Assembly (NCBI GenBank): GCA_025358925.1
Contig: JANYHT010000039.1
Coordinates: forward strand, 124,001 to 188,000
DNA length: 64,000 bases
Direction of reading: 5' to 3'
DNA from: Gemmatimonadaceae bacterium
Lineage (GTDB): Bacteria > Gemmatimonadota > Gemmatimonadetes > Gemmatimonadales > Gemmatimonadaceae
The notes beneath the pieces were generated by a model, which ran no database searches, had not been told where the DNA came from, and saw only the letters and a list, made by a program, of their open reading frames with translations. Both the position numbers and the translations under genes were made by a program. Below are positions 1 to 64,000 of this stretch, one piece after another. Position 1 is the first letter of the stretch, and the number at the start of each line of letters is the position of its first letter.

Positions 1-1234
1 ACGGCGTGGTAAAACCGAGATACACGCCAAGTGGTATCCCTACACCCCAGAACGCGACCAGGTGGAGAATTGCGGGCACGCGCGTGTCGCCCGTACCGCG
101 TAGGACGCCGCCAGTGACTGCCTGCAACCCATCGAACACTTGAAACATACCAGCCAGTGGAATGAGTGAGACTGCCACCGCAACCGTTGCAGTTTCGTGC
201 GTATAGATCGTGGCGAGCCACGTTGGGGCGCTTAAGAATACGGCCGCACTCACGCACATGAAACCGGTGCCGCAGGCAATCGCCGCCAAGGCATCACGAC
301 GCGCGGCAATCATGTCACCGCGACCAATCGCACGTCCAACGACCGTGGTCGCCGCACCGGAAATTCCGAGCGGCACCATAAAGGTGAGTGACGCCATGTT
401 GAGCGCAATTTCGTGCCCCGCAAGCGTCGCAGTACCGAGCCATCCCATGAAGAGCGTCGTCAATCCAAACGCGAACGACTCAAAAAAGAACTGTGTCCCA
501 ATCGGTGCGCCAATGCGCAGTGTGCGTTGCAGCGGTAGCCATGCTGTCGCTTCCGGATGCCACGGTCGCAGCACGTTGCGCAGCGCAGGCCACGCAATCA
601 CGAGCGTAAGTACCGCCATGACCCACATGGCAAACGCCGTTGCATAGCCAGAGCCAATAACGCCGAGTCGCGGGGCGCCAAAATGACCAAAAACGAGAAG
701 CCAGTTGGCGACGAGATTCACAATATTCGCAACGAACACCGCAACCAGCACAGGAGTAATGCGTCGCATGGCCTGCAGCGTTTGACGCAGCACCGCGAAC
801 GCGAAAAACGGCAGTACGCCGATCGCACGACGGCGCATGTACAGCGCCGTGTCGCGTGCCACCTCGCTCGGCTGTCGTAGCGCACCGAGGACAAATTCTC
901 CAGGCATGAGCACGAGTGTGACCAACACGGCCAATCCAAGCGCGATAAGCAACCCTCGTTGCACCGCGCGCGCAGCGTCCTCGTGTGCACCAGCGCCGAT
1001 GGCTTGGGCGACAATTGGGTCAATGGCGAGCAATAGCCCCATACCAAAGATACTAACGTTGAAGAAGTACAAATTTCCCAACGCAACGGAGGCAATCGCG
1101 GCGCCGCCGAGGCGTCCAACCATCAGCGTGTCAACGACACCCATGGCTTGCATTCCAACAAAAATGAGCACGATTGGTGCAGCGAACCGTGCCATATCGC
1201 GCAGGTCGGGACCCCACGCGACCAAGCGCTTCAA
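1..1234 (-). CDS. MATE-family multidrug/Na+ efflux transporter (3' end outside window)
   Basis: I translated the open frame running off the left edge. It is a hydrophobic protein with repeated membrane segments and MATE-like stretches such as GVVDTLMVGRLGGAAIA and IGAPIGTQFFFESFAFG. MATE proteins are 12-helix inner-membrane antiporters that export cationic drugs or metabolites using Na+ or H+. The frame opens with a TTG at 1234 whose TTGA overlaps the TGA stop of the upstream amidohydrolase, which suggests translational coupling. An ATG at 1195 is the alternative start. About 411 codons are visible, against a usual 440-460, so only the last part is missing. The substrate cannot be inferred. 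Confidence 0.85.
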   Translation of the reverse strand, partial: MKRLVAWGPDLRDMARFAAPIVLIFVGMQAMGVVDTLMVGRLGGAAIASVALGNLYFFNVSIFGMGLLLAIDPIVAQAIGAGAHEDAARAVQRGLLIALGLAVLVTLVLMPGEFVLGALRQPSEVARDTALYMRRRAIGVLPFFAFAVLRQTLQAMRRITPVLVAVFVANIVNLVANWLLVFGHFGAPRLGVIGSGYATAFAMWVMAVLTLVIAWPALRNVLRPWHPEATAWLPLQRTLRIGAPIGTQFFFESFAFGLTTLFMGWLGTATLAGHEIALNMASLTFMVPLGISGAATTVVGRAIGRGDMIAARRDALAAIACGTGFMCVSAAVFLSAPTWLATIYTHETATVAVAVSLIPLAGMFQVFDGLQAVTGGVLRGTGDTRVPAILHLVAFWGVGIPLGVYLGFTTP

Positions 1235-2748
1235 CGCGTTGCCGAGCCCTTCGCTCGTGCCACCAGCTCGCGGACCTCGCGCAGGAGACGTTGCGCGTCG
1301 TACGGAATACCGTCTTTGATTGTCCACGCTACACCACCGCCCGATCCTGCCGCCGCGTCAGCGCGGGGAGGATAAAAGACCTTAAGGTCTTCCAATGGGT
1401 TGCCATTCAACACCACAAGATCGGCCAAGTAACCGGAGCGAACACGACCTAAGCGGACGTCCTCACCAAGAATCTTCGCATTGTTGGCCGTGGCGTGCTG
1501 CAGCACTTTGATGGGCTGGAATCCGGCTTCTTGCTGCAATTCAAGTTCGCGAACTAAACCGAAACCGTAAACTTGATAGATGAAGCCCGCGTCCTCGCCA
1601 GCGCCAACTATGCCACCCATCTGCTCAAAGTCCCGAACGGCTTTGAACCATATTTGATAGTTGGTTTTCCAAAACGCTTCGTCGGTACTGCTCCAATTGG
1701 CGAAGTATGATCCGTGGTTGGATGCGTCGGGCTTGAAATACTTGTCGAGTGTGGGGTGCAAGTATTGCGCAAACCATGGCTGTGTTTCCGCACGTTGCAA
1801 GTCGCGACTGGCTTCATAAATATCGAACGTGGGGTTCCACGCGACATTGCCTTTCACCATCGCGCGCAACACCTCCTGCAATTTCAACGGGTCAGCCTCT
1901 TGCCATAAATGACCGGCCCACCGAAAGCGCATCCCTTCGTCTGCATAATTGAAATTCGAAGGAAAATGTTGTGCGCCGCCTATGATGGCGGCATCCGGTA
2001 CACCGTACCAGTGCTCAATACTTGTGAGGCCGCCCGCTGCTGCGTCCCAGGCATTCGTCTCATCCACCGCCATATGATGTGCCGTGCGGAGGCCCAGCTT
2101 TTTCGCTTCGTCGAGCACGGCGCCGTAAACGTCTTTATCCATGCCAAACAACTTGATCCCGTCCACACCCATCGCTTTCAAGTCGCGCACGCGCTGCCGC
2201 GCTTCGACCTCATTGCGCGGTACCGGCATGTACGCATAGCGCGCGTACACATACACGCGCGGCGCCGCTACTTCTCCCGACAAACTGCGCGCACGAAGCT
2301 GCAACGTCTTGGCCGTTTCGCTGGACACGTCGCGAACGGTCGTGATGCCCATGCCGAGCCAAAGCTTGAGTTGATAGTCCAATGGCTGCGGAATTCCTGC
2401 GCGCTCGTCTTGCACATGACCGTGAATATTGATCAGGCCCGGCATGACATACTTGCCCGTTGCATCCAACTCGGCGCCGCCAGCCGAGGGCCGTTGCGCG
2501 GTTCCGCTCTTCACCGCCACCGGATCAATCGCAACAATATCGACGATGTGATTGCCTTCAATCACAATATCCTTGGGACCTTCCGCCGGCGTGCCGTTGC
2601 CTTCAATCACCATCGCGTTGCGGATCACCAATCGCGTTGGCCGCACCCCGTGCGTGGGCAATTGTGCAAGCAGCGCACTTGCGCTAGCGCACGAAAGCAC
2701 CACGCTCCACACCGCAAGTTGGCGGATCACTGCACGCGAACGAAGCAT
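1231..2748 (-). CDS. Secreted metal-dependent amidohydrolase (imidazolonepropionase/prolidase-like)
   Basis: This is a 505-residue member of the amidohydrolase superfamily. The first ~28 residues form a signal peptide (RSR-AVIRQ, a hydrophobic run, then LLA-Q), so the enzyme is probably periplasmic. The metal-binding HxH lies in LINIHGHV (H109/H111). Later histidines occur in TAHHMAV and SIEHWYG, and a metal-binding Asp in VGAGEDAGF. The C-terminal LADLVVLNGNPLED is typical of the small beta domain of imidazolonepropionase-like and Xaa-Pro dipeptidase-like hydrolases. The start is ATG 2748, not the upstream ATG at 2772, because GGAG sits 8 nt before it and the signal peptide then begins correctly. 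The gene follows guaA and overlaps the MATE gene. Substrate unknown. Confidence 0.85.
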   Translation of the reverse strand: MLRSRAVIRQLAVWSVVLSCASASALLAQLPTHGVRPTRLVIRNAMVIEGNGTPAEGPKDIVIEGNHIVDIVAIDPVAVKSGTAQRPSAGGAELDATGKYVMPGLINIHGHVQDERAGIPQPLDYQLKLWLGMGITTVRDVSSETAKTLQLRARSLSGEVAAPRVYVYARYAYMPVPRNEVEARQRVRDLKAMGVDGIKLFGMDKDVYGAVLDEAKKLGLRTAHHMAVDETNAWDAAAGGLTSIEHWYGVPDAAIIGGAQHFPSNFNYADEGMRFRWAGHLWQEADPLKLQEVLRAMVKGNVAWNPTFDIYEASRDLQRAETQPWFAQYLHPTLDKYFKPDASNHGSYFANWSSTDEAFWKTNYQIWFKAVRDFEQMGGIVGAGEDAGFIYQVYGFGLVRELELQQEAGFQPIKVLQHATANNAKILGEDVRLGRVRSGYLADLVVLNGNPLEDLKVFYPPRADAAAGSGGGVAWTIKDGIPYDAQRLLREVRELVARAKGSATR

Positions 2749-2762
2749 CGTTGTCTCCAGTA

Positions 2763-4307
2763 TTATTCCCACTCGATGGTTGCCGGTGGCTTCGAGCTAA
2801 TGTCGTATACCACGCGATTCACGCCGTCAACTTCGTTAATGATCCGATTAGAAATGCGTCCTAACACCTCGGGAGGGAAGGCGTACCAGTCAGCAGTCAT
2901 CCCGTCCGTGCTGGTGACGGCGCGCAAAGCGATGACGTGCTCATATGTGCGACTGTCGCCCATAACGCCAACAGAGCGCACGGGAAGAAAAACCGCGAAC
3001 GCTTGCCAGATGTCATCATACAGGCCCGCCGAGCGAATCTCGTCAAGATAAATTGCATCCGCACGACGCAGAATATCGAGTGCATGTGGTGTTACGTCAC
3101 CGAGTACGCGAATCGCGAGGCCAGGACCGGGAAACGGATGTCGCCCAACCATCTCTTCAGGCAATCCCAGTTCGCGACCAACATTGCGTACCTCGTCCTT
3201 AAATAACTCACGCAGCGGTTCGATGAGCGTGAACATCATGTCGGGCTTGAGGCCGCCAACATTGTGATGCGTCTTGATCGTCGCTGACGGGCCGCCTTTC
3301 GCACTCACAGATTCGATCACATCTGGATACAAGGTGCCCTGAACTAAGAACGTGGCCTGCTCGCCAGCATCAGCCGACGCATCTTCGAAGACATCGATAA
3401 ACGTGTGACCGATGATCTTCCGCTTTTTTTCGGGATCCCCTTCACCAGCCAGGGCACTGAGAAACCGATCCTCCGCACGAACAGTGATGAGCTTCATCCC
3501 TAGGTGCGCGCGCATGGTACGTTCGACTTGTTCTCGTTCATGCAACCGGAGTAAACCAGTGTCAACAAAAATACAGGTGAGCTGATCACCGATCGCGCGA
3601 TGCACCAACGCCGCCGCAACGCTCGAGTCAACACCACCCGATAAACCGCAAATGACCTGTCGATCACCGACGAGCGCGCGAATCTTAGCGATTTCCAGAT
3701 CGACGAAATGTCCCGGCGTCCAGTCGGGTGTGCACCCGCAAATCTCGAATAGGAAATTCTGAACAATCTCTGCGCCACGCACCGTATGCGCGACCTCAGA
3801 ATGAAATTGCACCGCGTGTATAGGCTTCGATGCGTGCCGAAACCCTGCCACCACGTTGTGTCCGCTCCGCGCGGTCACCACGTACCCCGGCGGAACGAGC
3901 TCCACGTGATCGCCGTGGCTCATCCAGACCGTTGTTCGTTCGGCAACATCGAAGCCGGCAAAGACTCCAGCATTCTCGGCGATCACAATTTCCGCGCGAC
4001 CATATTCCCGTCGACCACCGCCAACGACAGCACCGCCTTCGAGATGCGCAATGAGCTGCATCCCGTAACAGACCCCAAGGACGGGCGCGACATCGAGGAC
4101 GTCACGCGGAATCGTTGGCGCGTCAATATCCGTAACGGAACTTGGTCCACCGGATAACACAATGCCGTCGGGCTTCCACTCGCGAATCCATTCGAGGGAG
4201 CGCGTGGGTGGATGGATCTCGGAGTACACGCGCGCTTCGCGAACACGTCGCGCGATAAGTTGGGTGAATTGCGATCCGCAATCGAGAATCAGTATGCGAC
4301 TCCCCAT
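2763..4307 (-). CDS. guaA: GMP synthase (glutamine-hydrolysing)
   Basis: GMP synthase converts XMP, glutamine and ATP to GMP in purine synthesis. The 514-residue length fits the family. The N-terminal class I amidotransferase has nucleophile C80 in GVCYGMQ and H169/E171 in VQFHSEV. The ATP-pyrophosphatase domain has the PP-loop SGGVDSS (223-229), and the C-terminal dimerisation domain ends in KPPATIEWE. The start is ATG 4307, which shares one base with the TGA of the upstream phosphodiesterase (TGATG) and has GGAAG about 7 nt before it. The longer frame to 4406 lies inside the upstream gene and is rejected. Confidence 0.97.
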
Positions 4308-4819
4308 CAGTACTTCCATTCTGGACCGGAGAGCTTCAGAAACTCGACCGATTTTGTGTCGAGATCGAGAATTGCACCTGTCGGTGCACCGTGTAGCCAC
4401 CCGCACCCTTCACCGGGATTGACGAGCAGCGAATCACCACGCGCTTTCATTTCCGGGACGTGCGTAAAGCCGTGCACAATCACCTCATGACCATCGATCG
4501 ATCGTTGGTGGACATCAGCGAGATCGTGAATGAGCAATACGGACTTGCCCTGCAAGTCAAAACTGTGCGGTGACTCATACAACTCAGCCGCACCGAATCC
4601 AGTTTGCGCGGCGGCGAGCAGCGCGTCACGATCTCCATCATTCCGTCCAAACACGCCGAGCAACGGCACCGAGAGATCATGAAACGGCTGAAGCGCAAAC
4701 GGTGAGCAATAGTCTCCCGCGTGCATGATCAGTGACACACCACCGGCAATCATCTGCTCGAGCAGTTCACGAATAGCAGGTAAACGATCGTGCGTGTCCG
4801 ACAACAATCCGATGCGCAT
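4307..4819 (-). CDS. YfcE/MJ0936-type metallophosphodiesterase
   Basis: This is a 170-residue cytoplasmic phosphoesterase of the calcineurin-like superfamily. The metal-binding set is visible in order: D8xH10 in LLSDTH, HAGDY, GRNDGD, LLIHD and the closing HGFTH. These match YfcE/MJ0936 enzymes, which hydrolyse phosphodiesters in vitro but have poorly known physiological substrates. The start is ATG 4819, sharing a base with the lysA stop (TGATG) and preceded by GGAGAA, rather than the ATG at 4834. It is coupled to lysA upstream and guaA downstream, so the operon gives no clear substrate hint. Confidence 0.88.
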
Positions 4820-6120
4820 CAGGCAGTTCTCCACTGGAGGTGCGCGCGTTCAAGGCGCACTAAGTCTTCGTAACGTTCGCGCTCAGTAATCACGGCGAAG
4901 CGGTCGGCATCCACGAGTACCTCTGCTGGACGAGTCCGCGAGTTGTAGTTTGACGCCATGGTGTAGCCATACGCGCCAGTTGTGAGCACCGCGAGCAAGG
5001 CGCCCGCCTGCACATCCGGTAGTTCTCGTTGCTTGGCGTAGAAATCGCCCGACTCACACACTGGGCCTACGACGTCGGCAATCACCGTGCCTTCGGTGAT
5101 ATTTATTGGAACAATGCCGTGATACGCCTGATACAGCGCAGGGCGCATCAAGTCGTTCATCGCCGCGTCCGTGACGACGAAATCTTTGCCGGCTGCATGT
5201 TTGCGATACAAGACTTCAGTGAGGAGCACGCCCGATTCTGCGACGATGAAACGCCCCGGTTCAAGCACCAGCGAGAGCCCGCTCGCGCTCACCGCGTCGC
5301 GGACGAGACGCGCGTACTCATCGACGTCGGCTTCGGGATCTCCGGGCGCGTAAGGCACCGCAAGCCCTCCACCGACGTCCATACATTGTAACTCGTGCCC
5401 TTGCGCCCGCATTACGGCAATAGCCTGCAACAGCCGTGGCAATGCCTCGCGCATCGGGTCCGCATTCGCGATCTGCGAACCGAGATGCATGCCGAGCCCA
5501 CGCAAGGCAACGTTGGGCAATTCATGAATCAATGCGCCAATACGCTCAACGTCATCACGCGGAATGCCAAACTTCTGCCCCTTCTCCCCAGTCTTGATGT
5601 ACGCATGCGGCGTGTCAACGGTGACTTCCGGATTTATACGCAATGCCACCGGCGCGACGACGCCGCGTCGTCGCGCCAGTGCGGCTACGGTCACGAGTTC
5701 AGCTTCTGACTCGATGTTGATCAGTTGCACGCGCGCGTCGAGTGCGGCGTCAATTTCGCGCGCCGTTTTCCCGACGCCACTAAACACCACGTCGACGCCA
5801 GCAAATCCCGCTTCGTGTGCACGATACAGCTCTCCACCCGACACGATATCCACGCCAGCGCCAAGTTCGTGTAGCAGCCGAAGAATCGCGAGACTGGAAT
5901 TTGCCTTCATCGCGAAATGGATGCGATGTGGTACGGACGCGAAAGCCTGTGCCAATTGTTGGTAGCGCGCGCGAATGCTGTTGGCGCTGTACACATAGCA
6001 TGGCGTGCCGACGGCAGCGGCGATTACGCCCAGCGGCACACCTTCGGCATGCAGCGCGCCGTCCACGCGCGGGAACGCACCGACCGGCATCACGTGCGCA
6101 TTCAGTACGACCGCGCCCAC
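4819..6120 (-). CDS. lysA: Diaminopimelate decarboxylase
   Basis: LysA is a PLP enzyme that decarboxylates meso-diaminopimelate to L-lysine. The alanine-racemase-fold barrel carries the PLP lysine in FAMKANSSLA, the conserved HLGSQI segment, a Gly-rich phosphate site in MDVGGGLAV, and the active-site Cys in the CESGD motif. GAYGYTMASNYNSR lies near the C terminus. Length (433 aa) is normal. The GTG at 6120 starts inside the end of proS (19-nt overlap); an ATG at 6090 would also give a complete enzyme, and no Shine-Dalgarno clearly decides. The other lysine genes are about 40 kb away in this window, so lysA is separate from the dap operon. Confidence 0.95.
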   Translation of the reverse strand: MGAVVLNAHVMPVGAFPRVDGALHAEGVPLGVIAAAVGTPCYVYSANSIRARYQQLAQAFASVPHRIHFAMKANSSLAILRLLHELGAGVDIVSGGELYRAHEAGFAGVDVVFSGVGKTAREIDAALDARVQLINIESEAELVTVAALARRRGVVAPVALRINPEVTVDTPHAYIKTGEKGQKFGIPRDDVERIGALIHELPNVALRGLGMHLGSQIANADPMREALPRLLQAIAVMRAQGHELQCMDVGGGLAVPYAPGDPEADVDEYARLVRDAVSASGLSLVLEPGRFIVAESGVLLTEVLYRKHAAGKDFVVTDAAMNDLMRPALYQAYHGIVPINITEGTVIADVVGPVCESGDFYAKQRELPDVQAGALLAVLTTGAYGYTMASNYNSRTRPAEVLVDADRFAVITERERYEDLVRLERAHLQWRTA

Positions 6121-7571
6121 AGCACTTCAAATTTGGCGGGCTCCCCGGTCACCATACAGGTGGTTGGCGCGACCTGCGACCGAAACTCCGCGTCGGGAAT
6201 GCAGCGAATCGTGGCCTTGGTTTCTTCTTTGACACGCGCTTCGACTGCTGGGTCACCATTCCAGCCAGCGTAGACGAACGCGCCATCACCGGCCATGATT
6301 TCCTTGAAGCGATCGTAACTAATCCGCTCGCGAATGGTGTGCGCTTCCATGCGCGCGCGTGCGGCAGCCAACATGTCGTCCTGGATCTGCTGCAGCACGA
6401 TTGGGAGTTCGGCGCGCAGCGCATCCCACGCGATGGGGCGCTTCTCTCGTGTGTCGCGCCGCACCAACATGCCCGACGCAGCGGCTAAATCTCGTGGACC
6501 GATCTCGAGACGTAACGGAATGCCCCGTAACTCCCAGTGATAATATTTCGCGCCCGGTTTAATGCCGACCCGTTCATCCACGTGCACGCGAATACGCTCA
6601 TGATCGGGACGCGTAAAGCTGCCGAGTTCGTCCGAGATACGCTTCGCCGCTTCGATGGTGGCCGCACGCTCATCGTCCGTCTTGTAGATCGGGACGATCA
6701 CAACCTGAATGGGCGTGAGTTTGGGCGTGAGCCGGAGGCCCGCGTCATCGCCATGTGTCATCACTAATCCACCCACCATGCGCGTCGACACCCCCCAGCT
6801 CGTGTTCCACGCAAAGGCTTCGGTGCCCTGCTCTGTTTGGAACTTGAGATCGAACGCTTTCGCGAAGTTTTGTCCAAGGTTATGCGACGTGCCCGCTTGC
6901 AACGCCTTATTGTCCTGCATCATCGCTTCACACGAATATGTTCGGAGCGCTCCAGCAAACTTTTCCGAATCGGTCTTCAATCCCGTGATCACGGGCATGG
7001 CCATGTACGCTTCCATGAACGTACGATAGACTCCAAGCATCTTGCGGGTTTCGTGTTCCGCCTCGTCGTGTGTCACGTGCGCGGTGTGCCCTTCTTGCCA
7101 CAAAAATTCCATCGTTCGCAAGAACAACCGCGTGCGCATTTCCCACCGTACCACGTTGGCCCACTGGTTGTACAGCAATGGAAGATCCCGATAGCTCTGC
7201 ACCCACTTCGCAAACATTGAGTAGATGATTGTTTCCGAGGTTGGACGCACAACCAATCGCTCTTCGAGCAGCTTACCTCCGCCATGCGTCACGACCGCGC
7301 ACTCCGGAGCAAAGCCTTCCACATGCTCCGCTTCTTTCGACAGAAAGCTTTCGGGAATGAACAATGGAAAATACGCGTTCACATGACCAGTCGCTTTAAA
7401 CATGTCATCCAGCGCGCGCTGCATGCGCTCCCAGACACCATACCCATGCGGACGAATCACCATGCATCCACGCACCGGCGAGTAGTCGGCCAGTTCGGAT
7501 CGCAATACGAGTTCGTTATACCAGTCGCTGAAGTTTTCAGCACGGGTTGGCAACTTCTTGTCGTCACTCAT
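6102..7571 (-). CDS. proS: Prolyl-tRNA synthetase, type 3 (archaeal/eukaryal-like)
   Basis: This class II aminoacyl-tRNA synthetase charges tRNA-Pro. At 489 residues it lacks the large editing insertion of the common bacterial enzyme. It has the shorter type's motifs: RPTSETIIYSMF, the SYRDLPLLYNQW stretch, and the motif 2 region FLRTMEFLWQEGHTAH. It ends with a C-terminal tyrosine (LWARSY), a trait of the archaeal/eukaryal group. The C-terminal domain that often binds zinc shows only two cysteines here, so the zinc site may be degenerate. Start ATG 7571 overlaps the hisS stop as ATGA and has AGGAA 7 nt upstream. Confidence 0.96.
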   Translation of the reverse strand: MSDDKKLPTRAENFSDWYNELVLRSELADYSPVRGCMVIRPHGYGVWERMQRALDDMFKATGHVNAYFPLFIPESFLSKEAEHVEGFAPECAVVTHGGGKLLEERLVVRPTSETIIYSMFAKWVQSYRDLPLLYNQWANVVRWEMRTRLFLRTMEFLWQEGHTAHVTHDEAEHETRKMLGVYRTFMEAYMAMPVITGLKTDSEKFAGALRTYSCEAMMQDNKALQAGTSHNLGQNFAKAFDLKFQTEQGTEAFAWNTSWGVSTRMVGGLVMTHGDDAGLRLTPKLTPIQVVIVPIYKTDDERAATIEAAKRISDELGSFTRPDHERIRVHVDERVGIKPGAKYYHWELRGIPLRLEIGPRDLAAASGMLVRRDTREKRPIAWDALRAELPIVLQQIQDDMLAAARARMEAHTIRERISYDRFKEIMAGDGAFVYAGWNGDPAVEARVKEETKATIRCIPDAEFRSQVAPTTCMVTGEPAKFEVLWARSY

Positions 7572-8890
7572 GATTTCGTTCCTGTCGTCGTCGACACCCA
7601 AGTCACTAGGTCGTCAAGCGTTGTGAATGTGACATCGTCGTGTCCGGCGCGGCGTACTCGCCACTTCCGTGAATGCACCGGAGGTGCATCTGCGACTTCG
7701 GGATCGACGATCACGAACGCCGCAGCGCCCGCCTTTCGACCTGACTCGAATTGCTTGTCCAATTTCTGTGCGCGGAGCGAAAACTCCACGACCCGGCCGC
7801 TCTGTCGCAGCGCAGTTGCCGTACCCAACATTGCCGACGGAAAATCTGCGTCGAGCGGCGATTGCGAAACCCAGTATTCAACCGGTGATGTGAGGCGTGG
7901 CATCAATCCCCGATCCCGCAACAACTCGCCGAGCACGACGTCGCCCATGCCAAAGCCAAGCGCGGGCAACTCTGTCCCACCAAGCGACGCCAACAGCGCG
8001 TCGTAGCGACCACCACCGCAGATCGCGCGAAAGTCACCCTTGGCGTCGAACAGTTCGAAGACAATGCCCGTGTAGTACGCGAGCCCTCGCACGATTGTCA
8101 GATCAAACTTCACCCACGACGCCACACCCAATGCATCGGCGTGCGCGAGATATGTGGCGAATCGAGCGATGGGCTCCGCGACCGCAGGCGCGCTGCCGTA
8201 CCGGGCTTGCACTGCGGAAAAATCGAGCGCGCCGAAACCGAGAATGCACTCCGCAACATCAGGGGCGATCGCGGCCGCTGCAAGCCTTTCGAATGACACG
8301 TCGCGCGGCTGGCGGTCCAACTTATCGAGCACCGCATATACCGCATCCCACGCCGATGCGGGAATCGCTAAATGCTCCAACAACCCATTGAGGAGTCGTC
8401 GATCTGACACGCGCGCCCGTACGTCGTCGGACGTCAGTCCAAATGCACGCATGATCTCAATCGCGATCGACAGCAACTCCGCATCGGCCGTCACATCGGT
8501 CTCACCAACGAGATCGACATTGAGCTGATAGTGCTCGCGCAATCGCCCTTTCTGCGTACGCTCGTACCGAAACAGTTGTGGAATGGAGAACCATCGCACC
8601 GGCTTTCGGAGTGCCTGTGCACGTGCGCCAACCATGCGCGCGAACGTCGGTGTCATCTCCGGTCGCATCGCCACAGCGCGCTCACCTTTGTCGACAAAAC
8701 TGTACAACTGCGTGACAATCTCATCGCCACTCTTTTGCGTGTACAAGTCCAGCGGTTCAAGCGGCGGCCCGTCGTACTCGACAAACGAATAGCGCCGCAC
8801 GATGCGGCGCCAAGTGTCAAAAATGTGGGCTCGCTCTGCGAACTGCTCCGGGTAGAAGTCTCGAAACCCCGGTAATGGTTGTGGTGGCAT
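7568..8890 (-). CDS. hisS: Histidyl-tRNA synthetase
   Basis: HisRS attaches histidine to tRNA-His. The 440-residue protein begins with the typical LPGFRDFYPEQ. It carries motif 2 as FRYERTQKGRLREHYQLNVDLVG, the histidine-binding motif as GLAYYTGIVFELFD, and motif 3 as ALGFGMGDVVL, followed by a C-terminal anticodon-binding domain (about 340-440). The ATG at 8890 lies 9 nt after the folC stop, and the stop overlaps proS as ATGA, so folC-hisS-proS should be cotranscribed and translationally coupled. Confidence 0.96.
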   Translation of the reverse strand: MPPQPLPGFRDFYPEQFAERAHIFDTWRRIVRRYSFVEYDGPPLEPLDLYTQKSGDEIVTQLYSFVDKGERAVAMRPEMTPTFARMVGARAQALRKPVRWFSIPQLFRYERTQKGRLREHYQLNVDLVGETDVTADAELLSIAIEIMRAFGLTSDDVRARVSDRRLLNGLLEHLAIPASAWDAVYAVLDKLDRQPRDVSFERLAAAAIAPDVAECILGFGALDFSAVQARYGSAPAVAEPIARFATYLAHADALGVASWVKFDLTIVRGLAYYTGIVFELFDAKGDFRAICGGGRYDALLASLGGTELPALGFGMGDVVLGELLRDRGLMPRLTSPVEYWVSQSPLDADFPSAMLGTATALRQSGRVVEFSLRAQKLDKQFESGRKAGAAAFVIVDPEVADAPPVHSRKWRVRRAGHDDVTFTTLDDLVTWVSTTTGTKS

Positions 8891-8899
8891 CCCTGCAAG

Positions 8900-10174
8900 T
8901 TACCGAGCGAGCGGATCGACCTGCAAGCGCTCCATCGCGTCTCCCACAGTATGAAACGATCCGGACACGAGGACCGTCGCTCCAAACGCGGCGGCGCGCT
9001 GCAACGCAACGTCGAATTGGTCCACACGCGTGGCCCGGATACCCGCCGCTACGGCCCACGCTTCCACCTCATCCAGATTCCACGCACGCGACGCCGGAGC
9101 GGTAGGCGCGGCCGTAAGAAAGATTTGCTCAGCAACCGCTGCGATTGCGAGCAAAATGCCACGCCAATCTTTGTCCTTCAGCACGCACACTACCGCAGCA
9201 ATCGGGGTCGACACGCCAACATTCACGAGGTTCGCCGCAACGGTTGCGGCGCCGTCGGGATTATGTGCGACATCAAAAAGCCACGCGTTCCATCGATGAA
9301 ATCGTCCGGCCAACTGTACGCCAGCGAGGAGCACCTCCGCGTTCTCGGCAATTGCGCGCCACCGGCCACCGGCCGCTTGTAGCATGGCGATGGCCACTGC
9401 CGCGTTGTGCGCTTGGAATTCGCCGATGAGCGGCGTTTGAAGCCGCCGCGAGGCGCCGCGCGCGGTGAGCGTAAAGCTGGTTCCAGCGCCGTCCACGTGC
9501 ACGTCACTCACGTGCCAATCACGCCCTGTCACCAAAATCGGTGTCGCGCCCACTGTTGTCGCATGCGCGGTCAACACATCGCGAATGTGCACACGCGTGT
9601 CGCCCACCACCGCGGCGGCACCACGCTTAAAGATGCCGGCCTTCTCGCCAGCAATTTCCTCCAGTGTCTCGCCGAGATACTCCACATGATCGAAGCCAAT
9701 TTGTGTGACGGCCGCAACAAGCGGTTGCACCACATTCGTGGCATCAAGCCGTCCACCTAAACCAACTTCGACTACCGCGACGTCCACCAATTGCTCCGCA
9801 AAATATGCGAGCGCCATGGCGGTCGTTGCTTCGAAAAACGTGGCGCCGATCCGCGCCATCTCTGGCTCCCAATGCGTAAGCCAAGTCGTAATCGACGCCT
9901 TCGGCATTGGTGCGCCATTTACGACGATGCGTTCAGAAAAATCAACGAGATGCGGTGACGTATATCGTCCAACACGCAGCCCAGAGCCGCGCAGCATCGC
10001 GTCCAACGTCGCAACCGTACTGCCTTTGCCATTCGTGCCGGCAACGTGAAAGACTGGATATGCGAGATGCGGGTTCCCCACGAGCGACAGCATTTCGGAC
10101 ACGCGACCCAATCCGAGTCGCCATGCGCCGCCCGTCAATGCGAAGAGTCGCTCCAGCGCCGCTTCGTACGCCAC
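8900..10174 (-). CDS. folC: Bifunctional folylpolyglutamate synthase / dihydrofolate synthase
   Basis: FolC adds glutamate to dihydropteroate and to folates. The Mur-ligase-like ATP site is VAGTNGKGSTVATLD near residue 45, followed by GRYTSPHLVDFSERI. The central catalytic domain has GLGGRLDATNVV and the C-terminal domain has LFDVAHNPDGAATVAANL. Length (424 aa) is normal. The start is GTG 10174, 14 nt after the accD stop, with only a weak upstream Shine-Dalgarno. The accD-folC pairing is common in bacteria and supports the call. Confidence 0.95.
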   Translation of the reverse strand: MAYEAALERLFALTGGAWRLGLGRVSEMLSLVGNPHLAYPVFHVAGTNGKGSTVATLDAMLRGSGLRVGRYTSPHLVDFSERIVVNGAPMPKASITTWLTHWEPEMARIGATFFEATTAMALAYFAEQLVDVAVVEVGLGGRLDATNVVQPLVAAVTQIGFDHVEYLGETLEEIAGEKAGIFKRGAAAVVGDTRVHIRDVLTAHATTVGATPILVTGRDWHVSDVHVDGAGTSFTLTARGASRRLQTPLIGEFQAHNAAVAIAMLQAAGGRWRAIAENAEVLLAGVQLAGRFHRWNAWLFDVAHNPDGAATVAANLVNVGVSTPIAAVVCVLKDKDWRGILLAIAAVAEQIFLTAAPTAPASRAWNLDEVEAWAVAAGIRATRVDQFDVALQRAAAFGATVLVSGSFHTVGDAMERLQVDPLAR

Positions 10175-10188
10175 GGTGGACGGCAGCG

Positions 10189-11055
10189 TCAGCTTTCCTG
10201 CACGTGTCCCGCCGCAGCGGGCCGTCCAGTCATATGGCGCAACAACCGCGACAGCGTCGGTCGAAGTTCACGGCGATGCACCACTTGATCCACCATGCCG
10301 TGATCCAACAAGAACTCTGCGGTTTGAAATCCTTCGGGCAAGTCCTGTCCCAGCGTCTGCTTGATCACGCGCGGACCTGCGAAGCCAATCACCGCGCCCG
10401 GCTCAGCGAGGATCGCATCACCAAGCATTGCAAAGCTCGCGCTTACACCGCCCGTCGTCGGATTGGTCAGCACCGAAATATAGGGAATGCGGCGTTCGGC
10501 GAGCTGAGAGAGGACGGCTGATGTTTTTGCCATCTGCATCAGCGAAAGCACACCTTCCTGCATGCGAGCACCGCCCGACGCGGAGATGATCACCAGCGGA
10601 TGCTTCTTCTCCAGAGATCGCTGCCCGAGCCGCGCGATCTTCTCACCGACGACCGATCCCATTGACCCGCCCATAAACGCGAAATCCATGATGCCGATGC
10701 CAACGGGCAACGTTTCGAGCAAGCCAGTGACGGTCACAATCGCATCGGCATCGCCCGCGTTCGTCAACGCACGTTTGAGTCGCGCCGGATACTCAGGGAA
10801 TCCGAGTGGATCGACGGAGCGCAGCTCACCACTCTCTTCGCTGACCGTGCCTTCGTCGAGCAACATCGCCGCATAGTCCCATGCACGAAGGCGACGATGA
10901 AAGTCGCACGCCGGACAGACGTTGAAACTGCGCAGAAATTTGGCGCGGATATCCGTGTGTCCGCACGCCTCACACTTCTCCCACGTATCAGGGGGAATCT
11001 CGAGTCGCTCGCGACGGGGCTGCCGAGGCTTTCTTTCTTTCCGGAACCAGGCCAT
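10189..11055 (-). CDS. accD: Acetyl-CoA carboxylase carboxyltransferase subunit beta
   Basis: AccD is one half of the acetyl-CoA carboxylase carboxyltransferase, which makes malonyl-CoA for fatty acids. The N terminus holds the zinc ribbon CEACG...CPAC, and the crotonase-fold body contains FAMLGDAILAEPGAVIGFAGPRVIKQT. Length (288 aa) is typical. accA is not in this window. A second, separate biotin carboxylase/biotin carrier/carboxyltransferase set lies at 33-38 kb; this AccD is the fatty-acid-type subunit because of the zinc ribbon. It lies 73 nt after the rodA stop, the only clear gap in this part of the run. Confidence 0.96.
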   Translation of the reverse strand: MAWFRKERKPRQPRRERLEIPPDTWEKCEACGHTDIRAKFLRSFNVCPACDFHRRLRAWDYAAMLLDEGTVSEESGELRSVDPLGFPEYPARLKRALTNAGDADAIVTVTGLLETLPVGIGIMDFAFMGGSMGSVVGEKIARLGQRSLEKKHPLVIISASGGARMQEGVLSLMQMAKTSAVLSQLAERRIPYISVLTNPTTGGVSASFAMLGDAILAEPGAVIGFAGPRVIKQTLGQDLPEGFQTAEFLLDHGMVDQVVHRRELRPTLSRLLRHMTGRPAAAGHVQES

Positions 11056-11128
11056 AGACGCGAAAGATCGACAACCGAGAAGAGCAAGGCTAGGGCTTGC
11101 GCACGCGGAATTCCCGCATTCTCACGTG

Positions 11129-12388
11129 CTACAGCCCAAGAGCATCTGGTTGACCGCGGCCCTCGGCCGAAATGCGGAGTAAAACGGCCACGCCGATCCA
11201 GCTTACGAGCAAAAAAGAACCGCCGTAGCTAAAGAACGGCAAGGGAATGCCCGTGACCGGCATCAGATTCAGCGTCATGCCGACGTTGACCATGACGTGA
11301 ATAAAGGAGGCCGCCACGAGACCAAACGCCACGAGACTCGGAAATGCATCGTTCGCGCGAGTGGCAACGCGTGTCGCGCGAAGAAAGAGCGCAAGAAAAA
11401 GCGCGAGCGCCAGTGACACACCCAGAAAACCGAGCTCTTCACCCACTACGGAAAAAATGAAATCAGTGTGACGTTCCGGCAAAAACTGTAACCGTTTCTG
11501 GCTACCCAGCGTGAAACCTTTGCCAAACAGCCCACCAGATCCGATGGCCACTTTCGATTGGGTCACATTGTAGCCGGAGGCGCGCGGATCGAATGATGGA
11601 TCGAGAAAAACGAGTAGGCGTCGCTGCTGGTACGGTTTGAGTTTGTCCCAGAGCAATGGCGCAACAACACCCATCGACACGTTGGCCACGACGAGCAGCA
11701 CACCTTCAAGCAAATACGGTCGATACCATAGGACCAACGCAACGAGAATCAAAAACCACGCGCCCCAGATTCCCGTACTGAATGCGAGTACCAAACTCAC
11801 GCCTGGACTCGCGAGCATGAGCAAGAGCGGCCACGGCACGCCGGACCAAAAGAGCATCGCGAAACAGATGCCGATGAAGACGATGCCCGTACCTAAATCG
11901 GGTTGCCCCATCACCAAGAGCCACGGCAACCCCACCACCATCAGCGGTCGCCAGAGGTCGAGCAACGAGCGTGGGGTGTCCCGCTGAGACGCCAAGACCC
12001 GCGCCAACATGAACGTGGTAGCCAACTTGGCGAGCTCCGACGGCTGTCCAATGCGAATGCCGCCAATCGTCAGCCAACTCTTGACACTCGCGGCCGTCCC
12101 TGCGCCGGTACCGACAAACAGTACGACCACCAAGAGTGCGCAACAGAAAATGTAGAGCGGCCATGCACTCCACTCGATCAAGCGCACCGAACCGCGCATC
12201 ACGATCCAACACATGCCGAGCGACACCACAAACCACCCCAGTTGCCGTCGCCACGCATGCGCAATAAAACTGGACGGCACGTCCGTCTGTCCCGCAGAAA
12301 ACACCATTGCAATGCCAAAGGCGGAGAGCAAGAGTGCGATCAGCAGCAGTGGATAGTCGATACCCTGACGACGCAACATGACGGCCAT
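11129..12388 (-). CDS. rodA: Rod-shape SEDS peptidoglycan glycosyltransferase RodA
   Basis: RodA polymerises lipid II into glycan strands for cell elongation, working with PBP2. The 419-residue protein has about ten membrane segments and family motifs including GQPDLGTGIVFIGI, LWDKLKPYQQRRLLVFLDP and the C-terminal TGIPLPFFSYGGSFLLVSWIG. It starts at ATG 12388, two bases after the mrdA stop (an in-frame ATG lies three codons on). Its place directly after mreBCD and the PBP2 gene distinguishes it from FtsW. Confidence 0.95.
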   Translation of the reverse strand: MAVMLRRQGIDYPLLLIALLLSAFGIAMVFSAGQTDVPSSFIAHAWRRQLGWFVVSLGMCWIVMRGSVRLIEWSAWPLYIFCCALLVVVLFVGTGAGTAASVKSWLTIGGIRIGQPSELAKLATTFMLARVLASQRDTPRSLLDLWRPLMVVGLPWLLVMGQPDLGTGIVFIGICFAMLFWSGVPWPLLLMLASPGVSLVLAFSTGIWGAWFLILVALVLWYRPYLLEGVLLVVANVSMGVVAPLLWDKLKPYQQRRLLVFLDPSFDPRASGYNVTQSKVAIGSGGLFGKGFTLGSQKRLQFLPERHTDFIFSVVGEELGFLGVSLALALFLALFLRATRVATRANDAFPSLVAFGLVAASFIHVMVNVGMTLNLMPVTGIPLPFFSYGGSFLLVSWIGVAVLLRISAEGRGQPDALGL

Positions 12389-12389
12389 G

Positions 12390-14150
12390 TTAGTCAGGCG
12401 TGAGAATGTTCAACGACAATCGTTTTTTGAGAAAGCGTTCCATGATTTTCGTTGCAACCTGCGCCGCGTGTGTCCCATGCAATCCCTCCTCTAGAATCAC
12501 GGCCACCACAATTTGTGGTTTGAGCACCGGTGCGTATCCAACGAACCACGCATTATCGGGATGGGGTGGATTTTGCTGCGTTCCGGTTTTTCCCGCGATG
12601 GTCAACCCGGAAATTTGCGCGCTGGCACCAGTGCCTCGTGTCACCACGTCTGCCAACGCAAGCTGCAGCCCTTGAAGCTGATCCGACGAGAGGTTCACCA
12701 CCTGTTTTCGGGCGACGGTTTGCGTGACGATTTGTGGCGTTGGTGCTGCGCCGTCCGTCGCCAACGCCGCATAGAAGCGGGCCATATTGAGCGGTGTTTG
12801 CGCATTGTCCGCCTGACCGATGGACAAGCTCAGCACCACCGATGCATTCCATCCGCGCGCGCCGTAACGCTTGTTGAAATACGCCACACTCTCCGGCCAA
12901 CGTGGTCGCCTTTCGCCCGGCAGATCGATACGCGTGCTGTCTTTGAAACCAAGCGAGACACCACCAGCCAACAAGCTCGCGAGCCCGATTTTGAGCCCCA
13001 GTTGATAGAAGTACACATCGCATGACTTCGCGATGGCTTGTGCGAGCGTGATATCGCCGTGCCCGCGATGATCCCAACACTTAAACACGCGACCGTAGTA
13101 GAAGCTTCCGGTACACGCCTGCGGCATGTGGGAATCCATTGTCACAAGCCCCCGCTGCATCCCGATAATTGCGGTTGCGAGTTTAAACGTGGATGCCGGC
13201 GCATACTGTCCGTTGAGTGCGCGATTGTTCAACGGCGTGTGCGGGTTGTCGAGCAGGCTTTGATAGTAGCTCGCTGGCGCGCCGCCAATAAACTTGTTCA
13301 CGTCATAGGTTGGTGCGCTGTACATCGCGAGCACGCCACCCGTATTCGGATCCAACGCAACCACCGCGCCTCGCAACGAGTCACCAAAGTACGCGTGCGC
13401 AAACCTCTGCAAATCGAGATCGATATTGGTTTGCAGCGGCGGCGGTGCTTCAGGTTGCTCTTCGGCGCGCACACCGGCATCACGCACCACGCGATTCCGC
13501 GCGTCGACTTCGACGAAGCGACGACCTTCCTTGCCGCGTAACTCGGCCTCGTACTGCTGCTCCAATCCGAGCTTACCTACTTGCTGTCCGGCTTTGTATC
13601 CCTCGAATTTTGTCGACGCTAACTGTTGTTCTGAAATTTCGCCGGTGTAACCGACGATGGCGGCCATCGCTTCGCCATCAGGGTAGTACCGTTTCGGCGC
13701 ACTCTGAATAATCAGTCCCGGAAACTCTACACGACGTTCTTCCAACACCGATACCACTTGAAATGATGCATCGCCAAAAATCACAGCAGGTCGCTGCGGT
13801 GCGCGTCGAAAGCGCCGCACAATGAATTCTTGCTGTGCTGAGTCGATGGGCGTCACTTTCGCTAGCGTCGTCAGTGCGATGCGCAACGAGTCTTCAGTGG
13901 GACTCAAAATTGACACCGAGTAACCCGGAAGATTCTCCGCAATGATCTCGCCTTTGCGGTCGTAAATGATCCCGCGCGCTCCCGGTAACGGCACCTCACG
14001 CAGCCGATTATTCTCCGATTGCAACACGTATGCCGCCTTCTGTAGCACCTGTGCGCGAAAAAAACCTATCGCTAACGCGCCGAACGAGACGAGCAGGATG
14101 CCCCGCGCAATACGCGCCCGCCGCAACACTTCGTTGGGGTGCAGGCTCAT
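12390..14150 (-). CDS. mrdA: Penicillin-binding protein 2 (elongasome transpeptidase)
   Basis: PBP2 cross-links peptidoglycan during rod elongation. The 586-residue protein has one N-terminal membrane anchor (about 18-36), the dimerisation/pedestal domain with ARGIIYDRKGEIIAENLPG, and a transpeptidase domain. Its active-site motifs are SxxK in APASTFKLATA, SxN-type SCD in AKSCDVYFYQLG, and KTGT in TIAGKTGTQQN. The C-terminal ILTPD stop is two bases before rodA. It is the class B PBP partner of the adjacent SEDS protein. Confidence 0.96.
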   Translation of the reverse strand: MSLHPNEVLRRARIARGILLVSFGALAIGFFRAQVLQKAAYVLQSENNRLREVPLPGARGIIYDRKGEIIAENLPGYSVSILSPTEDSLRIALTTLAKVTPIDSAQQEFIVRRFRRAPQRPAVIFGDASFQVVSVLEERRVEFPGLIIQSAPKRYYPDGEAMAAIVGYTGEISEQQLASTKFEGYKAGQQVGKLGLEQQYEAELRGKEGRRFVEVDARNRVVRDAGVRAEEQPEAPPPLQTNIDLDLQRFAHAYFGDSLRGAVVALDPNTGGVLAMYSAPTYDVNKFIGGAPASYYQSLLDNPHTPLNNRALNGQYAPASTFKLATAIIGMQRGLVTMDSHMPQACTGSFYYGRVFKCWDHRGHGDITLAQAIAKSCDVYFYQLGLKIGLASLLAGGVSLGFKDSTRIDLPGERRPRWPESVAYFNKRYGARGWNASVVLSLSIGQADNAQTPLNMARFYAALATDGAAPTPQIVTQTVARKQVVNLSSDQLQGLQLALADVVTRGTGASAQISGLTIAGKTGTQQNPPHPDNAWFVGYAPVLKPQIVVAVILEEGLHGTHAAQVATKIMERFLKKRLSLNILTPD

Positions 14151-14165
14151 CGCGTTGTCACGATT

Positions 14166-14675
14166 CTAAACCGTCTGTGGGCGAAAGAGCGGTCGAAATG
14201 CCGTAAGCAGGACCACGGCAACAAGCGCCGTAAGCGCGGCGGATAACGGCGCCCATAGCAACAGCTCCGCAACCAGTCGAATGCCGCGAATGCCGCCGCC
14301 GACCAACGTGTAGCCCACGTCAAACGTCCACTTCCCGACAAAAATAAAGAGTCCGGTGAGCGCAACATGATCAGCGAAAAACACCGCTTTGGTCCACGAG
14401 GCAGCGAATGCGACAATCGTAAATACCAGTGTTGCCGCACCAAACGCCCCTGGTGCAAGCGCATCGACCGCGAGTCCAGCGAGGAATCCAATCACCGCTG
14501 CGAAACCTGGACGCACGCGAACTGCCGCGAACAGAATGGCAATTGCAAGAAAATCGACCGACACGCGAGTACTCACAAGTGGTCGTATACCGAAGTGCGC
14601 CGCCACAAGCAGTACGAAGCCCAGGACCGCTTGCGTGGCGGAACCAACGGCTGACGGTGGTTGCGGACGAGTCAT
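14166..14675 (-). CDS. mreD: Rod-shape-determining protein MreD
   Basis: MreD is a small inner-membrane protein of the elongasome. This 169-residue product is very hydrophobic, with about five membrane helices (for example QAVLGFVLLVAAHFGI and GFLAGLAVDALAPGAFGAAT, the family's most conserved stretch). Its start overlaps the end of mreC by 4 nt (ATGA) and its stop lies 15 nt before mrdA. Identification rests on the hydropathy, the DALAP-like motif and the mreB-mreC-mreD-mrdA order. Confidence 0.9.
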   Translation of the reverse strand: MTRPQPPSAVGSATQAVLGFVLLVAAHFGIRPLVSTRVSVDFLAIAILFAAVRVRPGFAAVIGFLAGLAVDALAPGAFGAATLVFTIVAFAASWTKAVFFADHVALTGLFIFVGKWTFDVGYTLVGGGIRGIRLVAELLLWAPLSAALTALVAVVLLTAFRPLFRPQTV

Positions 14676-15784
14676 CGCACGCGCTCAGGCGGAGGTCCGG
14701 TGCGCGGAGGTACGGTTGGCGTGACAACAGGTGGACGAAGTCGCGACGAATCTGGACGAACGATCTTCGTGGCCTTCGCGCTGTCTGGCACCAACCCTCG
14801 AATCAGTGCACCGGTACTGTCGCGCTGCAAACTGTCGGTCACTGCAGAGTCGAGCGCTGCACGACGCGCTGAAAGCTCGTCCAGCGCTGCGCGCTTCGCG
14901 ATTGAATCACCGGTGGCGGCAATGGCCCGCGCCGCACTGTCGGCCGACGTCACGTTCGTCCAGATGTGATTCACGCCGCGCGCAGCACGCGACGGCAGTA
15001 ACACCAGCACCGGTCCGATGGCTGCCGGCAGCACCGACGGTTTGATGAGATATGTTCGCGCCCATTTTTCCGGCGTGGAAATCTCACCAAGCACCGTACC
15101 AATCGGAATTCCACGCGGGTACGTCGCCCCGAGGCCTGAGCTCACGACGAGCACGCCCGTGTCGAGCTTTGAGCGAAACGGCACCCCTCGTAATTCAAGC
15201 AACCAGCGCTCGGCACCCACACCAAGATGCGGTTGCACAATACCATAGGCGGCGTTGTCCACACTCATCGCGCTCACGCGAAAATCAGGATGCGCCCACG
15301 TGATCGCAAAGCTCGTCCGGGCATCGGCACTTTGCACCATCCCGACCAGACCATCGGCTGTCACTACAGCGGAAAACGGTTGCACGCCTGCTGCAGTGCC
15401 CACGTTCAGCGTGAGTGTGAAGTCGTCATCGGCACCTCGCGTTGGCAATAATTCCGCCGGCACAAACCCATCTTGCAGGCGGGCCGACAGTCCGAGCAAA
15501 CGTCGCAGCGTCGCATTCTCATCGGACACCGCGCGAGCAGACAGTGCGAGTGTTGCCACACCGCCGCGCGTCACGAGCACATCATTGCGCGCAACGACGG
15601 ACGCTCGAATTGTGGCGGCGCGACTCTCAAGCAAAACCAATGGCGACAACACCGTGCTGCGCAGTATTTGCGCCACGGACTCGCGCGCACGACTTGGCAT
15701 TACCAAGGCCACGAGCGCAAGTGCCAGACACCCTACCATCAATCCAGTGTCCCACCGCCCTCCACTCCGGACGCTGCGTGCCAC
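14672..15784 (-). CDS. mreC: Rod-shape-determining protein MreC
   Basis: MreC is a periplasmic scaffold that links MreB to PBP2. The protein has a short basic N terminus, one membrane anchor (GLMVGCLALALVALVM), a coiled segment around ALSARAVSDENATLRRLLGL and the paired beta-barrel domain. The C-terminal ~90 residues are Ala/Ser/Asp-rich and end in a proline-rich basic tail (PPVVTPTVPPRTGPPPERVR), longer than in many MreC proteins. GTG 15784, 8 nt after the mreB stop, is chosen. The frame stays open to 15859, but that part lies within mreB. Confidence 0.9.
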   Translation of the reverse strand: MARSVRSGGRWDTGLMVGCLALALVALVMPSRARESVAQILRSTVLSPLVLLESRAATIRASVVARNDVLVTRGGVATLALSARAVSDENATLRRLLGLSARLQDGFVPAELLPTRGADDDFTLTLNVGTAAGVQPFSAVVTADGLVGMVQSADARTSFAITWAHPDFRVSAMSVDNAAYGIVQPHLGVGAERWLLELRGVPFRSKLDTGVLVVSSGLGATYPRGIPIGTVLGEISTPEKWARTYLIKPSVLPAAIGPVLVLLPSRAARGVNHIWTNVTSADSAARAIAATGDSIAKRAALDELSARRAALDSAVTDSLQRDSTGALIRGLVPDSAKATKIVRPDSSRLRPPVVTPTVPPRTGPPPERVR

Positions 15785-15791
15785 CGCGCTC

Positions 15792-16829
15792 TCAGGTCGT
15801 GAGAACTGACCAGTACTTCTCTTCGTCGTCCAAGATCTTACCACAGCCGCGCACCACACACGTGAGCGGATCCTCGTCCACGTGAATTGGTAGTCCGGTT
15901 TCCTGACTCAACAACACATCCAGTCCGCGAATCAGAGCGCCACCTCCAGTCATCACAATACCACGATCCACGATGTCCGACGCAAGTTCTGGAGGCGTAA
16001 TTTCGAGCGCACGCCGAACGGCGTCGACGATTTGCTGGATTGGTTCTTGAATGGCTTCGCGAATTTCACTCGAGTGCACGCGTACCGTTTTTGGAATGCC
16101 CGATACGAGATCGCGTCCCTTTACTTCCATCTCCCGTTCGTCGCCGACCGGATACGCCGAGCCGATCTGAATCTTGATTTGTTCAGCCGTTGGCTCGCCA
16201 ATTAGCAAGTTGTAATTCTTCCGCATGAACTGCACGATGCTCACGTCAAGTTCATCGCCACCGGTGCGAATCGATGTATCGCTGACGATGCCCGACAATG
16301 CGATCACGGCAATTTCCGTCGTACCACCGCCGATGTCGATCACCATGTTGCCTGTTGGTGATTCGACCGGCAATCCAACGCCGATCGCAGCGGCCATAGG
16401 TTCCGTCACCATGAACACTTCTTTCGCGCCTGCTCCCAACGCTGAGTCGCGCACGGCGCGCTTCTCGACTTCGGTGATACCCGACGGCACGCACACAATG
16501 ACGCGGGGCTTCACTTTGAAAACGTGTTTGTCGATCACGAGCGTCAGAAAATATCGCAACATTTTTTCTGTCACATCGAAGTCGGCAATCACGCCATCCT
16601 TCATCGGACGCACCGCCATGATGCCCTCTGGCGTACGTCCCAACATACGCTTCGCTTCCAGTCCCACACCACGGATTTTCTTCGTTTCGCGGTCGAGCGC
16701 AACAACCGATGGCTCGTTCAGTACGATGCCCTCACCCTTCACATAGATCAGGGTGTTAGCGGTACCGAGATCCACCGCGATCGCGTTTGCGGGGAAAAAC
16801 GAATTTGCCTTCTTAAAGGGCCAGAACAT
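15792..16829 (-). CDS. mreB: Rod-shape-determining actin homologue MreB
   Basis: MreB forms membrane-associated filaments that orient cell-wall synthesis. The 345-residue sequence has phosphate-binding motif 1 as [15 protein letters not shown], motif 2 as [18 protein letters not shown] and the adenosine motif as [14 protein letters not shown]. The N-terminal MFWPFKK may serve as a membrane-binding segment. It heads the mreB-mreC-mreD-mrdA-rodA set, and the 139-nt space upstream probably holds its promoter. Confidence 0.98.
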
Positions 16830-16968
16830 CCAGTGATGTACTCGACGGCGCGGTGCGCCAAATGGGGACGGCTAAGCGGGATCCGAGAGATAAGGTATCG
16901 GTGGAAGCAAGTGCGAACAAGCGATTGTCAGTGCGTGACATGCAGCACGTCACCGGCGCGGCGTCACG

Positions 16969-18084
16969 TCATACCAGACAGGTCGCCGGCTCCACGAATT
17001 CCATGCCGAAGGAATCAGCAACCGCACGATAGGTCACCTTGCCGTGCGACATGTTAAGCCCCTTCAAAAGTGCTGGATTCTCGGTCAGCGCACGCTTCCA
17101 GCCCTTGTTGGCCAGCGCTAACGTGTATGGCAACGTTGCGTTCGTGAGGGCCAGCGTAGACGTCCGAGGCACCGCACCCGGCATGTTGGCCACACCGTAG
17201 TGGATCACGCCGTCCACGACGTACGTGGGGTTTTCGTGGGTGGTGGGTTTGATGGTTTCTACGCAACCGCCCTGATCGACCGCCACGTCCACAATGACGG
17301 CGCCAGGACGCATGCGCGCCAGATCCGCGCGACGTACCAGCTTGGGTGCCTTCGCCCCCGGAATGAGCACGCCGCCGATCAGCAAATCACAGGTCGAAAT
17401 TTGCTCAAGAATGTTGTGTCGATTGGAGTGAATCAGTTGCACGTTGGCCGGCATCACGTCCGACAGGTAGCGCAGCCGATCAAGCGAAAGGTCAAGCAAC
17501 ACGACCGTTGCGCCGAGTCCCGCCGCCATTTTCGCGGCATTGATCCCGACGACACCGCCACCAAGAATCACCACTTTCGCCGGCGCAACACCGGGAACGC
17601 CACCCAACAGCACACCGCGGCCGCCGTACAACTTTTCGAGATACTTGGCACCCTCCTGCACCGCCATACGTCCAGCCACTTCGGACATCGGCGTGAGTAA
17701 CGGCAAGTCGCGATTGGGCAATTCGACGGTTTCATACGCAATACACGTTGCGCCGCTGGCCAAATGCGCGCGCGTCAGTTGCTCATCTGCGGCAAAATGG
17801 AAATACGTGAACAACGTAAGGTTGTCACGTAAGAATCCCCATTCCTTTTCAATAGGTTCCTTCACCTTCAGCAATAAATCCGCATTCCCCCACGCTGTCG
17901 CGGCATCAGGAACAATGTGCGCACCAACATCGCGAAACGTGTCGTCTTCAAAGCCGCTGCCGATGCCAGCCCCCGCTTCGATGAACACCTCGTGTCCCGC
18001 CGCAGAGAGCGCTTCAGCACCAGCCGGTACAAGTGCAACGCGATTCTCGTTGGTTTTGATTTCTTTCGGTACGCCGATACGCAT
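16969..18084 (-). CDS. ald: Alanine dehydrogenase
   Basis: Ald interconverts L-alanine with pyruvate and ammonia using NAD. The 371-residue protein starts with MRIGVPKEIKTNENRVALVP. It has the substrate lysine in LLLKVKEPI, the catalytic His in YFHFAADEQLT, and the NAD Rossmann motif VVILGGGVVGINAAKMA. The MSEVAGRMAVQEGAKYLEK region is also highly conserved. Length is normal. It may supply or remove alanine next to peptidoglycan genes, but it stands apart, with a 139-nt gap to mreB and 28 nt from the M16 peptidase gene upstream. Confidence 0.96.
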   Translation of the reverse strand: MRIGVPKEIKTNENRVALVPAGAEALSAAGHEVFIEAGAGIGSGFEDDTFRDVGAHIVPDAATAWGNADLLLKVKEPIEKEWGFLRDNLTLFTYFHFAADEQLTRAHLASGATCIAYETVELPNRDLPLLTPMSEVAGRMAVQEGAKYLEKLYGGRGVLLGGVPGVAPAKVVILGGGVVGINAAKMAAGLGATVVLLDLSLDRLRYLSDVMPANVQLIHSNRHNILEQISTCDLLIGGVLIPGAKAPKLVRRADLARMRPGAVIVDVAVDQGGCVETIKPTTHENPTYVVDGVIHYGVANMPGAVPRTSTLALTNATLPYTLALANKGWKRALTENPALLKGLNMSHGKVTYRAVADSFGMEFVEPATCLV

Positions 18085-18112
18085 GATGGGATTTTAGGCA
18101 AATAGTGAAACG

Positions 18113-19387
18113 TCAGCGAACGCCCTTCGGGCCGAGGCTAACTAGAAGATGTTGCGAAGGATCGAAAAACTCACGCGCGATCGACAACACCGTTTCCGCA
18201 TCGATCGCATCTACCAATGCGAGGAGTTCATCAATGCTGCGGTGTGGCTCGCCGTACAGCGCGGTCGTCGCAGCGCGATACATGCGCGACGATACGCCTT
18301 CCATCGACAACACCAACTGGCCCCGGAGTTGACGTTTGCCAGCCGCGATCTCAGCATCCGGCAATCCGTCTGCCACGACGCGCTCGAGCACCTCTCGCAC
18401 CGCATCGAGCGCCTGTTGTGCCGTGTCCGGCGCGCTCGCGAGGTAGACGCCGTGCACACCCGCATCGGCGTACGACGAACTAAACGTGTACACGCTATAC
18501 GCGAGCCCCAGTTCTTCACGAACACGTTGAAATAAGCGCGAACTCATACCGCCGCCCAACAGCATACTCAACAACGCAAACGCGTATCGGCGCGGGTCCG
18601 CGTGCGCAATGGCGGTGCGACCCAACACCACGTGCGTTTGCGCAATATCCGCACGCTCGATGTGTTGTGCACTCGGTGCGGCCGCGACGGCCGGAGCAAC
18701 CGCCAACGGCGTCACATCGCCACAAGCACGCGCCAGCCAGCCCGACGTGTGCAACGTGTCCAACAATTGGTCGTGATCCACGCGACCAGAGGCCGCGACA
18801 ACGAGTCGACCGGTGTGATACGCGCGCTCGTGCAGCGCCCGCAGATGCGACACCTTCAGCGACTTCACGGTTTCGCGCGTGCCAAGAATCGGAAAGCCGT
18901 GCGAATGATCACCCCACAGTGCGCGATTGTGCACGTCAAAGATCACGTCGTCCGGCGTATCGTCAACCATGCTGATCTCTTCGAGAATTACTTTGCGCTC
19001 GAGTTTGAGATCGGCATCTCGCAGCAATGGCTCAAAAATAAGATCGCCAATGACGGCCGCAGCTTCTGGCAGATGCTCGTCGAGTACGCGCGCCTGATAC
19101 GAGGTGTGTTCGCGCTCGGTGTACGCGTCCAACGACCCACCCAAGGTCTCCAGCGACAAGGCAATCTCCTGCGCCGTACGCGAGCGTGTACCCTTGAATA
19201 CCATGTGCTCGAGAAAATGCGACACCCCCATTTCATCCGCACTTTCGTGCAATGTCGCCGCGCGCACCCAAGCCCCAAACGCCACTGACCGCGCTCCCGG
19301 AACTTCTTCCGAGAGCACGGTCAGTCCATTTGGCAGATCAGTTCGGCGCAGCCCGGGCAGTACTACCCTAGCGTCTGCCGCGTCCAC
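18113..19387 (-). CDS. M16 family zinc peptidase (processing-peptidase-like)
   Basis: This is a roughly 424-residue single-subunit M16B peptidase. The inverted zinc motif HxxEH is in MGVSHFLEHMVFKG, and the downstream ligand Glu lies in the LERKVILEEISMVDDTPDD region. The second domain is the inactive M16C-like half with QTHVVLGRTAIAHADPRRYAFALLS. The start is uncertain: GTG 19387 overlaps the pnp end by 20 nt, while the frame is open to 19441. The rpsO-pnp-M16 order is common in bacteria, for example pnp and the MlpA/YmxG-type peptidase in Bacillus. No signal peptide is seen, so it may act in the cytoplasm. Confidence 0.93.
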   Translation of the reverse strand: MDAADARVVLPGLRRTDLPNGLTVLSEEVPGARSVAFGAWVRAATLHESADEMGVSHFLEHMVFKGTRSRTAQEIALSLETLGGSLDAYTEREHTSYQARVLDEHLPEAAAVIGDLIFEPLLRDADLKLERKVILEEISMVDDTPDDVIFDVHNRALWGDHSHGFPILGTRETVKSLKVSHLRALHERAYHTGRLVVAASGRVDHDQLLDTLHTSGWLARACGDVTPLAVAPAVAAAPSAQHIERADIAQTHVVLGRTAIAHADPRRYAFALLSMLLGGGMSSRLFQRVREELGLAYSVYTFSSSYADAGVHGVYLASAPDTAQQALDAVREVLERVVADGLPDAEIAAGKRQLRGQLVLSMEGVSSRMYRAATTALYGEPHRSIDELLALVDAIDAETVLSIAREFFDPSQHLLVSLGPKGVR

Positions 19388-21557
19388 GATCACCACCACC
19401 GCTGCGTCCGGCACCACCGCTTCCTCCAGCGCTCTCCTCACGACGCGGACGCTCCACTTCTTCTGGCATGCCTTCAGGACGCGGCAACAGCGCCTTCATC
19501 GACAAACGCAGACGACCGCGCTCATCACGATCGATGAGCTTCACCGTCACGCGGTCGCCCTTCTTCACCACGTCTTCCGGCTTGTCAACACGCTCATGTT
19601 TCATCTCGGAGACGTGCAACAGCGCCTCGGTGCCCGGCATGATCTCGATGAACGCGCCGAACGCGGTCACCGTTTTCACGACACCCTCGTACGTTTCGCC
19701 GACAATGGCTTCGGCCGTGATGGCCATGACCATTTGACGCGCACGCTCCATCGCCTCACCACCAACGGCGGCAATCGTCACCGTACCATCGTCTTCAACC
19801 GACAGCTCCGCACCCGTTTCTTCCTGAATACCGCGGATGTTCTTACCCTTCGGTCCGATCAACTCACCGATCTTGTCGACCGGGATCTGCACCGTCACGA
19901 TACGCGGCGCGTACTTGGAGAGGTCAGCGCGAGGCTCGGCCAGCGCCTTGTCCATCTCACTTAAGATATGCAAGCGGCCTTCCTTCGCTTGCGCGAGTGC
20001 CTCTTCCATGATCTTGATGTCGAGGCCTTCAATCTTGATGTCCATTTGGATAGACGTGATACCGTCCTTGGTACCGGCGACCTTGAAATCCATGTCGCCG
20101 AGATGGTCTTCGGTACCCAAGATGTCCGTGAGGATCGCGTACTTCTTTCCTTCCTTGATCAGACCCATCGCCACGCCGGCCACTGCGGCCTTCATCGGCA
20201 CGCCAGCATCGAACAACGAGAGCGAGCCGCCGCACACCGACGCCATCGACGACGATCCGTTCGACTCCAACACCTCGGAGACAATACGAATCGTGTACGG
20301 GAAATCAGCGAAGTCGGGCAGCACCCCTTGCAGTGCGCGCTCGGCCAAGTTGCCGTGACCAATTTCACGACGACTTGTACCGCGCATCGGGCGTACTTCA
20401 CCCGTGGAAAACGGCGGAAAGTTGTAATGCAGCATGAACGAACGCGTCGTTTCACCCGGCTCGTTAATCGAGTCGAGACGCTGCGCATCTTTCGCGGTGC
20501 CGAGTGTTGCGGCGACGAGCGCTTGCGTTTGGCCACGCGTGAAGAGCGCTGATCCGTGCGCGCGAGGCAGCACTGTTGTATCGATGGAAATCGCGCGCAC
20601 TTCGGCAGGCTTGCGACCATCTACACGCAACCCTGACGCGAGGACTTGCGCGCGTAGCTCGTTGTATTCAACGTCGCCTAACACCGTGCTTACATCCTTC
20701 GCGTGATCCGGGAATTCTGCCGCTAACGATTCAGCAACAAGTTTCTTTGCCGCTTCGATGGCTTCAATGCGCGTGTGCTTGTCTTTCTGGTTAAGCGCTT
20801 CGCGAATCGGACCCGAGCCTGCAGCCTTTGTGCGTTCGACAACGTGTTCCGCTGGCTCGGCCTTTTTCCATGTCATCTTGGGCTGCTTCGCCTTCGCGAG
20901 CAACTCGTTCTGCATGTCGATCAGTTCGCGAATGCCATCGTGCGAAATCTTCAACGATTCGAGCACGTCGGCTTCGGTGACTTCCAACGCGCCACCTTCA
21001 ACCATCACGATTGAATCTTGCGAGCCCGCGACGATGAGTTCGAGATCGGAGAACGCGAGCTGCTGGAACGTGGGGTTGAGCACCCAATTTCCTTGCACGC
21101 GACCAACGCGAACACCGCCGATAGGGCCGAGAAACGGGATCTTCGACGCGTTGAGCGCGAATGATGTGGCTAGCAGCGCCAACACATCTGCCGCGTTTTC
21201 CTGGTCGGCCGAAATCACGTAAATGAATACTTGGACTTCGTTCTTGAAGCCCTCGGGGAAGAGCGGGCGGATTGAGCGATCGATGATGCGGCAAGCCAAG
21301 ATCTCATGATCATGGGGCCGACCCTCACGCTTGATGAAACCGCCCGGAATCTTACCGGCAGCGTATGTCTTTTCTTTGTACTCGACCGTGAGTGGGAAGA
21401 ACGGTAGCGCGCTCATATTATCACTGACCGTGACGGCCGCGAGCACCATCGTTTCCCCAAACTGGACCAGCGCGGAACCAGCCGCTTGCTTCGCCATACG
21501 ACCGGTCTCGATGGACAGGGGGCGACCGGCGAACGTCCGCTCAATGCGATGCATCAT
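19368..21557 (-). CDS. pnp: Polyribonucleotide nucleotidyltransferase
   Basis: PNPase degrades RNA 3'-5' by phosphorolysis. Two RNase PH domains flank an alpha-helical linker. They are followed by a KH domain (VDKIGELIGPKGKNIRGIQ) and an S1 domain (YEGVVKTVTAFGAFIEIMPG). The last ~35 residues are an added charged tail rich in Gly, Arg and Ser, ending GGDRGRGRR. ATG 21557 is preferred over the frame start at 21584 because GAGG lies about 11 nt before it and the protein then begins MMHRIERTFAGR. It follows rpsO by 78 nt, the classic rpsO-pnp arrangement. Confidence 0.97.
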   Translation of the reverse strand: MMHRIERTFAGRPLSIETGRMAKQAAGSALVQFGETMVLAAVTVSDNMSALPFFPLTVEYKEKTYAAGKIPGGFIKREGRPHDHEILACRIIDRSIRPLFPEGFKNEVQVFIYVISADQENAADVLALLATSFALNASKIPFLGPIGGVRVGRVQGNWVLNPTFQQLAFSDLELIVAGSQDSIVMVEGGALEVTEADVLESLKISHDGIRELIDMQNELLAKAKQPKMTWKKAEPAEHVVERTKAAGSGPIREALNQKDKHTRIEAIEAAKKLVAESLAAEFPDHAKDVSTVLGDVEYNELRAQVLASGLRVDGRKPAEVRAISIDTTVLPRAHGSALFTRGQTQALVAATLGTAKDAQRLDSINEPGETTRSFMLHYNFPPFSTGEVRPMRGTSRREIGHGNLAERALQGVLPDFADFPYTIRIVSEVLESNGSSSMASVCGGSLSLFDAGVPMKAAVAGVAMGLIKEGKKYAILTDILGTEDHLGDMDFKVAGTKDGITSIQMDIKIEGLDIKIMEEALAQAKEGRLHILSEMDKALAEPRADLSKYAPRIVTVQIPVDKIGELIGPKGKNIRGIQEETGAELSVEDDGTVTIAAVGGEAMERARQMVMAITAEAIVGETYEGVVKTVTAFGAFIEIMPGTEALLHVSEMKHERVDKPEDVVKKGDRVTVKLIDRDERGRLRLSMKALLPRPEGMPEEVERPRREESAGGSGGAGRSGGGDRGRGRR

Positions 21558-21635
21558 CTGCTTTGTTACCTCACGAGAACGCAAATCGCGCGGGAGGCAT
21601 GACTGCCCCCGCGCGACGAAGTGGCGTGGTCCGGC

Positions 21636-21896
21636 TTAGTACCGGAGACCAAGATTTTGGACGAGCGTGCGATACTCCTGCACCTCGGTACGCTTTAGAT
21701 AGTCGAGGAGACGGCGACGTTTGCCAACCATCTTGAGGAGACCCCGCCGACCATGATGGTCTTTGGCATGGGTGCGAAAGTGACCCGTGAGGTAATTGAT
21801 CCGCTCAGTGAGCAGTGCAATTTGTACACGCGTTGAACCGGTGTCCCCTTCGTGGGCCCGGTACTTGTCGATCGTAGGTGCCTTTTCGAACGCCAT
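21636..21896 (-). CDS. rpsO: 30S ribosomal protein S15
   Basis: S15 is a primary binder of 16S rRNA in the platform of the 30S subunit. The 86-residue protein contains the family's core [23 protein letters not shown], the [24 protein letters not shown] signature, and ends NLGLRY. It is the first gene of the rpsO-pnp-M16 unit, divergent from the Ser/Thr kinase. A possible sigma70-like promoter lies at 21947-21975. Confidence 0.98.
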
Positions 21897-21946
21897 CGTC
21901 GTTAAATTCTCGGCGCATCATGTACGTGCGCAGCAGAATGCGCGCA

Positions 21947-21975
21947 ATTGTAGGAAGCATGGATATTTAGTTCAC
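21947..21975 (-). promoter_or_regulatory. Candidate promoter of rpsO-pnp
   Basis: On the - strand a -10 hexamer TACAAT (21952-21947, 5/6 to consensus) lies exactly 17 nt from a weak -35 GTGAAC (21975-21970, 3/6). A start near 21940 would give a leader of about 44 nt before the rpsO ATG. The assignment is by eye only, in the 105-nt divergent gap shared with the kinase gene. Confidence 0.35.
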
Positions 21976-22001
21976 CCCGCCCCTCCTGTAAAGGACCGCA
22001 C

Positions 22002-23624
22002 GTGTCAGATCGTTTTCTTGGGCGGCAAATCGGCAAGTATCGGGTCATTAGACTCCTCGGAGCTGGGGCCTTCGCTTGGGTGTACGAAGCGATTGATCTC
22101 GACCTCGAAATTCCTGTCGCGCTGAAAGTATTGCGCCCAGAATTTGCGGGTGATACGGCGGCCGAAGCACGCTTTCGACGAGAGGCCGCGACGGCCGCAC
22201 GACTGCGTCATGCGAACATTGTGGTCGTGCGCGATGTTGGACAAAGCGACGGCGCGTCGTTTGTCGCGATGGATTTGCTGCCGCGCTCCGTCGCGGGGCG
22301 TTTGCACGAATTGGCACGCTTGTCCGAAACGGAAGTGATTCGCATCGCCCTCGATGTCGCAGCAGCGCTCGCAATAGCACACGGCGCCAACGTCATTCAT
22401 CGCGATATTAAGCCCGACAACATTTTGCTCGGCGCGAATGGTGAAGCCATCGTCGCCGACTTCGGACTTGCGCGCGCGCTTGCGAATAGTCCGTCGGCAA
22501 GTGCGACAAACTCTGTCACCGGCACCCCGCATTATTTCAGTCCAGAACAAGCGCGTGGTCGCACGCTCGACGGTCGTAGCGATCTGTATTCGCTGGGCGT
22601 GACCATGTATCGCGCTGCCACTGGTCGATTGCCGTTTGAAGGTGACGACTGGTACGTCGTGGGACGGGCACACATCGAGGCGCCGGTCACGCCACTGCGC
22701 ACGCTTGTTCCGGAGCTATCGACGGAGTTCGAAGCGATCGTCCTGCGACTACTCGCCAAGCGTCCGGATGATCGGTATGTCAACGCGGCGGCACTCGGTG
22801 ACGCGCTCGCCGCGCTTCCCGCTGCTCCGCGTGATCGCGTGGCCACGATGACGCCTGCTGTGTCGATGAACACCGTAGAGGCGCTCTCGCCGATCGTCAT
22901 GCACTCGAGCCGGACGCGGCGCACGTTGATCGGCGTACTGACCGTTGCCGTCGCGATCTTCGCCGCATGGTATCTCGATGGCACGCGACCCGAGACGCAG
23001 CAGTGGTTCACGCACCGTCGCGTCGCGAGTGTCATGTCGCTGCCAGCCGTAACAGACACGTCTGCCCGAATCGTGCGTCCCGACACCGTGCGCACGTCGG
23101 ACACGCTACGATCGGTTGTATCGGCGCCGCAAACGGTCGGAGGCGTACGACCCGCCGTACTCGCACGAGCGCAATTGCGCATAACTGCATCAGAATCGGC
23201 AGCAATATTCGTTGATGACAAGCAGGTTGCTGTCGCGCGTTGGAACAGCGAGCACGCGGCCACATCGCGACTGTCGGTGCGCGCAGAAATTGCAAATGCG
23301 CCTATTGGATGCAGTGCCGCGCGTCGCGACACGACGCTGCGTGTGCGCGACGGCGATCGCATTGCGCTGTCACTGCCTGTACGCACGTGCGTGCGGCTCA
23401 CCTTTAACGTCACACCACGCGATGCGCGCGTGATCTTTACGCCGCTTGATGGTGGCACGTCGCTCAGTGCGCGCGGGGATACAACGGGCATCGTGTTGCT
23501 TGTCGCGGGCAAGTATCGCATTGATGCGACCGCACCGAACTGCGGTCCATTTTCGGAAACGTTTACTACGATGGAAAAAGTGCGTGATGGCGTCGTGGCG
23601 ATCAGAATCCCGATGCTCTGCTAG
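22002..23624 (+). CDS. Transmembrane Ser/Thr protein kinase (PknB/Hanks type)
   Basis: This 540-residue Hanks-type kinase probably signals from the periplasm. Residues 13-272 form the kinase domain, with K42 in VALKVL, αC E61, the catalytic loop HRDIKPDN (133-140) and DFG (153-155). GTPHYFSPEQ begins near 174. The Gly loop is GAGAFAWV, so the third glycine is replaced by alanine. One membrane helix lies at about 308-325. The ~210-residue extracytoplasmic part has no PASTA repeats; it contains two beta-rich segments, LRITASESAAIFVDDKQVA and LTFNVTPRDARVIFTPLDGG, that resemble PEGA-like domains. Start GTG 22002 has AAGGA 7 nt before it. It is monocistronic, with no phosphatase nearby. Confidence 0.93.
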   Translation: MSDRFLGRQIGKYRVIRLLGAGAFAWVYEAIDLDLEIPVALKVLRPEFAGDTAAEARFRREAATAARLRHANIVVVRDVGQSDGASFVAMDLLPRSVAGRLHELARLSETEVIRIALDVAAALAIAHGANVIHRDIKPDNILLGANGEAIVADFGLARALANSPSASATNSVTGTPHYFSPEQARGRTLDGRSDLYSLGVTMYRAATGRLPFEGDDWYVVGRAHIEAPVTPLRTLVPELSTEFEAIVLRLLAKRPDDRYVNAAALGDALAALPAAPRDRVATMTPAVSMNTVEALSPIVMHSSRTRRTLIGVLTVAVAIFAAWYLDGTRPETQQWFTHRRVASVMSLPAVTDTSARIVRPDTVRTSDTLRSVVSAPQTVGGVRPAVLARAQLRITASESAAIFVDDKQVAVARWNSEHAATSRLSVRAEIANAPIGCSAARRDTTLRVRDGDRIALSLPVRTCVRLTFNVTPRDARVIFTPLDGGTSLSARGDTTGIVLLVAGKYRIDATAPNCGPFSETFTTMEKVRDGVVAIRIPMLC

Positions 23625-23638
23625 CGGTGCGCCACCCA

Positions 23639-24070
23639 CTAACGCGCGATGCTTGTGACAGCGGTACCGATGACACCACCAGCGAGCGCGCCGATCCAAA
23701 AGCGGCGATCATGCCACCATGGTGTTTTGGGATGCGGCACGAGTAGAAAGTGATCGGTGGTCACGCGCCCAACCTGTCCGATAACGAGCGCCGTTACGGA
23801 CGTACTGTCGGCCGCTACAATGCGGACGCGCGCGACTAACGCGTCGCGATTTTTGGGATCGACGATGATCGCGAGCATACCTGTCCGCAACCATCGACTC
23901 TCCAACGGACGAAAACGCGCCGTACTGTCATCGACGGCGTCGATCTCAAAACGCGCCGCATCGCGCGGTATGCGTGCGGCCGTCGTTATTGTTGTCGCTC
24001 CGGCGTGTACTGCGGCACCACGACACCCAGCAAGTCCGAACGCGAGCCCGATTGACCACAAACGACGCAT
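23639..24070 (-). CDS. Small predicted lipoprotein with C-terminal glycine-rich hydrophobic segment
   Basis: The 143-residue product starts MRRLWSIGLAFGLAGC, giving lipobox LAGC with Cys16. The body is a small beta-rich domain (FEIDAVDDSTARFRPLESRW, then VARVRIVAADSTSVTALVIGQVGRV). It ends with a hydrophobic glycine-zipper-like stretch, WIGALAGGVIGTAVTSIAR. I do not recognise a family. The frame extends to 24202 but overlaps rseP, so ATG 24070 (20 nt after the rseP stop) is preferred on the signal peptide. It is the last gene of the rplM-to-rseP run, opposite the kinase 3' end. Confidence 0.7.
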   Translation of the reverse strand: MRRLWSIGLAFGLAGCRGAAVHAGATTITTAARIPRDAARFEIDAVDDSTARFRPLESRWLRTGMLAIIVDPKNRDALVARVRIVAADSTSVTALVIGQVGRVTTDHFLLVPHPKTPWWHDRRFWIGALAGGVIGTAVTSIAR

Positions 24071-24089
24071 CGGGAGTGACCGCACGCAA

Positions 24090-25283
24090 TCAGCGTGTAA
24101 AGAACGAACGAATGTCGTTGAACGTGACGAGCACGATGAGCGCAAGCACCGCGAGTACGCCAATACGCGCAAATGCCTCGCGCGTGCGCGAACTAAACGC
24201 ACTGCCCTTCACGGCTTCCGCGAGCACGACTAAAATCTGCCCACCGTCTAATACCGGAATAGGCACAAGATTGAGGATCGCGATATTCAAACTCAAGAAG
24301 GCGATCAATGACCACAACGTTTCTGCACCGTTGCGCGCGGCTTGCACGGACGTGCGAGCAATCGCGATTGGTCCACCGAGGTTTTTCGCCGAGACCTGAC
24401 CCGTGGCAAGTCCACCAAGCACGCTGACGACGCTCGTGGCCATTCCCCATGTCGCGCGCCCACCGGATGCAATCGCCTCGCCCAACCCAACTGGATCGCG
24501 TGCAACGGAGTCACGCACTTGCATTCCAACCCGGCCCACCGTGTGCTTGATGCCCGTGGCTGGATCAGGAACTTCGGCGGGCTGCGGCGTGAGTGTTCGC
24601 GACAGTCGCGTGCCGTTCCGTTCAACTTCGATCGTAACGGTACCGTGCGTGATGGGCGCAATGCGATCAAGGACTTCATCCCAGGCACGCACCGGCGAAC
24701 CGTTGATGGAAACAATGCGGTCGCCGCGCGCTAAGCCTGCGGTGGCCGCTGGTAGCCCTACCATTACGGAGTCGATCACGGCCGGACGATACGCATTGCC
24801 GTACGCGTAAAAGATCCCCGTCGACACCATAAGCGTGAGCAGGATGTTCATGATTACGCCAGCGGACAGAATGAACACCCGCGCACCCACCGATTTGCTC
24901 TCCACCCACCGATTGACCGGCACCGGCTTCGGTCCAAACGGTGCCATTGCGTTGACATCCCACAACTCCGCCGGAATATCTGTTGGACGTTCGAGCGGTG
25001 GCGCTAGCGAACCACGATCTGCTCCGCCCTCGATACCGGCCATTGATTCGTCGTCGCGCGTCGCCATGCGCACGTACCCGCCCAATGGGATCATCGAAAC
25101 GCGATAATCGGTTTCGCCGCGACGAATTCCGAACAGTCGGCGCCCCCAACCCAACGAAAAAACGGGCGCGTAAACGCCGCTCAATTTCGCCGCAAGAAAA
25201 TGCCCGAGCTCGTGAACAAATACCACAAGACCGAACACGACCAGCGGTGCGATATACGGCGAAAACCTCGACAACAGATTCAC
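24090..25283 (-). CDS. rseP: RIP metalloprotease RseP (site-2 protease)
   Basis: RseP cleaves transmembrane anti-sigma factors and signal-peptide remnants in the membrane. Residues 24-28 are the zinc motif HELGH in the first helix. A central PDZ domain (about 175-260) contains GLARGDRIVSINGSPV, and the second zinc motif is NLVPIPVLDGG near 338. About four membrane segments are visible. GTG 25283 overlaps the dxr stop as GTGA. The dxr-rseP pairing is widespread. Confidence 0.96.
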   Translation of the reverse strand: MNLLSRFSPYIAPLVVFGLVVFVHELGHFLAAKLSGVYAPVFSLGWGRRLFGIRRGETDYRVSMIPLGGYVRMATRDDESMAGIEGGADRGSLAPPLERPTDIPAELWDVNAMAPFGPKPVPVNRWVESKSVGARVFILSAGVIMNILLTLMVSTGIFYAYGNAYRPAVIDSVMVGLPAATAGLARGDRIVSINGSPVRAWDEVLDRIAPITHGTVTIEVERNGTRLSRTLTPQPAEVPDPATGIKHTVGRVGMQVRDSVARDPVGLGEAIASGGRATWGMATSVVSVLGGLATGQVSAKNLGGPIAIARTSVQAARNGAETLWSLIAFLSLNIAILNLVPIPVLDGGQILVVLAEAVKGSAFSSRTREAFARIGVLAVLALIVLVTFNDIRSFFTR

Positions 25284-26464
25284 AAGCCCACCTGTGCGTT
25301 CACATGATGGCGCGCCGCCGCGTCAGCGGCCAATAACGCATCCAACGACTCGCCCGACATTTCTCTCAGCGCCACGAGTGCGCTCTCCACGTGCAACGGG
25401 ATCTCGCCGAACATGATGCGTCCGGCAAGAAAGTGTTCGACCGCAACTTCATTTGCAGCGTTATACACCGCCGACGCAGAACCGCCCGATTGACCAGCGG
25501 TAATTCCAAGCGCGAGCATCGGAAAATCGAACGTGCGCACGGCTTCGAACGTCAACGTGCCAAGCGTAACTGGATCAAACTGTGGTACGCCGTTGTCAGC
25601 CACCCGTTCCGGCCACGTGAGCGCAAACAAAATCGGAAGTTCCATGGACGGAACGCCCATCTGCGCTAAAACGCTCCCATCCACAAACTCGACGAATGAA
25701 TGGATAATGCTTTGCGGATGTACCACGACGTCAATCCGATCATACGGGACACCGAATAAGTGATGTGCTTCAATTACTTCCAACGCTTTGTTGGCCAGCG
25801 TCGCGCTGTCGATCGTAATCTTGCTTCCCATTTGCCAGGTGGGGTGCTTCAGAGCATCGGCGAGCGTCGCCGTGGCGATACGATCTGCGCTCCATGTGCG
25901 AAACGGTCCACCGGATGCTGTGAGCACAAGTCGTTTCACTTCGTGCGATTCCCGGCCCGCCAAGCATTGCAAGATTGCCGAGTGCTCGCTGTCGACCGGT
26001 ACCAGCGAGCCACCATGCGCCGCCGCTAGCGCCGTAACAATGCTGCCGGCCACGACAAGCGTCTCCTTGTTGGCGAGGGCCACGCGTTTTCCCGCGCGTA
26101 ACGCGGCGAGTGTGGCCGGTAGTCCTGCCGCACCAACTACGGCGTTCAACACAATATCAACGTCGTCGCGTGTCGCTGCGGCAATCAAACACTCGGCTCC
26201 GCTTGACCAGTTGCTCCCTCTGGGTACGACACCACGCACAAGCCCGACGAACGCTGGCCGCCAACGTGCGACTTGCGCCGCAAGCGCATCAACGTTGGCG
26301 TGCGCGGTGAGTGCAACGGGAGTGAAGCGATCAGCCTGTCGCGCGAGCACACGTAGCGCGCTTGTGCCGATCGATCCGGTCGCCCCGAGTATGGCGACAC
26401 CCTTCCGCGTGCGCGGCGAATCAGAAGCGGCAGCACCTTCCTGCCCTCGTTGGACGTGAATCAC
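25280..26464 (-). CDS. dxr: 1-deoxy-D-xylulose 5-phosphate reductoisomerase
   Basis: Dxr makes 2-C-methyl-D-erythritol 4-phosphate in the MEP isoprenoid pathway. The enzyme has the NADPH motif GVAILGATGSIGTSALRV, ALANKETLVVAG, the metal site PVDSEHSAI, LTASGGPFR and the WQMGSKITIDSATL substrate region. The frame is open to 26857 but upstream residues do not resemble Dxr. GTG 26464 overlaps the cdsA stop as GTGA and gives a normal 394 residues. dxs, for the preceding step, is at 56-58 kb. Confidence 0.96.
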   Translation of the reverse strand: MIHVQRGQEGAAASDSPRTRKGVAILGATGSIGTSALRVLARQADRFTPVALTAHANVDALAAQVARWRPAFVGLVRGVVPRGSNWSSGAECLIAAATRDDVDIVLNAVVGAAGLPATLAALRAGKRVALANKETLVVAGSIVTALAAAHGGSLVPVDSEHSAILQCLAGRESHEVKRLVLTASGGPFRTWSADRIATATLADALKHPTWQMGSKITIDSATLANKALEVIEAHHLFGVPYDRIDVVVHPQSIIHSFVEFVDGSVLAQMGVPSMELPILFALTWPERVADNGVPQFDPVTLGTLTFEAVRTFDFPMLALGITAGQSGGSASAVYNAANEVAVEHFLAGRIMFGEIPLHVESALVALREMSGESLDALLAADAAARHHVNAQVGL

Positions 26465-27318
26465 AATGGCGCTGGGATTAACAGCCACCCATACATCACG
26501 TATGCCACCGGCAGTACGAAGAACAGCGAATCCAATCGGTCGAGCATACCGCCGTGACCAGGAAAAATAATCCCGCTGTCCTTCACGCCCGCTTCGCGTT
26601 TGAATAGCGATTCGGCAAGGTCGCCAATTTGCGCAGCGACGCTGATGCTGACGGCAAATATCGCCAACCCCCACGGAGTAAAGGCGAGCTGCGCGTTTGG
26701 GCGTAAGAGATAGTGCACATAGAGCGCGCAAATGCCGATGGTGGTCAGCACGGCACCAATCGCGCCCGCGACGGTCTTCGCTGGACTCACCGAGGGCATC
26801 AGTTTTGGACCACCCACGGCGCGTCCAGCAAAATAGGCGCCGGTATCGCTCGCCCACGTGAGTAGCACCGGCAGGATGAGCACAAGTGCACCAGCCGTAT
26901 CGCCGACTGCGTAGTTGAAGTACCGCAGTGCATAGGCAAAACTGAGGGTGCCACCGGTGTAGGCAATCCCCAAGATCGTCGTGCCGGCCGAGAGCAACGG
27001 CTTTCCGTTTGCTCCGCGTAGCCAGATAGTCGCGGAAATAATCGCGAGCGCGAGCAACGTAACGGTCACTTCTGGCACGCGAATGACACCCAAAAACTGT
27101 GCGTGCACCGCAATCGGTACGAGTGCCGATACAGCAATGCCCACGACGGACAGTGGAGCCCCCCCCGACTCGCTCGCGATTCTATAAAACTCCCACGCCG
27201 CGATCGCCGCGAGGATACTCACAAACGTCGCCAGCGCAGCGTCACCCAACCAGATCAAACCCACGGCTATTGGCGCTCCGATCACTGCGACAATCACTCG
27301 GCGCGGAAGTTCACTCAC
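26461..27318 (-). CDS. cdsA: Phosphatidate cytidylyltransferase
   Basis: CdsA converts phosphatidic acid and CTP to CDP-diacylglycerol, the phospholipid precursor. The 285-residue product is a multi-pass membrane protein with the signature SLFKREAGVKDSG followed by FPGHGGMLDRLDS near the C terminus. The start is GTG 27318, overlapping the uppS stop as GTGA. Order uppS-cdsA-dxr-rseP matches many bacteria. Confidence 0.96.
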   Translation of the reverse strand: MSELPRRVIVAVIGAPIAVGLIWLGDAALATFVSILAAIAAWEFYRIASESGGAPLSVVGIAVSALVPIAVHAQFLGVIRVPEVTVTLLALAIISATIWLRGANGKPLLSAGTTILGIAYTGGTLSFAYALRYFNYAVGDTAGALVLILPVLLTWASDTGAYFAGRAVGGPKLMPSVSPAKTVAGAIGAVLTTIGICALYVHYLLRPNAQLAFTPWGLAIFAVSISVAAQIGDLAESLFKREAGVKDSGIIFPGHGGMLDRLDSLFFVLPVAYVMYGWLLIPAPL

Positions 27319-28088
27319 GCCGTGACTCGACCAAAGCGACGATCACGACGTTGAAAATCGAGAATAGCTTCGAAGAGTGCGAGACGTCCGAAGTCCGGCC
27401 ACAGTACACTGGAAATGTAGAGTTCTGCGTACGCCACTTGCCATAATAAAAAATTTGAGAGCCGTTGCTCGCCTGACGTGCGAATCAGGAGGTCAGGATC
27501 GGGGCATCCGGCCGTGAACAAACGCTCTCGAAATGCTGCCTCGTCAATGCCATCAACCGTTAATCGACCCGCTTGCACATCGATGGCCAACAGCCGAGCC
27601 GCGCGGACCAGCTCCGCACGACCACCGTACGAGATAAACAAATTCAGGCCGAGCTTATCGCCGCCTTCCGTATCGCGCATGACTCGCTCAACGGCTGCCG
27701 CCGCAGGCGCGCTCAATCGTCCCAAATCACCGTGCACGCGCACGCGCACACCTTGCTCGCGCAGTTCGGATGCTTCCCGAGCGATGTACTCTTCGAGCAA
27801 TGACATCAACGCGGAGACTTCCGTTTCGGGACGTTGCCAATTTTCCTGTGAGAACGCGAAGAGCGACAGCCACTCAACGCCCGCGTCGAGGCAACCTTCG
27901 ACGACGGCACGCACTGCTTTCATTCCCGAGCGATGACCAAATGGTCGCGGCATGTGACGTTCGCGCGCCCACCGTCCGTTCCCGTCCATGATGATTGCAA
28001 TATGCCGCGGCACAGCGCCATGCACGCGGATGCGCGCAAGCAGATCCGTTTCGGATTCAGGCACGGGGGCGGGTAAAGTCGGGCACAT
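27315..28088 (-). CDS. uppS: Undecaprenyl diphosphate synthase (cis-prenyltransferase)
   Basis: UppS elongates farnesyl diphosphate to the C55 carrier used for peptidoglycan. The 257-residue protein has the catalytic motif IAIIMDGNGRWA, the LFAFSQENWQRP stretch and the C-terminal RTSGEQRLSNFLLWQ with YAELYI. A ~27-residue N-terminal extension precedes the core. The ATG is at 28088, 23 nt after the frr stop. Confidence 0.97.
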   Translation of the reverse strand: MCPTLPAPVPESETDLLARIRVHGAVPRHIAIIMDGNGRWARERHMPRPFGHRSGMKAVRAVVEGCLDAGVEWLSLFAFSQENWQRPETEVSALMSLLEEYIAREASELREQGVRVRVHGDLGRLSAPAAAAVERVMRDTEGGDKLGLNLFISYGGRAELVRAARLLAIDVQAGRLTVDGIDEAAFRERLFTAGCPDPDLLIRTSGEQRLSNFLLWQVAYAELYISSVLWPDFGRLALFEAILDFQRRDRRFGRVTA

Positions 28089-28111
28089 CGCACTCTGGTC
28101 CGCGCGCGGAC

Positions 28112-28666
28112 TCAGACCTCCATGATTTCGGCTTCTTTCGACTTCAACATGTTGTCGATCTTTCCGATGAACTCATCGTGCATTTTTTGCAGGTCTTTCT
28201 CGGCGTGCTTCTTGTCGTCTTCCGAAATGCTGTCAAGTTTCTTGACTTTGTCTCGAGCATCGGTACGTGCGTGACGTATCGCTATGCGACCATCTTCGGC
28301 CAGCTTGGCGAGAATTTTCACGAGCTCCTTGCGTCGCTGCTCGTTCATCGAGGGCAGCGGTACGCGAATCACGCCACCTTGATGCGCGGGATCGAGACCA
28401 AGTTCGGATTCACGAATGGCCTTTTCGATGGCCTTGGCTTGCCCTTTATCAAACGGTGTCACGAGCAGAATGCGCGGTTCAGGTGCGGAGACCGAAGCAA
28501 CTTGGTTAAGCGGTACCGTCGAGCCGTAGGCCTCAACACGCACCGAGTCCAGCATGTTGGGTGACGCCTTGCCGGACCGGATGCCCGAGAACTCACGCTT
28601 TGAGTTCTCCAACCCTTTGTCCATGCCGGTCTTTGTGTCTTTAAGAATCTGTGCGATGGTGGTCAT
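28112..28666 (-). CDS. frr: Ribosome recycling factor
   Basis: RRF splits post-termination ribosomes together with EF-G. The 184-residue protein includes the conserved core FSGIRSGKASPNMLDSVRVEAYGS, PFDKGQAKAIEKAIRESELG and IRVPLPSMNEQRRKELVK. Start ATG 28666 is 7 nt after the pyrH stop. The longer frame to 28705 lies inside pyrH. The tsf-pyrH-frr order is near-universal. Confidence 0.98.
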   Translation of the reverse strand: MTTIAQILKDTKTGMDKGLENSKREFSGIRSGKASPNMLDSVRVEAYGSTVPLNQVASVSAPEPRILLVTPFDKGQAKAIEKAIRESELGLDPAHQGGVIRVPLPSMNEQRRKELVKILAKLAEDGRIAIRHARTDARDKVKKLDSISEDDKKHAEKDLQKMHDEFIGKIDNMLKSKEAEIMEV

Positions 28667-28673
28667 GGCGTGC

Positions 28674-29441
28674 TCAGGAGACCAGAGTTCCGATACGTTC
28701 GCCACGAACGGCGCTAATAATCGCGCCGGGGCGGTGGATATTGAGCACGATCAACGGCATTTGGTTCTCCTTGCAGAGTGTGATGGCGGTCTGATCCATC
28801 ACCCGAAGCTCTTCAAGCATCACGTCACGATAGCTGATCGACTCGTACATCCGCGCGGTTGCGTCCTTCTTGGGATCTGCAGAATACACACCGTCAACAC
28901 TTGTCGCTTTGATGATGACGTCAGCTTTCATCTGAATGGCCCGCAGCACGGCAGCGGTGTCCGTTGAAAAGTACGGGTTGCCCGTTCCTGCGGCAAAGAT
29001 CACCGTGCGACCTTTTTCAAAGTGTCGCAATGCACGACGACGAATATACGGTTCGGCCAGCTCTTCCATCCGAATCGCCGTCATCACGCGCGTATCCATC
29101 CCCTTCTTTTCTAACACATCCTGTAGCGCGAGCGCGTTGATCACCGTGCCTAGCATTCCCATGTAATCGGCACCCACGCGATCCATACCCATCTGGGATA
29201 GCTGTGTCCCACGCACGATGTTGCCACCGCCGATCACAAGGCCCAGTTGCACGCCAAGCGACGCAACTTCAACGATCTGGTCAGCGAAAAATCCGATGCG
29301 ATCAAAATCGAAACCAACGCCCTTGTCGCCGGCGAGCGCTTCTCCCGAAAGTTTGAGCAGCACGCGCGGATAACGCAGCGCGCCGATGGCCGAAGCCACC
29401 GACGCGCCTTGCACTGCATTGTCAGACGACTGGCAGCTCAT
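28674..29441 (-). CDS. pyrH: UMP kinase
   Basis: PyrH phosphorylates UMP to UDP. The amino-acid-kinase fold is evident from [62 protein letters not shown] and [11 protein letters not shown]. There is an N-terminal extension of about 22 residues compared with short family members. ATG 29441 lies 8 nt after the tsf stop. Confidence 0.97.
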
Positions 29442-29449
29442 CGGGGCGC

Positions 29450-30337
29450 TCAGTCCACAGCTAGCTGCAGCCGGGCGAATCCATCAACAACGACTGTGCC
29501 GCCTGCTCGTTTCGCGTGCTCCGCGACCAACGCGGTAATCGTGATTTTTGGCTCGCGTACCCATGGCTGGGGCATCAACGTCACGTCCTTGAGAAACGCT
29601 TCAACTTTGCCGACTGCAATCTTCTCGATCATCTCGTCCGGCTTGCCCGCCTCGCGTGCCTGCTCTTCGGCAATACGACGCTCGCTCTCGATTTTCTCCG
29701 GTGAAACTCCAGAGCGATCAACGGCGAGTGGAGCGGTCGCGGCAATGTGCTCGGCGATGAACTTGACAAGTTCGCGCGTGGATTCATGCTTGGCCACGGC
29801 CGACGACGACGCGGTGATCTGCACGAGTGTAGCGAGCTTGCCGTTGTGATGCCGATACATGCCGACGAGACCGTTCGCGCCAGCGTTGAAGCGCGCGACA
29901 TGTTTTACGTTAACTGCTTCACCGGTCTTCGATGCCGTGAGCTTGACATACTCGTCGACCGTTTTGGCGGCGTCGGCGTGATAGCTCTCCGCCAGAAACG
30001 CACTGGTCGAGGAGGCGCTCGATTGCTTCATCTGCGCGACGAGCGTGCCGACGAATGTTATGAAGTCTTCGTTGCGAGCAACGAAATCCGTCTCGCACGC
30101 AACTTCGACCAGAATGCCCGATTCGCCATCGGCAAAAATTTCGCCACCAATGACACCTTCACTGGTCGACCGATCCGCGCGTTTTTCGGCTTTGGCAATG
30201 CCTTTTGCACGCAAGTACTCAATGGCGACGTCCATGTCTCCGCCATTCTCATCAAGCGCCTTTTTGCAGTCCATCATGCCTGCGCCAGTGCGCTGACGCA
30301 GCTCCTGGACGGCTTTCGCAGTAACCGGTGTAGTCAT
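29450..30337 (-). CDS. tsf: Translation elongation factor Ts
   Basis: EF-Ts catalyses GDP/GTP exchange on EF-Tu. The 295-residue protein begins with the UBA-like domain including [19 protein letters not shown], followed by [16 protein letters not shown] and the core dimerisation domain. The ATG at 30337 has AGGG about 9 nt upstream. It follows rpsB after a 166-nt spacer with a strong hairpin at 30420-30443. Confidence 0.97.
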
Positions 30338-30419
30338 CGACGTGCCCTGTATCTAAATGTCGGTCTGTATCGGTACGCCCGGGTTTCAGGCGAGGCCTTT
30401 ATCGGGTTCTGTGTGCGAA

Positions 30420-30443
30420 CGCCGCCGGTAGAAGCCGGCGGCG
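30420..30443 (-). terminator. Strong hairpin in the rpsB-tsf spacer (attenuator-like, no U tract)
   Basis: A perfect 9-bp GC stem, CGCCGCCGG with CCGGCGGCG, closes a 6-nt loop. It lies 61 nt after the rpsB stop and about 80 nt before the tsf ATG. No T run follows on the - strand, so it is unlikely to be a full intrinsic terminator. It could lower tsf expression or protect the rpsB 3' end. Confidence 0.5.
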
Positions 30444-30503
30444 CCCAATTGCTAAAGAGACGAAGACAATGTCTCGTTTGTTGAGACTGCAACGACTGCT
30501 GCC

Positions 30504-31496
30504 TTACTGTGCGTCCGCCGTATCGGAACCGCTATCCGCGCTCGCCGCTGCTGTGTCTGAGGCACCGCCTTCTGGTGCAGCGCCTTCGGCGCCCGTCTTG
30601 AGACGAGCGGCGATCGCTTCCGGTTTGGCACGACGACGACGCGGACGGCGACGCTTGGCCTCATCATCACGAGCAGCAGCACCGGCGCCGGCACCACCGG
30701 CGTTGGCACCACGATCACCGCGATCGCCTCGGTCTCCGCGACCAGCGGGTTCCGTACCACGATCCGTGCTATACACGTAGCTCTCTTGCTCGTCATCCGC
30801 TGCTCGCGCTGGCGCTTCGCGCCGAGTTTCCATGATCGTTTCGGAGATGACCTTCGCGATCAGTTCGACCGAGCGAATGGCGTCATCGTTTCCGGCAATC
30901 GGAACGGTGATGAGATCAGGATCTGCGTTGGTGTCAACGATAGCGACGATAGGCACGCCAAGCTTGTTCGCTTCGCTGACCGCAATGCGTTCTTTCTTGG
31001 AATCGATGATGAAAAGCAGCCCTGGCAGGCGCGTCATCGTCTTAATGCCCGACAAATATTTCGAGAGCTTCTCGCGCTGACGCGACATGAGGAGCTGCTC
31101 TTTTTTCGTGTAGTTCGTCAGCGTGCCATCTTCGGCGCCGGCTTCCAGATCTTTGAGCTTCCGTATCTGCTTCTTGGCGGTCTGGAAGTTGGTCAGCATG
31201 CCACCAAGCCAGCGCTCAGTCACGAACATCGCGCCGCACGATTCGGCTTCGGCCTGCACGATGGCCGCGAGTTGACGCTTAGTGCAAACGAACAATACCT
31301 GCTCACCGCGCAGGACGACCTCGCGAACAAGTTTCTGCGCCAAATCAATTTGGCGCAGCGTCTTCTGCAGATCGATGATATGAATGCCATTGCGTTCGGC
31401 GAAAATGAACCGGCGCATCTTGGGATTCCAACGGCGGGTTTGATGCCCGAAGTGGACACCCGCGGCGAGCAACTGCTCGAGGGACGGATTGGCCAT
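30504..31496 (-). CDS. rpsB: 30S ribosomal protein S2 with long low-complexity C-terminal tail
   Basis: Residues 1 to ~230 are canonical S2: LEQLLAAGVHFGHQTRRWNPKM, IIDLQKTLRQIDLA, VTERWLGGMLTNFQT and PIVAIVDTNADPD. A tail of about 95 residues follows. It contains repeated RGDRGDRGDRG, a Gly/Ala linker, the basic block KRRRPRRRRAKPEA and an acidic Ala/Ser/Asp end. Usual S2 proteins are 230-260 residues, so the tail is an addition to this lineage's protein. The ATG is at 31496; the spacer upstream holds a large hairpin. Confidence 0.97.
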   Translation of the reverse strand: MANPSLEQLLAAGVHFGHQTRRWNPKMRRFIFAERNGIHIIDLQKTLRQIDLAQKLVREVVLRGEQVLFVCTKRQLAAIVQAEAESCGAMFVTERWLGGMLTNFQTAKKQIRKLKDLEAGAEDGTLTNYTKKEQLLMSRQREKLSKYLSGIKTMTRLPGLLFIIDSKKERIAVSEANKLGVPIVAIVDTNADPDLITVPIAGNDDAIRSVELIAKVISETIMETRREAPARAADDEQESYVYSTDRGTEPAGRGDRGDRGDRGANAGGAGAGAAARDDEAKRRRPRRRRAKPEAIAARLKTGAEGAAPEGGASDTAAASADSGSDTADAQ

Positions 31497-31537
31497 GATA
31501 AATGAGTGGGGTTTTGAAATCGTCCGCTTCCGTCGCG

Positions 31538-31583
31538 ACCTGTGGCGACCGAATCCGTAAGGATCGCGGCACCCGCCACAGGT
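31538..31583 (-). promoter_or_regulatory. Putative rpsB mRNA leader hairpin
   Basis: A perfect 10-bp inverted repeat (ACCTGTGGCG at 31538-31547 and CGCCACAGGT at 31574-31583) encloses an inner stem, ATCC-GTAA-GGAT, with one bulge. It sits in the 134-nt rpsI-rpsB gap, about 42 nt before the rpsB ATG, with no T run after it. Ribosomal proteins often bind their own mRNA leaders; here that role is only inferred. Confidence 0.45.
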
Positions 31584-31630
31584 TCAGGAAGCGTGAAGGA
31601 TACGGTGAGGGACGGCCGAAGCCGCCGCGC

Positions 31631-32020
31631 TCAACGCTTGGAGAACTGGAAGCGCTTACGAGCGCCAGCACGACCTGGCTTCTTACGCTCGACTTCACGT
31701 GCGTCGCGTGTGAGCAAACCAAATTCGCGCAGCTTCTTGCGATTCGTTTCGTCGAGTTTGACGAGCGCACGCGCAATAGCCAGACGAACCGCACCTGCCT
31801 GACCAGCAACACCACCACCATCAAGCACGGCCTTCACATCAAATCGGCCGAGCGTATCGGTGAGCGTGAACGGTTGCTGTATCGCGGACACCAACGTGGG
31901 ACGCGGGAAGTAGTCACCGAGCGTCCGACCGTTGACGTCCCATTTGCCGGAGCCGGGCTTGAGATACAGACGGCACACGGCACGCTTGCGACGGCCAACG
32001 GACTGAATCTGGTCCGACAT
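31631..32020 (-). CDS. rpsI: 30S ribosomal protein S9
   Basis: S9 contacts P-site tRNA with its C-terminal tail. The 129-residue sequence has GRRKRAVCRLYLKPGSGKWDVNGR, GGGVAGQAGAVRLAIARAL, LLTRDAREVERKKPGRAGARKRFQFSKR; the ending SKR is the invariant tail. Its ATG shares a base with the rplM stop (TAATG). Confidence 0.98.
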   Translation of the reverse strand: MSDQIQSVGRRKRAVCRLYLKPGSGKWDVNGRTLGDYFPRPTLVSAIQQPFTLTDTLGRFDVKAVLDGGGVAGQAGAVRLAIARALVKLDETNRKKLREFGLLTRDAREVERKKPGRAGARKRFQFSKR

Positions 32021-32469
32021 TACTTGGCCTCAGCGTTGGGGAACAACAACTTCGACGGCGTCTGTGCCACATGCGGATGTTCGCCGCCCGGGTAGACGCG
32101 CAGCTTGCGACGGAGCACTTGGCGACCAAGCGCGGTTTTCGGCAGCATACCGTAAACGGCCTTCTCGATCACCCGTTCCGGGTGGCTGGCCAATACCGAT
32201 GCATAGGGCGTGTGCTTCTCATGACCCATATAACCGGTATGGCTAAAATAGGTTTTCTGCTCCGCCTTCCGACCGGTGACTTGCACCTTGGACGCGTTGA
32301 TCACGATGACGAAATCGCCCGTGTCCATATGCGGCGTGAACATGGGCTTGTGCTTGCCACGGATGATCTTCGCAACTTCCGAAGCGAGCCGGCCAAGAAC
32401 CATTCCTTCTGCATCGACGATGTACCACTGCCGGTCGATATCCTTCGGAGTCGCGCTGTAGGTCTTCAT
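32020..32469 (-). CDS. rplM: 50S ribosomal protein L13
   Basis: L13 is an early-assembly 50S protein. The 149-residue product begins [20 protein letters not shown] and contains [26 protein letters not shown]-type [26 protein letters not shown] and [21 protein letters not shown]. The frame extends upstream to 32586, but those residues are not L13-like, and ATG 32469 is the family start. It heads the rplM-rpsI-rpsB-tsf unit. Confidence 0.98.
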
Positions 32470-32562
32470 GCGTGCGTCTTGGAGGGGCAGCCGGAGGCGC
32501 CCGGAACTGAGGTGTGCCCCGAGCGGGCGCAACCTGCTGAAGTCGTGCAACAACACAAGCGA

Positions 32563-32568
32563 GTTATA
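32563..32568 (-). promoter_or_regulatory. Possible -10 element for the rplM operon
   Basis: TATAAC on the - strand (5/6 to TATAAT) lies 94 nt before the rplM ATG. No good -35 is visible 16-18 nt upstream, so this is a weak call. The 224-nt gap between rplM and mscL must also contain the divergent mscL promoter. Confidence 0.25.
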
Positions 32569-32812
32569 ACTGCCGTCACAGTCCATCGAGCACGACAGAA
32601 ACGAAGACGCCCAAGCCAGTGGGCCGAGGCGTATTTAGAACAGACTCGTAGGATACTCAACGAGTTGGTCGCTGTCAATCTGATTGGGGTCACGCTTATC
32701 GTGGCGAGCTCTTGCTATCTGTCTTTGTGGAGCCCATGATCTGTCTCTGCGTACGAGGGACCGCACCGATCAGCCTCGCACCGTCTACCCTGCTGCCACC
32801 GGAGTTATTTCG

Positions 32813-33166
32813 ATGGGAATGATGTCGGAGTTCAAAGAGTTCGCGATGAAAGGCAGCGTGATGGATCTCGCGGTTGGCATCGTGATCGGCGGCGCGTTCG
32901 GCAAAATTGTTGAGAGTTTCGTTGCGGATATCATCATGCCACTGGTAGGCCTCGTCACCGGCGGCGTCGACTTTAAAAACAGATTTGTCGTGCTCGGGCA
33001 AGGCGCATTCACCACACTAGAGGACGCGAAAAAAGCGGGCGTCGCCACGCTGAACTACGGCCAGTTCGTCAATCAGATTCTCACCTTCCTCATCATCGCA
33101 TTTTCGATTTTCATGGTGATCAAAGCTGTGAACCGCACCCGTCGCACCGTCCCGCTGATCAAGTAG
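32813..33166 (+). CDS. mscL: Large-conductance mechanosensitive channel MscL
   Basis: MscL opens under membrane tension to release solutes during hypo-osmotic shock. The 117-residue protein has the amphipathic N-terminal FKEFAMKGSVMDLAVGIVIGGAFGKIV, TM1, a periplasmic loop and TM2 (ILTFLIIAFSIFMVIKAVN). It is slightly shorter than the usual 130-150 residues because the C-terminal cytoplasmic helix is cut to about ten residues. Start ATG 32813 has GGAG 8 nt before it. It is a lone + strand gene between two - strand operons, and its 3' end comes within 8 nt of the convergent biotin-carrier gene. Confidence 0.95.
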   Translation: MGMMSEFKEFAMKGSVMDLAVGIVIGGAFGKIVESFVADIIMPLVGLVTGGVDFKNRFVVLGQGAFTTLEDAKKAGVATLNYGQFVNQILTFLIIAFSIFMVIKAVNRTRRTVPLIK

Positions 33167-33173
33167 TCCAGCA

Positions 33174-33692
33174 TTACACCGAATCGGGCAGCGGTCCAAG
33201 CTCCACGAGGATCGCACCCTTCTCGACGGCGGTGCCAGGCACCGCACGCACCGAAATCACCACCCCCGCCACAGTGGCGCGGAGTTCGTTTTCCATTTTC
33301 ATCGCCTCGATGACCACGAGGCCCTGCCCCGCCGAAACAACCTCACCGGCTACGGCATGCACCCGCACAATCAAGCCGGGCATTGGTGCGATCAGCGGCG
33401 CTGGACCCGTTGCACCGCGGGACGCCACGCTCAGATCGCGTAACGCCCGCGTCCGCTCGTCAAGCGCGTCGGCCTGCATCCGCTCACCGTCAACGTCAAG
33501 AACCCAACTCCCGCGCGCTCCATCGCGCTGTGCGAGGACGCGGTGCACCTGCTCATTGACGCGCACAAGTCGCACCGGCGTGCCGACAATCGGCGTGAGC
33601 GCCACATCAAATTGAACGCCGTCAACGGTCGCGTGCACGCCATCGAGATCGACCGTGATGCGCTCGCCGTTTACATCCACGATGTATTTCAC
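33174..33692 (-). CDS. Biotin carboxyl carrier protein/domain of an acyl-CoA carboxylase
   Basis: The 172-residue protein ends in a biotinyl domain whose acceptor lysine is in VIEAMKMENELRA. It is preceded by the conserved APMPGLIVRVHAVAGEVV. The N-terminal ~90 residues form a beta-rich domain (YIVDVNGERITVDLDG) as in propionyl-CoA-type carriers. GTG 33692 overlaps the methyltransferase stop as GTGA. It works with the biotin carboxylase and carboxyltransferase upstream in the same operon, probably on propionyl- or another acyl-CoA, because a separate AccD occurs elsewhere in the window. Confidence 0.9.
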   Translation of the reverse strand: MKYIVDVNGERITVDLDGVHATVDGVQFDVALTPIVGTPVRLVRVNEQVHRVLAQRDGARGSWVLDVDGERMQADALDERTRALRDLSVASRGATGPAPLIAPMPGLIVRVHAVAGEVVSAGQGLVVIEAMKMENELRATVAGVVISVRAVPGTAVEKGAILVELGPLPDSV

Positions 33693-35122
33693 GCCGTCTC
33701 CGGAACAAGCACGCACACCGTCTCCACGTGTGCCGTTTGCGGGAACATGTCGAAACACTGGAGCGATGCGATGCGCCACGCAGGCAATCGCGACAAATCG
33801 CGCGCCAATGTTGCCGGATCACAACTGACGTAAATAATTGCGCGCAGTCCCCGCGCCGTCGCCGTGCTCAACAATGCGGGGATGCGAATATCCAATCCTC
33901 GCCGTGGTGGATTGAGCACGAGTGCATCGGCCGGCAGTGCGCTGGCAAGCGACGACTCGACGGTGTCGGTCACCACGCGCAGGTTGGGCAGATCACCGAG
34001 CCGTTCGACCGCGTGAGCCGTTGCCGTTGCATCAGCCTCAATAGCGGTGACGCGCACGCCGTCGCGTGCGAGCATTTCACTCAACGCGCCCGATCCAGCA
34101 TACGCGTCAATGACATGCGCCGGACGCAGCGCGCGTAATTGCTCGGCGACATACGTACGCATCACCTGCGCGACTTCGCCATTCACTTGCGCGAACGCCA
34201 ACGCCTCGTCCATCGACGGCGCGAGGTCATCGATCCCGCCGGCCTGTTGCGCATCACGCGAGGCAGATACGTCGTCCATCGTCAGTGACGCGTCGGTGTG
34301 TGTCTCCGCGTGAGCATCGTCCGTTGCCGCGAGCGACACGCGCGTGCCATCGGCACGTTGCCACCATATCGCTACGATACTGCTGTCACTGCGCGCCAGT
34401 GCACTAGCCCAAGCACGCGCCTCCGGCCATTCGCTACCACCGACAATCACAATCGCGATGTGAGAGGCATCGCCGTTTACTGCGCGAAGGGCAACGCGCA
34501 ACTCCGCAGCCTTAGGCAATCCGCGCGCGCGAGCGCGCACCGCATGCCACGCTTGCACCAATGATGGTTTCGCAATTGGACATGTCTCTAACGCAAAGAC
34601 GCGTGACGCATCGTCCAACGGATGCAACCCACCAATCCACGCGGCACCACGCGCCTTCAACGTGAGCGTGAGACGACCGCGATAGGCCCACGGGGAACCA
34701 GAGACGAGGCCGGGCCGCGCCACGTCACGCTTGCCAATCCGCTGCAACGCGTCCTGCACAATGCTCGTCCGCACGTCAGCCTGCGTCTCAGCATTGAGAT
34801 GTTGCAACTGGCAACCACCGCACCGATCCGCCACATAGTGCTGACACGCGGCGTCAACACGAGTTGACGATGCGTCGACGAGTTGCAACACGCGCCCTCG
34901 CGCATGGCGCGCAAAAGTCACGTACGCGATCTGCACCACATCGCCCGGCGCTGTCCGTGGAACGAAGCACGCAAGTCCATGTACGCGACCAACGCCATCA
35001 CCACCGGCCGCAATACGCTCAATCGTGATCGTCGCTACCGACTCGGCGCTGGCTTTCGCTCGCGCTACCTTCTCCGTAGCGGCGCGCGCTCCGCGAGCGG
35101 GACGGCCCGCACGCTTTACCAT
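33689..35122 (-). CDS. 23S rRNA (uracil-5-)-methyltransferase, RlmD/RumA/TrmA family
   Basis: This 477-residue SAM-dependent m5U methyltransferase has an N-terminal TRAM domain (TITIERIAAGGDGVGRVHGL). Iron-sulfur-type cysteines occur in ACQHYVADRCGGCQLQ plus a later Cys in LETCPIAK. FAQVN, the SAM site DAYAGSGALSEML, LNPPRRGLD and the catalytic cysteine loop YVSCDPATLARDL follow. Bases 34190-34330 encode a poorly conserved acidic insert. The start ATG 35122 gives a basic N terminus (MVKRAGRPARGAR) but has no clear Shine-Dalgarno. It is odd as the third gene of an acyl-CoA carboxylase operon. Confidence 0.9.
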   Translation of the reverse strand: MVKRAGRPARGARAATEKVARAKASAESVATITIERIAAGGDGVGRVHGLACFVPRTAPGDVVQIAYVTFARHARGRVLQLVDASSTRVDAACQHYVADRCGGCQLQHLNAETQADVRTSIVQDALQRIGKRDVARPGLVSGSPWAYRGRLTLTLKARGAAWIGGLHPLDDASRVFALETCPIAKPSLVQAWHAVRARARGLPKAAELRVALRAVNGDASHIAIVIVGGSEWPEARAWASALARSDSSIVAIWWQRADGTRVSLAATDDAHAETHTDASLTMDDVSASRDAQQAGGIDDLAPSMDEALAFAQVNGEVAQVMRTYVAEQLRALRPAHVIDAYAGSGALSEMLARDGVRVTAIEADATATAHAVERLGDLPNLRVVTDTVESSLASALPADALVLNPPRRGLDIRIPALLSTATARGLRAIIYVSCDPATLARDLSRLPAWRIASLQCFDMFPQTAHVETVCVLVPETA

Positions 35123-35162
35123 GCGTGCACACGGACGCACGATTGACGGTTGACGATAGCGT

Positions 35163-36710
35163 TCATGAGGAGCGGAGTCCTTCGCGTCGGGCAAGTGTCG
35201 CCCACGCATGCACGGGAAGAAGCGGAGCGTTGGACGACGCGCCGGGTGGCGACGCCGCCGCGAGCGGTCGGGACGCAAGGCGTTCCTCGTGTGTGAGGAG
35301 CGCGGCAGCGATTGCGGTGAGCCGGATAGTCTCGCGATTTGCTGTCACGGACGTCAACTCCGGAAGCGTCTGCTCCAACCACTGAATCGAAATGTCGCCG
35401 CTCTGAAATGCGGGATGATCCATCACGCGCAGATGAAACCCGCGTGAGGTTTCAATACCATCGATCGTAAGCTCCAACAGCGCGCGACGCATGCGTGCTA
35501 TTGCCAACGCCCGAGTAGGTGCGTGCACAATCAGCTTCGCCAACATCGGATCGTAGTACAATCCGATTTCACTGCCAGCTTCGACACCACTATCCCAGCG
35601 GACACCGGGGCCGCTTGGCACATGCAGATACTCAATACGTCCGGTCGATGGCAAAAATCCGTTGGTCGAATCTTCACTGGTGATGCGACATTCAATCGCC
35701 CAGCCGCGCGGTGTGAACTCCTTCTGCGCAAAGGGCAATGCTTCACCGGCCGCGATGCGAATTTGCCACTGCACGAGATCGAGGCCGGTCACCAACTCTG
35801 TGACCGGATGTTCGACTTGAATCCGCGTATTCATCTCGAGGAAGTAGTACGCGCCACTTTTATCCAGTAAGAACTCGCACGTGCCCGCGTTGACATAACC
35901 GGCGGCGCGCGCGGCGGCGACGGCTGTGGCACCCATCCGCGCACGTAACTCCGAGCTCACGGCGACACTCGGCGCTTCTTCAATCATCTTTTGGTGACGG
36001 CGCTGCACGGAGCACTCCCGTTCGCCTAAATGGATCACGTGTCCGTATGCGTCAGCGAGTACTTGGATCTCTACGTGCCGCGGTCCTTCAATGTATTTCT
36101 CGATGTACACCGCATCATCACCAAAGGCATTCTGTGCTTCACGTTTCGCCGACGCGAGCGCGTCGGCAAACTCAGCGGCGGCGCGCACAATACGCATGCC
36201 CTTTCCGCCGCCGCCCGCCGCCGCTTTGAGCAGCACGGGAAATCCGAACGACTCGGCGACCATGATGGCAGCATCGACATCCGTAATAGCTTCTGTCGTT
36301 CCCGGAACAACGGGAACCCCCGCAGCAATCGCGAGCTGCCGCGCAGCGGTCTTGGACCCCATCGCTTCAATTGCTTCGGCGGGCGGTCCAATCCACGCAA
36401 GTCCAGCCTCACGCACCGCGCGCGCAAACCATGCGCGTTCGGATAGAAAGCCGTACCCCGGATGAATGGCCTCGGCACCAACACGTAGTGCGACCTCGAT
36501 AAGGCGCTCGCCGACGAGATAGCTTTGGCTCGATGGCGGTGGTCCAATCAACACGGCTTCATCAGCCTCACGCACGTGCGGTGCACGCGCATCCGCCTCG
36601 GAGTACACGGCCACAGTGGTGACGCCGAGTTCTTGGCACGCTCGAATGATGCGCAGGGCAATTTCACCGCGATTTGCGATGAGCAGCTTCGTGAACATGC
36701 GCGTACTCAC
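35163..36710 (-). CDS. accC: Biotin carboxylase subunit of acyl-CoA carboxylase
   Basis: The 515-residue ATP-grasp enzyme carboxylates biotin. It has [27 protein letters not shown], the ATP glycine loop [31 protein letters not shown], and the catalytic [15 protein letters not shown] tail of about 60 residues beyond the usual carboxylase core is poorly conserved. GTG 36710 overlaps the carboxyltransferase stop as GTGA; an in-frame ATG is at 36698. It serves the neighbouring PccB-type carboxyltransferase, and may also be the only AccC for AccD. Confidence 0.93.
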
Positions 36711-38251
36711 AGCGGAAGATTGCCGTGCTTCTTTGGCGGATTGCGATCGCGCTTACCCTGCAGTGTTTCAAGCGCGGCAATCAATCGCGGTCTCGTGTCG
36801 CGCGGGTCAATCACGTCATCGACGTATCCATACGCGGCGGCGATGTACGGATTTGCAAATTTTTCCGTGTATTCGCTCACACGCTGTTCGGCGGCGGTGG
36901 TTGGATTATCGCTTTCCGCGATTTCTTTCCTGTACAGAATTTCCACCGCGCCCTTCGGGCCCATCACCGCAATTTCAGCAGTCGGCCACGCCACGTTGAA
37001 GTCGCCGCGAATATGCTTCGAGCTCATCACATCGTACGCGCCGCCGTACGCCTTACGTGTAATGACCGTCAGCTTCGGTACGGTTGCCTCACAATACGCG
37101 TAGAGTAGCTTCGCCCCGTGCTTGATAATCCCACCGTGTTCTTGCGCCAGTCCGGGCAGAAAACCAGGAACATCTTCGAACGTAAGCAGCGGAATGTTGA
37201 AGCAATCGCAGAAGCGGACAAAGCGCGCCGCCTTCATCGACGAGTTGATATCAAGCACGCCTGCCATCACCGCTGGTTGATTCGCGACAATGCCTACGCT
37301 GTACCCCCCCAAGTGTGCAAAGCCGACCAGAATGTTGCCCGCATAGTCCGGCTGCACTTCGTAAAACTCCGCATCATCAACAACATGCTTGATCACCTCG
37401 TGCATATCGTATGGCTTATTCGGATTGTCCGGAACAATGTCCAGAAGCGCCTCATTGCGACGATCGGCAGGATCACGCCCAGCGCCTCGCGGCGGCGCGT
37501 CAACATTGTTGGAGGGAACGAAGCGAAACAGGTCGCGAATCTGCTGCAAGCATGCAAGCTCTGAGTCGCAAGCGAAATGCGCCACACCGCTGGTTCCTGC
37601 GTGTGTGTCCGCGCCTCCCAACTGTTCCATCGTAACGTCTTCGTGCGTGACCGTCTTCACCACATTCGGGCCAGTCACGAACATGTAGCTCGTGCCGCGC
37701 ACCATGTAAATGAAATCGGTAATCGCAGGTGAGTATACCGCGCCGCCAGCACACGGTCCGAGGATCGCGGAGATTTGCGGGATGACGCCCGATGCCATGG
37801 TGTTGCGCAGGAAGATGTCCGCATACCCGCCGAGCGAAACAACTCCTTCTTGAATACGTGCGCCACCGGAGTCGTTCAGTCCAATGATCGGCATGCCGTT
37901 GCGCACAGCGAGATCCATCACCTTACAAATCTTGGCGGCGTGTGCTTCGGACAACGATCCACCAAACACCGTAAAGTCTTGCGAGAAAACGTAGACCGTA
38001 CGTCCCTCAATGCGACCGTGTCCGGTGACCACGCCATCACCGTAGATGGGCGTTTCACCATCCGCTGTTGATCGCGACGTAACGAAGCGATCAAGTTCGG
38101 CGAACGACCCCTCGTCGAGGAGTACATCGAGGCGCTCGCGCGCGGAGAGTTTGCCTTTGGCGTGCTGTGCGGCGAGGCGTGTGGCGCCACCGCCTTGCTC
38201 GGCTGCGTCACGCGCAACGGCGAGCCGATCGAGTTTTTCTCGCATGGACAT
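36707..38251 (-). CDS. pccB: Acyl-CoA (propionyl-CoA-type) carboxylase carboxyltransferase subunit
   Basis: The 514-residue protein is a single-chain carboxyltransferase with both crotonase-like halves. Signatures include [97 protein letters not shown], and [17 protein letters not shown]. This is the PccB/AccB-type architecture and not AccD/AccA. Its likely product is methylmalonyl-CoA, although acyl chain choice cannot be read from sequence by eye. It is the first gene of the operon. Confidence 0.92.
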
Positions 38252-38317
38252 GTGGCGAGAAGCTAGCGATGGGTCGAACGAGCGACCAGCCGAAGGGGCG
38301 GCCTATTGTCCCTGTGC

Positions 38318-38725
38318 CTACGGTTTGTAGATGATGGGCAGTACAACTTTTGTGCGAACGCTGGCGCCGTTCAACTTTCCCGGGAAAAAATCAAGTCGAG
38401 TCACCACTTTTTTTGCGGCTTCGGCGAGTGCCGTTTGCGTTGCGTCAACAATCTCCACGGATGTGGGATCGACCTTCCCCTTCGAGTCGACAATGAACTG
38501 AAGTTCAACCATACCACCTACGCCGCGGCTTCTCAGTTCGACCGGATACGATTCCTGAATGAGTCGAGCGGCAAGGACCATGGACGCTAATTTAGGCGGA
38601 TTTGAGAGCTCGCTAATTGGATAGACTTTGTCTTCTTGTGCTGCTGCGGAACGTGCACGTGGTCCACAGAAGATAGCCGCGATGAGGACGGGCAGCAAGA
38701 GTGGGCGAACGGACGACAATGACAT
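38318..38725 (-). CDS. Secreted TonB C-terminal-domain protein
   Basis: The 135-residue product has a signal peptide (MSLSSVRPLLLPVLIAAIFC to SAAAQ), then a TonB_C domain. The pattern YPVELRSRGVGGMVELQFIVDSKGKVDPTSVEIVDA...FFPGKLNGASVRTKVVLPI matches that domain's two-strand, alpha, two-strand layout. True TonB has an N-terminal membrane anchor and proline linker; both are missing, so this is a stand-alone periplasmic TonB-C protein of unclear role. Start ATG 38725 has GAGGA 8 nt upstream. Confidence 0.85.
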   Translation of the reverse strand: MSLSSVRPLLLPVLIAAIFCGPRARSAAAQEDKVYPISELSNPPKLASMVLAARLIQESYPVELRSRGVGGMVELQFIVDSKGKVDPTSVEIVDATQTALAEAAKKVVTRLDFFPGKLNGASVRTKVVLPIIYKP

Positions 38726-39051
38726 CGTGGAATCCTCTTTAATTTCGCTTTTGGCACCGCTGTGTGTTTCTGCATTCCCGCAGCGGAGTACACGAACCAC
38801 ACGGTTGTAACTGTCGGCGTCTTACACCACGGGCTTGAGCGATTGTCACTGGCCCTTGCGCCACCGTCACACCGACGGCCCTTTTAACTTGGTGATGCAG
38901 CACGCATTTCTTGGAGCTGCCACCAACGTGACGAGTTGGGCCTTCTGAACGTCTAGCAAGAAACGGTTCTGCTCTGCGGTGTGCCCTGCAATGTCCGGTC
39001 GGATGTCCTTGTCCGAGCCTTCTTGTTTACCGACGCCTTCACTCCCTTCTT
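38726..39051. other. 326-nt divergent intergenic region
   Basis: This gap separates the TonB-C gene (-) from the membrane protein gene (+). It must hold two promoters. I see a short hairpin (TCGGA...TCCGA near 38999-39018) but no convincing -35/-10 pair, RNA gene or repeat. Confidence 0.5.
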
Positions 39052-39579
39052 ATGCCCGACACGTATAGCCTTGAAGACGACGCGCCCGCGCGACGCATCA
39101 TTATTACCGCAGGGCTGTTGCTAGTATTTATTCCGCTCCTGCAAGCCATCTCACAATTGATGCCGCTCCAGCTTGGTGCGATCAAATGGCGCTTCCAAGC
39201 GGCGAATGTTGGTTCAGCCGTGCTCTTGCTTCCGTATCTTGGACTCACATTTGTCGGAACGTTCGCGCGCGTCTCTGCGCATCGCGGATTGGAACGGGTC
39301 ATTGGCGGAATCGCGCTCGTCTCGACGATTCTGCTGATCGCATCTTTCGCGTTGTTTGTGCTGGATGCCTTGCAACTAAAGAGCATCGTACAATCGCAAC
39401 AGATGGATGGATTTAAGCAGACGTGCTTGCGCATCGCGTTGGCCGTTGGTGCGTTCTCCATTGCCTTTGCGATGCTCGCGCTGACGCTCCTTCGTGGGTC
39501 GACGATGCGAAGCCCCGTTGTCAAAGGGAAAGGTAAGGTGGCAGAAGAAGGACTTGGATTGATTGTCGGACAAAGTTGA
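39052..39579 (+). CDS. Four-helix integral membrane protein of unknown function
   Basis: The 175-residue product has four predicted membrane helices at about 15-37 (IIITAGLLLVFIPLLQAISQ), 51-73, 83-107 and 126-149. The N terminus is acidic (YSLEDDAPARR) and the C terminus is a basic then acidic tail. No signal peptide and no family motif is recognised. It is monocistronic and ends at the palindromic terminator that also serves rpsA. I have no functional guess. Confidence 0.75.
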   Translation: MPDTYSLEDDAPARRIIITAGLLLVFIPLLQAISQLMPLQLGAIKWRFQAANVGSAVLLLPYLGLTFVGTFARVSAHRGLERVIGGIALVSTILLIASFALFVLDALQLKSIVQSQQMDGFKQTCLRIALAVGAFSIAFAMLALTLLRGSTMRSPVVKGKGKVAEEGLGLIVGQS

Positions 39580-39607
39580 TCCACAACGTTGCGGACATAC
39601 TCGATAT

Positions 39608-39643
39608 AAAACGCCCCCCGGATTCGAATCCGGGGGGCGTTTT
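39608..39643. terminator. Bidirectional intrinsic terminator, perfect palindrome
   Basis: A 36-nt perfect palindrome: A4, then CGCCCCCCGGATTC, its mirror GAATCCGGGGGGCG, then T4. The + strand has a T run of six at 39640-39645 and the - strand has TTTT followed by A. It sits between the convergent stops of the membrane protein (39579) and rpsA (39665), so it can end both transcripts. Confidence 0.93.
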
Positions 39644-39664
39644 TTGTGCCGTGCGGTGAGAGGC

Positions 39665-41458
39665 TTACAGCCCTAACTCTTCTTCAGAGCTGTGCACCTT
39701 ACTCGGTGTTTCCGGCTTGGGCGGCTGCTCTTCAGGAACGCCCGTTACGGCCAGCACGATACGGCGATGGATTGGATCCACTTCCAACACGCGCATCGTG
39801 AGGTTCATCGTCTCCCACGCAAAGTCTGCAGGGTTGGTGACGGTGCCTTCTGGGTTGAGCTGGCTGACAGGAACGAAGCCTTCGATATCGTTACCGAGAT
39901 CGACGACGACACCCTTATCCATCAAACGCACGACCTTACCCGGCAGGTCGGTACCAACCGGATACGTCTCACCAATGCGAAGCCACGGATCTTCTTCGGC
40001 CTGCTTAAGGCCGAGTGAGATACGCTTGTTTTCGCTATCGATGTTGAGGATCACAACGTCAACGGCATCGCCCTTCTTGACCACTTCCGACGGATGCTGA
40101 ACGCGCTTCGTCCAGGACATATCGGAGATGTGAATGAGACCGTCGATCCCCGGTTCGATTTCGACAAACGCACCGAAGCTGGTGAGGTTACGCACCTTAC
40201 CATTAATCCGCGTGCCGACCGGATATTTGAGCGGAAGAATTACCCACGGATCCTGCTCGGTCTGCTTCATACCGAGAGAAATCTTTTCTTCTGACTCGTC
40301 GACCTTGAGCACCACAGCTTCGATTGCTTCGCCGATCGAAACAATCTTGGAGGGATGCCGCACGTTGCGCGTCCAGCTCATCTCGGAGATGTGGACGAGG
40401 CCTTCGATACCGGGTTCAAGCTCGATGAATGCGCCGTAGTTCGTGATGGATACGACCTTGCCGTTCACTCGCGTCCCAACTGGGTACTTCGCCGCGACGT
40501 CCTTCCACGGATAGCTCTGGAGCTGCTTAAGGCCGAGTGAAATGCGCTCACGCTCCCAATCGATGTCGAGCACCTTGATCTCGAGCTCCATGCCGATCTG
40601 TACCATCTCGCTGGGGTGCGCGATGCGTCCCCACGACATGTCGGTAATGTGCAAGAGGCCGTCAACGCCACCGAGATCGATGAATGCACCGAAGTCGGTA
40701 ATATTTTTGACGACGCCTTTGCGGATCTGATCCTTGGCCAACTCCTTCATGAGCTTCTCGCGCTTTCCAGCGCGTTCGGACTCAAGAATCACGCGGCGCG
40801 ACACGACAATATTGCGGCGACGCTTGTTGAGCTTGATGATTTTAAATTCGTACTTCTGGCCGAGCAGTTCATCAATGTTGGGAACGCGACGCAAGGCGAT
40901 CTGCGAACCCGGAAGGAATGCATCGACGCCCATGAGGTCGACGACGACTCCGCCTTTGATTTTTTTGATGAGCGTGCCTTCGACGGGCATGTCGCTTTCG
41001 TAGGCAACGCGAATGCGCTCCCACACGCGCATGAAGTCGGCTTTCTTCTTCGAGAGTACAACCGAACCTTCTTGATCTTCGAGATGCTCGAGGAGGACTT
41101 CGACTTCGTCACCGACCTTGAGGTCGGGCATGTCTTTGAACTCTTCGAGCGGGATCGTTCCTTCGGACTTAAAACCGATGTCGAGAACGACGAGGTTTTC
41201 GCGAATTTCCAGAACGCGCGATTTTACAATTTCGCCCTCTTCAATGGAGGCGAGCGTGCCGTTGTACATCTCCATCATCGTTTCGTACTCTTCGGAGGAG
41301 AATTCGTCTTCCTCGTAGAGTTCCGGACGTCGATTGGCGAGCGGACGGAGCTGCGCCTTTTGAAGATCGCGCTTTTCCCGCGGCGTCAACTTGTTGATCG
41401 CGGGGGTTGAGGTCTCGTCGAGCTCTTCCGTGGTCTCGACTTCAGCTTCGGTATTCAT
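39665..41458 (-). CDS. rpsA: 30S ribosomal protein S1
   Basis: S1 binds mRNA and helps translation initiation. The 597-residue protein has an acidic N-terminal extension (~60 residues) followed by six S1/OB repeats, marked by GEIVKSRVLEIRENLVVLDIG, PVEGTLIKKIKGGVVVDLMG, RKGVVKNITDFGAFIDLGG, RVNGKVVSITNYGAFIELEPG, RINGKVRNLTSFGAFVEIEPG and DLPGKVVRLMDKGVVVDLGN. Repeats 3-5 are the most canonical. It lies downstream of aroA-cmk, as in many bacteria, with a 202-nt spacer that holds the heptamer repeat. Shine-Dalgarno GGAGAG is about 10 nt before the ATG. Confidence 0.97.
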   Translation of the reverse strand: MNTEAEVETTEELDETSTPAINKLTPREKRDLQKAQLRPLANRRPELYEEDEFSSEEYETMMEMYNGTLASIEEGEIVKSRVLEIRENLVVLDIGFKSEGTIPLEEFKDMPDLKVGDEVEVLLEHLEDQEGSVVLSKKKADFMRVWERIRVAYESDMPVEGTLIKKIKGGVVVDLMGVDAFLPGSQIALRRVPNIDELLGQKYEFKIIKLNKRRRNIVVSRRVILESERAGKREKLMKELAKDQIRKGVVKNITDFGAFIDLGGVDGLLHITDMSWGRIAHPSEMVQIGMELEIKVLDIDWERERISLGLKQLQSYPWKDVAAKYPVGTRVNGKVVSITNYGAFIELEPGIEGLVHISEMSWTRNVRHPSKIVSIGEAIEAVVLKVDESEEKISLGMKQTEQDPWVILPLKYPVGTRINGKVRNLTSFGAFVEIEPGIDGLIHISDMSWTKRVQHPSEVVKKGDAVDVVILNIDSENKRISLGLKQAEEDPWLRIGETYPVGTDLPGKVVRLMDKGVVVDLGNDIEGFVPVSQLNPEGTVTNPADFAWETMNLTMRVLEVDPIHRRIVLAVTGVPEEQPPKPETPSKVHSSEEELGL

Positions 41459-41614
41459 ACCGGTGTGTCTCTCCAGAATCGCGGGAACTGCGCTCGCCGC
41501 GTCGAGGCTGGGGGTGAAGGATCCGGACGCCGATCAGCACGGACGCACGGCACTACGCGGCAATGGGGAGATCCCTGTTGACGCGCAGCGATGAGAGCCC
41601 AAAAAGATAAGTGG

Positions 41615-41685
41615 GGGAATAGGGAATAGGGAATAGGGAATAGGGAATAGTCCCTAAACCCTAATCCCTACTCCCTATTCTTCCC
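41615..41685. repeat. GGGAATA heptamer array with facing inverted arm (G-quadruplex-capable)
   Basis: Five head-to-tail copies of GGGAATA occupy 41615-41649. A degenerate reverse-complement arm of C3-based units occupies 41651-41685. The arms can pair over about 30 bp with about four mismatches. Each strand holds four G3 tracts with 4-nt spacers, which fits a G-quadruplex pattern. The arm at 41661-41685 is coding: it supplies the last codons and the TAG stop of aroA-cmk. In the - strand transcript the array is followed by TCTTTTT (41607-41601), so a terminator-like role ahead of rpsA is possible. Confidence 0.9.
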
Positions 41686-43670
41686 TTGGTCGCCTCGGCC
41701 AACGCCACAATCCGCTCCACTTGTTCTTCCTGCGTCAACGTCGTGGTGTCGATCGTAATGGCATCACGCGCGGGAGCGCTTTGCGTCGCGTCGCGAGCGT
41801 CGCGCAACACGAGGGCTTCTGTTTCCAGCGCAATTTCACCATCCGACGGGCTGCGGGCGAGACGTTGGATCAGGCGCCGCCGAGCGCGCTCCCATGGATC
41901 GGCGATCAGGAACACCTTGAGTGCAGCGTCCGGAAACACGGCCGTGCCAATGTCGCGACCATCGACGACCACGTCTGATCGTTCCGCCGCAAGCCGCACT
42001 TGCGTGTTGACCCACACTCGCACCTTGGGCATCTGCGCCACGAGTGACACGTGTTGCGTCACCGGCGAGTCGCGCAATGCTTCATCAACCATGGCACCAT
42101 CGATAAGTGGCAGGACGGAGCGATCTGTCATGCGTTGCGTTATACGATGGGACATGAGAAGCAGGTGCTCGGCTGTCCATTCCAGCGACGGAACCGCCGA
42201 CTGCACGCCGAGATAAGTCAACGCGCGATAGAACGCACCGGAGTCGACGTGACGCACTCCAATGCGTTGCGCGACCCACTGTGCGGTGGAGCTTTTGCCC
42301 GAGGCAGCCGGACCGTCGATGGCAATGATGAGTGCAGACGCGTTTGTTGCACCCGCGCCGCTCGTATTCGGTGCACTGACGCGCGCGAGATCCCGCCAAA
42401 AGTTGGGATATGAAACGGCTACACAATCCGGATCATCGATCTCAATCGCGTTACCAGGCAATGCACCGAGAATTCCAAACGCCATCGCCAGTCGATGATC
42501 ACCGTGCGTGACCACGCGGCCCACGAGCGCATGCGTTCCGCCGACGATGCGCATCCCTGCCGCGTGCTCCTCGACCTCGACACCGATGGTGCGTAAGTTG
42601 TCCGCGACGGCGCGAATGCGATCACTTTCTTTGACACGCAACTCACTTGCATCGGCAATAATTGTCTCGCCTACAGCGCGCGCGGCAACGCACGCGAGCA
42701 GTGGAAGTTCGTCGATACACCTCGGTATTTCCTCTCCGGCAATACGCGTCGCGACGAGAGTGCCCGGATGCACCACCACCGTACCGATGTGCTCACCTCC
42801 GACATCGCGTTGATCCTCGATGCGCACTGACGCGCCCATGCGCCGCAACACATCAAACGCGCCCGTGCGCGTAGGATTCAAACACACGTCAGTAAGCCGC
42901 AGCGTGCCGTCAGTCGCCAGTGCGGCCAGTGCCGCGAAGAACGACGCTGACGACGGATCCGCTGGCACGTGTACGTCCATCGACAACATTGTTTGCTTCG
43001 CGTCGAGACGCACGCCATCGGCGAGCACGGAGAGCGCAACGCCGCGCGCCAGTAGCATCCGCTCGCTGTGATCGCGCGAACGCACTGGTTCGTGGACCTC
43101 CACGGATACGCCGGCCGCCAACCCCGCGAGCAGCAACGCACCCTTGATCTGTGCACTCGCATGTTCGCTTTTCCACACGAGTGCGTGCAGCGGAGCGCCC
43201 GTCACGCGCATCGGCAAGCCATCGTGATTGCGCGCTCCTTCAAAAACAATGCGTGCACCCATTGTCGTAAGAGGTTGCGTGACGCGCCGCATGGGTCGAC
43301 GGCTCAAGCTGGCATCACCCTCGAAGCGCGCTGTCACTCCCACGAGCCCCGCAACGAGTCCGGCTAGTAGGCGCGTCGTCGTGCCACTGTTTGCACAGTT
43401 GAGCGGCTCCGCAGGTGAATGCAGTGCGTCGGTGCCGCCTCCTACCACGGTAAAGTCGGACGAGAGTGTCGGAATACGCGCGCCGAGCGCCCGCAGTGCG
43501 TTCGCGGTGGCATGCACGTCCGCCGACTCGAGGATGTCCGTAATGCGCGACGCACCGATCGCGATCGTGGAGAAAATCAACGCACGATGGCTGATGGATT
43601 TATCGCCGGGCGCGCGTATAGTGCCGTGCACGATCAACGGCGATATGACGTCGCCATGGCGCACGTTCAC
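41661..43670 (-). CDS. aroA-cmk: Fused EPSP synthase - cytidylate kinase (AroA-CMK)
   Basis: One 669-residue frame encodes two enzymes. Residues 1 to ~435 are 3-phosphoshikimate 1-carboxyvinyltransferase: GDKSISHRALI, NCANSGTTTRLLAG and RVKESDRIRAVADNLR. Residues ~445-669 are CMP kinase: P-loop IIAIDGPAASGKSSTAQW, VDSGAFYRALTYLG and VVDGRDIGTAVFPDA. A short Ser/Ala/Asn linker joins them. The two genes are separate neighbours in many bacteria (aroA-cmk-rpsA), so this is a fusion of adjacent genes. GTG 43670 (GTGA overlap with dapD) is chosen over GTG 43679. The last eight residues come from the heptamer repeat. Confidence 0.94.
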   Translation of the reverse strand: MNVRHGDVISPLIVHGTIRAPGDKSISHRALIFSTIAIGASRITDILESADVHATANALRALGARIPTLSSDFTVVGGGTDALHSPAEPLNCANSGTTTRLLAGLVAGLVGVTARFEGDASLSRRPMRRVTQPLTTMGARIVFEGARNHDGLPMRVTGAPLHALVWKSEHASAQIKGALLLAGLAAGVSVEVHEPVRSRDHSERMLLARGVALSVLADGVRLDAKQTMLSMDVHVPADPSSASFFAALAALATDGTLRLTDVCLNPTRTGAFDVLRRMGASVRIEDQRDVGGEHIGTVVVHPGTLVATRIAGEEIPRCIDELPLLACVAARAVGETIIADASELRVKESDRIRAVADNLRTIGVEVEEHAAGMRIVGGTHALVGRVVTHGDHRLAMAFGILGALPGNAIEIDDPDCVAVSYPNFWRDLARVSAPNTSGAGATNASALIIAIDGPAASGKSSTAQWVAQRIGVRHVDSGAFYRALTYLGVQSAVPSLEWTAEHLLLMSHRITQRMTDRSVLPLIDGAMVDEALRDSPVTQHVSLVAQMPKVRVWVNTQVRLAAERSDVVVDGRDIGTAVFPDAALKVFLIADPWERARRRLIQRLARSPSDGEIALETEALVLRDARDATQSAPARDAITIDTTTLTQEEQVERIVALAEATKGRIGSRD

Positions 43671-44521
43671 CGCAACCACGCCTCGAGCGCCGTCGCCGCG
43701 TCGGTCCGATCATCACGGTATTTCACAATGACCGGCGTTTGTAACGAGAGTCCCTCGTGCTCACCAAATGCTGACGTGACACGACGCGCACCGGGCACAA
43801 CGACCGCGCCCTCCGGGATTTCGAGCGGATGCTCCGCTGTTGACCGATAGACTGTTTCGCGAACCAGATCATACACGGGCGTGCCACGCGTGAGAATGAC
43901 GCCGGCGCCGAGCACTGCACGAGTATGCACGACGGTGCCTTCGTAGACGCCGCAGTTTCCGCCAACAATCACGTCATCCTCGATAATGACGGGCGATGCG
44001 TTAATTGGTTCAAGGACGCCACCGATCTGCGCAGCGGCGCTCAAGTGCACGCGTTCGCCTATCTGCGCACATGATCCAACAAGTGCATGTGAATCGATCA
44101 TTGTCCCGCGTCCAACGTACGCGCCGACATTCACGTACATCGGCGGCATGCAGACAACACTTGGCGCAAGATATGCACCGCGTCGAACGGTTGAACCACC
44201 AGGCACGATGCGTACTTGATTTTCCAAGCGAAACTGACGCGTGGGAAATGTATGTTTGTCGAAGAAGTGAAATGGCGTCGCGCCAGCTGGCATCTCCACC
44301 ACCCTCCCGATACGAAACCCGAGCAGAATTGCGCGCTTCACCCACGGTACCGCGTGCCACTGTCCGTCATCGTCCTTTCGCGCCGCGCGAATGTCACCTC
44401 GCTCCAACAACGCCAAACAATGTTCGAACAACTGCTGCGCATCTGGTGGCAGTGGCGCGCCCGACTCGAGCAATTGTGGGTCGTTGAGCCGAGCTTCAAG
44501 CTCGTGCACCGTGAGTAGCAT
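43667..44521 (-). CDS. dapD: Tetrahydrodipicolinate N-succinyltransferase
   Basis: DapD succinylates tetrahydrodipicolinate in the succinylase branch of DAP/lysine synthesis. The 284-residue protein has an alpha-helical N terminus and a left-handed beta-helix of hexapeptide repeats, including PPMYVNVGAYVGRGTMIDSHALVGSCAQIG and VIIEDDVIVGGNCGVYEGTVV. It establishes that the pathway uses succinylated intermediates, which supports the DapE call for the M20 gene at the operon start. The ATG is at 44521, 19 nt after the dapA stop. Confidence 0.95.
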   Translation of the reverse strand: MLLTVHELEARLNDPQLLESGAPLPPDAQQLFEHCLALLERGDIRAARKDDDGQWHAVPWVKRAILLGFRIGRVVEMPAGATPFHFFDKHTFPTRQFRLENQVRIVPGGSTVRRGAYLAPSVVCMPPMYVNVGAYVGRGTMIDSHALVGSCAQIGERVHLSAAAQIGGVLEPINASPVIIEDDVIVGGNCGVYEGTVVHTRAVLGAGVILTRGTPVYDLVRETVYRSTAEHPLEIPEGAVVVPGARRVTSAFGEHEGLSLQTPVIVKYRDDRTDAATALEAWLR

Positions 44522-44540
44522 CGTCAGGAGGGATAAGAAT

Positions 44541-45479
44541 TCAGGACAGGGCGCGCACGTCGATCAACGCCGCTCGAACGAGCGCACGATGCGCATCGCT
44601 CAACGAAACGAGAGGCAGGCGTAGTGAATCTTCCATCCGGCCCATGAGGTGCAACATGGCTTTGGCCGGAATGGGATTCGATTCGATAAATGTCGCGTGC
44701 ACTACGGGAGCGAGCCGTGCATCGATGGCGCGCGCTACCGCAAAATCGCCACGCGCGCACGCGTTCACGAGATCTGCGACGAGACGCGGTACTAGGTTTG
44801 ACACCACCGAAATGACCCCATCGCCTCCGTGCGCCATCACGCTCAGTGTAAGTGCGTCATCGCCTGAGAATACGCCGAACGCTGGCGGACGCCCGCGAAG
44901 GATCTCGGTGATTTGCGTCAGATTTCCTGAGGCCTCCTTAACGGCAACGAAACGCGGATCAGCGGCAAGTTCGAGGCATGTATGCGCTTCAAGATTGATC
45001 GCGGTTCGGCCGGGGACATTGTACAAAACGATCGGCAAATCACACGCATCCGCGATGGCCCGAAAGTGCGCGATCAGGGCGCGTTGTGGCGGCTTGTTGT
45101 ACATCGGCGTGACGTGCAACAGATGCGTCGCCCCTGCTGACTCTGCCTCTCGCGAAAGTGCAATGGCTTTTTGCGTATCGTTCGATCCCGCACCTGCTAC
45201 GACGGGGATACGTCCGGCGACCTGCTCGACCGTGATTTCGACGACGCGCCGATGTTCACGTGGCGTGAGCGTGACTGCTTCACCGGTTGAGCCGCATGGC
45301 ACAACAAAATGCACGCCGTCGACGACTTGCCACTCAACGAACGTCCGGAGCGCCAACTCATCGATCGCACCCTCGCGTGTGAACGGCGTAACCAGTGCGG
45401 TACCGCAACCCGACAGACGCGCGCCGCTCTGCGTATGCGGCGCGGCGGTTGCTGACCCAGACGTCGATGCGATCACATC
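44541..45479 (-). CDS. dapA: 4-hydroxy-tetrahydrodipicolinate synthase
   Basis: DapA condenses pyruvate with aspartate semialdehyde. The 312-residue TIM barrel has GCGTALVTPFTREGAID, VPCGSTGEAVTLTPREH, YNVPGRTAINL with the active-site Tyr, and the Schiff-base lysine in FVAVKEASGNL. The frame is open to 45716 inside dapB. GTG 45479 is chosen because AGGAG lies about 7 nt before it and it overlaps the dapB stop by two bases, giving a normal length. Confidence 0.96.
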   Translation of the reverse strand, partial: DVIASTSGSATAAPHTQSGARLSGCGTALVTPFTREGAIDELALRTFVEWQVVDGVHFVVPCGSTGEAVTLTPREHRRVVEITVEQVAGRIPVVAGAGSNDTQKAIALSREAESAGATHLLHVTPMYNKPPQRALIAHFRAIADACDLPIVLYNVPGRTAINLEAHTCLELAADPRFVAVKEASGNLTQITEILRGRPPAFGVFSGDDALTLSVMAHGGDGVISVVSNLVPRLVADLVNACARGDFAVARAIDARLAPVVHATFIESNPIPAKAMLHLMGRMEDSLRLPLVSLSDAHRALVRAALIDVRALS

Positions 45480-46194
45480 ACGCTCCTGTTTCGCCGTCGG
45501 CGAGGACATCCTGCATGGTGTAGAGGGTTGGCCGTTCGGCGGTTGACAACCATCGGGCCGCGGCGAGCGCTCCATCAGCAAAAACGCGTCGATCGCGCGC
45601 CTCGTGAACGAGACGAATTTGCTCAAACGGCGCATCGAAAATAATTTCATGTGTGCCGGGCACCGATCCGGTGCGCACGCTGGTGATCGGCACCGCACGA
45701 GCAAGTCCACCAGCAACCTGCTGCGCGATCACGAGCGCCGTACCGGAGGGCGCATCTAATTTCGCCACGTGATGCGTTTCGACAATATGCGCATCGAACG
45801 CGGACAGACGACGTGCACGTCGCGCCGCATCGGCGGCAATGGCAATAAAGAGTTGCACGCCGATCGAGAAGTTTGGCGACCACAGTGCTGCACAACGAAA
45901 TTCGTGTACCGCGCGCTCTAACTCCGCGATGCGTGCGCTCCAACCCGTGGTGCCAATCACGACCGGAACGCCGAGACGAAGGCAATCAACTGCGTTGTCG
46001 ATGGCCGATTCTGGCGTGGTGAAGTCGATGGCCACTTGTGCCTGCGCGAGGTCGTGCAGCGAGAGACCCTTCACCATCGCAACAGCGTCTAAGCGTGCAA
46101 CCACCGCGCATCCTCGCTCGACCGCAAGCGCGTCGAGTGCATGCCCCATGCGCCCCATCCCGATGAGCGCCACACGCACCGGCACGACACTCAC
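45478..46194 (-). CDS. dapB: 4-hydroxy-tetrahydrodipicolinate reductase
   Basis: DapB reduces HTPA to tetrahydrodipicolinate. The Rossmann motif is ALIGMGRMGHAL and the catalytic region is IVETHHVAKLDAPSGTALVIA, which matches the family's HH...K...PSGTA. At 238 residues it is near the short end for the family. The start overlaps the lysC stop as GTGA, and the stop overlaps dapA, so lysC-dapB-dapA are tightly coupled. Confidence 0.95.
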   Translation of the reverse strand: MSVVPVRVALIGMGRMGHALDALAVERGCAVVARLDAVAMVKGLSLHDLAQAQVAIDFTTPESAIDNAVDCLRLGVPVVIGTTGWSARIAELERAVHEFRCAALWSPNFSIGVQLFIAIAADAARRARRLSAFDAHIVETHHVAKLDAPSGTALVIAQQVAGGLARAVPITSVRTGSVPGTHEIIFDAPFEQIRLVHEARDRRVFADGALAAARWLSTAERPTLYTMQDVLADGETGA

Positions 46195-47546
46195 GCCTCG
46201 GTCTCGAAAAATTTTGCGTGCAGACGCTGCATCGCGGGTACCACTTCAGCGTCGTCGATCACGAGCGTGAAATTGATGCCGGTTGCACTTAACGATGCCA
46301 TGTGAACAGGCACGGGACCGAGTGCACCAAGTGCATCCGCCAACGCACGACTTCCATCGGCGATACCTGCGCCGACAATCGCCACCACGCCACGATTCCG
46401 CTCGACCGAGACATCACCAAACTCCATTAGATCGCTGACGACGGATTCGAGATTGGCCGGGTCGTCCAACGTGACCGAGAGAGACACTTCGGAGGTGGTG
46501 ACGACGTCAACAGAGGTTCGATGCCGCTCAAACACTTCGAACACACGACGAAGAAACCCATGCGCGAGGAGCATGCGCGCCGATTTCACATTCACCAACG
46601 TTGTGTTGCGTTTACCCGCGATGGCGCGTACCGGGTGACGCGGCGCATCATGCGCGATCACCGTGCCCTTGCCGGCGGCATTCCGCGAATTGAATACGTA
46701 CACGGGAATGCCCCGTTGCACGGCCGGCGAAATTGTGCTGGGATGCAACACTTTTGCGCCGAATGATGCCAGCTCAGCGGCCTCATCAAACCGGATTCGT
46801 TCGATGAGACGAGCACGCGGAATGATACGGGGATCGGCGGTGAGCATACCATCCACATCAGTCCAGATCTCAATCGCTTCGGCAGCGAGCGCCGCCCCGA
46901 TCAGCGACGCAGAATAATCAGAACCGCCGCGGCCAAGCGTGGTCGTGACGTGTGCTGACGTGGCACCAACGAAGCCTCCAATCACCGGAACAGCGCCACG
47001 CGTCATCACGGGGACGAGAAACTCTTGTACGGTTTGCGAGAGCTCGTCGATATCGGGTTCGGCGCGCGTGAACAGGTCGTTGGTGATCATCACCTTGCGC
47101 GCATCGATCCACTCCGCAGGAAGACCACGATGGCGAAACGCCGCCGCGACAATTTGGGACGACAACAGTTCGCCGACGGCGGCAACCGTGTCCAGCGAGC
47201 GCGGAGTCAGATATCCCAGCGTACGAAATGCCTCCGCCAAATGCGCGAGCTCGTCAAAGGTGGTGCTGATTTCCGCGGCAATATCGTCCGCCTCCGGTGA
47301 GCCGACAAGCAACGCGGCGGCTTCGCGCAAATGCCGATCACGAAGCTGCTCGATCAGTTGGAGTGCCGCGAGGAGATCGCCGGCAGCTGCGCGAGGCGCA
47401 AGATCGAGCAACGCATTCGTGGCACCCCCCAACGCCGACACAACCACCACGGGCTGACGATGACGCTTGCTGTGAATGATTGCGCACGCACGATCAATGG
47501 CCTCCGCATCGGCAACCGACGTTCCGCCAAACTTGCAGACAATCAC
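46191..47546 (-). CDS. lysC: Aspartate kinase
   Basis: LysC phosphorylates aspartate, the first committed step toward lysine, threonine and methionine. The kinase domain has IVCKFGGTSVADAEAI, VVSALGGATNALL, TTLGRGGSDYSASLIGAALAAEAIEIWTDVDG and FGAKVLHPSTI. Two C-terminal ACT-like regulatory domains (VFERHRTSVDVVTTSEVSLSVTLDD; VAIVGAGIADGSRAL) suggest lysine or threonine feedback. The start is GTG 47546, with a GTGA overlap with asd. The 451-residue length is that of the monofunctional single-chain type. Confidence 0.96.
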   Translation of the reverse strand: MIVCKFGGTSVADAEAIDRACAIIHSKRHRQPVVVVSALGGATNALLDLAPRAAAGDLLAALQLIEQLRDRHLREAAALLVGSPEADDIAAEISTTFDELAHLAEAFRTLGYLTPRSLDTVAAVGELLSSQIVAAAFRHRGLPAEWIDARKVMITNDLFTRAEPDIDELSQTVQEFLVPVMTRGAVPVIGGFVGATSAHVTTTLGRGGSDYSASLIGAALAAEAIEIWTDVDGMLTADPRIIPRARLIERIRFDEAAELASFGAKVLHPSTISPAVQRGIPVYVFNSRNAAGKGTVIAHDAPRHPVRAIAGKRNTTLVNVKSARMLLAHGFLRRVFEVFERHRTSVDVVTTSEVSLSVTLDDPANLESVVSDLMEFGDVSVERNRGVVAIVGAGIADGSRALADALGALGPVPVHMASLSATGINFTLVIDDAEVVPAMQRLHAKFFETEA

Positions 47547-48628
47547 GACGGCGCCAGCGCGGCGATTCGGCCAGTCGACACCAGCAGCTCCGCATTGAGA
47601 ATAGATCCCCCGGCCGCGCCGCGAATCACGTTGTGCGACATCGCCACCAGGCGTAAATCAAAAATATTATCGGCCCGCACCCGTCCGACGCTGACGGCCA
47701 TACCGCCGCCAGCGTTTGCATCGCGTCGAGGTTGCGGACGATTCTCCTCATCGCGAACAATGAGCGCGGGCGACGGTGCTGACGGCAAACCGTTCACTGC
47801 TGCATAACCTTGCCACGTGTGCAATACGTCGAGTGCTTGCGCAGGTGTGGGCGGATGGTCAAATGCGACAGACATGGTCATGGTATGTCCGTGTTCAACT
47901 GCAACTCGATTCGCGTGTGCGCTGGTGATGATATCGGCCGACGTGATATGATCGCCACTGAATGTGCCGAACAGTTTCACGAGTTCACTTTCGATCTTTG
48001 GCTCTTCCTCGCCGATGCACGGAATAACATTACCGAGAATGTCGAGCGCAGGCACGCCTGGATAGCCAGCGCCGGATATCGCTTGCATGGTGGACACGAA
48101 AAGTTTGCGCACCTTGAATGCCGTGTGCAGCGGCGCGAGCGCCATTGCGATGACCGTCACGGCGCAGTTCGCGTTGGTGACAATGCCACCGGGCCAACCT
48201 CGCGCTTGCCGTTGATGATCGAGGAGCGCAAGGTGATCCCCGTTGACTTCCGGAATGACCAGCGGAACGTCGGTGGCCATGCGGAAGTTCTTCGCATTGC
48301 TGAGCACAATGCGACCCGCTGCTGCAAACGCGGTTTCGACTTCGCCAGCGACGGAAGAGTCGAGTGCCGAGAAGATGATCGGCGCGCGTACAATGGTGGG
48401 ATCACATGGCAACACGGTGAGTGCCGCGATGTTGCGCGCGAGGCGCCCCTCCAGCCAATGCGCCGCATCACCGTATGACTTACCCGCACTGCGTACGGAA
48501 GCCGCGACTTCGACGAGATCAAACCACGGATGGCCTTCGAGCAGGCGAATAAACGCTTGTCCGACCGCACCTGTTGCACCCAGCACAGCGACCGGCCACC
48601 GTACCGCGAGATGGTCCCGCGTACTCAT
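47543..48628 (-). CDS. asd: Aspartate-semialdehyde dehydrogenase (archaeal/fungal-like form)
   Basis: Asd reduces aspartyl phosphate to aspartate semialdehyde. The 361-residue sequence has the NADP motif AVLGATGAVGQAFIRLL, FSALDSSVAGEVETAFA and the catalytic cysteine in TNANCAVTVIAMAL. SGAGYPGVPALDILGNVIPCIGEEEPK follows. The spacing and NANCAVT sequence resemble the archaeal/fungal ASADH group more than the Gram-negative one. The start overlaps the M20 stop as ATGA. Confidence 0.94.
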   Translation of the reverse strand: MSTRDHLAVRWPVAVLGATGAVGQAFIRLLEGHPWFDLVEVAASVRSAGKSYGDAAHWLEGRLARNIAALTVLPCDPTIVRAPIIFSALDSSVAGEVETAFAAAGRIVLSNAKNFRMATDVPLVIPEVNGDHLALLDHQRQARGWPGGIVTNANCAVTVIAMALAPLHTAFKVRKLFVSTMQAISGAGYPGVPALDILGNVIPCIGEEEPKIESELVKLFGTFSGDHITSADIITSAHANRVAVEHGHTMTMSVAFDHPPTPAQALDVLHTWQGYAAVNGLPSAPSPALIVRDEENRPQPRRDANAGGGMAVSVGRVRADNIFDLRLVAMSHNVIRGAAGGSILNAELLVSTGRIAALAPS

Positions 48629-49617
48629 GCGAGGAGGGCGCGCACGATGTGTTCGTACGCAACCACGGAAGCTTCAAGTTCAGTCACGTTGATGTATTCG
48701 ATGGGAGTGTGCGCGACGTGAATGGAACCGGGACCAAACAGCAGTGGTGTGCCCCATCGTGTAAGCAACGGGATATCACTCGTATACGCGACGGCTTCCA
48801 CCTCGAATCCTTCGATGAGGTGGAAGTGTTGCGCCGGAATGTGCGATCCCCACACTAACTCCGCGCGATCGCCAGCCCAGCGTTCGAACGCCTGCTTCAC
48901 CGGCGCGACGTCACCGACGAGGCGAATCATGATCTCGGCTTCGGCGAGACCAGGCACGATGTTGGCCTCCGTGCCAGCCCGCAGCACACCGATGTTGTAC
49001 GTGGTCGTGCCGAGCACCGGATCCACGGGCAGTGGGAGTCGTCGTAACTCCGGCAACATCTCGAGCAACGGCTCTAAAGCACTCCGTCCGAGGTGCGCGT
49101 AGGCGCTGTGTGCCTCGCGTCCCCGCACCCGAACGATCACCCGCTGCGCGCCTTTTCCACCCGACGCGAGCTTGCTCTCTGTTGGTTCGCCATTGACCAG
49201 GAAGCGACTGGTGGCCGGCAAACGATTGGCGGCACGTGCGCCGGGCGAACCTTTTTCTTCGCCAACGACGAAGAGTAAATCGATCCGGTCCTCACCAGCA
49301 ACCGAAAGATTTTGTGCCGCGATCATCATCGCCGCCGCAATGCCTTTTGCGTCACACGCGCCACGTCCGTACAACCGATCTCCGTCGAGACGTGGAGGAA
49401 CGAATGGTGGCACTGTGTCGAGATGCGTCGACAAGGTGACGCCACCGCCGCGACGTGTCGCCCAGACGTTTGAACGTCCGGACTCGACTTCCTGCAGGGT
49501 AACATTCCATCCGCGCGCGATAAGCCAACGCGATACAAATTCCACCGCGTCCCGTTCCCGGCCCGTGGTCGATTCGACGGAGAGTAATTCTGTGGCGAGC
49601 GTGACGACGTCAGACAT
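48625..49617 (-). CDS. M20 family zinc deacylase, probable succinyl-DAP desuccinylase
   Basis: This 330-residue M20 metallopeptidase-fold enzyme has the metal/catalytic set in order: H in LSTHLDTVPPF, D in GRGACDAKGIAAAM, the catalytic pair EE in VVGEEKGSPGA, NGEPTESK and the C-terminal H in IHVAHTPIEYINVTEL. The lid domain is RVRGREAHSAYAHLG. DapE, ArgE and LysK share this fold. Its place at the head of asd-lysC-dapB-dapA-dapD and the presence of DapD argue for DapE. Its short length and KGAQRVIVRVRG stretch also recall LysK/ArgE. ATG 49617 is chosen over the frame start at 49650; no strong Shine-Dalgarno is seen. Confidence 0.85.
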   Translation of the reverse strand: MSDVVTLATELLSVESTTGRERDAVEFVSRWLIARGWNVTLQEVESGRSNVWATRRGGGVTLSTHLDTVPPFVPPRLDGDRLYGRGACDAKGIAAAMMIAAQNLSVAGEDRIDLLFVVGEEKGSPGARAANRLPATSRFLVNGEPTESKLASGGKGAQRVIVRVRGREAHSAYAHLGRSALEPLLEMLPELRRLPLPVDPVLGTTTYNIGVLRAGTEANIVPGLAEAEIMIRLVGDVAPVKQAFERWAGDRAELVWGSHIPAQHFHLIEGFEVEAVAYTSDIPLLTRWGTPLLFGPGSIHVAHTPIEYINVTELEASVVAYEHIVRALLA

Positions 49618-49672
49618 GCCGCAAGGTAAATCCGTGACGACTGATCTCAAGCACGACCATCGCTACGTCGAG

Positions 49673-49894
49673 CTACCGCGTCGCCGAGGTAATCGTTGCC
49701 GACAGCTCGTCGTCCGTCATGTGGTCATCCCTCCCGGGCGCGAGAAGTACAAGCACATGCTCCGCACCAGAGTTGCATTCAACGGCAATTACGTCAGTTG
49801 GGCTGGCCGTTGCGACGACCCGATAGTCTACTGGCACCACAGGCATTTCCAGACAGATCCAGGAAATGCCGCGCGCATCGCGTACGGTTCGCAT
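49673..49894 (-). CDS. Small uncharacterised protein upstream of the lysine operon
   Basis: The 73-residue frame begins MRTVRDARGISWICLEMPV and continues with a likely beta-rich stretch (VDYRVVATASPTDVIAVECNSGAEHVLVLLAPG) and an acidic ending (DDHMTDDELSATITSATR). Its codon use looks like that of neighbouring genes and it fills the space between tRNA-Leu (18 nt upstream) and the M20 gene (55 nt downstream). There is no good Shine-Dalgarno; an inner ATG at 49846 would give 57 residues. I do not recognise the family. A longer + strand frame overlaps it, but its composition looks like a shadow. Confidence 0.45.
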   Translation of the reverse strand: MRTVRDARGISWICLEMPVVPVDYRVVATASPTDVIAVECNSGAEHVLVLLAPGRDDHMTDDELSATITSATR

Positions 49895-49902
49895 AGAATC
49901 TC

Positions 49903-49909
49903 AAAAAAA
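49903..49909 (-). terminator. Oligo-T run directly after tRNA-Leu
   Basis: Seven T residues on the - strand start two bases after the tRNA-Leu discriminator base. The tRNA T-arm/acceptor could act as the stem, but no dedicated hairpin is seen. Partial termination before the small ORF and lysine operon is possible. Confidence 0.35.
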
Positions 49910-49911
49910 GG

Positions 49912-49995
49912 TACCCGGAGTGGGGCTTGAACCCACACAGCCTTGCGGCCAAGGGATTTTAAGTCCCTCGCGTCTGCCAGTTTCGCCATCCGGGT
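49912..49995 (-). tRNA. tRNA-Leu(UAA)
   Basis: I folded this by eye. The 7-bp acceptor ACCCGGA/TCCGGGT, D arm GCG...CGC with AAACTGGCAGA loop, anticodon stem AGGGA/TCCCT with loop CTTAAAA (anticodon TAA), a 15-nt variable arm and T arm GTGGG-TTCAAGC-CCCAC are all intact. The discriminator is A. The long variable arm is as expected for leucine. The 3' CCA is not encoded (the gene is followed by CCTTTTTTT), so CCA must be added post-transcriptionally. Confidence 0.96.
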
Positions 49996-50082
49996 GCAGC
50001 AGTCGCGCCTCACGGTGTGCCGCGCGAACGGCCACGGGAACGCCGAAGCGCTCCCGTGGTCATCGACGTGTGTTAACCAAAG

Positions 50083-50155
50083 AGCGGGAAACGGGACTCG
50101 AACCCGCGACCCCAACCTTGGCAAGGTTGTGCTCTACCAACTGAGCTATTCCCGC
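50083..50155 (-). tRNA. tRNA-Gly(GCC)
   Basis: The 73-nt cloverleaf has acceptor GCGGGAA/TTCCCGC, D arm GCTC-AGTTGGTA-GAGC, anticodon stem with loop CTTGCCAAG giving anticodon GCC, T arm GCGGG-TTCGAGT-CCCGT with one weak pair, and discriminator T. CCA is not encoded. It lies 87 nt upstream of tRNA-Leu and 45 nt after the glycosidase-like gene, and may be cotranscribed with tRNA-Leu. Confidence 0.96.
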
Positions 50156-50200
50156 GTGCTGCGCAAGCTATCGACGTCGTTCCAGCTATACAAGCGCGCG

Positions 50201-51994
50201 TTATCCACGCAGCCCGAGCGCGTGCGCGGCATACCACAGCGTATGCGCGAGCAATCCAGCCAATGCCGCATCGCCACCATTTCCCACCGCTCGGCCGTCC
50301 GCATCGACAAACTCTGCCGCAATCCCGTTGTCCAATGGCGCGCGACGTAACCACGCGAAGACTTCGGCGGCGTCGGGACCGAGCAGTCGCGCGACTTGCG
50401 GTAAGAGCGCTCCCGGTTGATCGGTTGACATCGTGACCGCCCGGACTGAACGGCGATACAGCGAATCGTCACGGTCGAGCGCTTCGTAAAGCGGCAACCA
50501 TAAAAGGGAGCCGACCGCATCATCGTCCAACGACGCTCCACCGGCGAGGTCCACTGCTGCGGCAAGTCGAGCCTTCCCACCACGATCTACCGCGAAGTGC
50601 CGAAGCAACGCCGCGCGAACAGCAGCCGGGTCTTCGACCGCGGCTGCCGCCTCTTCATCGAGGGTCCGTTTAAACACGTCGAGTGCCAATGCGACCACCG
50701 CATTCCCATGCAGCGTGAACGGGAACGGCGCGGGTGCGCCGGATGGCATCACTTCTGTCGAGTACAGCGGAATGCGCTCATCTCGACGCGCCGCAATGTC
50801 ATCAGCGGCAAGATAGAGCGTATCCGCGACCACAGGTTCTTCGACAATCTGTTCGTCGTTCGAATCGCGAATGTAGCGATCAACGGCGATTGCATACGCG
50901 GCCGGACCTTCCAGCGTAAAACCCGGTTGGAAGAGCGTGCCGTCCATGTAATGCACGCCCTGCCCCGGCGCGTACCCGTGCAGTTCGCAGGTGCGCACCA
51001 GCAGCTCGCGGGCCAGTCCCGTGTCGGCAAGTTGCACCGCCGGGAGTGTCCACATCAGCGCCTCCCAGTCGCGCACCGTACATCCCGCCGTGTGCCAAGG
51101 CGCGCGCGATCGTACGAGGTAATAGTGCGCGTCGTCCAAGGCACGGCCCACGCCGTAGAAATACGCGAACATCAAATTGCGATTCACGAGCCGATCCATA
51201 GCGTCGCTGCCGGTGCTCTGCTCCATCCCCGACAACGCCTCGCGTGTCGCGGTGAGCAGCGCCCGCCATCCACGGCGGCGCAACACAGCGACCGTGGCCT
51301 GTGCGCCATCGCGCTCGGGCCCCACCGCCAGATAGAACGCGCATTGTGCGGCACCACCGGCAGGAGCAATCAGGTCCCGTCGAATCGCAAAAGGTCTTGC
51401 GTCACGCGACGGACCGTCAGGTGCTTCCAATCGCGCCGGGCCGTCGCTCCCAATCGCGAGTGCTGCCAGTCCTGGAATGCCCGCTCCCTCCAAGAGCAGC
51501 ACCTCATCGGCGCCAATACTTACCAAGTGCGCGTCGTCGAACGGCCGCGCGCTGCGCACGCGCTGCTGCCGATGTCCGAGCTGCCCCTCGAGTGCAATTT
51601 CAACGGCAACGTCCGTCCCTCCACGATTTTCTACGGCAATCGAGTACACCGCGCCCGCCATATCCGCATCACGACCATAAGGCGCGAACACCGTGCCGCG
51701 TACCACCAATTCTCCCACAGTGCACGTAAAGGTTGGCAGCCAACCGACCGCGCGCTCCCACGCGATGCCCTCAGTCGCCAACGTCAAGACACGACCATTG
51801 ACTCGCAGCACTGGTCCACAGAGCGGCGCTCCCGCTCTCTGCTCAAAGCCGGCCGCTCCCGCAAATTCGATGGCCGCGCGCGCACCGCGGTGCAACACTC
51901 CCACCGCGTGAATTGCCCCATCGGTCGGATTAATGCACGGCAACGTGAGCCAGTGATTGCCGGTGAGCTGCCAGGGTACAGATGGTATTTGCAC
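50201..51994 (-). CDS. Six-hairpin glycosidase-like protein (glycogen-debranching/GH63-like fold)
   Basis: The 597-residue protein seems to have an N-terminal beta-sandwich (~1-230) and a C-terminal (alpha/alpha)6 toroid. The toroid is suggested by repeated helical hairpins such as VRDWEALMWTLPAVQLADTGLARELLVRTCELHGYAPGQGVHYMDGT and PAAYAIAVDRYIRDSNDEQIVEE. This repeat pattern (treatment of a 'day' of aligned helices around acidic loops) resembles glycogen debranching enzymes and GH63/GH15-type enzymes. Candidate acids are D/E in RDWEA and EEPVV. No signal peptide is present, so it is probably cytoplasmic. GTG 51994 is the frame start; family and substrate are unproven. Confidence 0.65.
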   Translation of the reverse strand: MQIPSVPWQLTGNHWLTLPCINPTDGAIHAVGVLHRGARAAIEFAGAAGFEQRAGAPLCGPVLRVNGRVLTLATEGIAWERAVGWLPTFTCTVGELVVRGTVFAPYGRDADMAGAVYSIAVENRGGTDVAVEIALEGQLGHRQQRVRSARPFDDAHLVSIGADEVLLLEGAGIPGLAALAIGSDGPARLEAPDGPSRDARPFAIRRDLIAPAGGAAQCAFYLAVGPERDGAQATVAVLRRRGWRALLTATREALSGMEQSTGSDAMDRLVNRNLMFAYFYGVGRALDDAHYYLVRSRAPWHTAGCTVRDWEALMWTLPAVQLADTGLARELLVRTCELHGYAPGQGVHYMDGTLFQPGFTLEGPAAYAIAVDRYIRDSNDEQIVEEPVVADTLYLAADDIAARRDERIPLYSTEVMPSGAPAPFPFTLHGNAVVALALDVFKRTLDEEAAAAVEDPAAVRAALLRHFAVDRGGKARLAAAVDLAGGASLDDDAVGSLLWLPLYEALDRDDSLYRRSVRAVTMSTDQPGALLPQVARLLGPDAAEVFAWLRRAPLDNGIAAEFVDADGRAVGNGGDAALAGLLAHTLWYAAHALGLRG

Positions 51995-52133
51995 AGGATC
52001 AGGTGATGGGAACGTCGATCAGCGGGCGGGTACATGACACGAGCGCACCGCGCGTGCATGTGGGGTTCGTTGACGACTCCCCAACCGAGGGCTAATCTAG
52101 CCGGTTCGCTCGCTACCAGCCCTAACTCTCCGC

Positions 52134-53810
52134 ATGGTCTTTTTTCTGTCGCTTCCCAGTGCCTTTCGCCGTCGATGGCTCGCCATCGCACGTTCATTCG
52201 CCTTACTGACTTTCGCAACAAACTCCCTTCTCGCGCAGGCTGTGAGCGGCGTGGGCGACGACGCAATCCCGATCATTAAAGGCAGCGTGCGTTACAGTGT
52301 CGGTGCGACGTGGAATCAGTGGGGCAGCGTGTTCGCGACGGACGCGCAAGGACGCTCCAAGCGCCAACCGCTGCTTGGCGGAGTGGCGACAGGCAACCTA
52401 GGCACGGCTGCGCTTCCACAACTCAGCGCCACCGAACAGGCTATTCGCACACTCAGCGGACGTACTGACTTTTCGCTTTCGCTCGGCACCTTAGAGGCCA
52501 ATGGAATTGTGCGCCAAACTGTGGTGCCATTCTCCGTTGACGTCGGCATCACGCGACGCGTTTCGATTGGCCTCGTTGTACCGTACGTCGAATCGAAACA
52601 GAGTACACAACTGGTGCTCAATCGATCAGGTATTGGCGCGACGGTCGGACAGAATCCTACGTACTCCACTCTTGGCGGAAACACTGCGCGTTCGGCCAAT
52701 GGTCTGCTGTTGTTACAGCTCAGTCAAGCGCGCGCGCAACTCATCGCAGAAATTACGCGATGTACCCCAAACGCCGCAGTCGGCTGCGATGCGATTCGAG
52801 CGAACGGAGCGGCCGCCCAACTGCTTGTTCAACAAGCGTTGGCTACACAGAATGCATTGGCGGCGGTCTACGGTGACAGCGTTCGAGGCGGTGCACCCGT
52901 AGTGCCGATCAGTGGCTCAGCGCTACAAACGACAATTAATACAGCGCTCGGGAGTTTGCGCACGGCATTCTCTGGCTTTGGAATTAACAGTATCGCCGTA
53001 ACGTCGCTGCCCGTTGGCGCCACGATAATTTCTGGCCCTGCCAGTCTCGCGAAAATTGCAGGTGACTCGGCGTATGGTCTCGGGTACACAGATCTTGGCG
53101 GAAAACGCCGTGCGGGAATCGGTGATATAGACCTGACCGCAACGCTGCTGTTGTACGATACATTCGCCGCCAACCAGCGACCGCGATTGCTCAATCGCGG
53201 TCGTGGTGTGCGTAGCTCGCTCTCTGGCGGGTGGCGCTTTGGTAGCGCCGGTGGTCGTCGCGTAGAAGATCCCTTTGACATCCCAATTGGCGACGGCGCG
53301 AATGCACTGCTTTTACGAAGTACGACGGACCTCGTGTTCAACCATCGCTATTGGTTGAGTGCCTCCGTGCGTGTCGTTCATCCGTTGTCCGATAACGTGA
53401 CGGTGTCGCTTCCGGTGCGCCCAGACTCGCTCGTATTCGCTGCGTTCACGCGTGGAATCGCGCGACGATCGCTCGGCCAACGTGCGGAAATTGAACTCGC
53501 ACCGCGTTTGGTGCTTGGTGATTTTTTCGGCGTGTCCGCCGCGTACATGTATCGACAGGTAAGTCGGGATGCTTTCGCGGTGCAATCCGCCGCTGCGACC
53601 ACGACAACGGCGCCCTCGCGTTCATTTCAAGCGGCGTCGCTCGGCCTGACGTATTCGTCGCTGAACAGTTATGCGCGTGGACGTTCGCGTTATCCGGTGG
53701 AAGTACGATTCGTGCACGTCGAGCCGCTGAGCGCGTCCGGCGGTGTTGTTCCCGCAGTCTCGACCGATCGTCTAGAGCTACGCGTGTTTACCGGTTTCGT
53801 TCGGCACTAA
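52134..53810 (+). CDS. Secreted, probably outer-membrane beta-barrel protein of unknown function
   Basis: The 558-residue product has a signal peptide (~1-35: RRRWLAIARSFALLTFATNSLLAQ-A). Alternating hydrophobic/polar stretches typical of beta-strands follow, for example FSLSLGTLEANGIVRQTVVPFSVDVGITRRVSIGLVVPYVES. The ending VSTDRLELRVFTGFVRH may serve as a final barrel strand, although it closes in His instead of Phe. A helical Ala/Gln-rich segment (~195-245) interrupts the strands. It resembles the transporter/porin-type barrels common in diderms, but no named family is recognised. Lone + strand gene, convergent with recN. Confidence 0.75.
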   Translation: MVFFLSLPSAFRRRWLAIARSFALLTFATNSLLAQAVSGVGDDAIPIIKGSVRYSVGATWNQWGSVFATDAQGRSKRQPLLGGVATGNLGTAALPQLSATEQAIRTLSGRTDFSLSLGTLEANGIVRQTVVPFSVDVGITRRVSIGLVVPYVESKQSTQLVLNRSGIGATVGQNPTYSTLGGNTARSANGLLLLQLSQARAQLIAEITRCTPNAAVGCDAIRANGAAAQLLVQQALATQNALAAVYGDSVRGGAPVVPISGSALQTTINTALGSLRTAFSGFGINSIAVTSLPVGATIISGPASLAKIAGDSAYGLGYTDLGGKRRAGIGDIDLTATLLLYDTFAANQRPRLLNRGRGVRSSLSGGWRFGSAGGRRVEDPFDIPIGDGANALLLRSTTDLVFNHRYWLSASVRVVHPLSDNVTVSLPVRPDSLVFAAFTRGIARRSLGQRAEIELAPRLVLGDFFGVSAAYMYRQVSRDAFAVQSAAATTTTAPSRSFQAASLGLTYSSLNSYARGRSRYPVEVRFVHVEPLSASGGVVPAVSTDRLELRVFTGFVRH

Positions 53811-53820
53811 CGTCAGATTT

Positions 53821-55551
53821 TTACGTCGCGGCTCGTTGCTTCTTCGTCACGTTTGTCGCGTTCGTATTCACCATTGCCGCATCGTCCGTCAATCCACGCT
53901 GCAATAGCTCTCGCGCATGCGCGCGACTAATTTCGCGGTCGGCGTCACCGCCAAGCATCCGCGCAATTTCAACGACGCGTGCGTCGTCTGTTACGATCGT
54001 CGTATCGGCGGTGGTCACCGTTCCGATCGCACCTTTGCGCACGACCACGTGATGATGTGCTCGCGCCGCTATTTGCGCGAGATGCGAAATGGCGAGCACT
54101 TGATGATGCCCCGCGACACGTCGCATCAGCGCGCCTACTTGCCACGCCACTGCACCACCAACACCAGCATCGACTTCGTCGAAAACAAGCGTGGGCACCT
54201 GTTGTATCCGCGCGAGTACGGTGCTCAGTGCTAATAGGATGCGCGCCAGCTCGCCGCCTGACGCGATCCGTTGCAACGGTCGCACATCAGTACCCGCATT
54301 GAGCGTACTGAGGAATGCAATCTGCTCGGCGCCATCAGCGGAGACGTGATCGAGGGAAACAAGCGAAACATTGAATATTCCGTCCGGCATTCCAAGTTCT
54401 GGCAACAGTACAGTCACCGCAGCGCCTAACTGTTGCGCACCAGATTCACGTAAGCGCGTGAGCGTTGCTGCCGCCTCCGCCAGCTCGCGCTCTGCTGCAG
54501 CGCGCGCACTGGCGATGGCGTGCAGGTCGAGCGTACCGCCATCAACGAGATCAAGTTCTTCGCGCGCTTGCTGGCCAGTGAGTAAGGCTTCGACGATCGT
54601 GGGTCCATGTTTGCGTAACAACGAGAGCAGCACATCACGACGTGTTTCGAGAGCGCGCAGTCGCATCGGATCTGCCGCAATCGCATCAACGTAATCTTCG
54701 AGTTCGCGCGCAAGTTCGTCGAGCGCGGATACCGCGCTGTCAAACAGCGTCTGCCACCGCGTTGTTGACGGATCGATGCGTGCGAGATGTACGAGCACAC
54801 GCCGCACGAGTGCGAGCTGCCCAAGTGCCGCGTGATCATCGCCAGCAATTGTTCCTGCGGCCTGCGCGCCGAGCAACCGCAGTTCTTCGGCGTTTGCGAG
54901 CCGTCGAATTTCGACATCAAGCAGTTCATCTTCGCCGATTACCGGGTGCGCGTCCTCGATTTCTCGCGCAATAAAGCGCAGGTAGTCGGCACGTTTACTC
55001 GCTTCGACTCGACGCACATCCAGCGCTCGCTCGCGCGCTCGTAGAGCGGCAACCCGATCAAACGCGAGCGCGACGTGCGCAACCTGGGCTTGCGCACCGG
55101 CAAATGCATCGAGCAGCGTGCGCTGATGATCACTGTCGAGCAACTGACGCGAATCGTGTTGGCCGTGCACGCTCACCAATTGCGATCCTATATCAGCCAG
55201 CACCGTTGCGGTGACCGAAGAGCCATTAATCCACGCACGAGATCGACCATTGCTGCCGATCTCGCGTTTGAGTACCAACACGTCATTGTCGACCTCAATG
55301 CCGCGCTCATCTAAGAGTGCGCGAACGTTGACGAGCTGACGGGCATCGAACACGCCCTCGACGGTCGCCTTCTCCGCACCACTCCGAACGCGATCCGATG
55401 CGGCACGTTCACCTAACAGCATGCCGAGGGCGCCCACAATCAACGATTTGCCGGCGCCAGTTTCCCCCGTTAACACGTTCAGCCCCGCGGCCAACGGCAA
55501 CAAGACTGTGTCGATGACTGCAACGTTCCGAATGCGCAGCTCAACAAGCAT
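53821..55551 (-). CDS. recN: DNA repair protein RecN
   Basis: RecN is an SMC-like ATPase that acts early at double-strand breaks. The 576-residue protein has Walker A GLNVLTGETGAGKSLIVGAL near the start, a central coiled region, the ABC signature region RIASGGELARILLAL and Walker B VPTLVFDEVDAGVGG. Length is normal. It is the last gene of the run from zapA and its 3' end faces the barrel-protein gene 10 nt away. Confidence 0.96.
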   Translation of the reverse strand: MLVELRIRNVAVIDTVLLPLAAGLNVLTGETGAGKSLIVGALGMLLGERAASDRVRSGAEKATVEGVFDARQLVNVRALLDERGIEVDNDVLVLKREIGSNGRSRAWINGSSVTATVLADIGSQLVSVHGQHDSRQLLDSDHQRTLLDAFAGAQAQVAHVALAFDRVAALRARERALDVRRVEASKRADYLRFIAREIEDAHPVIGEDELLDVEIRRLANAEELRLLGAQAAGTIAGDDHAALGQLALVRRVLVHLARIDPSTTRWQTLFDSAVSALDELARELEDYVDAIAADPMRLRALETRRDVLLSLLRKHGPTIVEALLTGQQAREELDLVDGGTLDLHAIASARAAAERELAEAAATLTRLRESGAQQLGAAVTVLLPELGMPDGIFNVSLVSLDHVSADGAEQIAFLSTLNAGTDVRPLQRIASGGELARILLALSTVLARIQQVPTLVFDEVDAGVGGAVAWQVGALMRRVAGHHQVLAISHLAQIAARAHHHVVVRKGAIGTVTTADTTIVTDDARVVEIARMLGGDADREISRAHARELLQRGLTDDAAMVNTNATNVTKKQRAAT

Positions 55552-55575
55552 CAGCGTCTCTGCCGCAGCGACTGA

Positions 55576-56445
55576 TTAGGTCGTGTCGCCATCGCGTTCG
55601 GAGAGACCACCCCAACCCAACTTTCGACGGAGTCGATTGAAGAAAGTTGTGCCAGGGAAACGAACAATTTGAACCGGGTTTGGTGCGCGACGGATGACGA
55701 GTGTCTCTCCGGAGGTGAACGTAGTACCGACCTGCCCGTCGATAGTTACCAAAAGCTCCGCAGGCCCATCATCTGCTTGCACCTTCACCACGACTGACGG
55801 CGGCAGTACCAAGGGTCGCATCGCCAGCGTATGCGGCGAGACCGGCGTGAGCACGATGCTCTCAACGGTAGGCACGACGATTGGTCCGCCAGCGGAGAGT
55901 GAATATCCCGTGGAGCCTGTTGGTGTGGAGATTACCAGACCATCGGCGGAGTACGAACCGATCGGCTCGTCGTCCACGAAAACCGAGAAGCGCACGACGC
56001 GCGCAAATCCGCCTTTGTGCAGCACCACATCGTTCAGCGAGAGCCACGCACACCGCTCGACACCGTCACGATCAAGCGCGCTTGAAGACAAAGCCATTCG
56101 TGCGACGGACGTAAACTCTCCGCGCGCAAAACGTCGAACGCCATCTTCAAATTCCTCGCCGCTACAACTCGTTAAAAACCCAAGGCGTCCAAGATTGATC
56201 CCGAGAATCGGTACCGAGTGACCATCGAGAAAACGTGCACCGCGCAGCAGTGTCCCGTCGCCACCCAGCGTGAACAGCGCATCGACCTGCGATGGACGAT
56301 CCAGTCGACCGCCTTCCTCAGCGATGTCCCACAACGCCTCTTCGAACGCGAGCTCGAGCCCCAACTCGGGTGCGATGTCGAGTAGCGTGCCGAGAATTTC
56401 AGGAAGTCCAGCATAGCCGCGATGGCCTATCACGCCGACGCGCAT
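55576..56445 (-). CDS. nadK: NAD kinase
   Basis: NadK makes NADP from NAD. The 289-residue protein starts MRVGVIGHRGYAGLPEIL and has the GGDGT motif in DALFTLGGDGTLLRGARF, SLNDVVLHKGG and TPTGSTGYSLSAGGPIVVP. ATG 56445 shares a base with the dxs stop (TGATG); the frame extends to 56733 but that part lies inside dxs. The dxs-nadK-recN order supports the call. Confidence 0.96.
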   Translation of the reverse strand: MRVGVIGHRGYAGLPEILGTLLDIAPELGLELAFEEALWDIAEEGGRLDRPSQVDALFTLGGDGTLLRGARFLDGHSVPILGINLGRLGFLTSCSGEEFEDGVRRFARGEFTSVARMALSSSALDRDGVERCAWLSLNDVVLHKGGFARVVRFSVFVDDEPIGSYSADGLVISTPTGSTGYSLSAGGPIVVPTVESIVLTPVSPHTLAMRPLVLPPSVVVKVQADDGPAELLVTIDGQVGTTFTSGETLVIRRAPNPVQIVRFPGTTFFNRLRRKLGWGGLSERDGDTT

Positions 56446-58337
56446 CAGCCAGCCATCGCTTCCGATTCGTGCAACGCGCGCACGCGATCGGCAATTCCTG
56501 ACGCGTCGAGACCGAGCGACGCCAACTGTTTCGCGCGCGATGCCGCGTACACAATCCGATCCGGCACGCCATGTGTGGTCACACGGACGCTTGGAGCAAG
56601 CCGTTGAATGATGGCGCTCATGTAGGCACCAAATCCGTTCACTAACGCCCCCTCTTCGACGGTGAGTACCTGTGTATGATCTGCGAGTACGGCGTTCAAC
56701 GTGACTTCGTCGTATGGCTTGAGGAAGCGACAATTCACCACGGTCACATCCAGTCCTTCCACGCGCAACGCGTCTGCGGCGGCGAGCGCCATGTTGACCA
56801 TCGTGCCCACGGCGAGTATCGCGACCTCACGGCCACGTTGCAAAACCTCCCACGTGGCGTACGGCACTGCCGAAATTTTACTCATCTCCGGCACCACGTC
56901 GGGCGCGGCGTCACGCGGGTATCGCAGGCTGAATGGACCCGCCGTGTGTTCAACACCCGCACGCAACAATCCAAGCATCTCCGTCGCGTCTTTCGGCGCG
57001 GTCACCGTCATGCCCGGAATGGTCAACATGTAAGCGATGTCGTACATACCCATATGGGTCTCGCCATCTTCGCCAACAAGTCCTGCACGATCCATCGCAA
57101 ACACAACGGGCAAATGCTGCAAAGCGCAGTCGTGAATGATGTTGTCGAAACCGCGCTGCAGAAACGTGGAATAGATCGTGACGATTGGACGCAACCCGCG
57201 CGTTGCGACGCCCGCCGCAAACGTGACCGCGTGCCCTTCAGCAATGCCGACGTCGAAAAATCTATTAGGATAAGCCTTCGCGAACGCGTTGACGCCAGTG
57301 CCACCTGGCATCGCTGCCGTGATAACCACAACATCAGCCCGCTCAGCGCCTAAGTCCGCCAAACCTTTGCCAAAAATTGCCGTGTACGCGGGATTCGCGG
57401 TTGACGCTTTCAACTGCTTGCCGGTGGCAGGATCATGTCCCGGCGGCAACGCGTGCCATTTTTCGCCGTGTTCGCCAGCGGGAAATCCTTTGCCTTTTTG
57501 CGTGATGACGTGCACCAACCGTGGCGTATTCATGTCGCGCACGGCGCTAAATGTTTCCAGCAACACATCAAGATCATGACCGTCGATCGGTCCGAAATAA
57601 CGAAAGCCGAGTTCTTCAAATAGCACTCCCGGCGTGAGAAAAGACTTTACACTCTCTTCCCACTTTCGCAACAACGTACTCGCACCTTTAAAAGGCCCTG
57701 GTGCGTTGTCGACAATTTCTCCAATCTTCGAGCGAAGGCGATTGTACAACGGGTTGCGTTGAATCGACGTGAGATATTTGTGCATCGCGCCAACATTGGG
57801 CGCGATTGACATCTCGTTATCGTTGAGCACAACAATGATGTCGCGCTCCGAATGCCCCGCGTTATTCAACCCTTCATACGCGAGTCCGCACGAGAGTGCG
57901 CCGTCGCCAAGAATCGCCGCCACCTTGAACTGTTCACCGAGCACGTCACGTCCCGCCGCCATGCCAAGCGCTGCGGATATTGCGGTCGCCGCATGACCGG
58001 CGCCGAACGTGTCGTACGGACTCTCGGAGCGCTTCAGAAACCCAGACAGTCCACCTTCCTGACGAATCGTTTCCATTTCGGCGTTCCGACCTGTCAACAG
58101 CTTGTGCGGATAACCTTGATGTCCGACGTCCCACACGATTTGGTCGCGCGGCGTCTGAAAGACGGTGTGCATCGCAATCGTCAATTCAACGACGCCGAGT
58201 CCGGCGCCAATGTGGCCGCCAGTGCGCGAGCAGACGTCGATCAAACGCGTCCGCATCTCATCGGCGAGTGTACGCAGCTCGTCGCGAGTGAGACCGCGCA
58301 AGTCGGCCGGTGACTGAATTCTTTCGAGGATGGACAT
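56445..58337 (-). CDS. dxs: 1-deoxy-D-xylulose-5-phosphate synthase
   Basis: Dxs condenses pyruvate and glyceraldehyde 3-phosphate, the first MEP-pathway step. The 630-residue transketolase-like enzyme has HQGYPHKLLTGRN, the ThDP motif ILGDGALSCGLAYEGLNNAGH...NDNEMSIAPNVG, GPIDGHDL and the second-domain acid in VGIAEGHAVTFAAG. ATG 58337 is preferred to TTG 58343. ispA immediately upstream uses the downstream products of this pathway. Confidence 0.97.
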   Translation of the reverse strand: MSILERIQSPADLRGLTRDELRTLADEMRTRLIDVCSRTGGHIGAGLGVVELTIAMHTVFQTPRDQIVWDVGHQGYPHKLLTGRNAEMETIRQEGGLSGFLKRSESPYDTFGAGHAATAISAALGMAAGRDVLGEQFKVAAILGDGALSCGLAYEGLNNAGHSERDIIVVLNDNEMSIAPNVGAMHKYLTSIQRNPLYNRLRSKIGEIVDNAPGPFKGASTLLRKWEESVKSFLTPGVLFEELGFRYFGPIDGHDLDVLLETFSAVRDMNTPRLVHVITQKGKGFPAGEHGEKWHALPPGHDPATGKQLKASTANPAYTAIFGKGLADLGAERADVVVITAAMPGGTGVNAFAKAYPNRFFDVGIAEGHAVTFAAGVATRGLRPIVTIYSTFLQRGFDNIIHDCALQHLPVVFAMDRAGLVGEDGETHMGMYDIAYMLTIPGMTVTAPKDATEMLGLLRAGVEHTAGPFSLRYPRDAAPDVVPEMSKISAVPYATWEVLQRGREVAILAVGTMVNMALAAADALRVEGLDVTVVNCRFLKPYDEVTLNAVLADHTQVLTVEEGALVNGFGAYMSAIIQRLAPSVRVTTHGVPDRIVYAASRAKQLASLGLDASGIADRVRALHESEAMAG

Positions 58338-58376
58338 GATCAAGGCTGATGTGACGACGCGGGACGCACCGCGAGG

Positions 58377-59291
58377 CTAAGAACGACGTTCGACGATAAA
58401 ACGCGCCAGCTGTTCGAGAGTTGCTGTGAGCAATCCCTCCTCCGCAAGCGCGGCACATCCGTCCTCGACTAACGCAACGGCGCGCTCAACGGCTCCTTCC
58501 ACCCCGAGCAGCGCCGGATATGTACTCTTGTTGAGATCAAGATCCCGTCCCGCAGTCTTTCCAAGCTGGTCCGTCGTCGCAGTGATGTCGAGCACGTCGT
58601 CAGCGATCTGAAAGGCCAGTCCGATCGCCGCGCCATACCGCGCCAGCGCCAACCGCCGCGCCTCATTCGCACGAGCCGCACGCGCGCCTAAGGACACAGC
58701 GGCCATGATCAAGGCCCCCGTCTTCAATCGATGCACTCGCTCCAGCGCGTCAAGCGTGAGATGTACGCCCTCGGCCTCCAAGTCGAGCAGCTGGCCACCA
58801 ATCATCCCGCCTCCACCTGAGGCATTCATAAGATCGCGAACGATCGCCGCCGCTTCGTCGTCAGGCAAGCCAAGCGCCTTGGCCGCATGCCACGCGCTGC
58901 GCGCTGCTAGCGGTACCATGGTCAAGCCCGCGGCCGTCGCGACGGGCACACCATACACGCGATGTACCGTGGGTCGTCCACGTCGAACATCATCATCGTC
59001 CATGCACGGCAAATCATCGTGAACGAGTGAGTACGCGTGCACGACCTCGACCGATGCCGCAAGTTCGCGCGCGTCGCCGGATCCGCCACACGCGCGATAC
59101 GCCTCCAAGAGCAGAATCGCGCGCAGTCGCTTGCCTTCCCCGAGCAGCGAGTAGCGAATCGCTTCCGCGATGAGCGGAGCAATATCAGACAGCCAACGCA
59201 CGCAAAACACATCGAGCGCTTGCTGTACCGCAACACGCTCGCTCGCGAACGACGACGCGGAGAGATTCGATACCGAATCCGTCGTGGACAC
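58377..59291 (-). CDS. ispA: (2E,6E)-farnesyl/geranylgeranyl diphosphate synthase
   Basis: This 304-residue trans-prenyltransferase supplies farnesyl (possibly geranylgeranyl) diphosphate. First Asp-rich motif: LVHDDLPCMDDDD (DDxxxxD form), second: FQIADDVLDI, with GEGKRLRAILLL and GGQLLDLEAEG between. The wide first motif is typical of short-chain bacterial IspA. It lies between xseB and dxs, the classic xseB-ispA-dxs order. Confidence 0.95.
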   Translation of the reverse strand: MSTTDSVSNLSASSFASERVAVQQALDVFCVRWLSDIAPLIAEAIRYSLLGEGKRLRAILLLEAYRACGGSGDARELAASVEVVHAYSLVHDDLPCMDDDDVRRGRPTVHRVYGVPVATAAGLTMVPLAARSAWHAAKALGLPDDEAAAIVRDLMNASGGGGMIGGQLLDLEAEGVHLTLDALERVHRLKTGALIMAAVSLGARAARANEARRLALARYGAAIGLAFQIADDVLDITATTDQLGKTAGRDLDLNKSTYPALLGVEGAVERAVALVEDGCAALAEEGLLTATLEQLARFIVERRS

Positions 59292-59299
59292 GATGGCGC

Positions 59300-59512
59300 C
59301 TAGCTCCCAAGCTCACTGACGGAGAACGAACCGTCAGCGGCTTCCACCAACTGTTGTACACGCGCGTCGACGTGCCGCAGCGCACCACTTGCACTGCGCA
59401 GGTGTGTGATGCCTTCCTCAAAAAGGGTGAGCGCTCGCTCCAAATCCACGTCGCTCCGCTCAAGTTCTCGCACGATCGCTTCGAGGCGCTGCAGATTCTC
59501 TTCAAACGTCAT
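59300..59512 (-). CDS. xseB: Exodeoxyribonuclease VII small subunit
   Basis: The 70-residue helical-hairpin protein begins TFEENLQRLEAIVRELERSDVDLERALTLFEEG, the typical XseB signature. Several copies bind the large subunit XseA encoded just upstream. Its ATG overlaps the xseA stop (ATGA). Confidence 0.95.
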   Translation of the reverse strand: MTFEENLQRLEAIVRELERSDVDLERALTLFEEGITHLRSASGALRHVDARVQQLVEAADGSFSVSELGS

Positions 59513-60741
59513 GCGCCCTCCTCTACTGAAATCGTTGGAATTCCGTCGGGTAGATTGCGACTCTCACCCGCAACAGCATTGACGATGCCGTCTCTCACCC
59601 AGAGCTCGAATGGCGTGTCGCGCGTAAACTGCGCCCGCCCGCTCAAGGTAAGGCCCGCTGACGTCCGCGCCACCGCAAAACCTCGCGCCAACGTGGCGAG
59701 CGGAGACAACGCATCCAGTCGCCCCGCCGTCGCCTCCAATCGAGAACGGCGTCGTTCCACAGCGCGTTCCACTGCCAGTGACAATCGCTTCCGCACTTGC
59801 GACAGCGCCGATGTGGCACGCTCTTCCCGGCGACGTGCTGCCGACGCCAATCTCGTGCTCAGCGACGCCACTCGCGCAATCACATCCTTCCGCGAGGGCA
59901 CCGCAAGTTCAGCCGCCGCCGACGGGGTGGCCGCTCGCACGTCGGCGACAAGATCGCAGATCGTGAAATCCACCTCATGTCCGACCGCCGATATTGTGGG
60001 AATGCTACACGCGGCCAATGCGCGCACCACCCGTTCATCGTTGAACGCCCACAAGTCCTCCCGCGACCCACCGCCTCGTCCGATGATCAGCACATCCGCG
60101 TCATGCCATCGTTCCAATTGCGCGAGCGCGGCGATGAGGGATTCGGGTGCACCCTCGCCCTGAACCTTGGCGGCGATAACCACAATCTCCACATCCGCAC
60201 TGCGCGCACGCGCCACCGTGATGATGTCATGCATGGCTGCACCATCGGGACTGGTGATGATGGCAATGCGACGTGGAAATACCGGTAACGCGCGCTTCCG
60301 CGCGGGATCGAGCAGGCCATCGTTTTCCAATCGAAGCCGCGTACGCTCAAGCGCCTTCTGCCACAGTCCATCACCCTCGGCCTCAATCGCTTTCACCGAA
60401 AATTGGAGATCACCACGCACCGGCCAGACGGTCATCTGGCCCAGGGCGAGCACCTGCATCCCATCGTCTGGAGGAGCCGGGATACGACGTTGCTGCGAAC
60501 TCCACACCACGCAGCGCACCTGCGCTTCTGCGTCACGCAACGCGAAATACCAGTGACCATTCCGATGCGCCTTGAAGTCGGTGATCTCGCCGCGCACCCA
60601 TAGCGGCGGGAACGCGCCTTCGATCAAATCTTTCGCGGCCGACGTGAGCATGTGCACCGCAATCGCCGCATCGGGCGCGCTGCCCGGCGCGCTATCCAAG
60701 CGTGGTGGTGGACCATACGCGTTTGTTCGACGATCAGCCAT
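59509..60741 (-). CDS. xseA: Exodeoxyribonuclease VII large subunit
   Basis: XseA degrades single-stranded DNA from both ends. The 410-residue protein has an OB-fold N domain (LWVRGEITDFKAHRNGHWYFALRD), the catalytic domain with PRRIAIITSPDGAAMHDI and RGGGSREDLWAFNDE, TISAVGHEVDFTICDLVAD, and the C-terminal helical arm. Length is slightly short of E. coli's. Stop overlaps xseB by 4 nt. Confidence 0.96.
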   Translation of the reverse strand: MADRRTNAYGPPPRLDSAPGSAPDAAIAVHMLTSAAKDLIEGAFPPLWVRGEITDFKAHRNGHWYFALRDAEAQVRCVVWSSQQRRIPAPPDDGMQVLALGQMTVWPVRGDLQFSVKAIEAEGDGLWQKALERTRLRLENDGLLDPARKRALPVFPRRIAIITSPDGAAMHDIITVARARSADVEIVVIAAKVQGEGAPESLIAALAQLERWHDADVLIIGRGGGSREDLWAFNDERVVRALAACSIPTISAVGHEVDFTICDLVADVRAATPSAAAELAVPSRKDVIARVASLSTRLASAARRREERATSALSQVRKRLSLAVERAVERRRSRLEATAGRLDALSPLATLARGFAVARTSAGLTLSGRAQFTRDTPFELWVRDGIVNAVAGESRNLPDGIPTISVEEGA

Positions 60742-60749
60742 CGCCCGAT

Positions 60750-61634
60750 TCAGTGCAGCGAGCGTTCGGCAGCGCGAACGGTATTTTTGAGTAACATGGC
60801 GATGGTCATCGGGCCAACGCCGCCCGGCACTGGCGTGATTCTAGACGCGACCTTTACGGCGCTCGCGAAATGCACATCGCCACACAGACGAGTGCCTTGT
60901 GCGCGAGTGGCGTCGGGCACGCGATTCATCCCCACGTCGATCACCACGGCGCCCGGTTTGATCATGTCACCCGTGATCATCTCTGCGCGGCCCGCTGCGA
61001 CGATGAGAATGTCGGCGCGACGCGTATGCGCCGACAAATCTCGAGTGCGGCTGTGACACACCGTCACGGTTGCATCCGCATGCGACCGACCTTGCATGAG
61101 TAACGCCGCCATCGGTTTTCCGACAATGTTACTTCGACCAATGATGACCGCCTCCGCACCACGCGTTTGCACGCCACTACGCACCAACAACTCAATCACT
61201 CCGGCTGGCGTGCACGACACAAAACCGTCGGTGTGGCCAATGAGCAATTTCCCGACATTAATTGGATGGAATCCATCCACGTCTTTGCGTGGATGAATGT
61301 GTCGAATGACGGTGTCTGGATCGATCTGCGACGGCAAGGGCATCTGCACGAGAATACCGTGTACCGTGCTGTCGGCGTTAAGCTGTTCGACGACGGCGAG
61401 TAGCGCAGCCTGCGATGTGGTCGCAGGCAAGCGGATCGTTGCACCGGACATCCCAGCCGAACGTGACGCTTTCTCTTTGCCACTGACGTATGTCGCGCTT
61501 GCGGCATCGTCACCAACCAGCACAACTGTCAAGCCCGGGACAACGCCCCGTGTCGTGAGGTCGGCGACGTCGCGCGCGACTTCAGCGTGAATCACTGCAG
61601 CGATTGCTTTGCCGTCAATAAGCTCAGCGAGCAA
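60750..61634 (-). CDS. folD: Bifunctional methylenetetrahydrofolate dehydrogenase/cyclohydrolase
   Basis: FolD interconverts 5,10-methylene-THF and 10-formyl-THF. The 294-residue protein has the catalytic lysine in [51 protein letters not shown] and the C-terminal [15 protein letters not shown]. The start is TTG 61634, 11 nt inside the end of rny; no other start fits the conserved N terminus. Confidence 0.96.
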
Positions 61635-63213
61635 AGTCTACCGCTCGACTCTCACGAATCACAACGACCTTAATTTGCCCCGGATATTGCAGCTCGGATT
61701 CTATTCGACGAGCGATCTCTTCCGACAGTGTTGTCATGCGCGCGTCGTCCACTTGTTCCGGCGTGACTACCACGCGCACCTCACGTCCCGCCTGAATCGC
61801 AAACACGCGCTCAACACCGCGATAACTCGAGGCAATCTTTTCAAGTCCCTCAAGGCGTTTGACGTACGTCTCGAACGCTTCGCGCCGCGCACCGGGACGC
61901 GAGCCGGAAATCGAGTCAGCCGCTTGAACCAGCACCGACACTTCGCTCTCGTGCGGCACGTCATCGTGGTGCGCGGCAATGCAATTCACCACGAGTGGGT
62001 TTTCCCCGTACTTCGTCGCAACCTCAACGCCGAGTTGCACATGCGTTCCTTCATGCTCGTGCGTCAATACTTTCCCGACATCGTGCAGGATCGCACCGCG
62101 CTTCGCGAGCGCAACATCGAGTCCAAGTTCTGCCGCCATCATACCGGCGAGCCACGCAACTTCTTTCGAGTGATTGAGAATGTTTTGTCCATAACTGGTG
62201 CGCCACCGCATACGTCCAATCAGCTTGATGAGCTCGGGATGCAACCCGACCACACCAACTTCGTACGCCGCTTGCTCACCCGTTTCAACGATCATCACCT
62301 CGACTTCTTTGCGCGCCTTGGCCACAACCTCTTCAATGCGGCCTGGATGGATTCGCCCGTCACTCACCAATTTCTCGAGCGCAAGGCGCGCCGTTTCGCG
62401 GCGCACCGGATCGAAACACGACACCACCACCGTGTCGGGCGTGTCGTCAATAATGACGTCCACGCCGGTCGCGAGTTCAAACGCGCGAATATTGCGACCT
62501 TCGCGACCAATGATACGCCCCTTCATCTCGTCGTTCGGCAGCGAGACGGCCGAGACTGTCGTTTCGGCCGTAGTTTCTGCGGCAACACGCTGTACAGCGA
62601 GCGCAACGATTTTCTTCGCTTCGCGCTCGGCGTTGCGCTTCGCGCTCTCGCGTATTTCTCGGAGCCGGGACGCTGCGTCGGCGAGTGCCGCATCCTCCAT
62701 GCGCCGCATCAGCTCCGTCTTCGCTGATTCGGCAGACAGCCCCGCCAATTGTTCGAGCCGGCGTCGCTCTTCCTCAACGAGGCGCGTGAGTTCGGTTTCC
62801 CGATCGTTGGAACGAAGTTCGCGCTTGCCAACGTCACCCAATCGACGCTGCATTTCGGTCTCGCGTCCCTCGAGTGATTCACGCGCCCGATCCAGCAATC
62901 CTTCACGTTCGAGCACGCGCTTCTCCTCGCGTTCGACGTCCCCGCGACGCTGCCGCATCTCTTGCTCGATGCCTTCGCGCAATTGCAAGATTTCTTCTTT
63001 ACCCGCCACGACGGCGCCTTTGCGCAACGTCTCAACTTCACGGCGCGCCTCATCCACAAGGCGAACCGCCATCTCTTCGCCCGTCGCCTTCGCTCGGCGT
63101 TGTTCGGCGACTTCTTCCTTTCGTCCCGATCGTCGTCCAACCGCGTGCCACACGACAGACGAGATCAGTCCCAGCGCGCCAGTGATGAGCGCGGCGAGGA
63201 GAGAATCTCCCAT
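61624..63213 (-). CDS. rny: Ribonuclease Y
   Basis: RNase Y is a membrane-anchored endoribonuclease that starts mRNA decay. The 529-residue protein has an N-terminal membrane helix ([20 protein letters not shown]), a long Glu/Arg-rich coiled coil (about 30-190), a KH domain ([28 protein letters not shown]) and an HD domain ([22 protein letters not shown]). It overlaps folD. The 204-nt upstream region is structured and may hold an RNA gene. Confidence 0.97.
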
Positions 63214-63236
63214 GGGGATCTATGCTCCACCGCGTC

Positions 63237-63411
63237 GGGGCGCGGATTCGTTGTGCGTTAAAAACACACCGGCGCTATCAGAGCCTCGATACATCGCAAA
63301 AACCAACGCGTTGTACCGGTAGCGGCACCCGCTGCGCCTTACAGCGTGAACGTACGGAAATGCTTGTCACGCCGCAACCTGCACCCTCTGCTGACAATCA
63401 TGCTGCGCCCC
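63237..63411 (-). ncRNA. Candidate 6S RNA (or structured rny leader)
   Basis: The gap between zapA and rny is 204 nt with no coding frame. On the - strand, GGGGCGC (63411-63405) pairs perfectly with GCGCCCC (63243-63237), spanning 175 nt. After a symmetric 7x7 internal loop, TTGT pairs with ACAA, and an inner GCGTGA/TCACGC hairpin follows. Size, end-pairing, large internal loops and position beside zapA (6S RNA often adjoins zapA and, in some phyla, lies between zapA and rny) agree with 6S RNA. I could not confirm the conserved 6S bubble sequence, and no terminator follows. Confidence 0.35.
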
Positions 63412-63417
63412 ATTCCT

Positions 63418-63726
63418 TTAACCGACGGCAGCGTCATCTCCCCGTTTCGCCGGTGGAAGCAACGGACGGATATCAGTGGCCAACTGCCGAATTTCACCTG
63501 CCAATGACGACGTCGCCGAGCGCTCGCGAAACAGCTCGTCCGTGATCTGCAGCGCTGCAAGAATCGCAGCTTTCTGCGTTTCCATTGATACTCCAGCTGC
63601 CAAGATGGCGCGAATGGTCCGGTCGACATGCTCGGCCACCGCTTGCGTGTGCTCGGCGGTCTCGTCGGTTCGCAGGGTGTACTCCTCACCGACAATACGC
63701 ACTCGGACCACACTCTTGCTTTCCAT
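63418..63726 (-). CDS. zapA: Cell division protein ZapA
   Basis: ZapA bundles FtsZ filaments at the Z ring. The 102-residue product has the N-terminal VVRVRIVGEEYTLRTDETAEHTQAVAEHVDRTIRAI, typical of ZapA, followed by a helix (AAILAALQITDELFRERS). ATG 63726 shares a base with the upstream stop (TGATG); GTG 63729 is also possible. It is followed by the structured zapA-rny interval. Confidence 0.9.
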   Translation of the reverse strand: MESKSVVRVRIVGEEYTLRTDETAEHTQAVAEHVDRTIRAILAAGVSMETQKAAILAALQITDELFRERSATSSLAGEIRQLATDIRPLLPPAKRGDDAAVG

Positions 63727-63992
63727 CACCGTTCTGCCCCGGCGGTCATCTGTTGACGGAGGAAACGCACCCGTTCGACCATTTGCGCTGTGCGATCACG
63801 AGCCTCGGCCAGCCGCGCGCGCAATCGCGCATTCTCTGCTAAGAGCGCCGTCTCCACAGGCGACGCCTCACCTTTTGCAATGGCGGCGGCCGCCGCGGCA
63901 CTCGCCACATCAGCGGCTCGACGCTCGGCCAACATCGCTTCCGCCAAATCTCGCGCGAGCGTCATGCGTTGCACGGCGTCCTTGAGCGCCAT
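63726..63992 (-). CDS. Coiled-coil protein, ZapB-like
   Basis: The 88-residue product is almost entirely alpha-helical: MALKDAVQRMTLARDLAEAML, an Ala-rich stretch, then heptads ALLAENARLRARLAEARDRTAQMVERVRFLRQQ. ZapB-like coiled coils often precede zapA, so a divisome role is inferred. The gene may be complete, because an upstream out-of-frame TGA (63996-63994) could be the stop of the preceding gene outside the window. Confidence 0.6.
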   Translation of the reverse strand: MALKDAVQRMTLARDLAEAMLAERRAADVASAAAAAAIAKGEASPVETALLAENARLRARLAEARDRTAQMVERVRFLRQQMTAGAER

Positions 63993-64000
63993 GTCACGCG

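Follow-up and report, generated by a model that had tools for sequence, protein, structure and literature searches.

The zapA-rny gap of a Gemmatimonadaceae genome: very probably a conserved promoter and rny leader, not a 6S RNA gene

Does the zapA-rny gap of a Gemmatimonadaceae-like genome hold a 6S RNA gene, or the leader of the rny message? The window, a stretch of 64,000 nucleotides (G000:C35:124001-188000), carries both genes on the minus strand. Named relatives of its RNase Y belong to Gemmatimonadota MAGs and Roseisolibacter, and the protein has the Pfam domains RNase_Y_N, KH and HD.

63418-63729, minus strand: zapA, the upstream gene (Pfam ZapA PF05164, 63.8 bits)
61624-63213, minus strand: rny, encoding RNase Y, the downstream gene (NCBIfam TIGR03319 RNase_Y, 676 bits)

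The genes are separated by 204 nt without a plausible open reading frame; an earlier note on this DNA had likewise seen no frame in the gap. Only one close relative aligned to the gap DNA from end to end (94 % identity); in other relatives short patches matched, mainly just upstream of rny. A search of phage DNA with the zapA-rny locus gave no match.

The earlier note had proposed a possible 6S RNA over 175 nt of the gap, with reference to the common neighborhood of 6S RNA and zapA. The published linkage of these genes concerns beta- and gammaproteobacteria (PMC7641849). In Desulfacinum, a Syntrophaceae MAG, another deltaproteobacterial MAG and a Nitrospirae MAG, the Rfam model for 6S/SsrS RNA (RF00013) has above-threshold matches immediately ahead of rny; the order in the Syntrophaceae locus is zapA (1012-1311), 6S RNA (1325-1519) and rny. 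Within the same phylum, a family of another class (f11) has a 6S match between zapA and rny in five of six genomes. The f11 loci L301, L303, L304, L305 and L306 scored 30-43 bits with RF00013, just under the cut-off, and 6S RNA may go unannotated there. The synteny argument is sound for these lineages, not for the class of the window, in which the genomes compared had no 6S match near rny. The simplest reading is that 6S RNA left the zapA-rny gap in this class.

For the gap itself, the covariance search proposed in the earlier note was negative: RF00013 had no match in 62800-63800 even at an E value of 10. Rfam at gathering score detected no 6S RNA in the window, and RF00013 none in the window's own genome. 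At gathering score RF00013 also missed the 6S RNA in all 149 relatives, with sub-threshold matches (13-27 bits) in 19 of them. Eighteen of these matches were inspected and proved to be one conserved RNA, with a bubble, an apical hairpin and two stems, an inner one and a closing one that bears compensatory changes; in most cases a terminator-like hairpin follows downstream. The RNA contains UGAGCCGAUA; E. coli 6S RNA has this sequence as well, in its central bubble (5' strand). From the weak Rfam matches a family-specific 6S model, R1, was built, which recovers a 6S RNA in 142 of the 149 genomes that the Rfam threshold misses. R1 is supported as a 6S model because it also matches the zapA-rny 6S RNAs of another class (36.4, 21.7, 19.0 and 16.9 bits), which RF00013 recognizes independently. 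In the family the 6S gene adjoins queD (23 of 30 loci) and folE (24 of 30), several of these loci being truncated. A literature search, with subscription papers mostly outside its scope, found no description of 6S RNA in Gemmatimonadetes. In the window's own genome R1 detected one 6S RNA, on a different contig:

G000:C38:55031-55179 (locus L170, 1501-1649), minus strand: 6S RNA of the window's genome (R1, 134.7 bits, E 4.6e-27), next to queD/folE, with a terminator-like hairpin downstream

Upstream of this gene, TTGCGC-N18-TAGCTT was read from the sequence, the same promoter style as for rny. With filters off, R1 reached at most 7.4 bits in 62800-63800, compared with 134.7 bits for the C38 locus. 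About 80 loci upstream of rny in the window's class were also searched with R1 for a decayed 6S RNA; nothing credible was obtained, the best score being 14.1 bits (E 0.48). A 6S RNA gene in the gap was rejected because the only detectable 6S RNA of the genome lies elsewhere.

The gap has a different content, a promoter pattern followed by the leader of rny:

63372-63377, minus strand: predicted -35 element TTGCGG, part of the pattern TTGC-N19-TANNNT with a spacing of 17 nt
63349-63354, minus strand: predicted -10 element TACGTT of the same pattern, with a transcription start placed at about 63340-63343
63214-63343, minus strand: putative 5' leader (about 129 nt) of the rny message, from the presumed start (about 63342) to the rny start codon
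63324-63338, minus strand: small hairpin GGCGC-AGCGG-GTGCC near the 5' end of the leader
63230-63245, minus strand: hairpin CCGCG-CCCCGA-CGCGG, with one nt between it and the Shine-Dalgarno sequence
63217-63228, minus strand: Shine-Dalgarno GGAG and ATAGATC ahead of the rny ATG, conserved in nearly all leaders of the family

The pattern TTGC-N19-TANNNT, with exactly 17 nt between the hexamers, was present in all 28 gaps studied (26 of the same genus and two of the nearest genus), compared to a mean of 0.055 and a maximum of 1 in shuffled sequences. Leaders of sister genera carry TTG-N19/20-TA...T in 38 of 40 cases. A simple sigma-70 scan missed the site, since it required a closer match to TTGACA/TATAAT. 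As features of the sequence the promoter pattern and the position of the leader behind it are clear; transcription would start near 63342. No intrinsic terminator was detected on the minus strand between promoter and rny, thus the transcript should continue into rny.

The structural argument for 6S RNA had been a stem that closes the gap:

63405-63411, minus strand: 5' arm of the closing stem (GGGGCGC), upstream of the -35 element and not conserved
63237-63243, minus strand: 3' arm of the closing stem (GCGCCCC), inside the Shine-Dalgarno-proximal hairpin

The 7-bp stem exists as described (63411-63405 with 63243-63237), and so does the inner pairing of TTGT (63397-63394) with ACAA (63254-63251) across a 7x7 internal loop. 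The observation holds but carries little weight, being barely above chance. Of 1000 gap sequences shuffled by dinucleotide, 9.1 % had a perfect stem of 7 bp or more with a span of 150 nt or more, and 29 % had one with a span of 100 nt or more. The fold of the 175 nt had a z-score of -1.83, matched by 10 of 200 shuffles and obtained with ends that were picked post hoc; the z-score of the whole gap was -0.50. If the entire gap were one RNA, the closing stem would have a pair probability of 0.99. In the 94 % identical relative (L052) the stem is down to 6 bp, and in the other 24 of the 26 same-genus gaps it is out of register; several of these have different GC-rich pairings predicted between the same two regions. 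Compensatory changes were sought in the same-genus gaps and none was found, leaving the stem without covariation support. Its 5' arm is located ahead of the -35 element and, if the promoter start holds, would be transcribed only in readthrough from zapA. Such readthrough, with the 5' arm included, is possible. The occupation of the same gap by 6S RNA in a sister class of the phylum and in Desulfobacterota, together with pairings expected to form in a single RNA covering the whole gap, is the case for a 6S RNA here. Against it, the gap has no 6S sequence, no bubble and no conserved closing stem, and a model that detects 6S RNA in 142 of 149 relatives has no credible match in the rny-upstream loci searched in this class; a 6S RNA with the 7-bp stem at its ends and a length of about 175 nt is extremely improbable. 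We have little doubt that the gap consists of a conserved promoter and the leader of rny.

Within the window's genus the length of the leader stays within about 80-170 nt, and its body has little covariation. The Shine-Dalgarno-proximal hairpin takes the same place in all 26 same-genus leaders and in most of the family, its arms differing greatly in sequence. Its mean stem is 5.6 bp in the genus, compared to 2.9 bp in shuffles, and 6.3 bp in the family, compared to 3.7 bp. For the window, folding of the leader gives this hairpin a probability of about 0.1, and folding of the whole gap gives it 0; we treat its formation there as no more than likely. The small hairpin at the 5' end is a weak candidate that occurs in the window's subclade of five with GC/GU changes only. 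A leader peptide was considered and rejected: a single-base difference shifts the longest candidate frame in the nearest relative, so it is not conserved. In L056-L076, one subclade of the genus, a second copy of ATAGATC followed by CGATC is located about 55 nt before rny; it is absent from the window's subclade. A second promoter at this repeat was dismissed, as no -35 partner was visible by eye and the motif is missing from the window's subclade.

The rny leaders of other Gemmatimonadaceae genera contain, judged by covariation, a structured RNA that matches no known family. A core CGUAGGU-nn-AAGC...GUUAGC is followed by a long hairpin of about 14 bp with the loop CUUCGUC. Two-sided changes were observed for 11 of 14 pairs, and 82.5 % of positions were paired, compared to 25-46 % when the partners were slid. 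A recount on 40 matches and three further loci gave 91.9 % paired cells and 104 two-sided changes, in an alignment that had been fitted to the model. A model of this element, R2, was searched in 395 whole genomes of the phylum and gave about 70 strong matches (>45 bits), all within the Gemmatimonadaceae. In genomes outside the model building, 40 of 40 matches were in sense and 70-126 nt upstream of the rny start, with a promoter just upstream in 38. Examples are L079 (1332-1405) and L080 (1327-1400), with other rny-upstream loci in L081-L124 and L181-L220; in most genomes the element is single-copy. It had no match in Rfam, and a literature search that left subscription papers mostly outside its scope found no rny-leader motif in Gemmatimonadetes. 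The leader of the window was rejected as a member: R2 had no match in the gap, in the window's own genome or in its genus.

As an alternative to 6S RNA, the earlier note had suggested an autoregulatory leader for RNase Y. Its anatomy is borne out by the promoter, the leader and the covarying element of the sister genera, while the regulation of rny would follow by analogy. A sigma-70-type promoter, TTGCGG-N17-TACGTT (63377-63349), would drive a transcript that starts near 63342 and has about 129 nt of leader before the rny coding sequence; next to the Shine-Dalgarno sequence a conserved hairpin may form. Free RNase Y might cut this leader, as in B. subtilis, and the cut would lead to decay of the message, so that the level of RNase Y would match demand. 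The B. subtilis enzyme is autoregulated: it cleaves its own message, in part within a 164-nt 5' UTR behind a sigma-A promoter (PMC10303841). The two leaders belong to the same gene, are of comparable length (164 nt and about 129 nt) and follow housekeeping-type promoters. Cleavage of leader and early coding region was demonstrated for B. subtilis, whereas here we infer it; the leader is AU-rich there and GC-rich in the window, and the sequences are unrelated. For E. coli, autoregulation of RNase E through a stem-loop of the rne 5' UTR is cited in PMC10303841. The element of the sister genera resembles it in principle, being a structured leader of a main decay endonuclease, but enzyme family and structure are both different.

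The feedback step is drawn from the homology of the gene and from the layout, not from the sequence of the leader, and we give feedback through the window's leader an even chance. The window's genus is without the structured element of its sister genera and has little covariation in the leader body, and folding disfavors the Shine-Dalgarno hairpin in the window itself; these points speak against a feedback leader. The absence of that element would agree with a plain promoter and 5' UTR, in which the promoter lets rny be expressed independently of zapA and the leader of this genus is not regulatory. The promoter is also far better conserved than the leader body. However, the maintained leader length, the recurrence of the Shine-Dalgarno-proximal hairpin with changing sequence and the clear conservation of a structured leader in sister genera argue against a passive UTR, which we regard as somewhat unlikely. 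The dedicated promoter after zapA would also suit a small RNA of another type, released before rny by processing or termination; the minus strand offers no intrinsic terminator and the genus no conserved body for such an RNA, and it appears highly unlikely. Taken as a whole, the reading of the gap as promoter and leader and not 6S RNA, with the leader acting as a feedback device for RNase Y, is moderately favored.

The assignment sets right a likely mis-annotation: the zapA-rny gap is a natural site for 6S RNA, but in the class of the window 6S RNA resides elsewhere. The main interest, a new leader element and a displaced 6S gene, lies outside the window. Tentatively, and with the odds rather against it, the rny leader of the Gemmatimonadaceae may be a cis-regulatory RNA of a new class, reporting the activity of RNase Y or of general decay; it would have arisen where a sister class has its 6S RNA, and in the window's genus a different leader would have replaced the structured core for the same job. 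The locus raises the question how RNase Y controls its own level outside the Bacillota, for which the undescribed covarying leader element may serve as test case.
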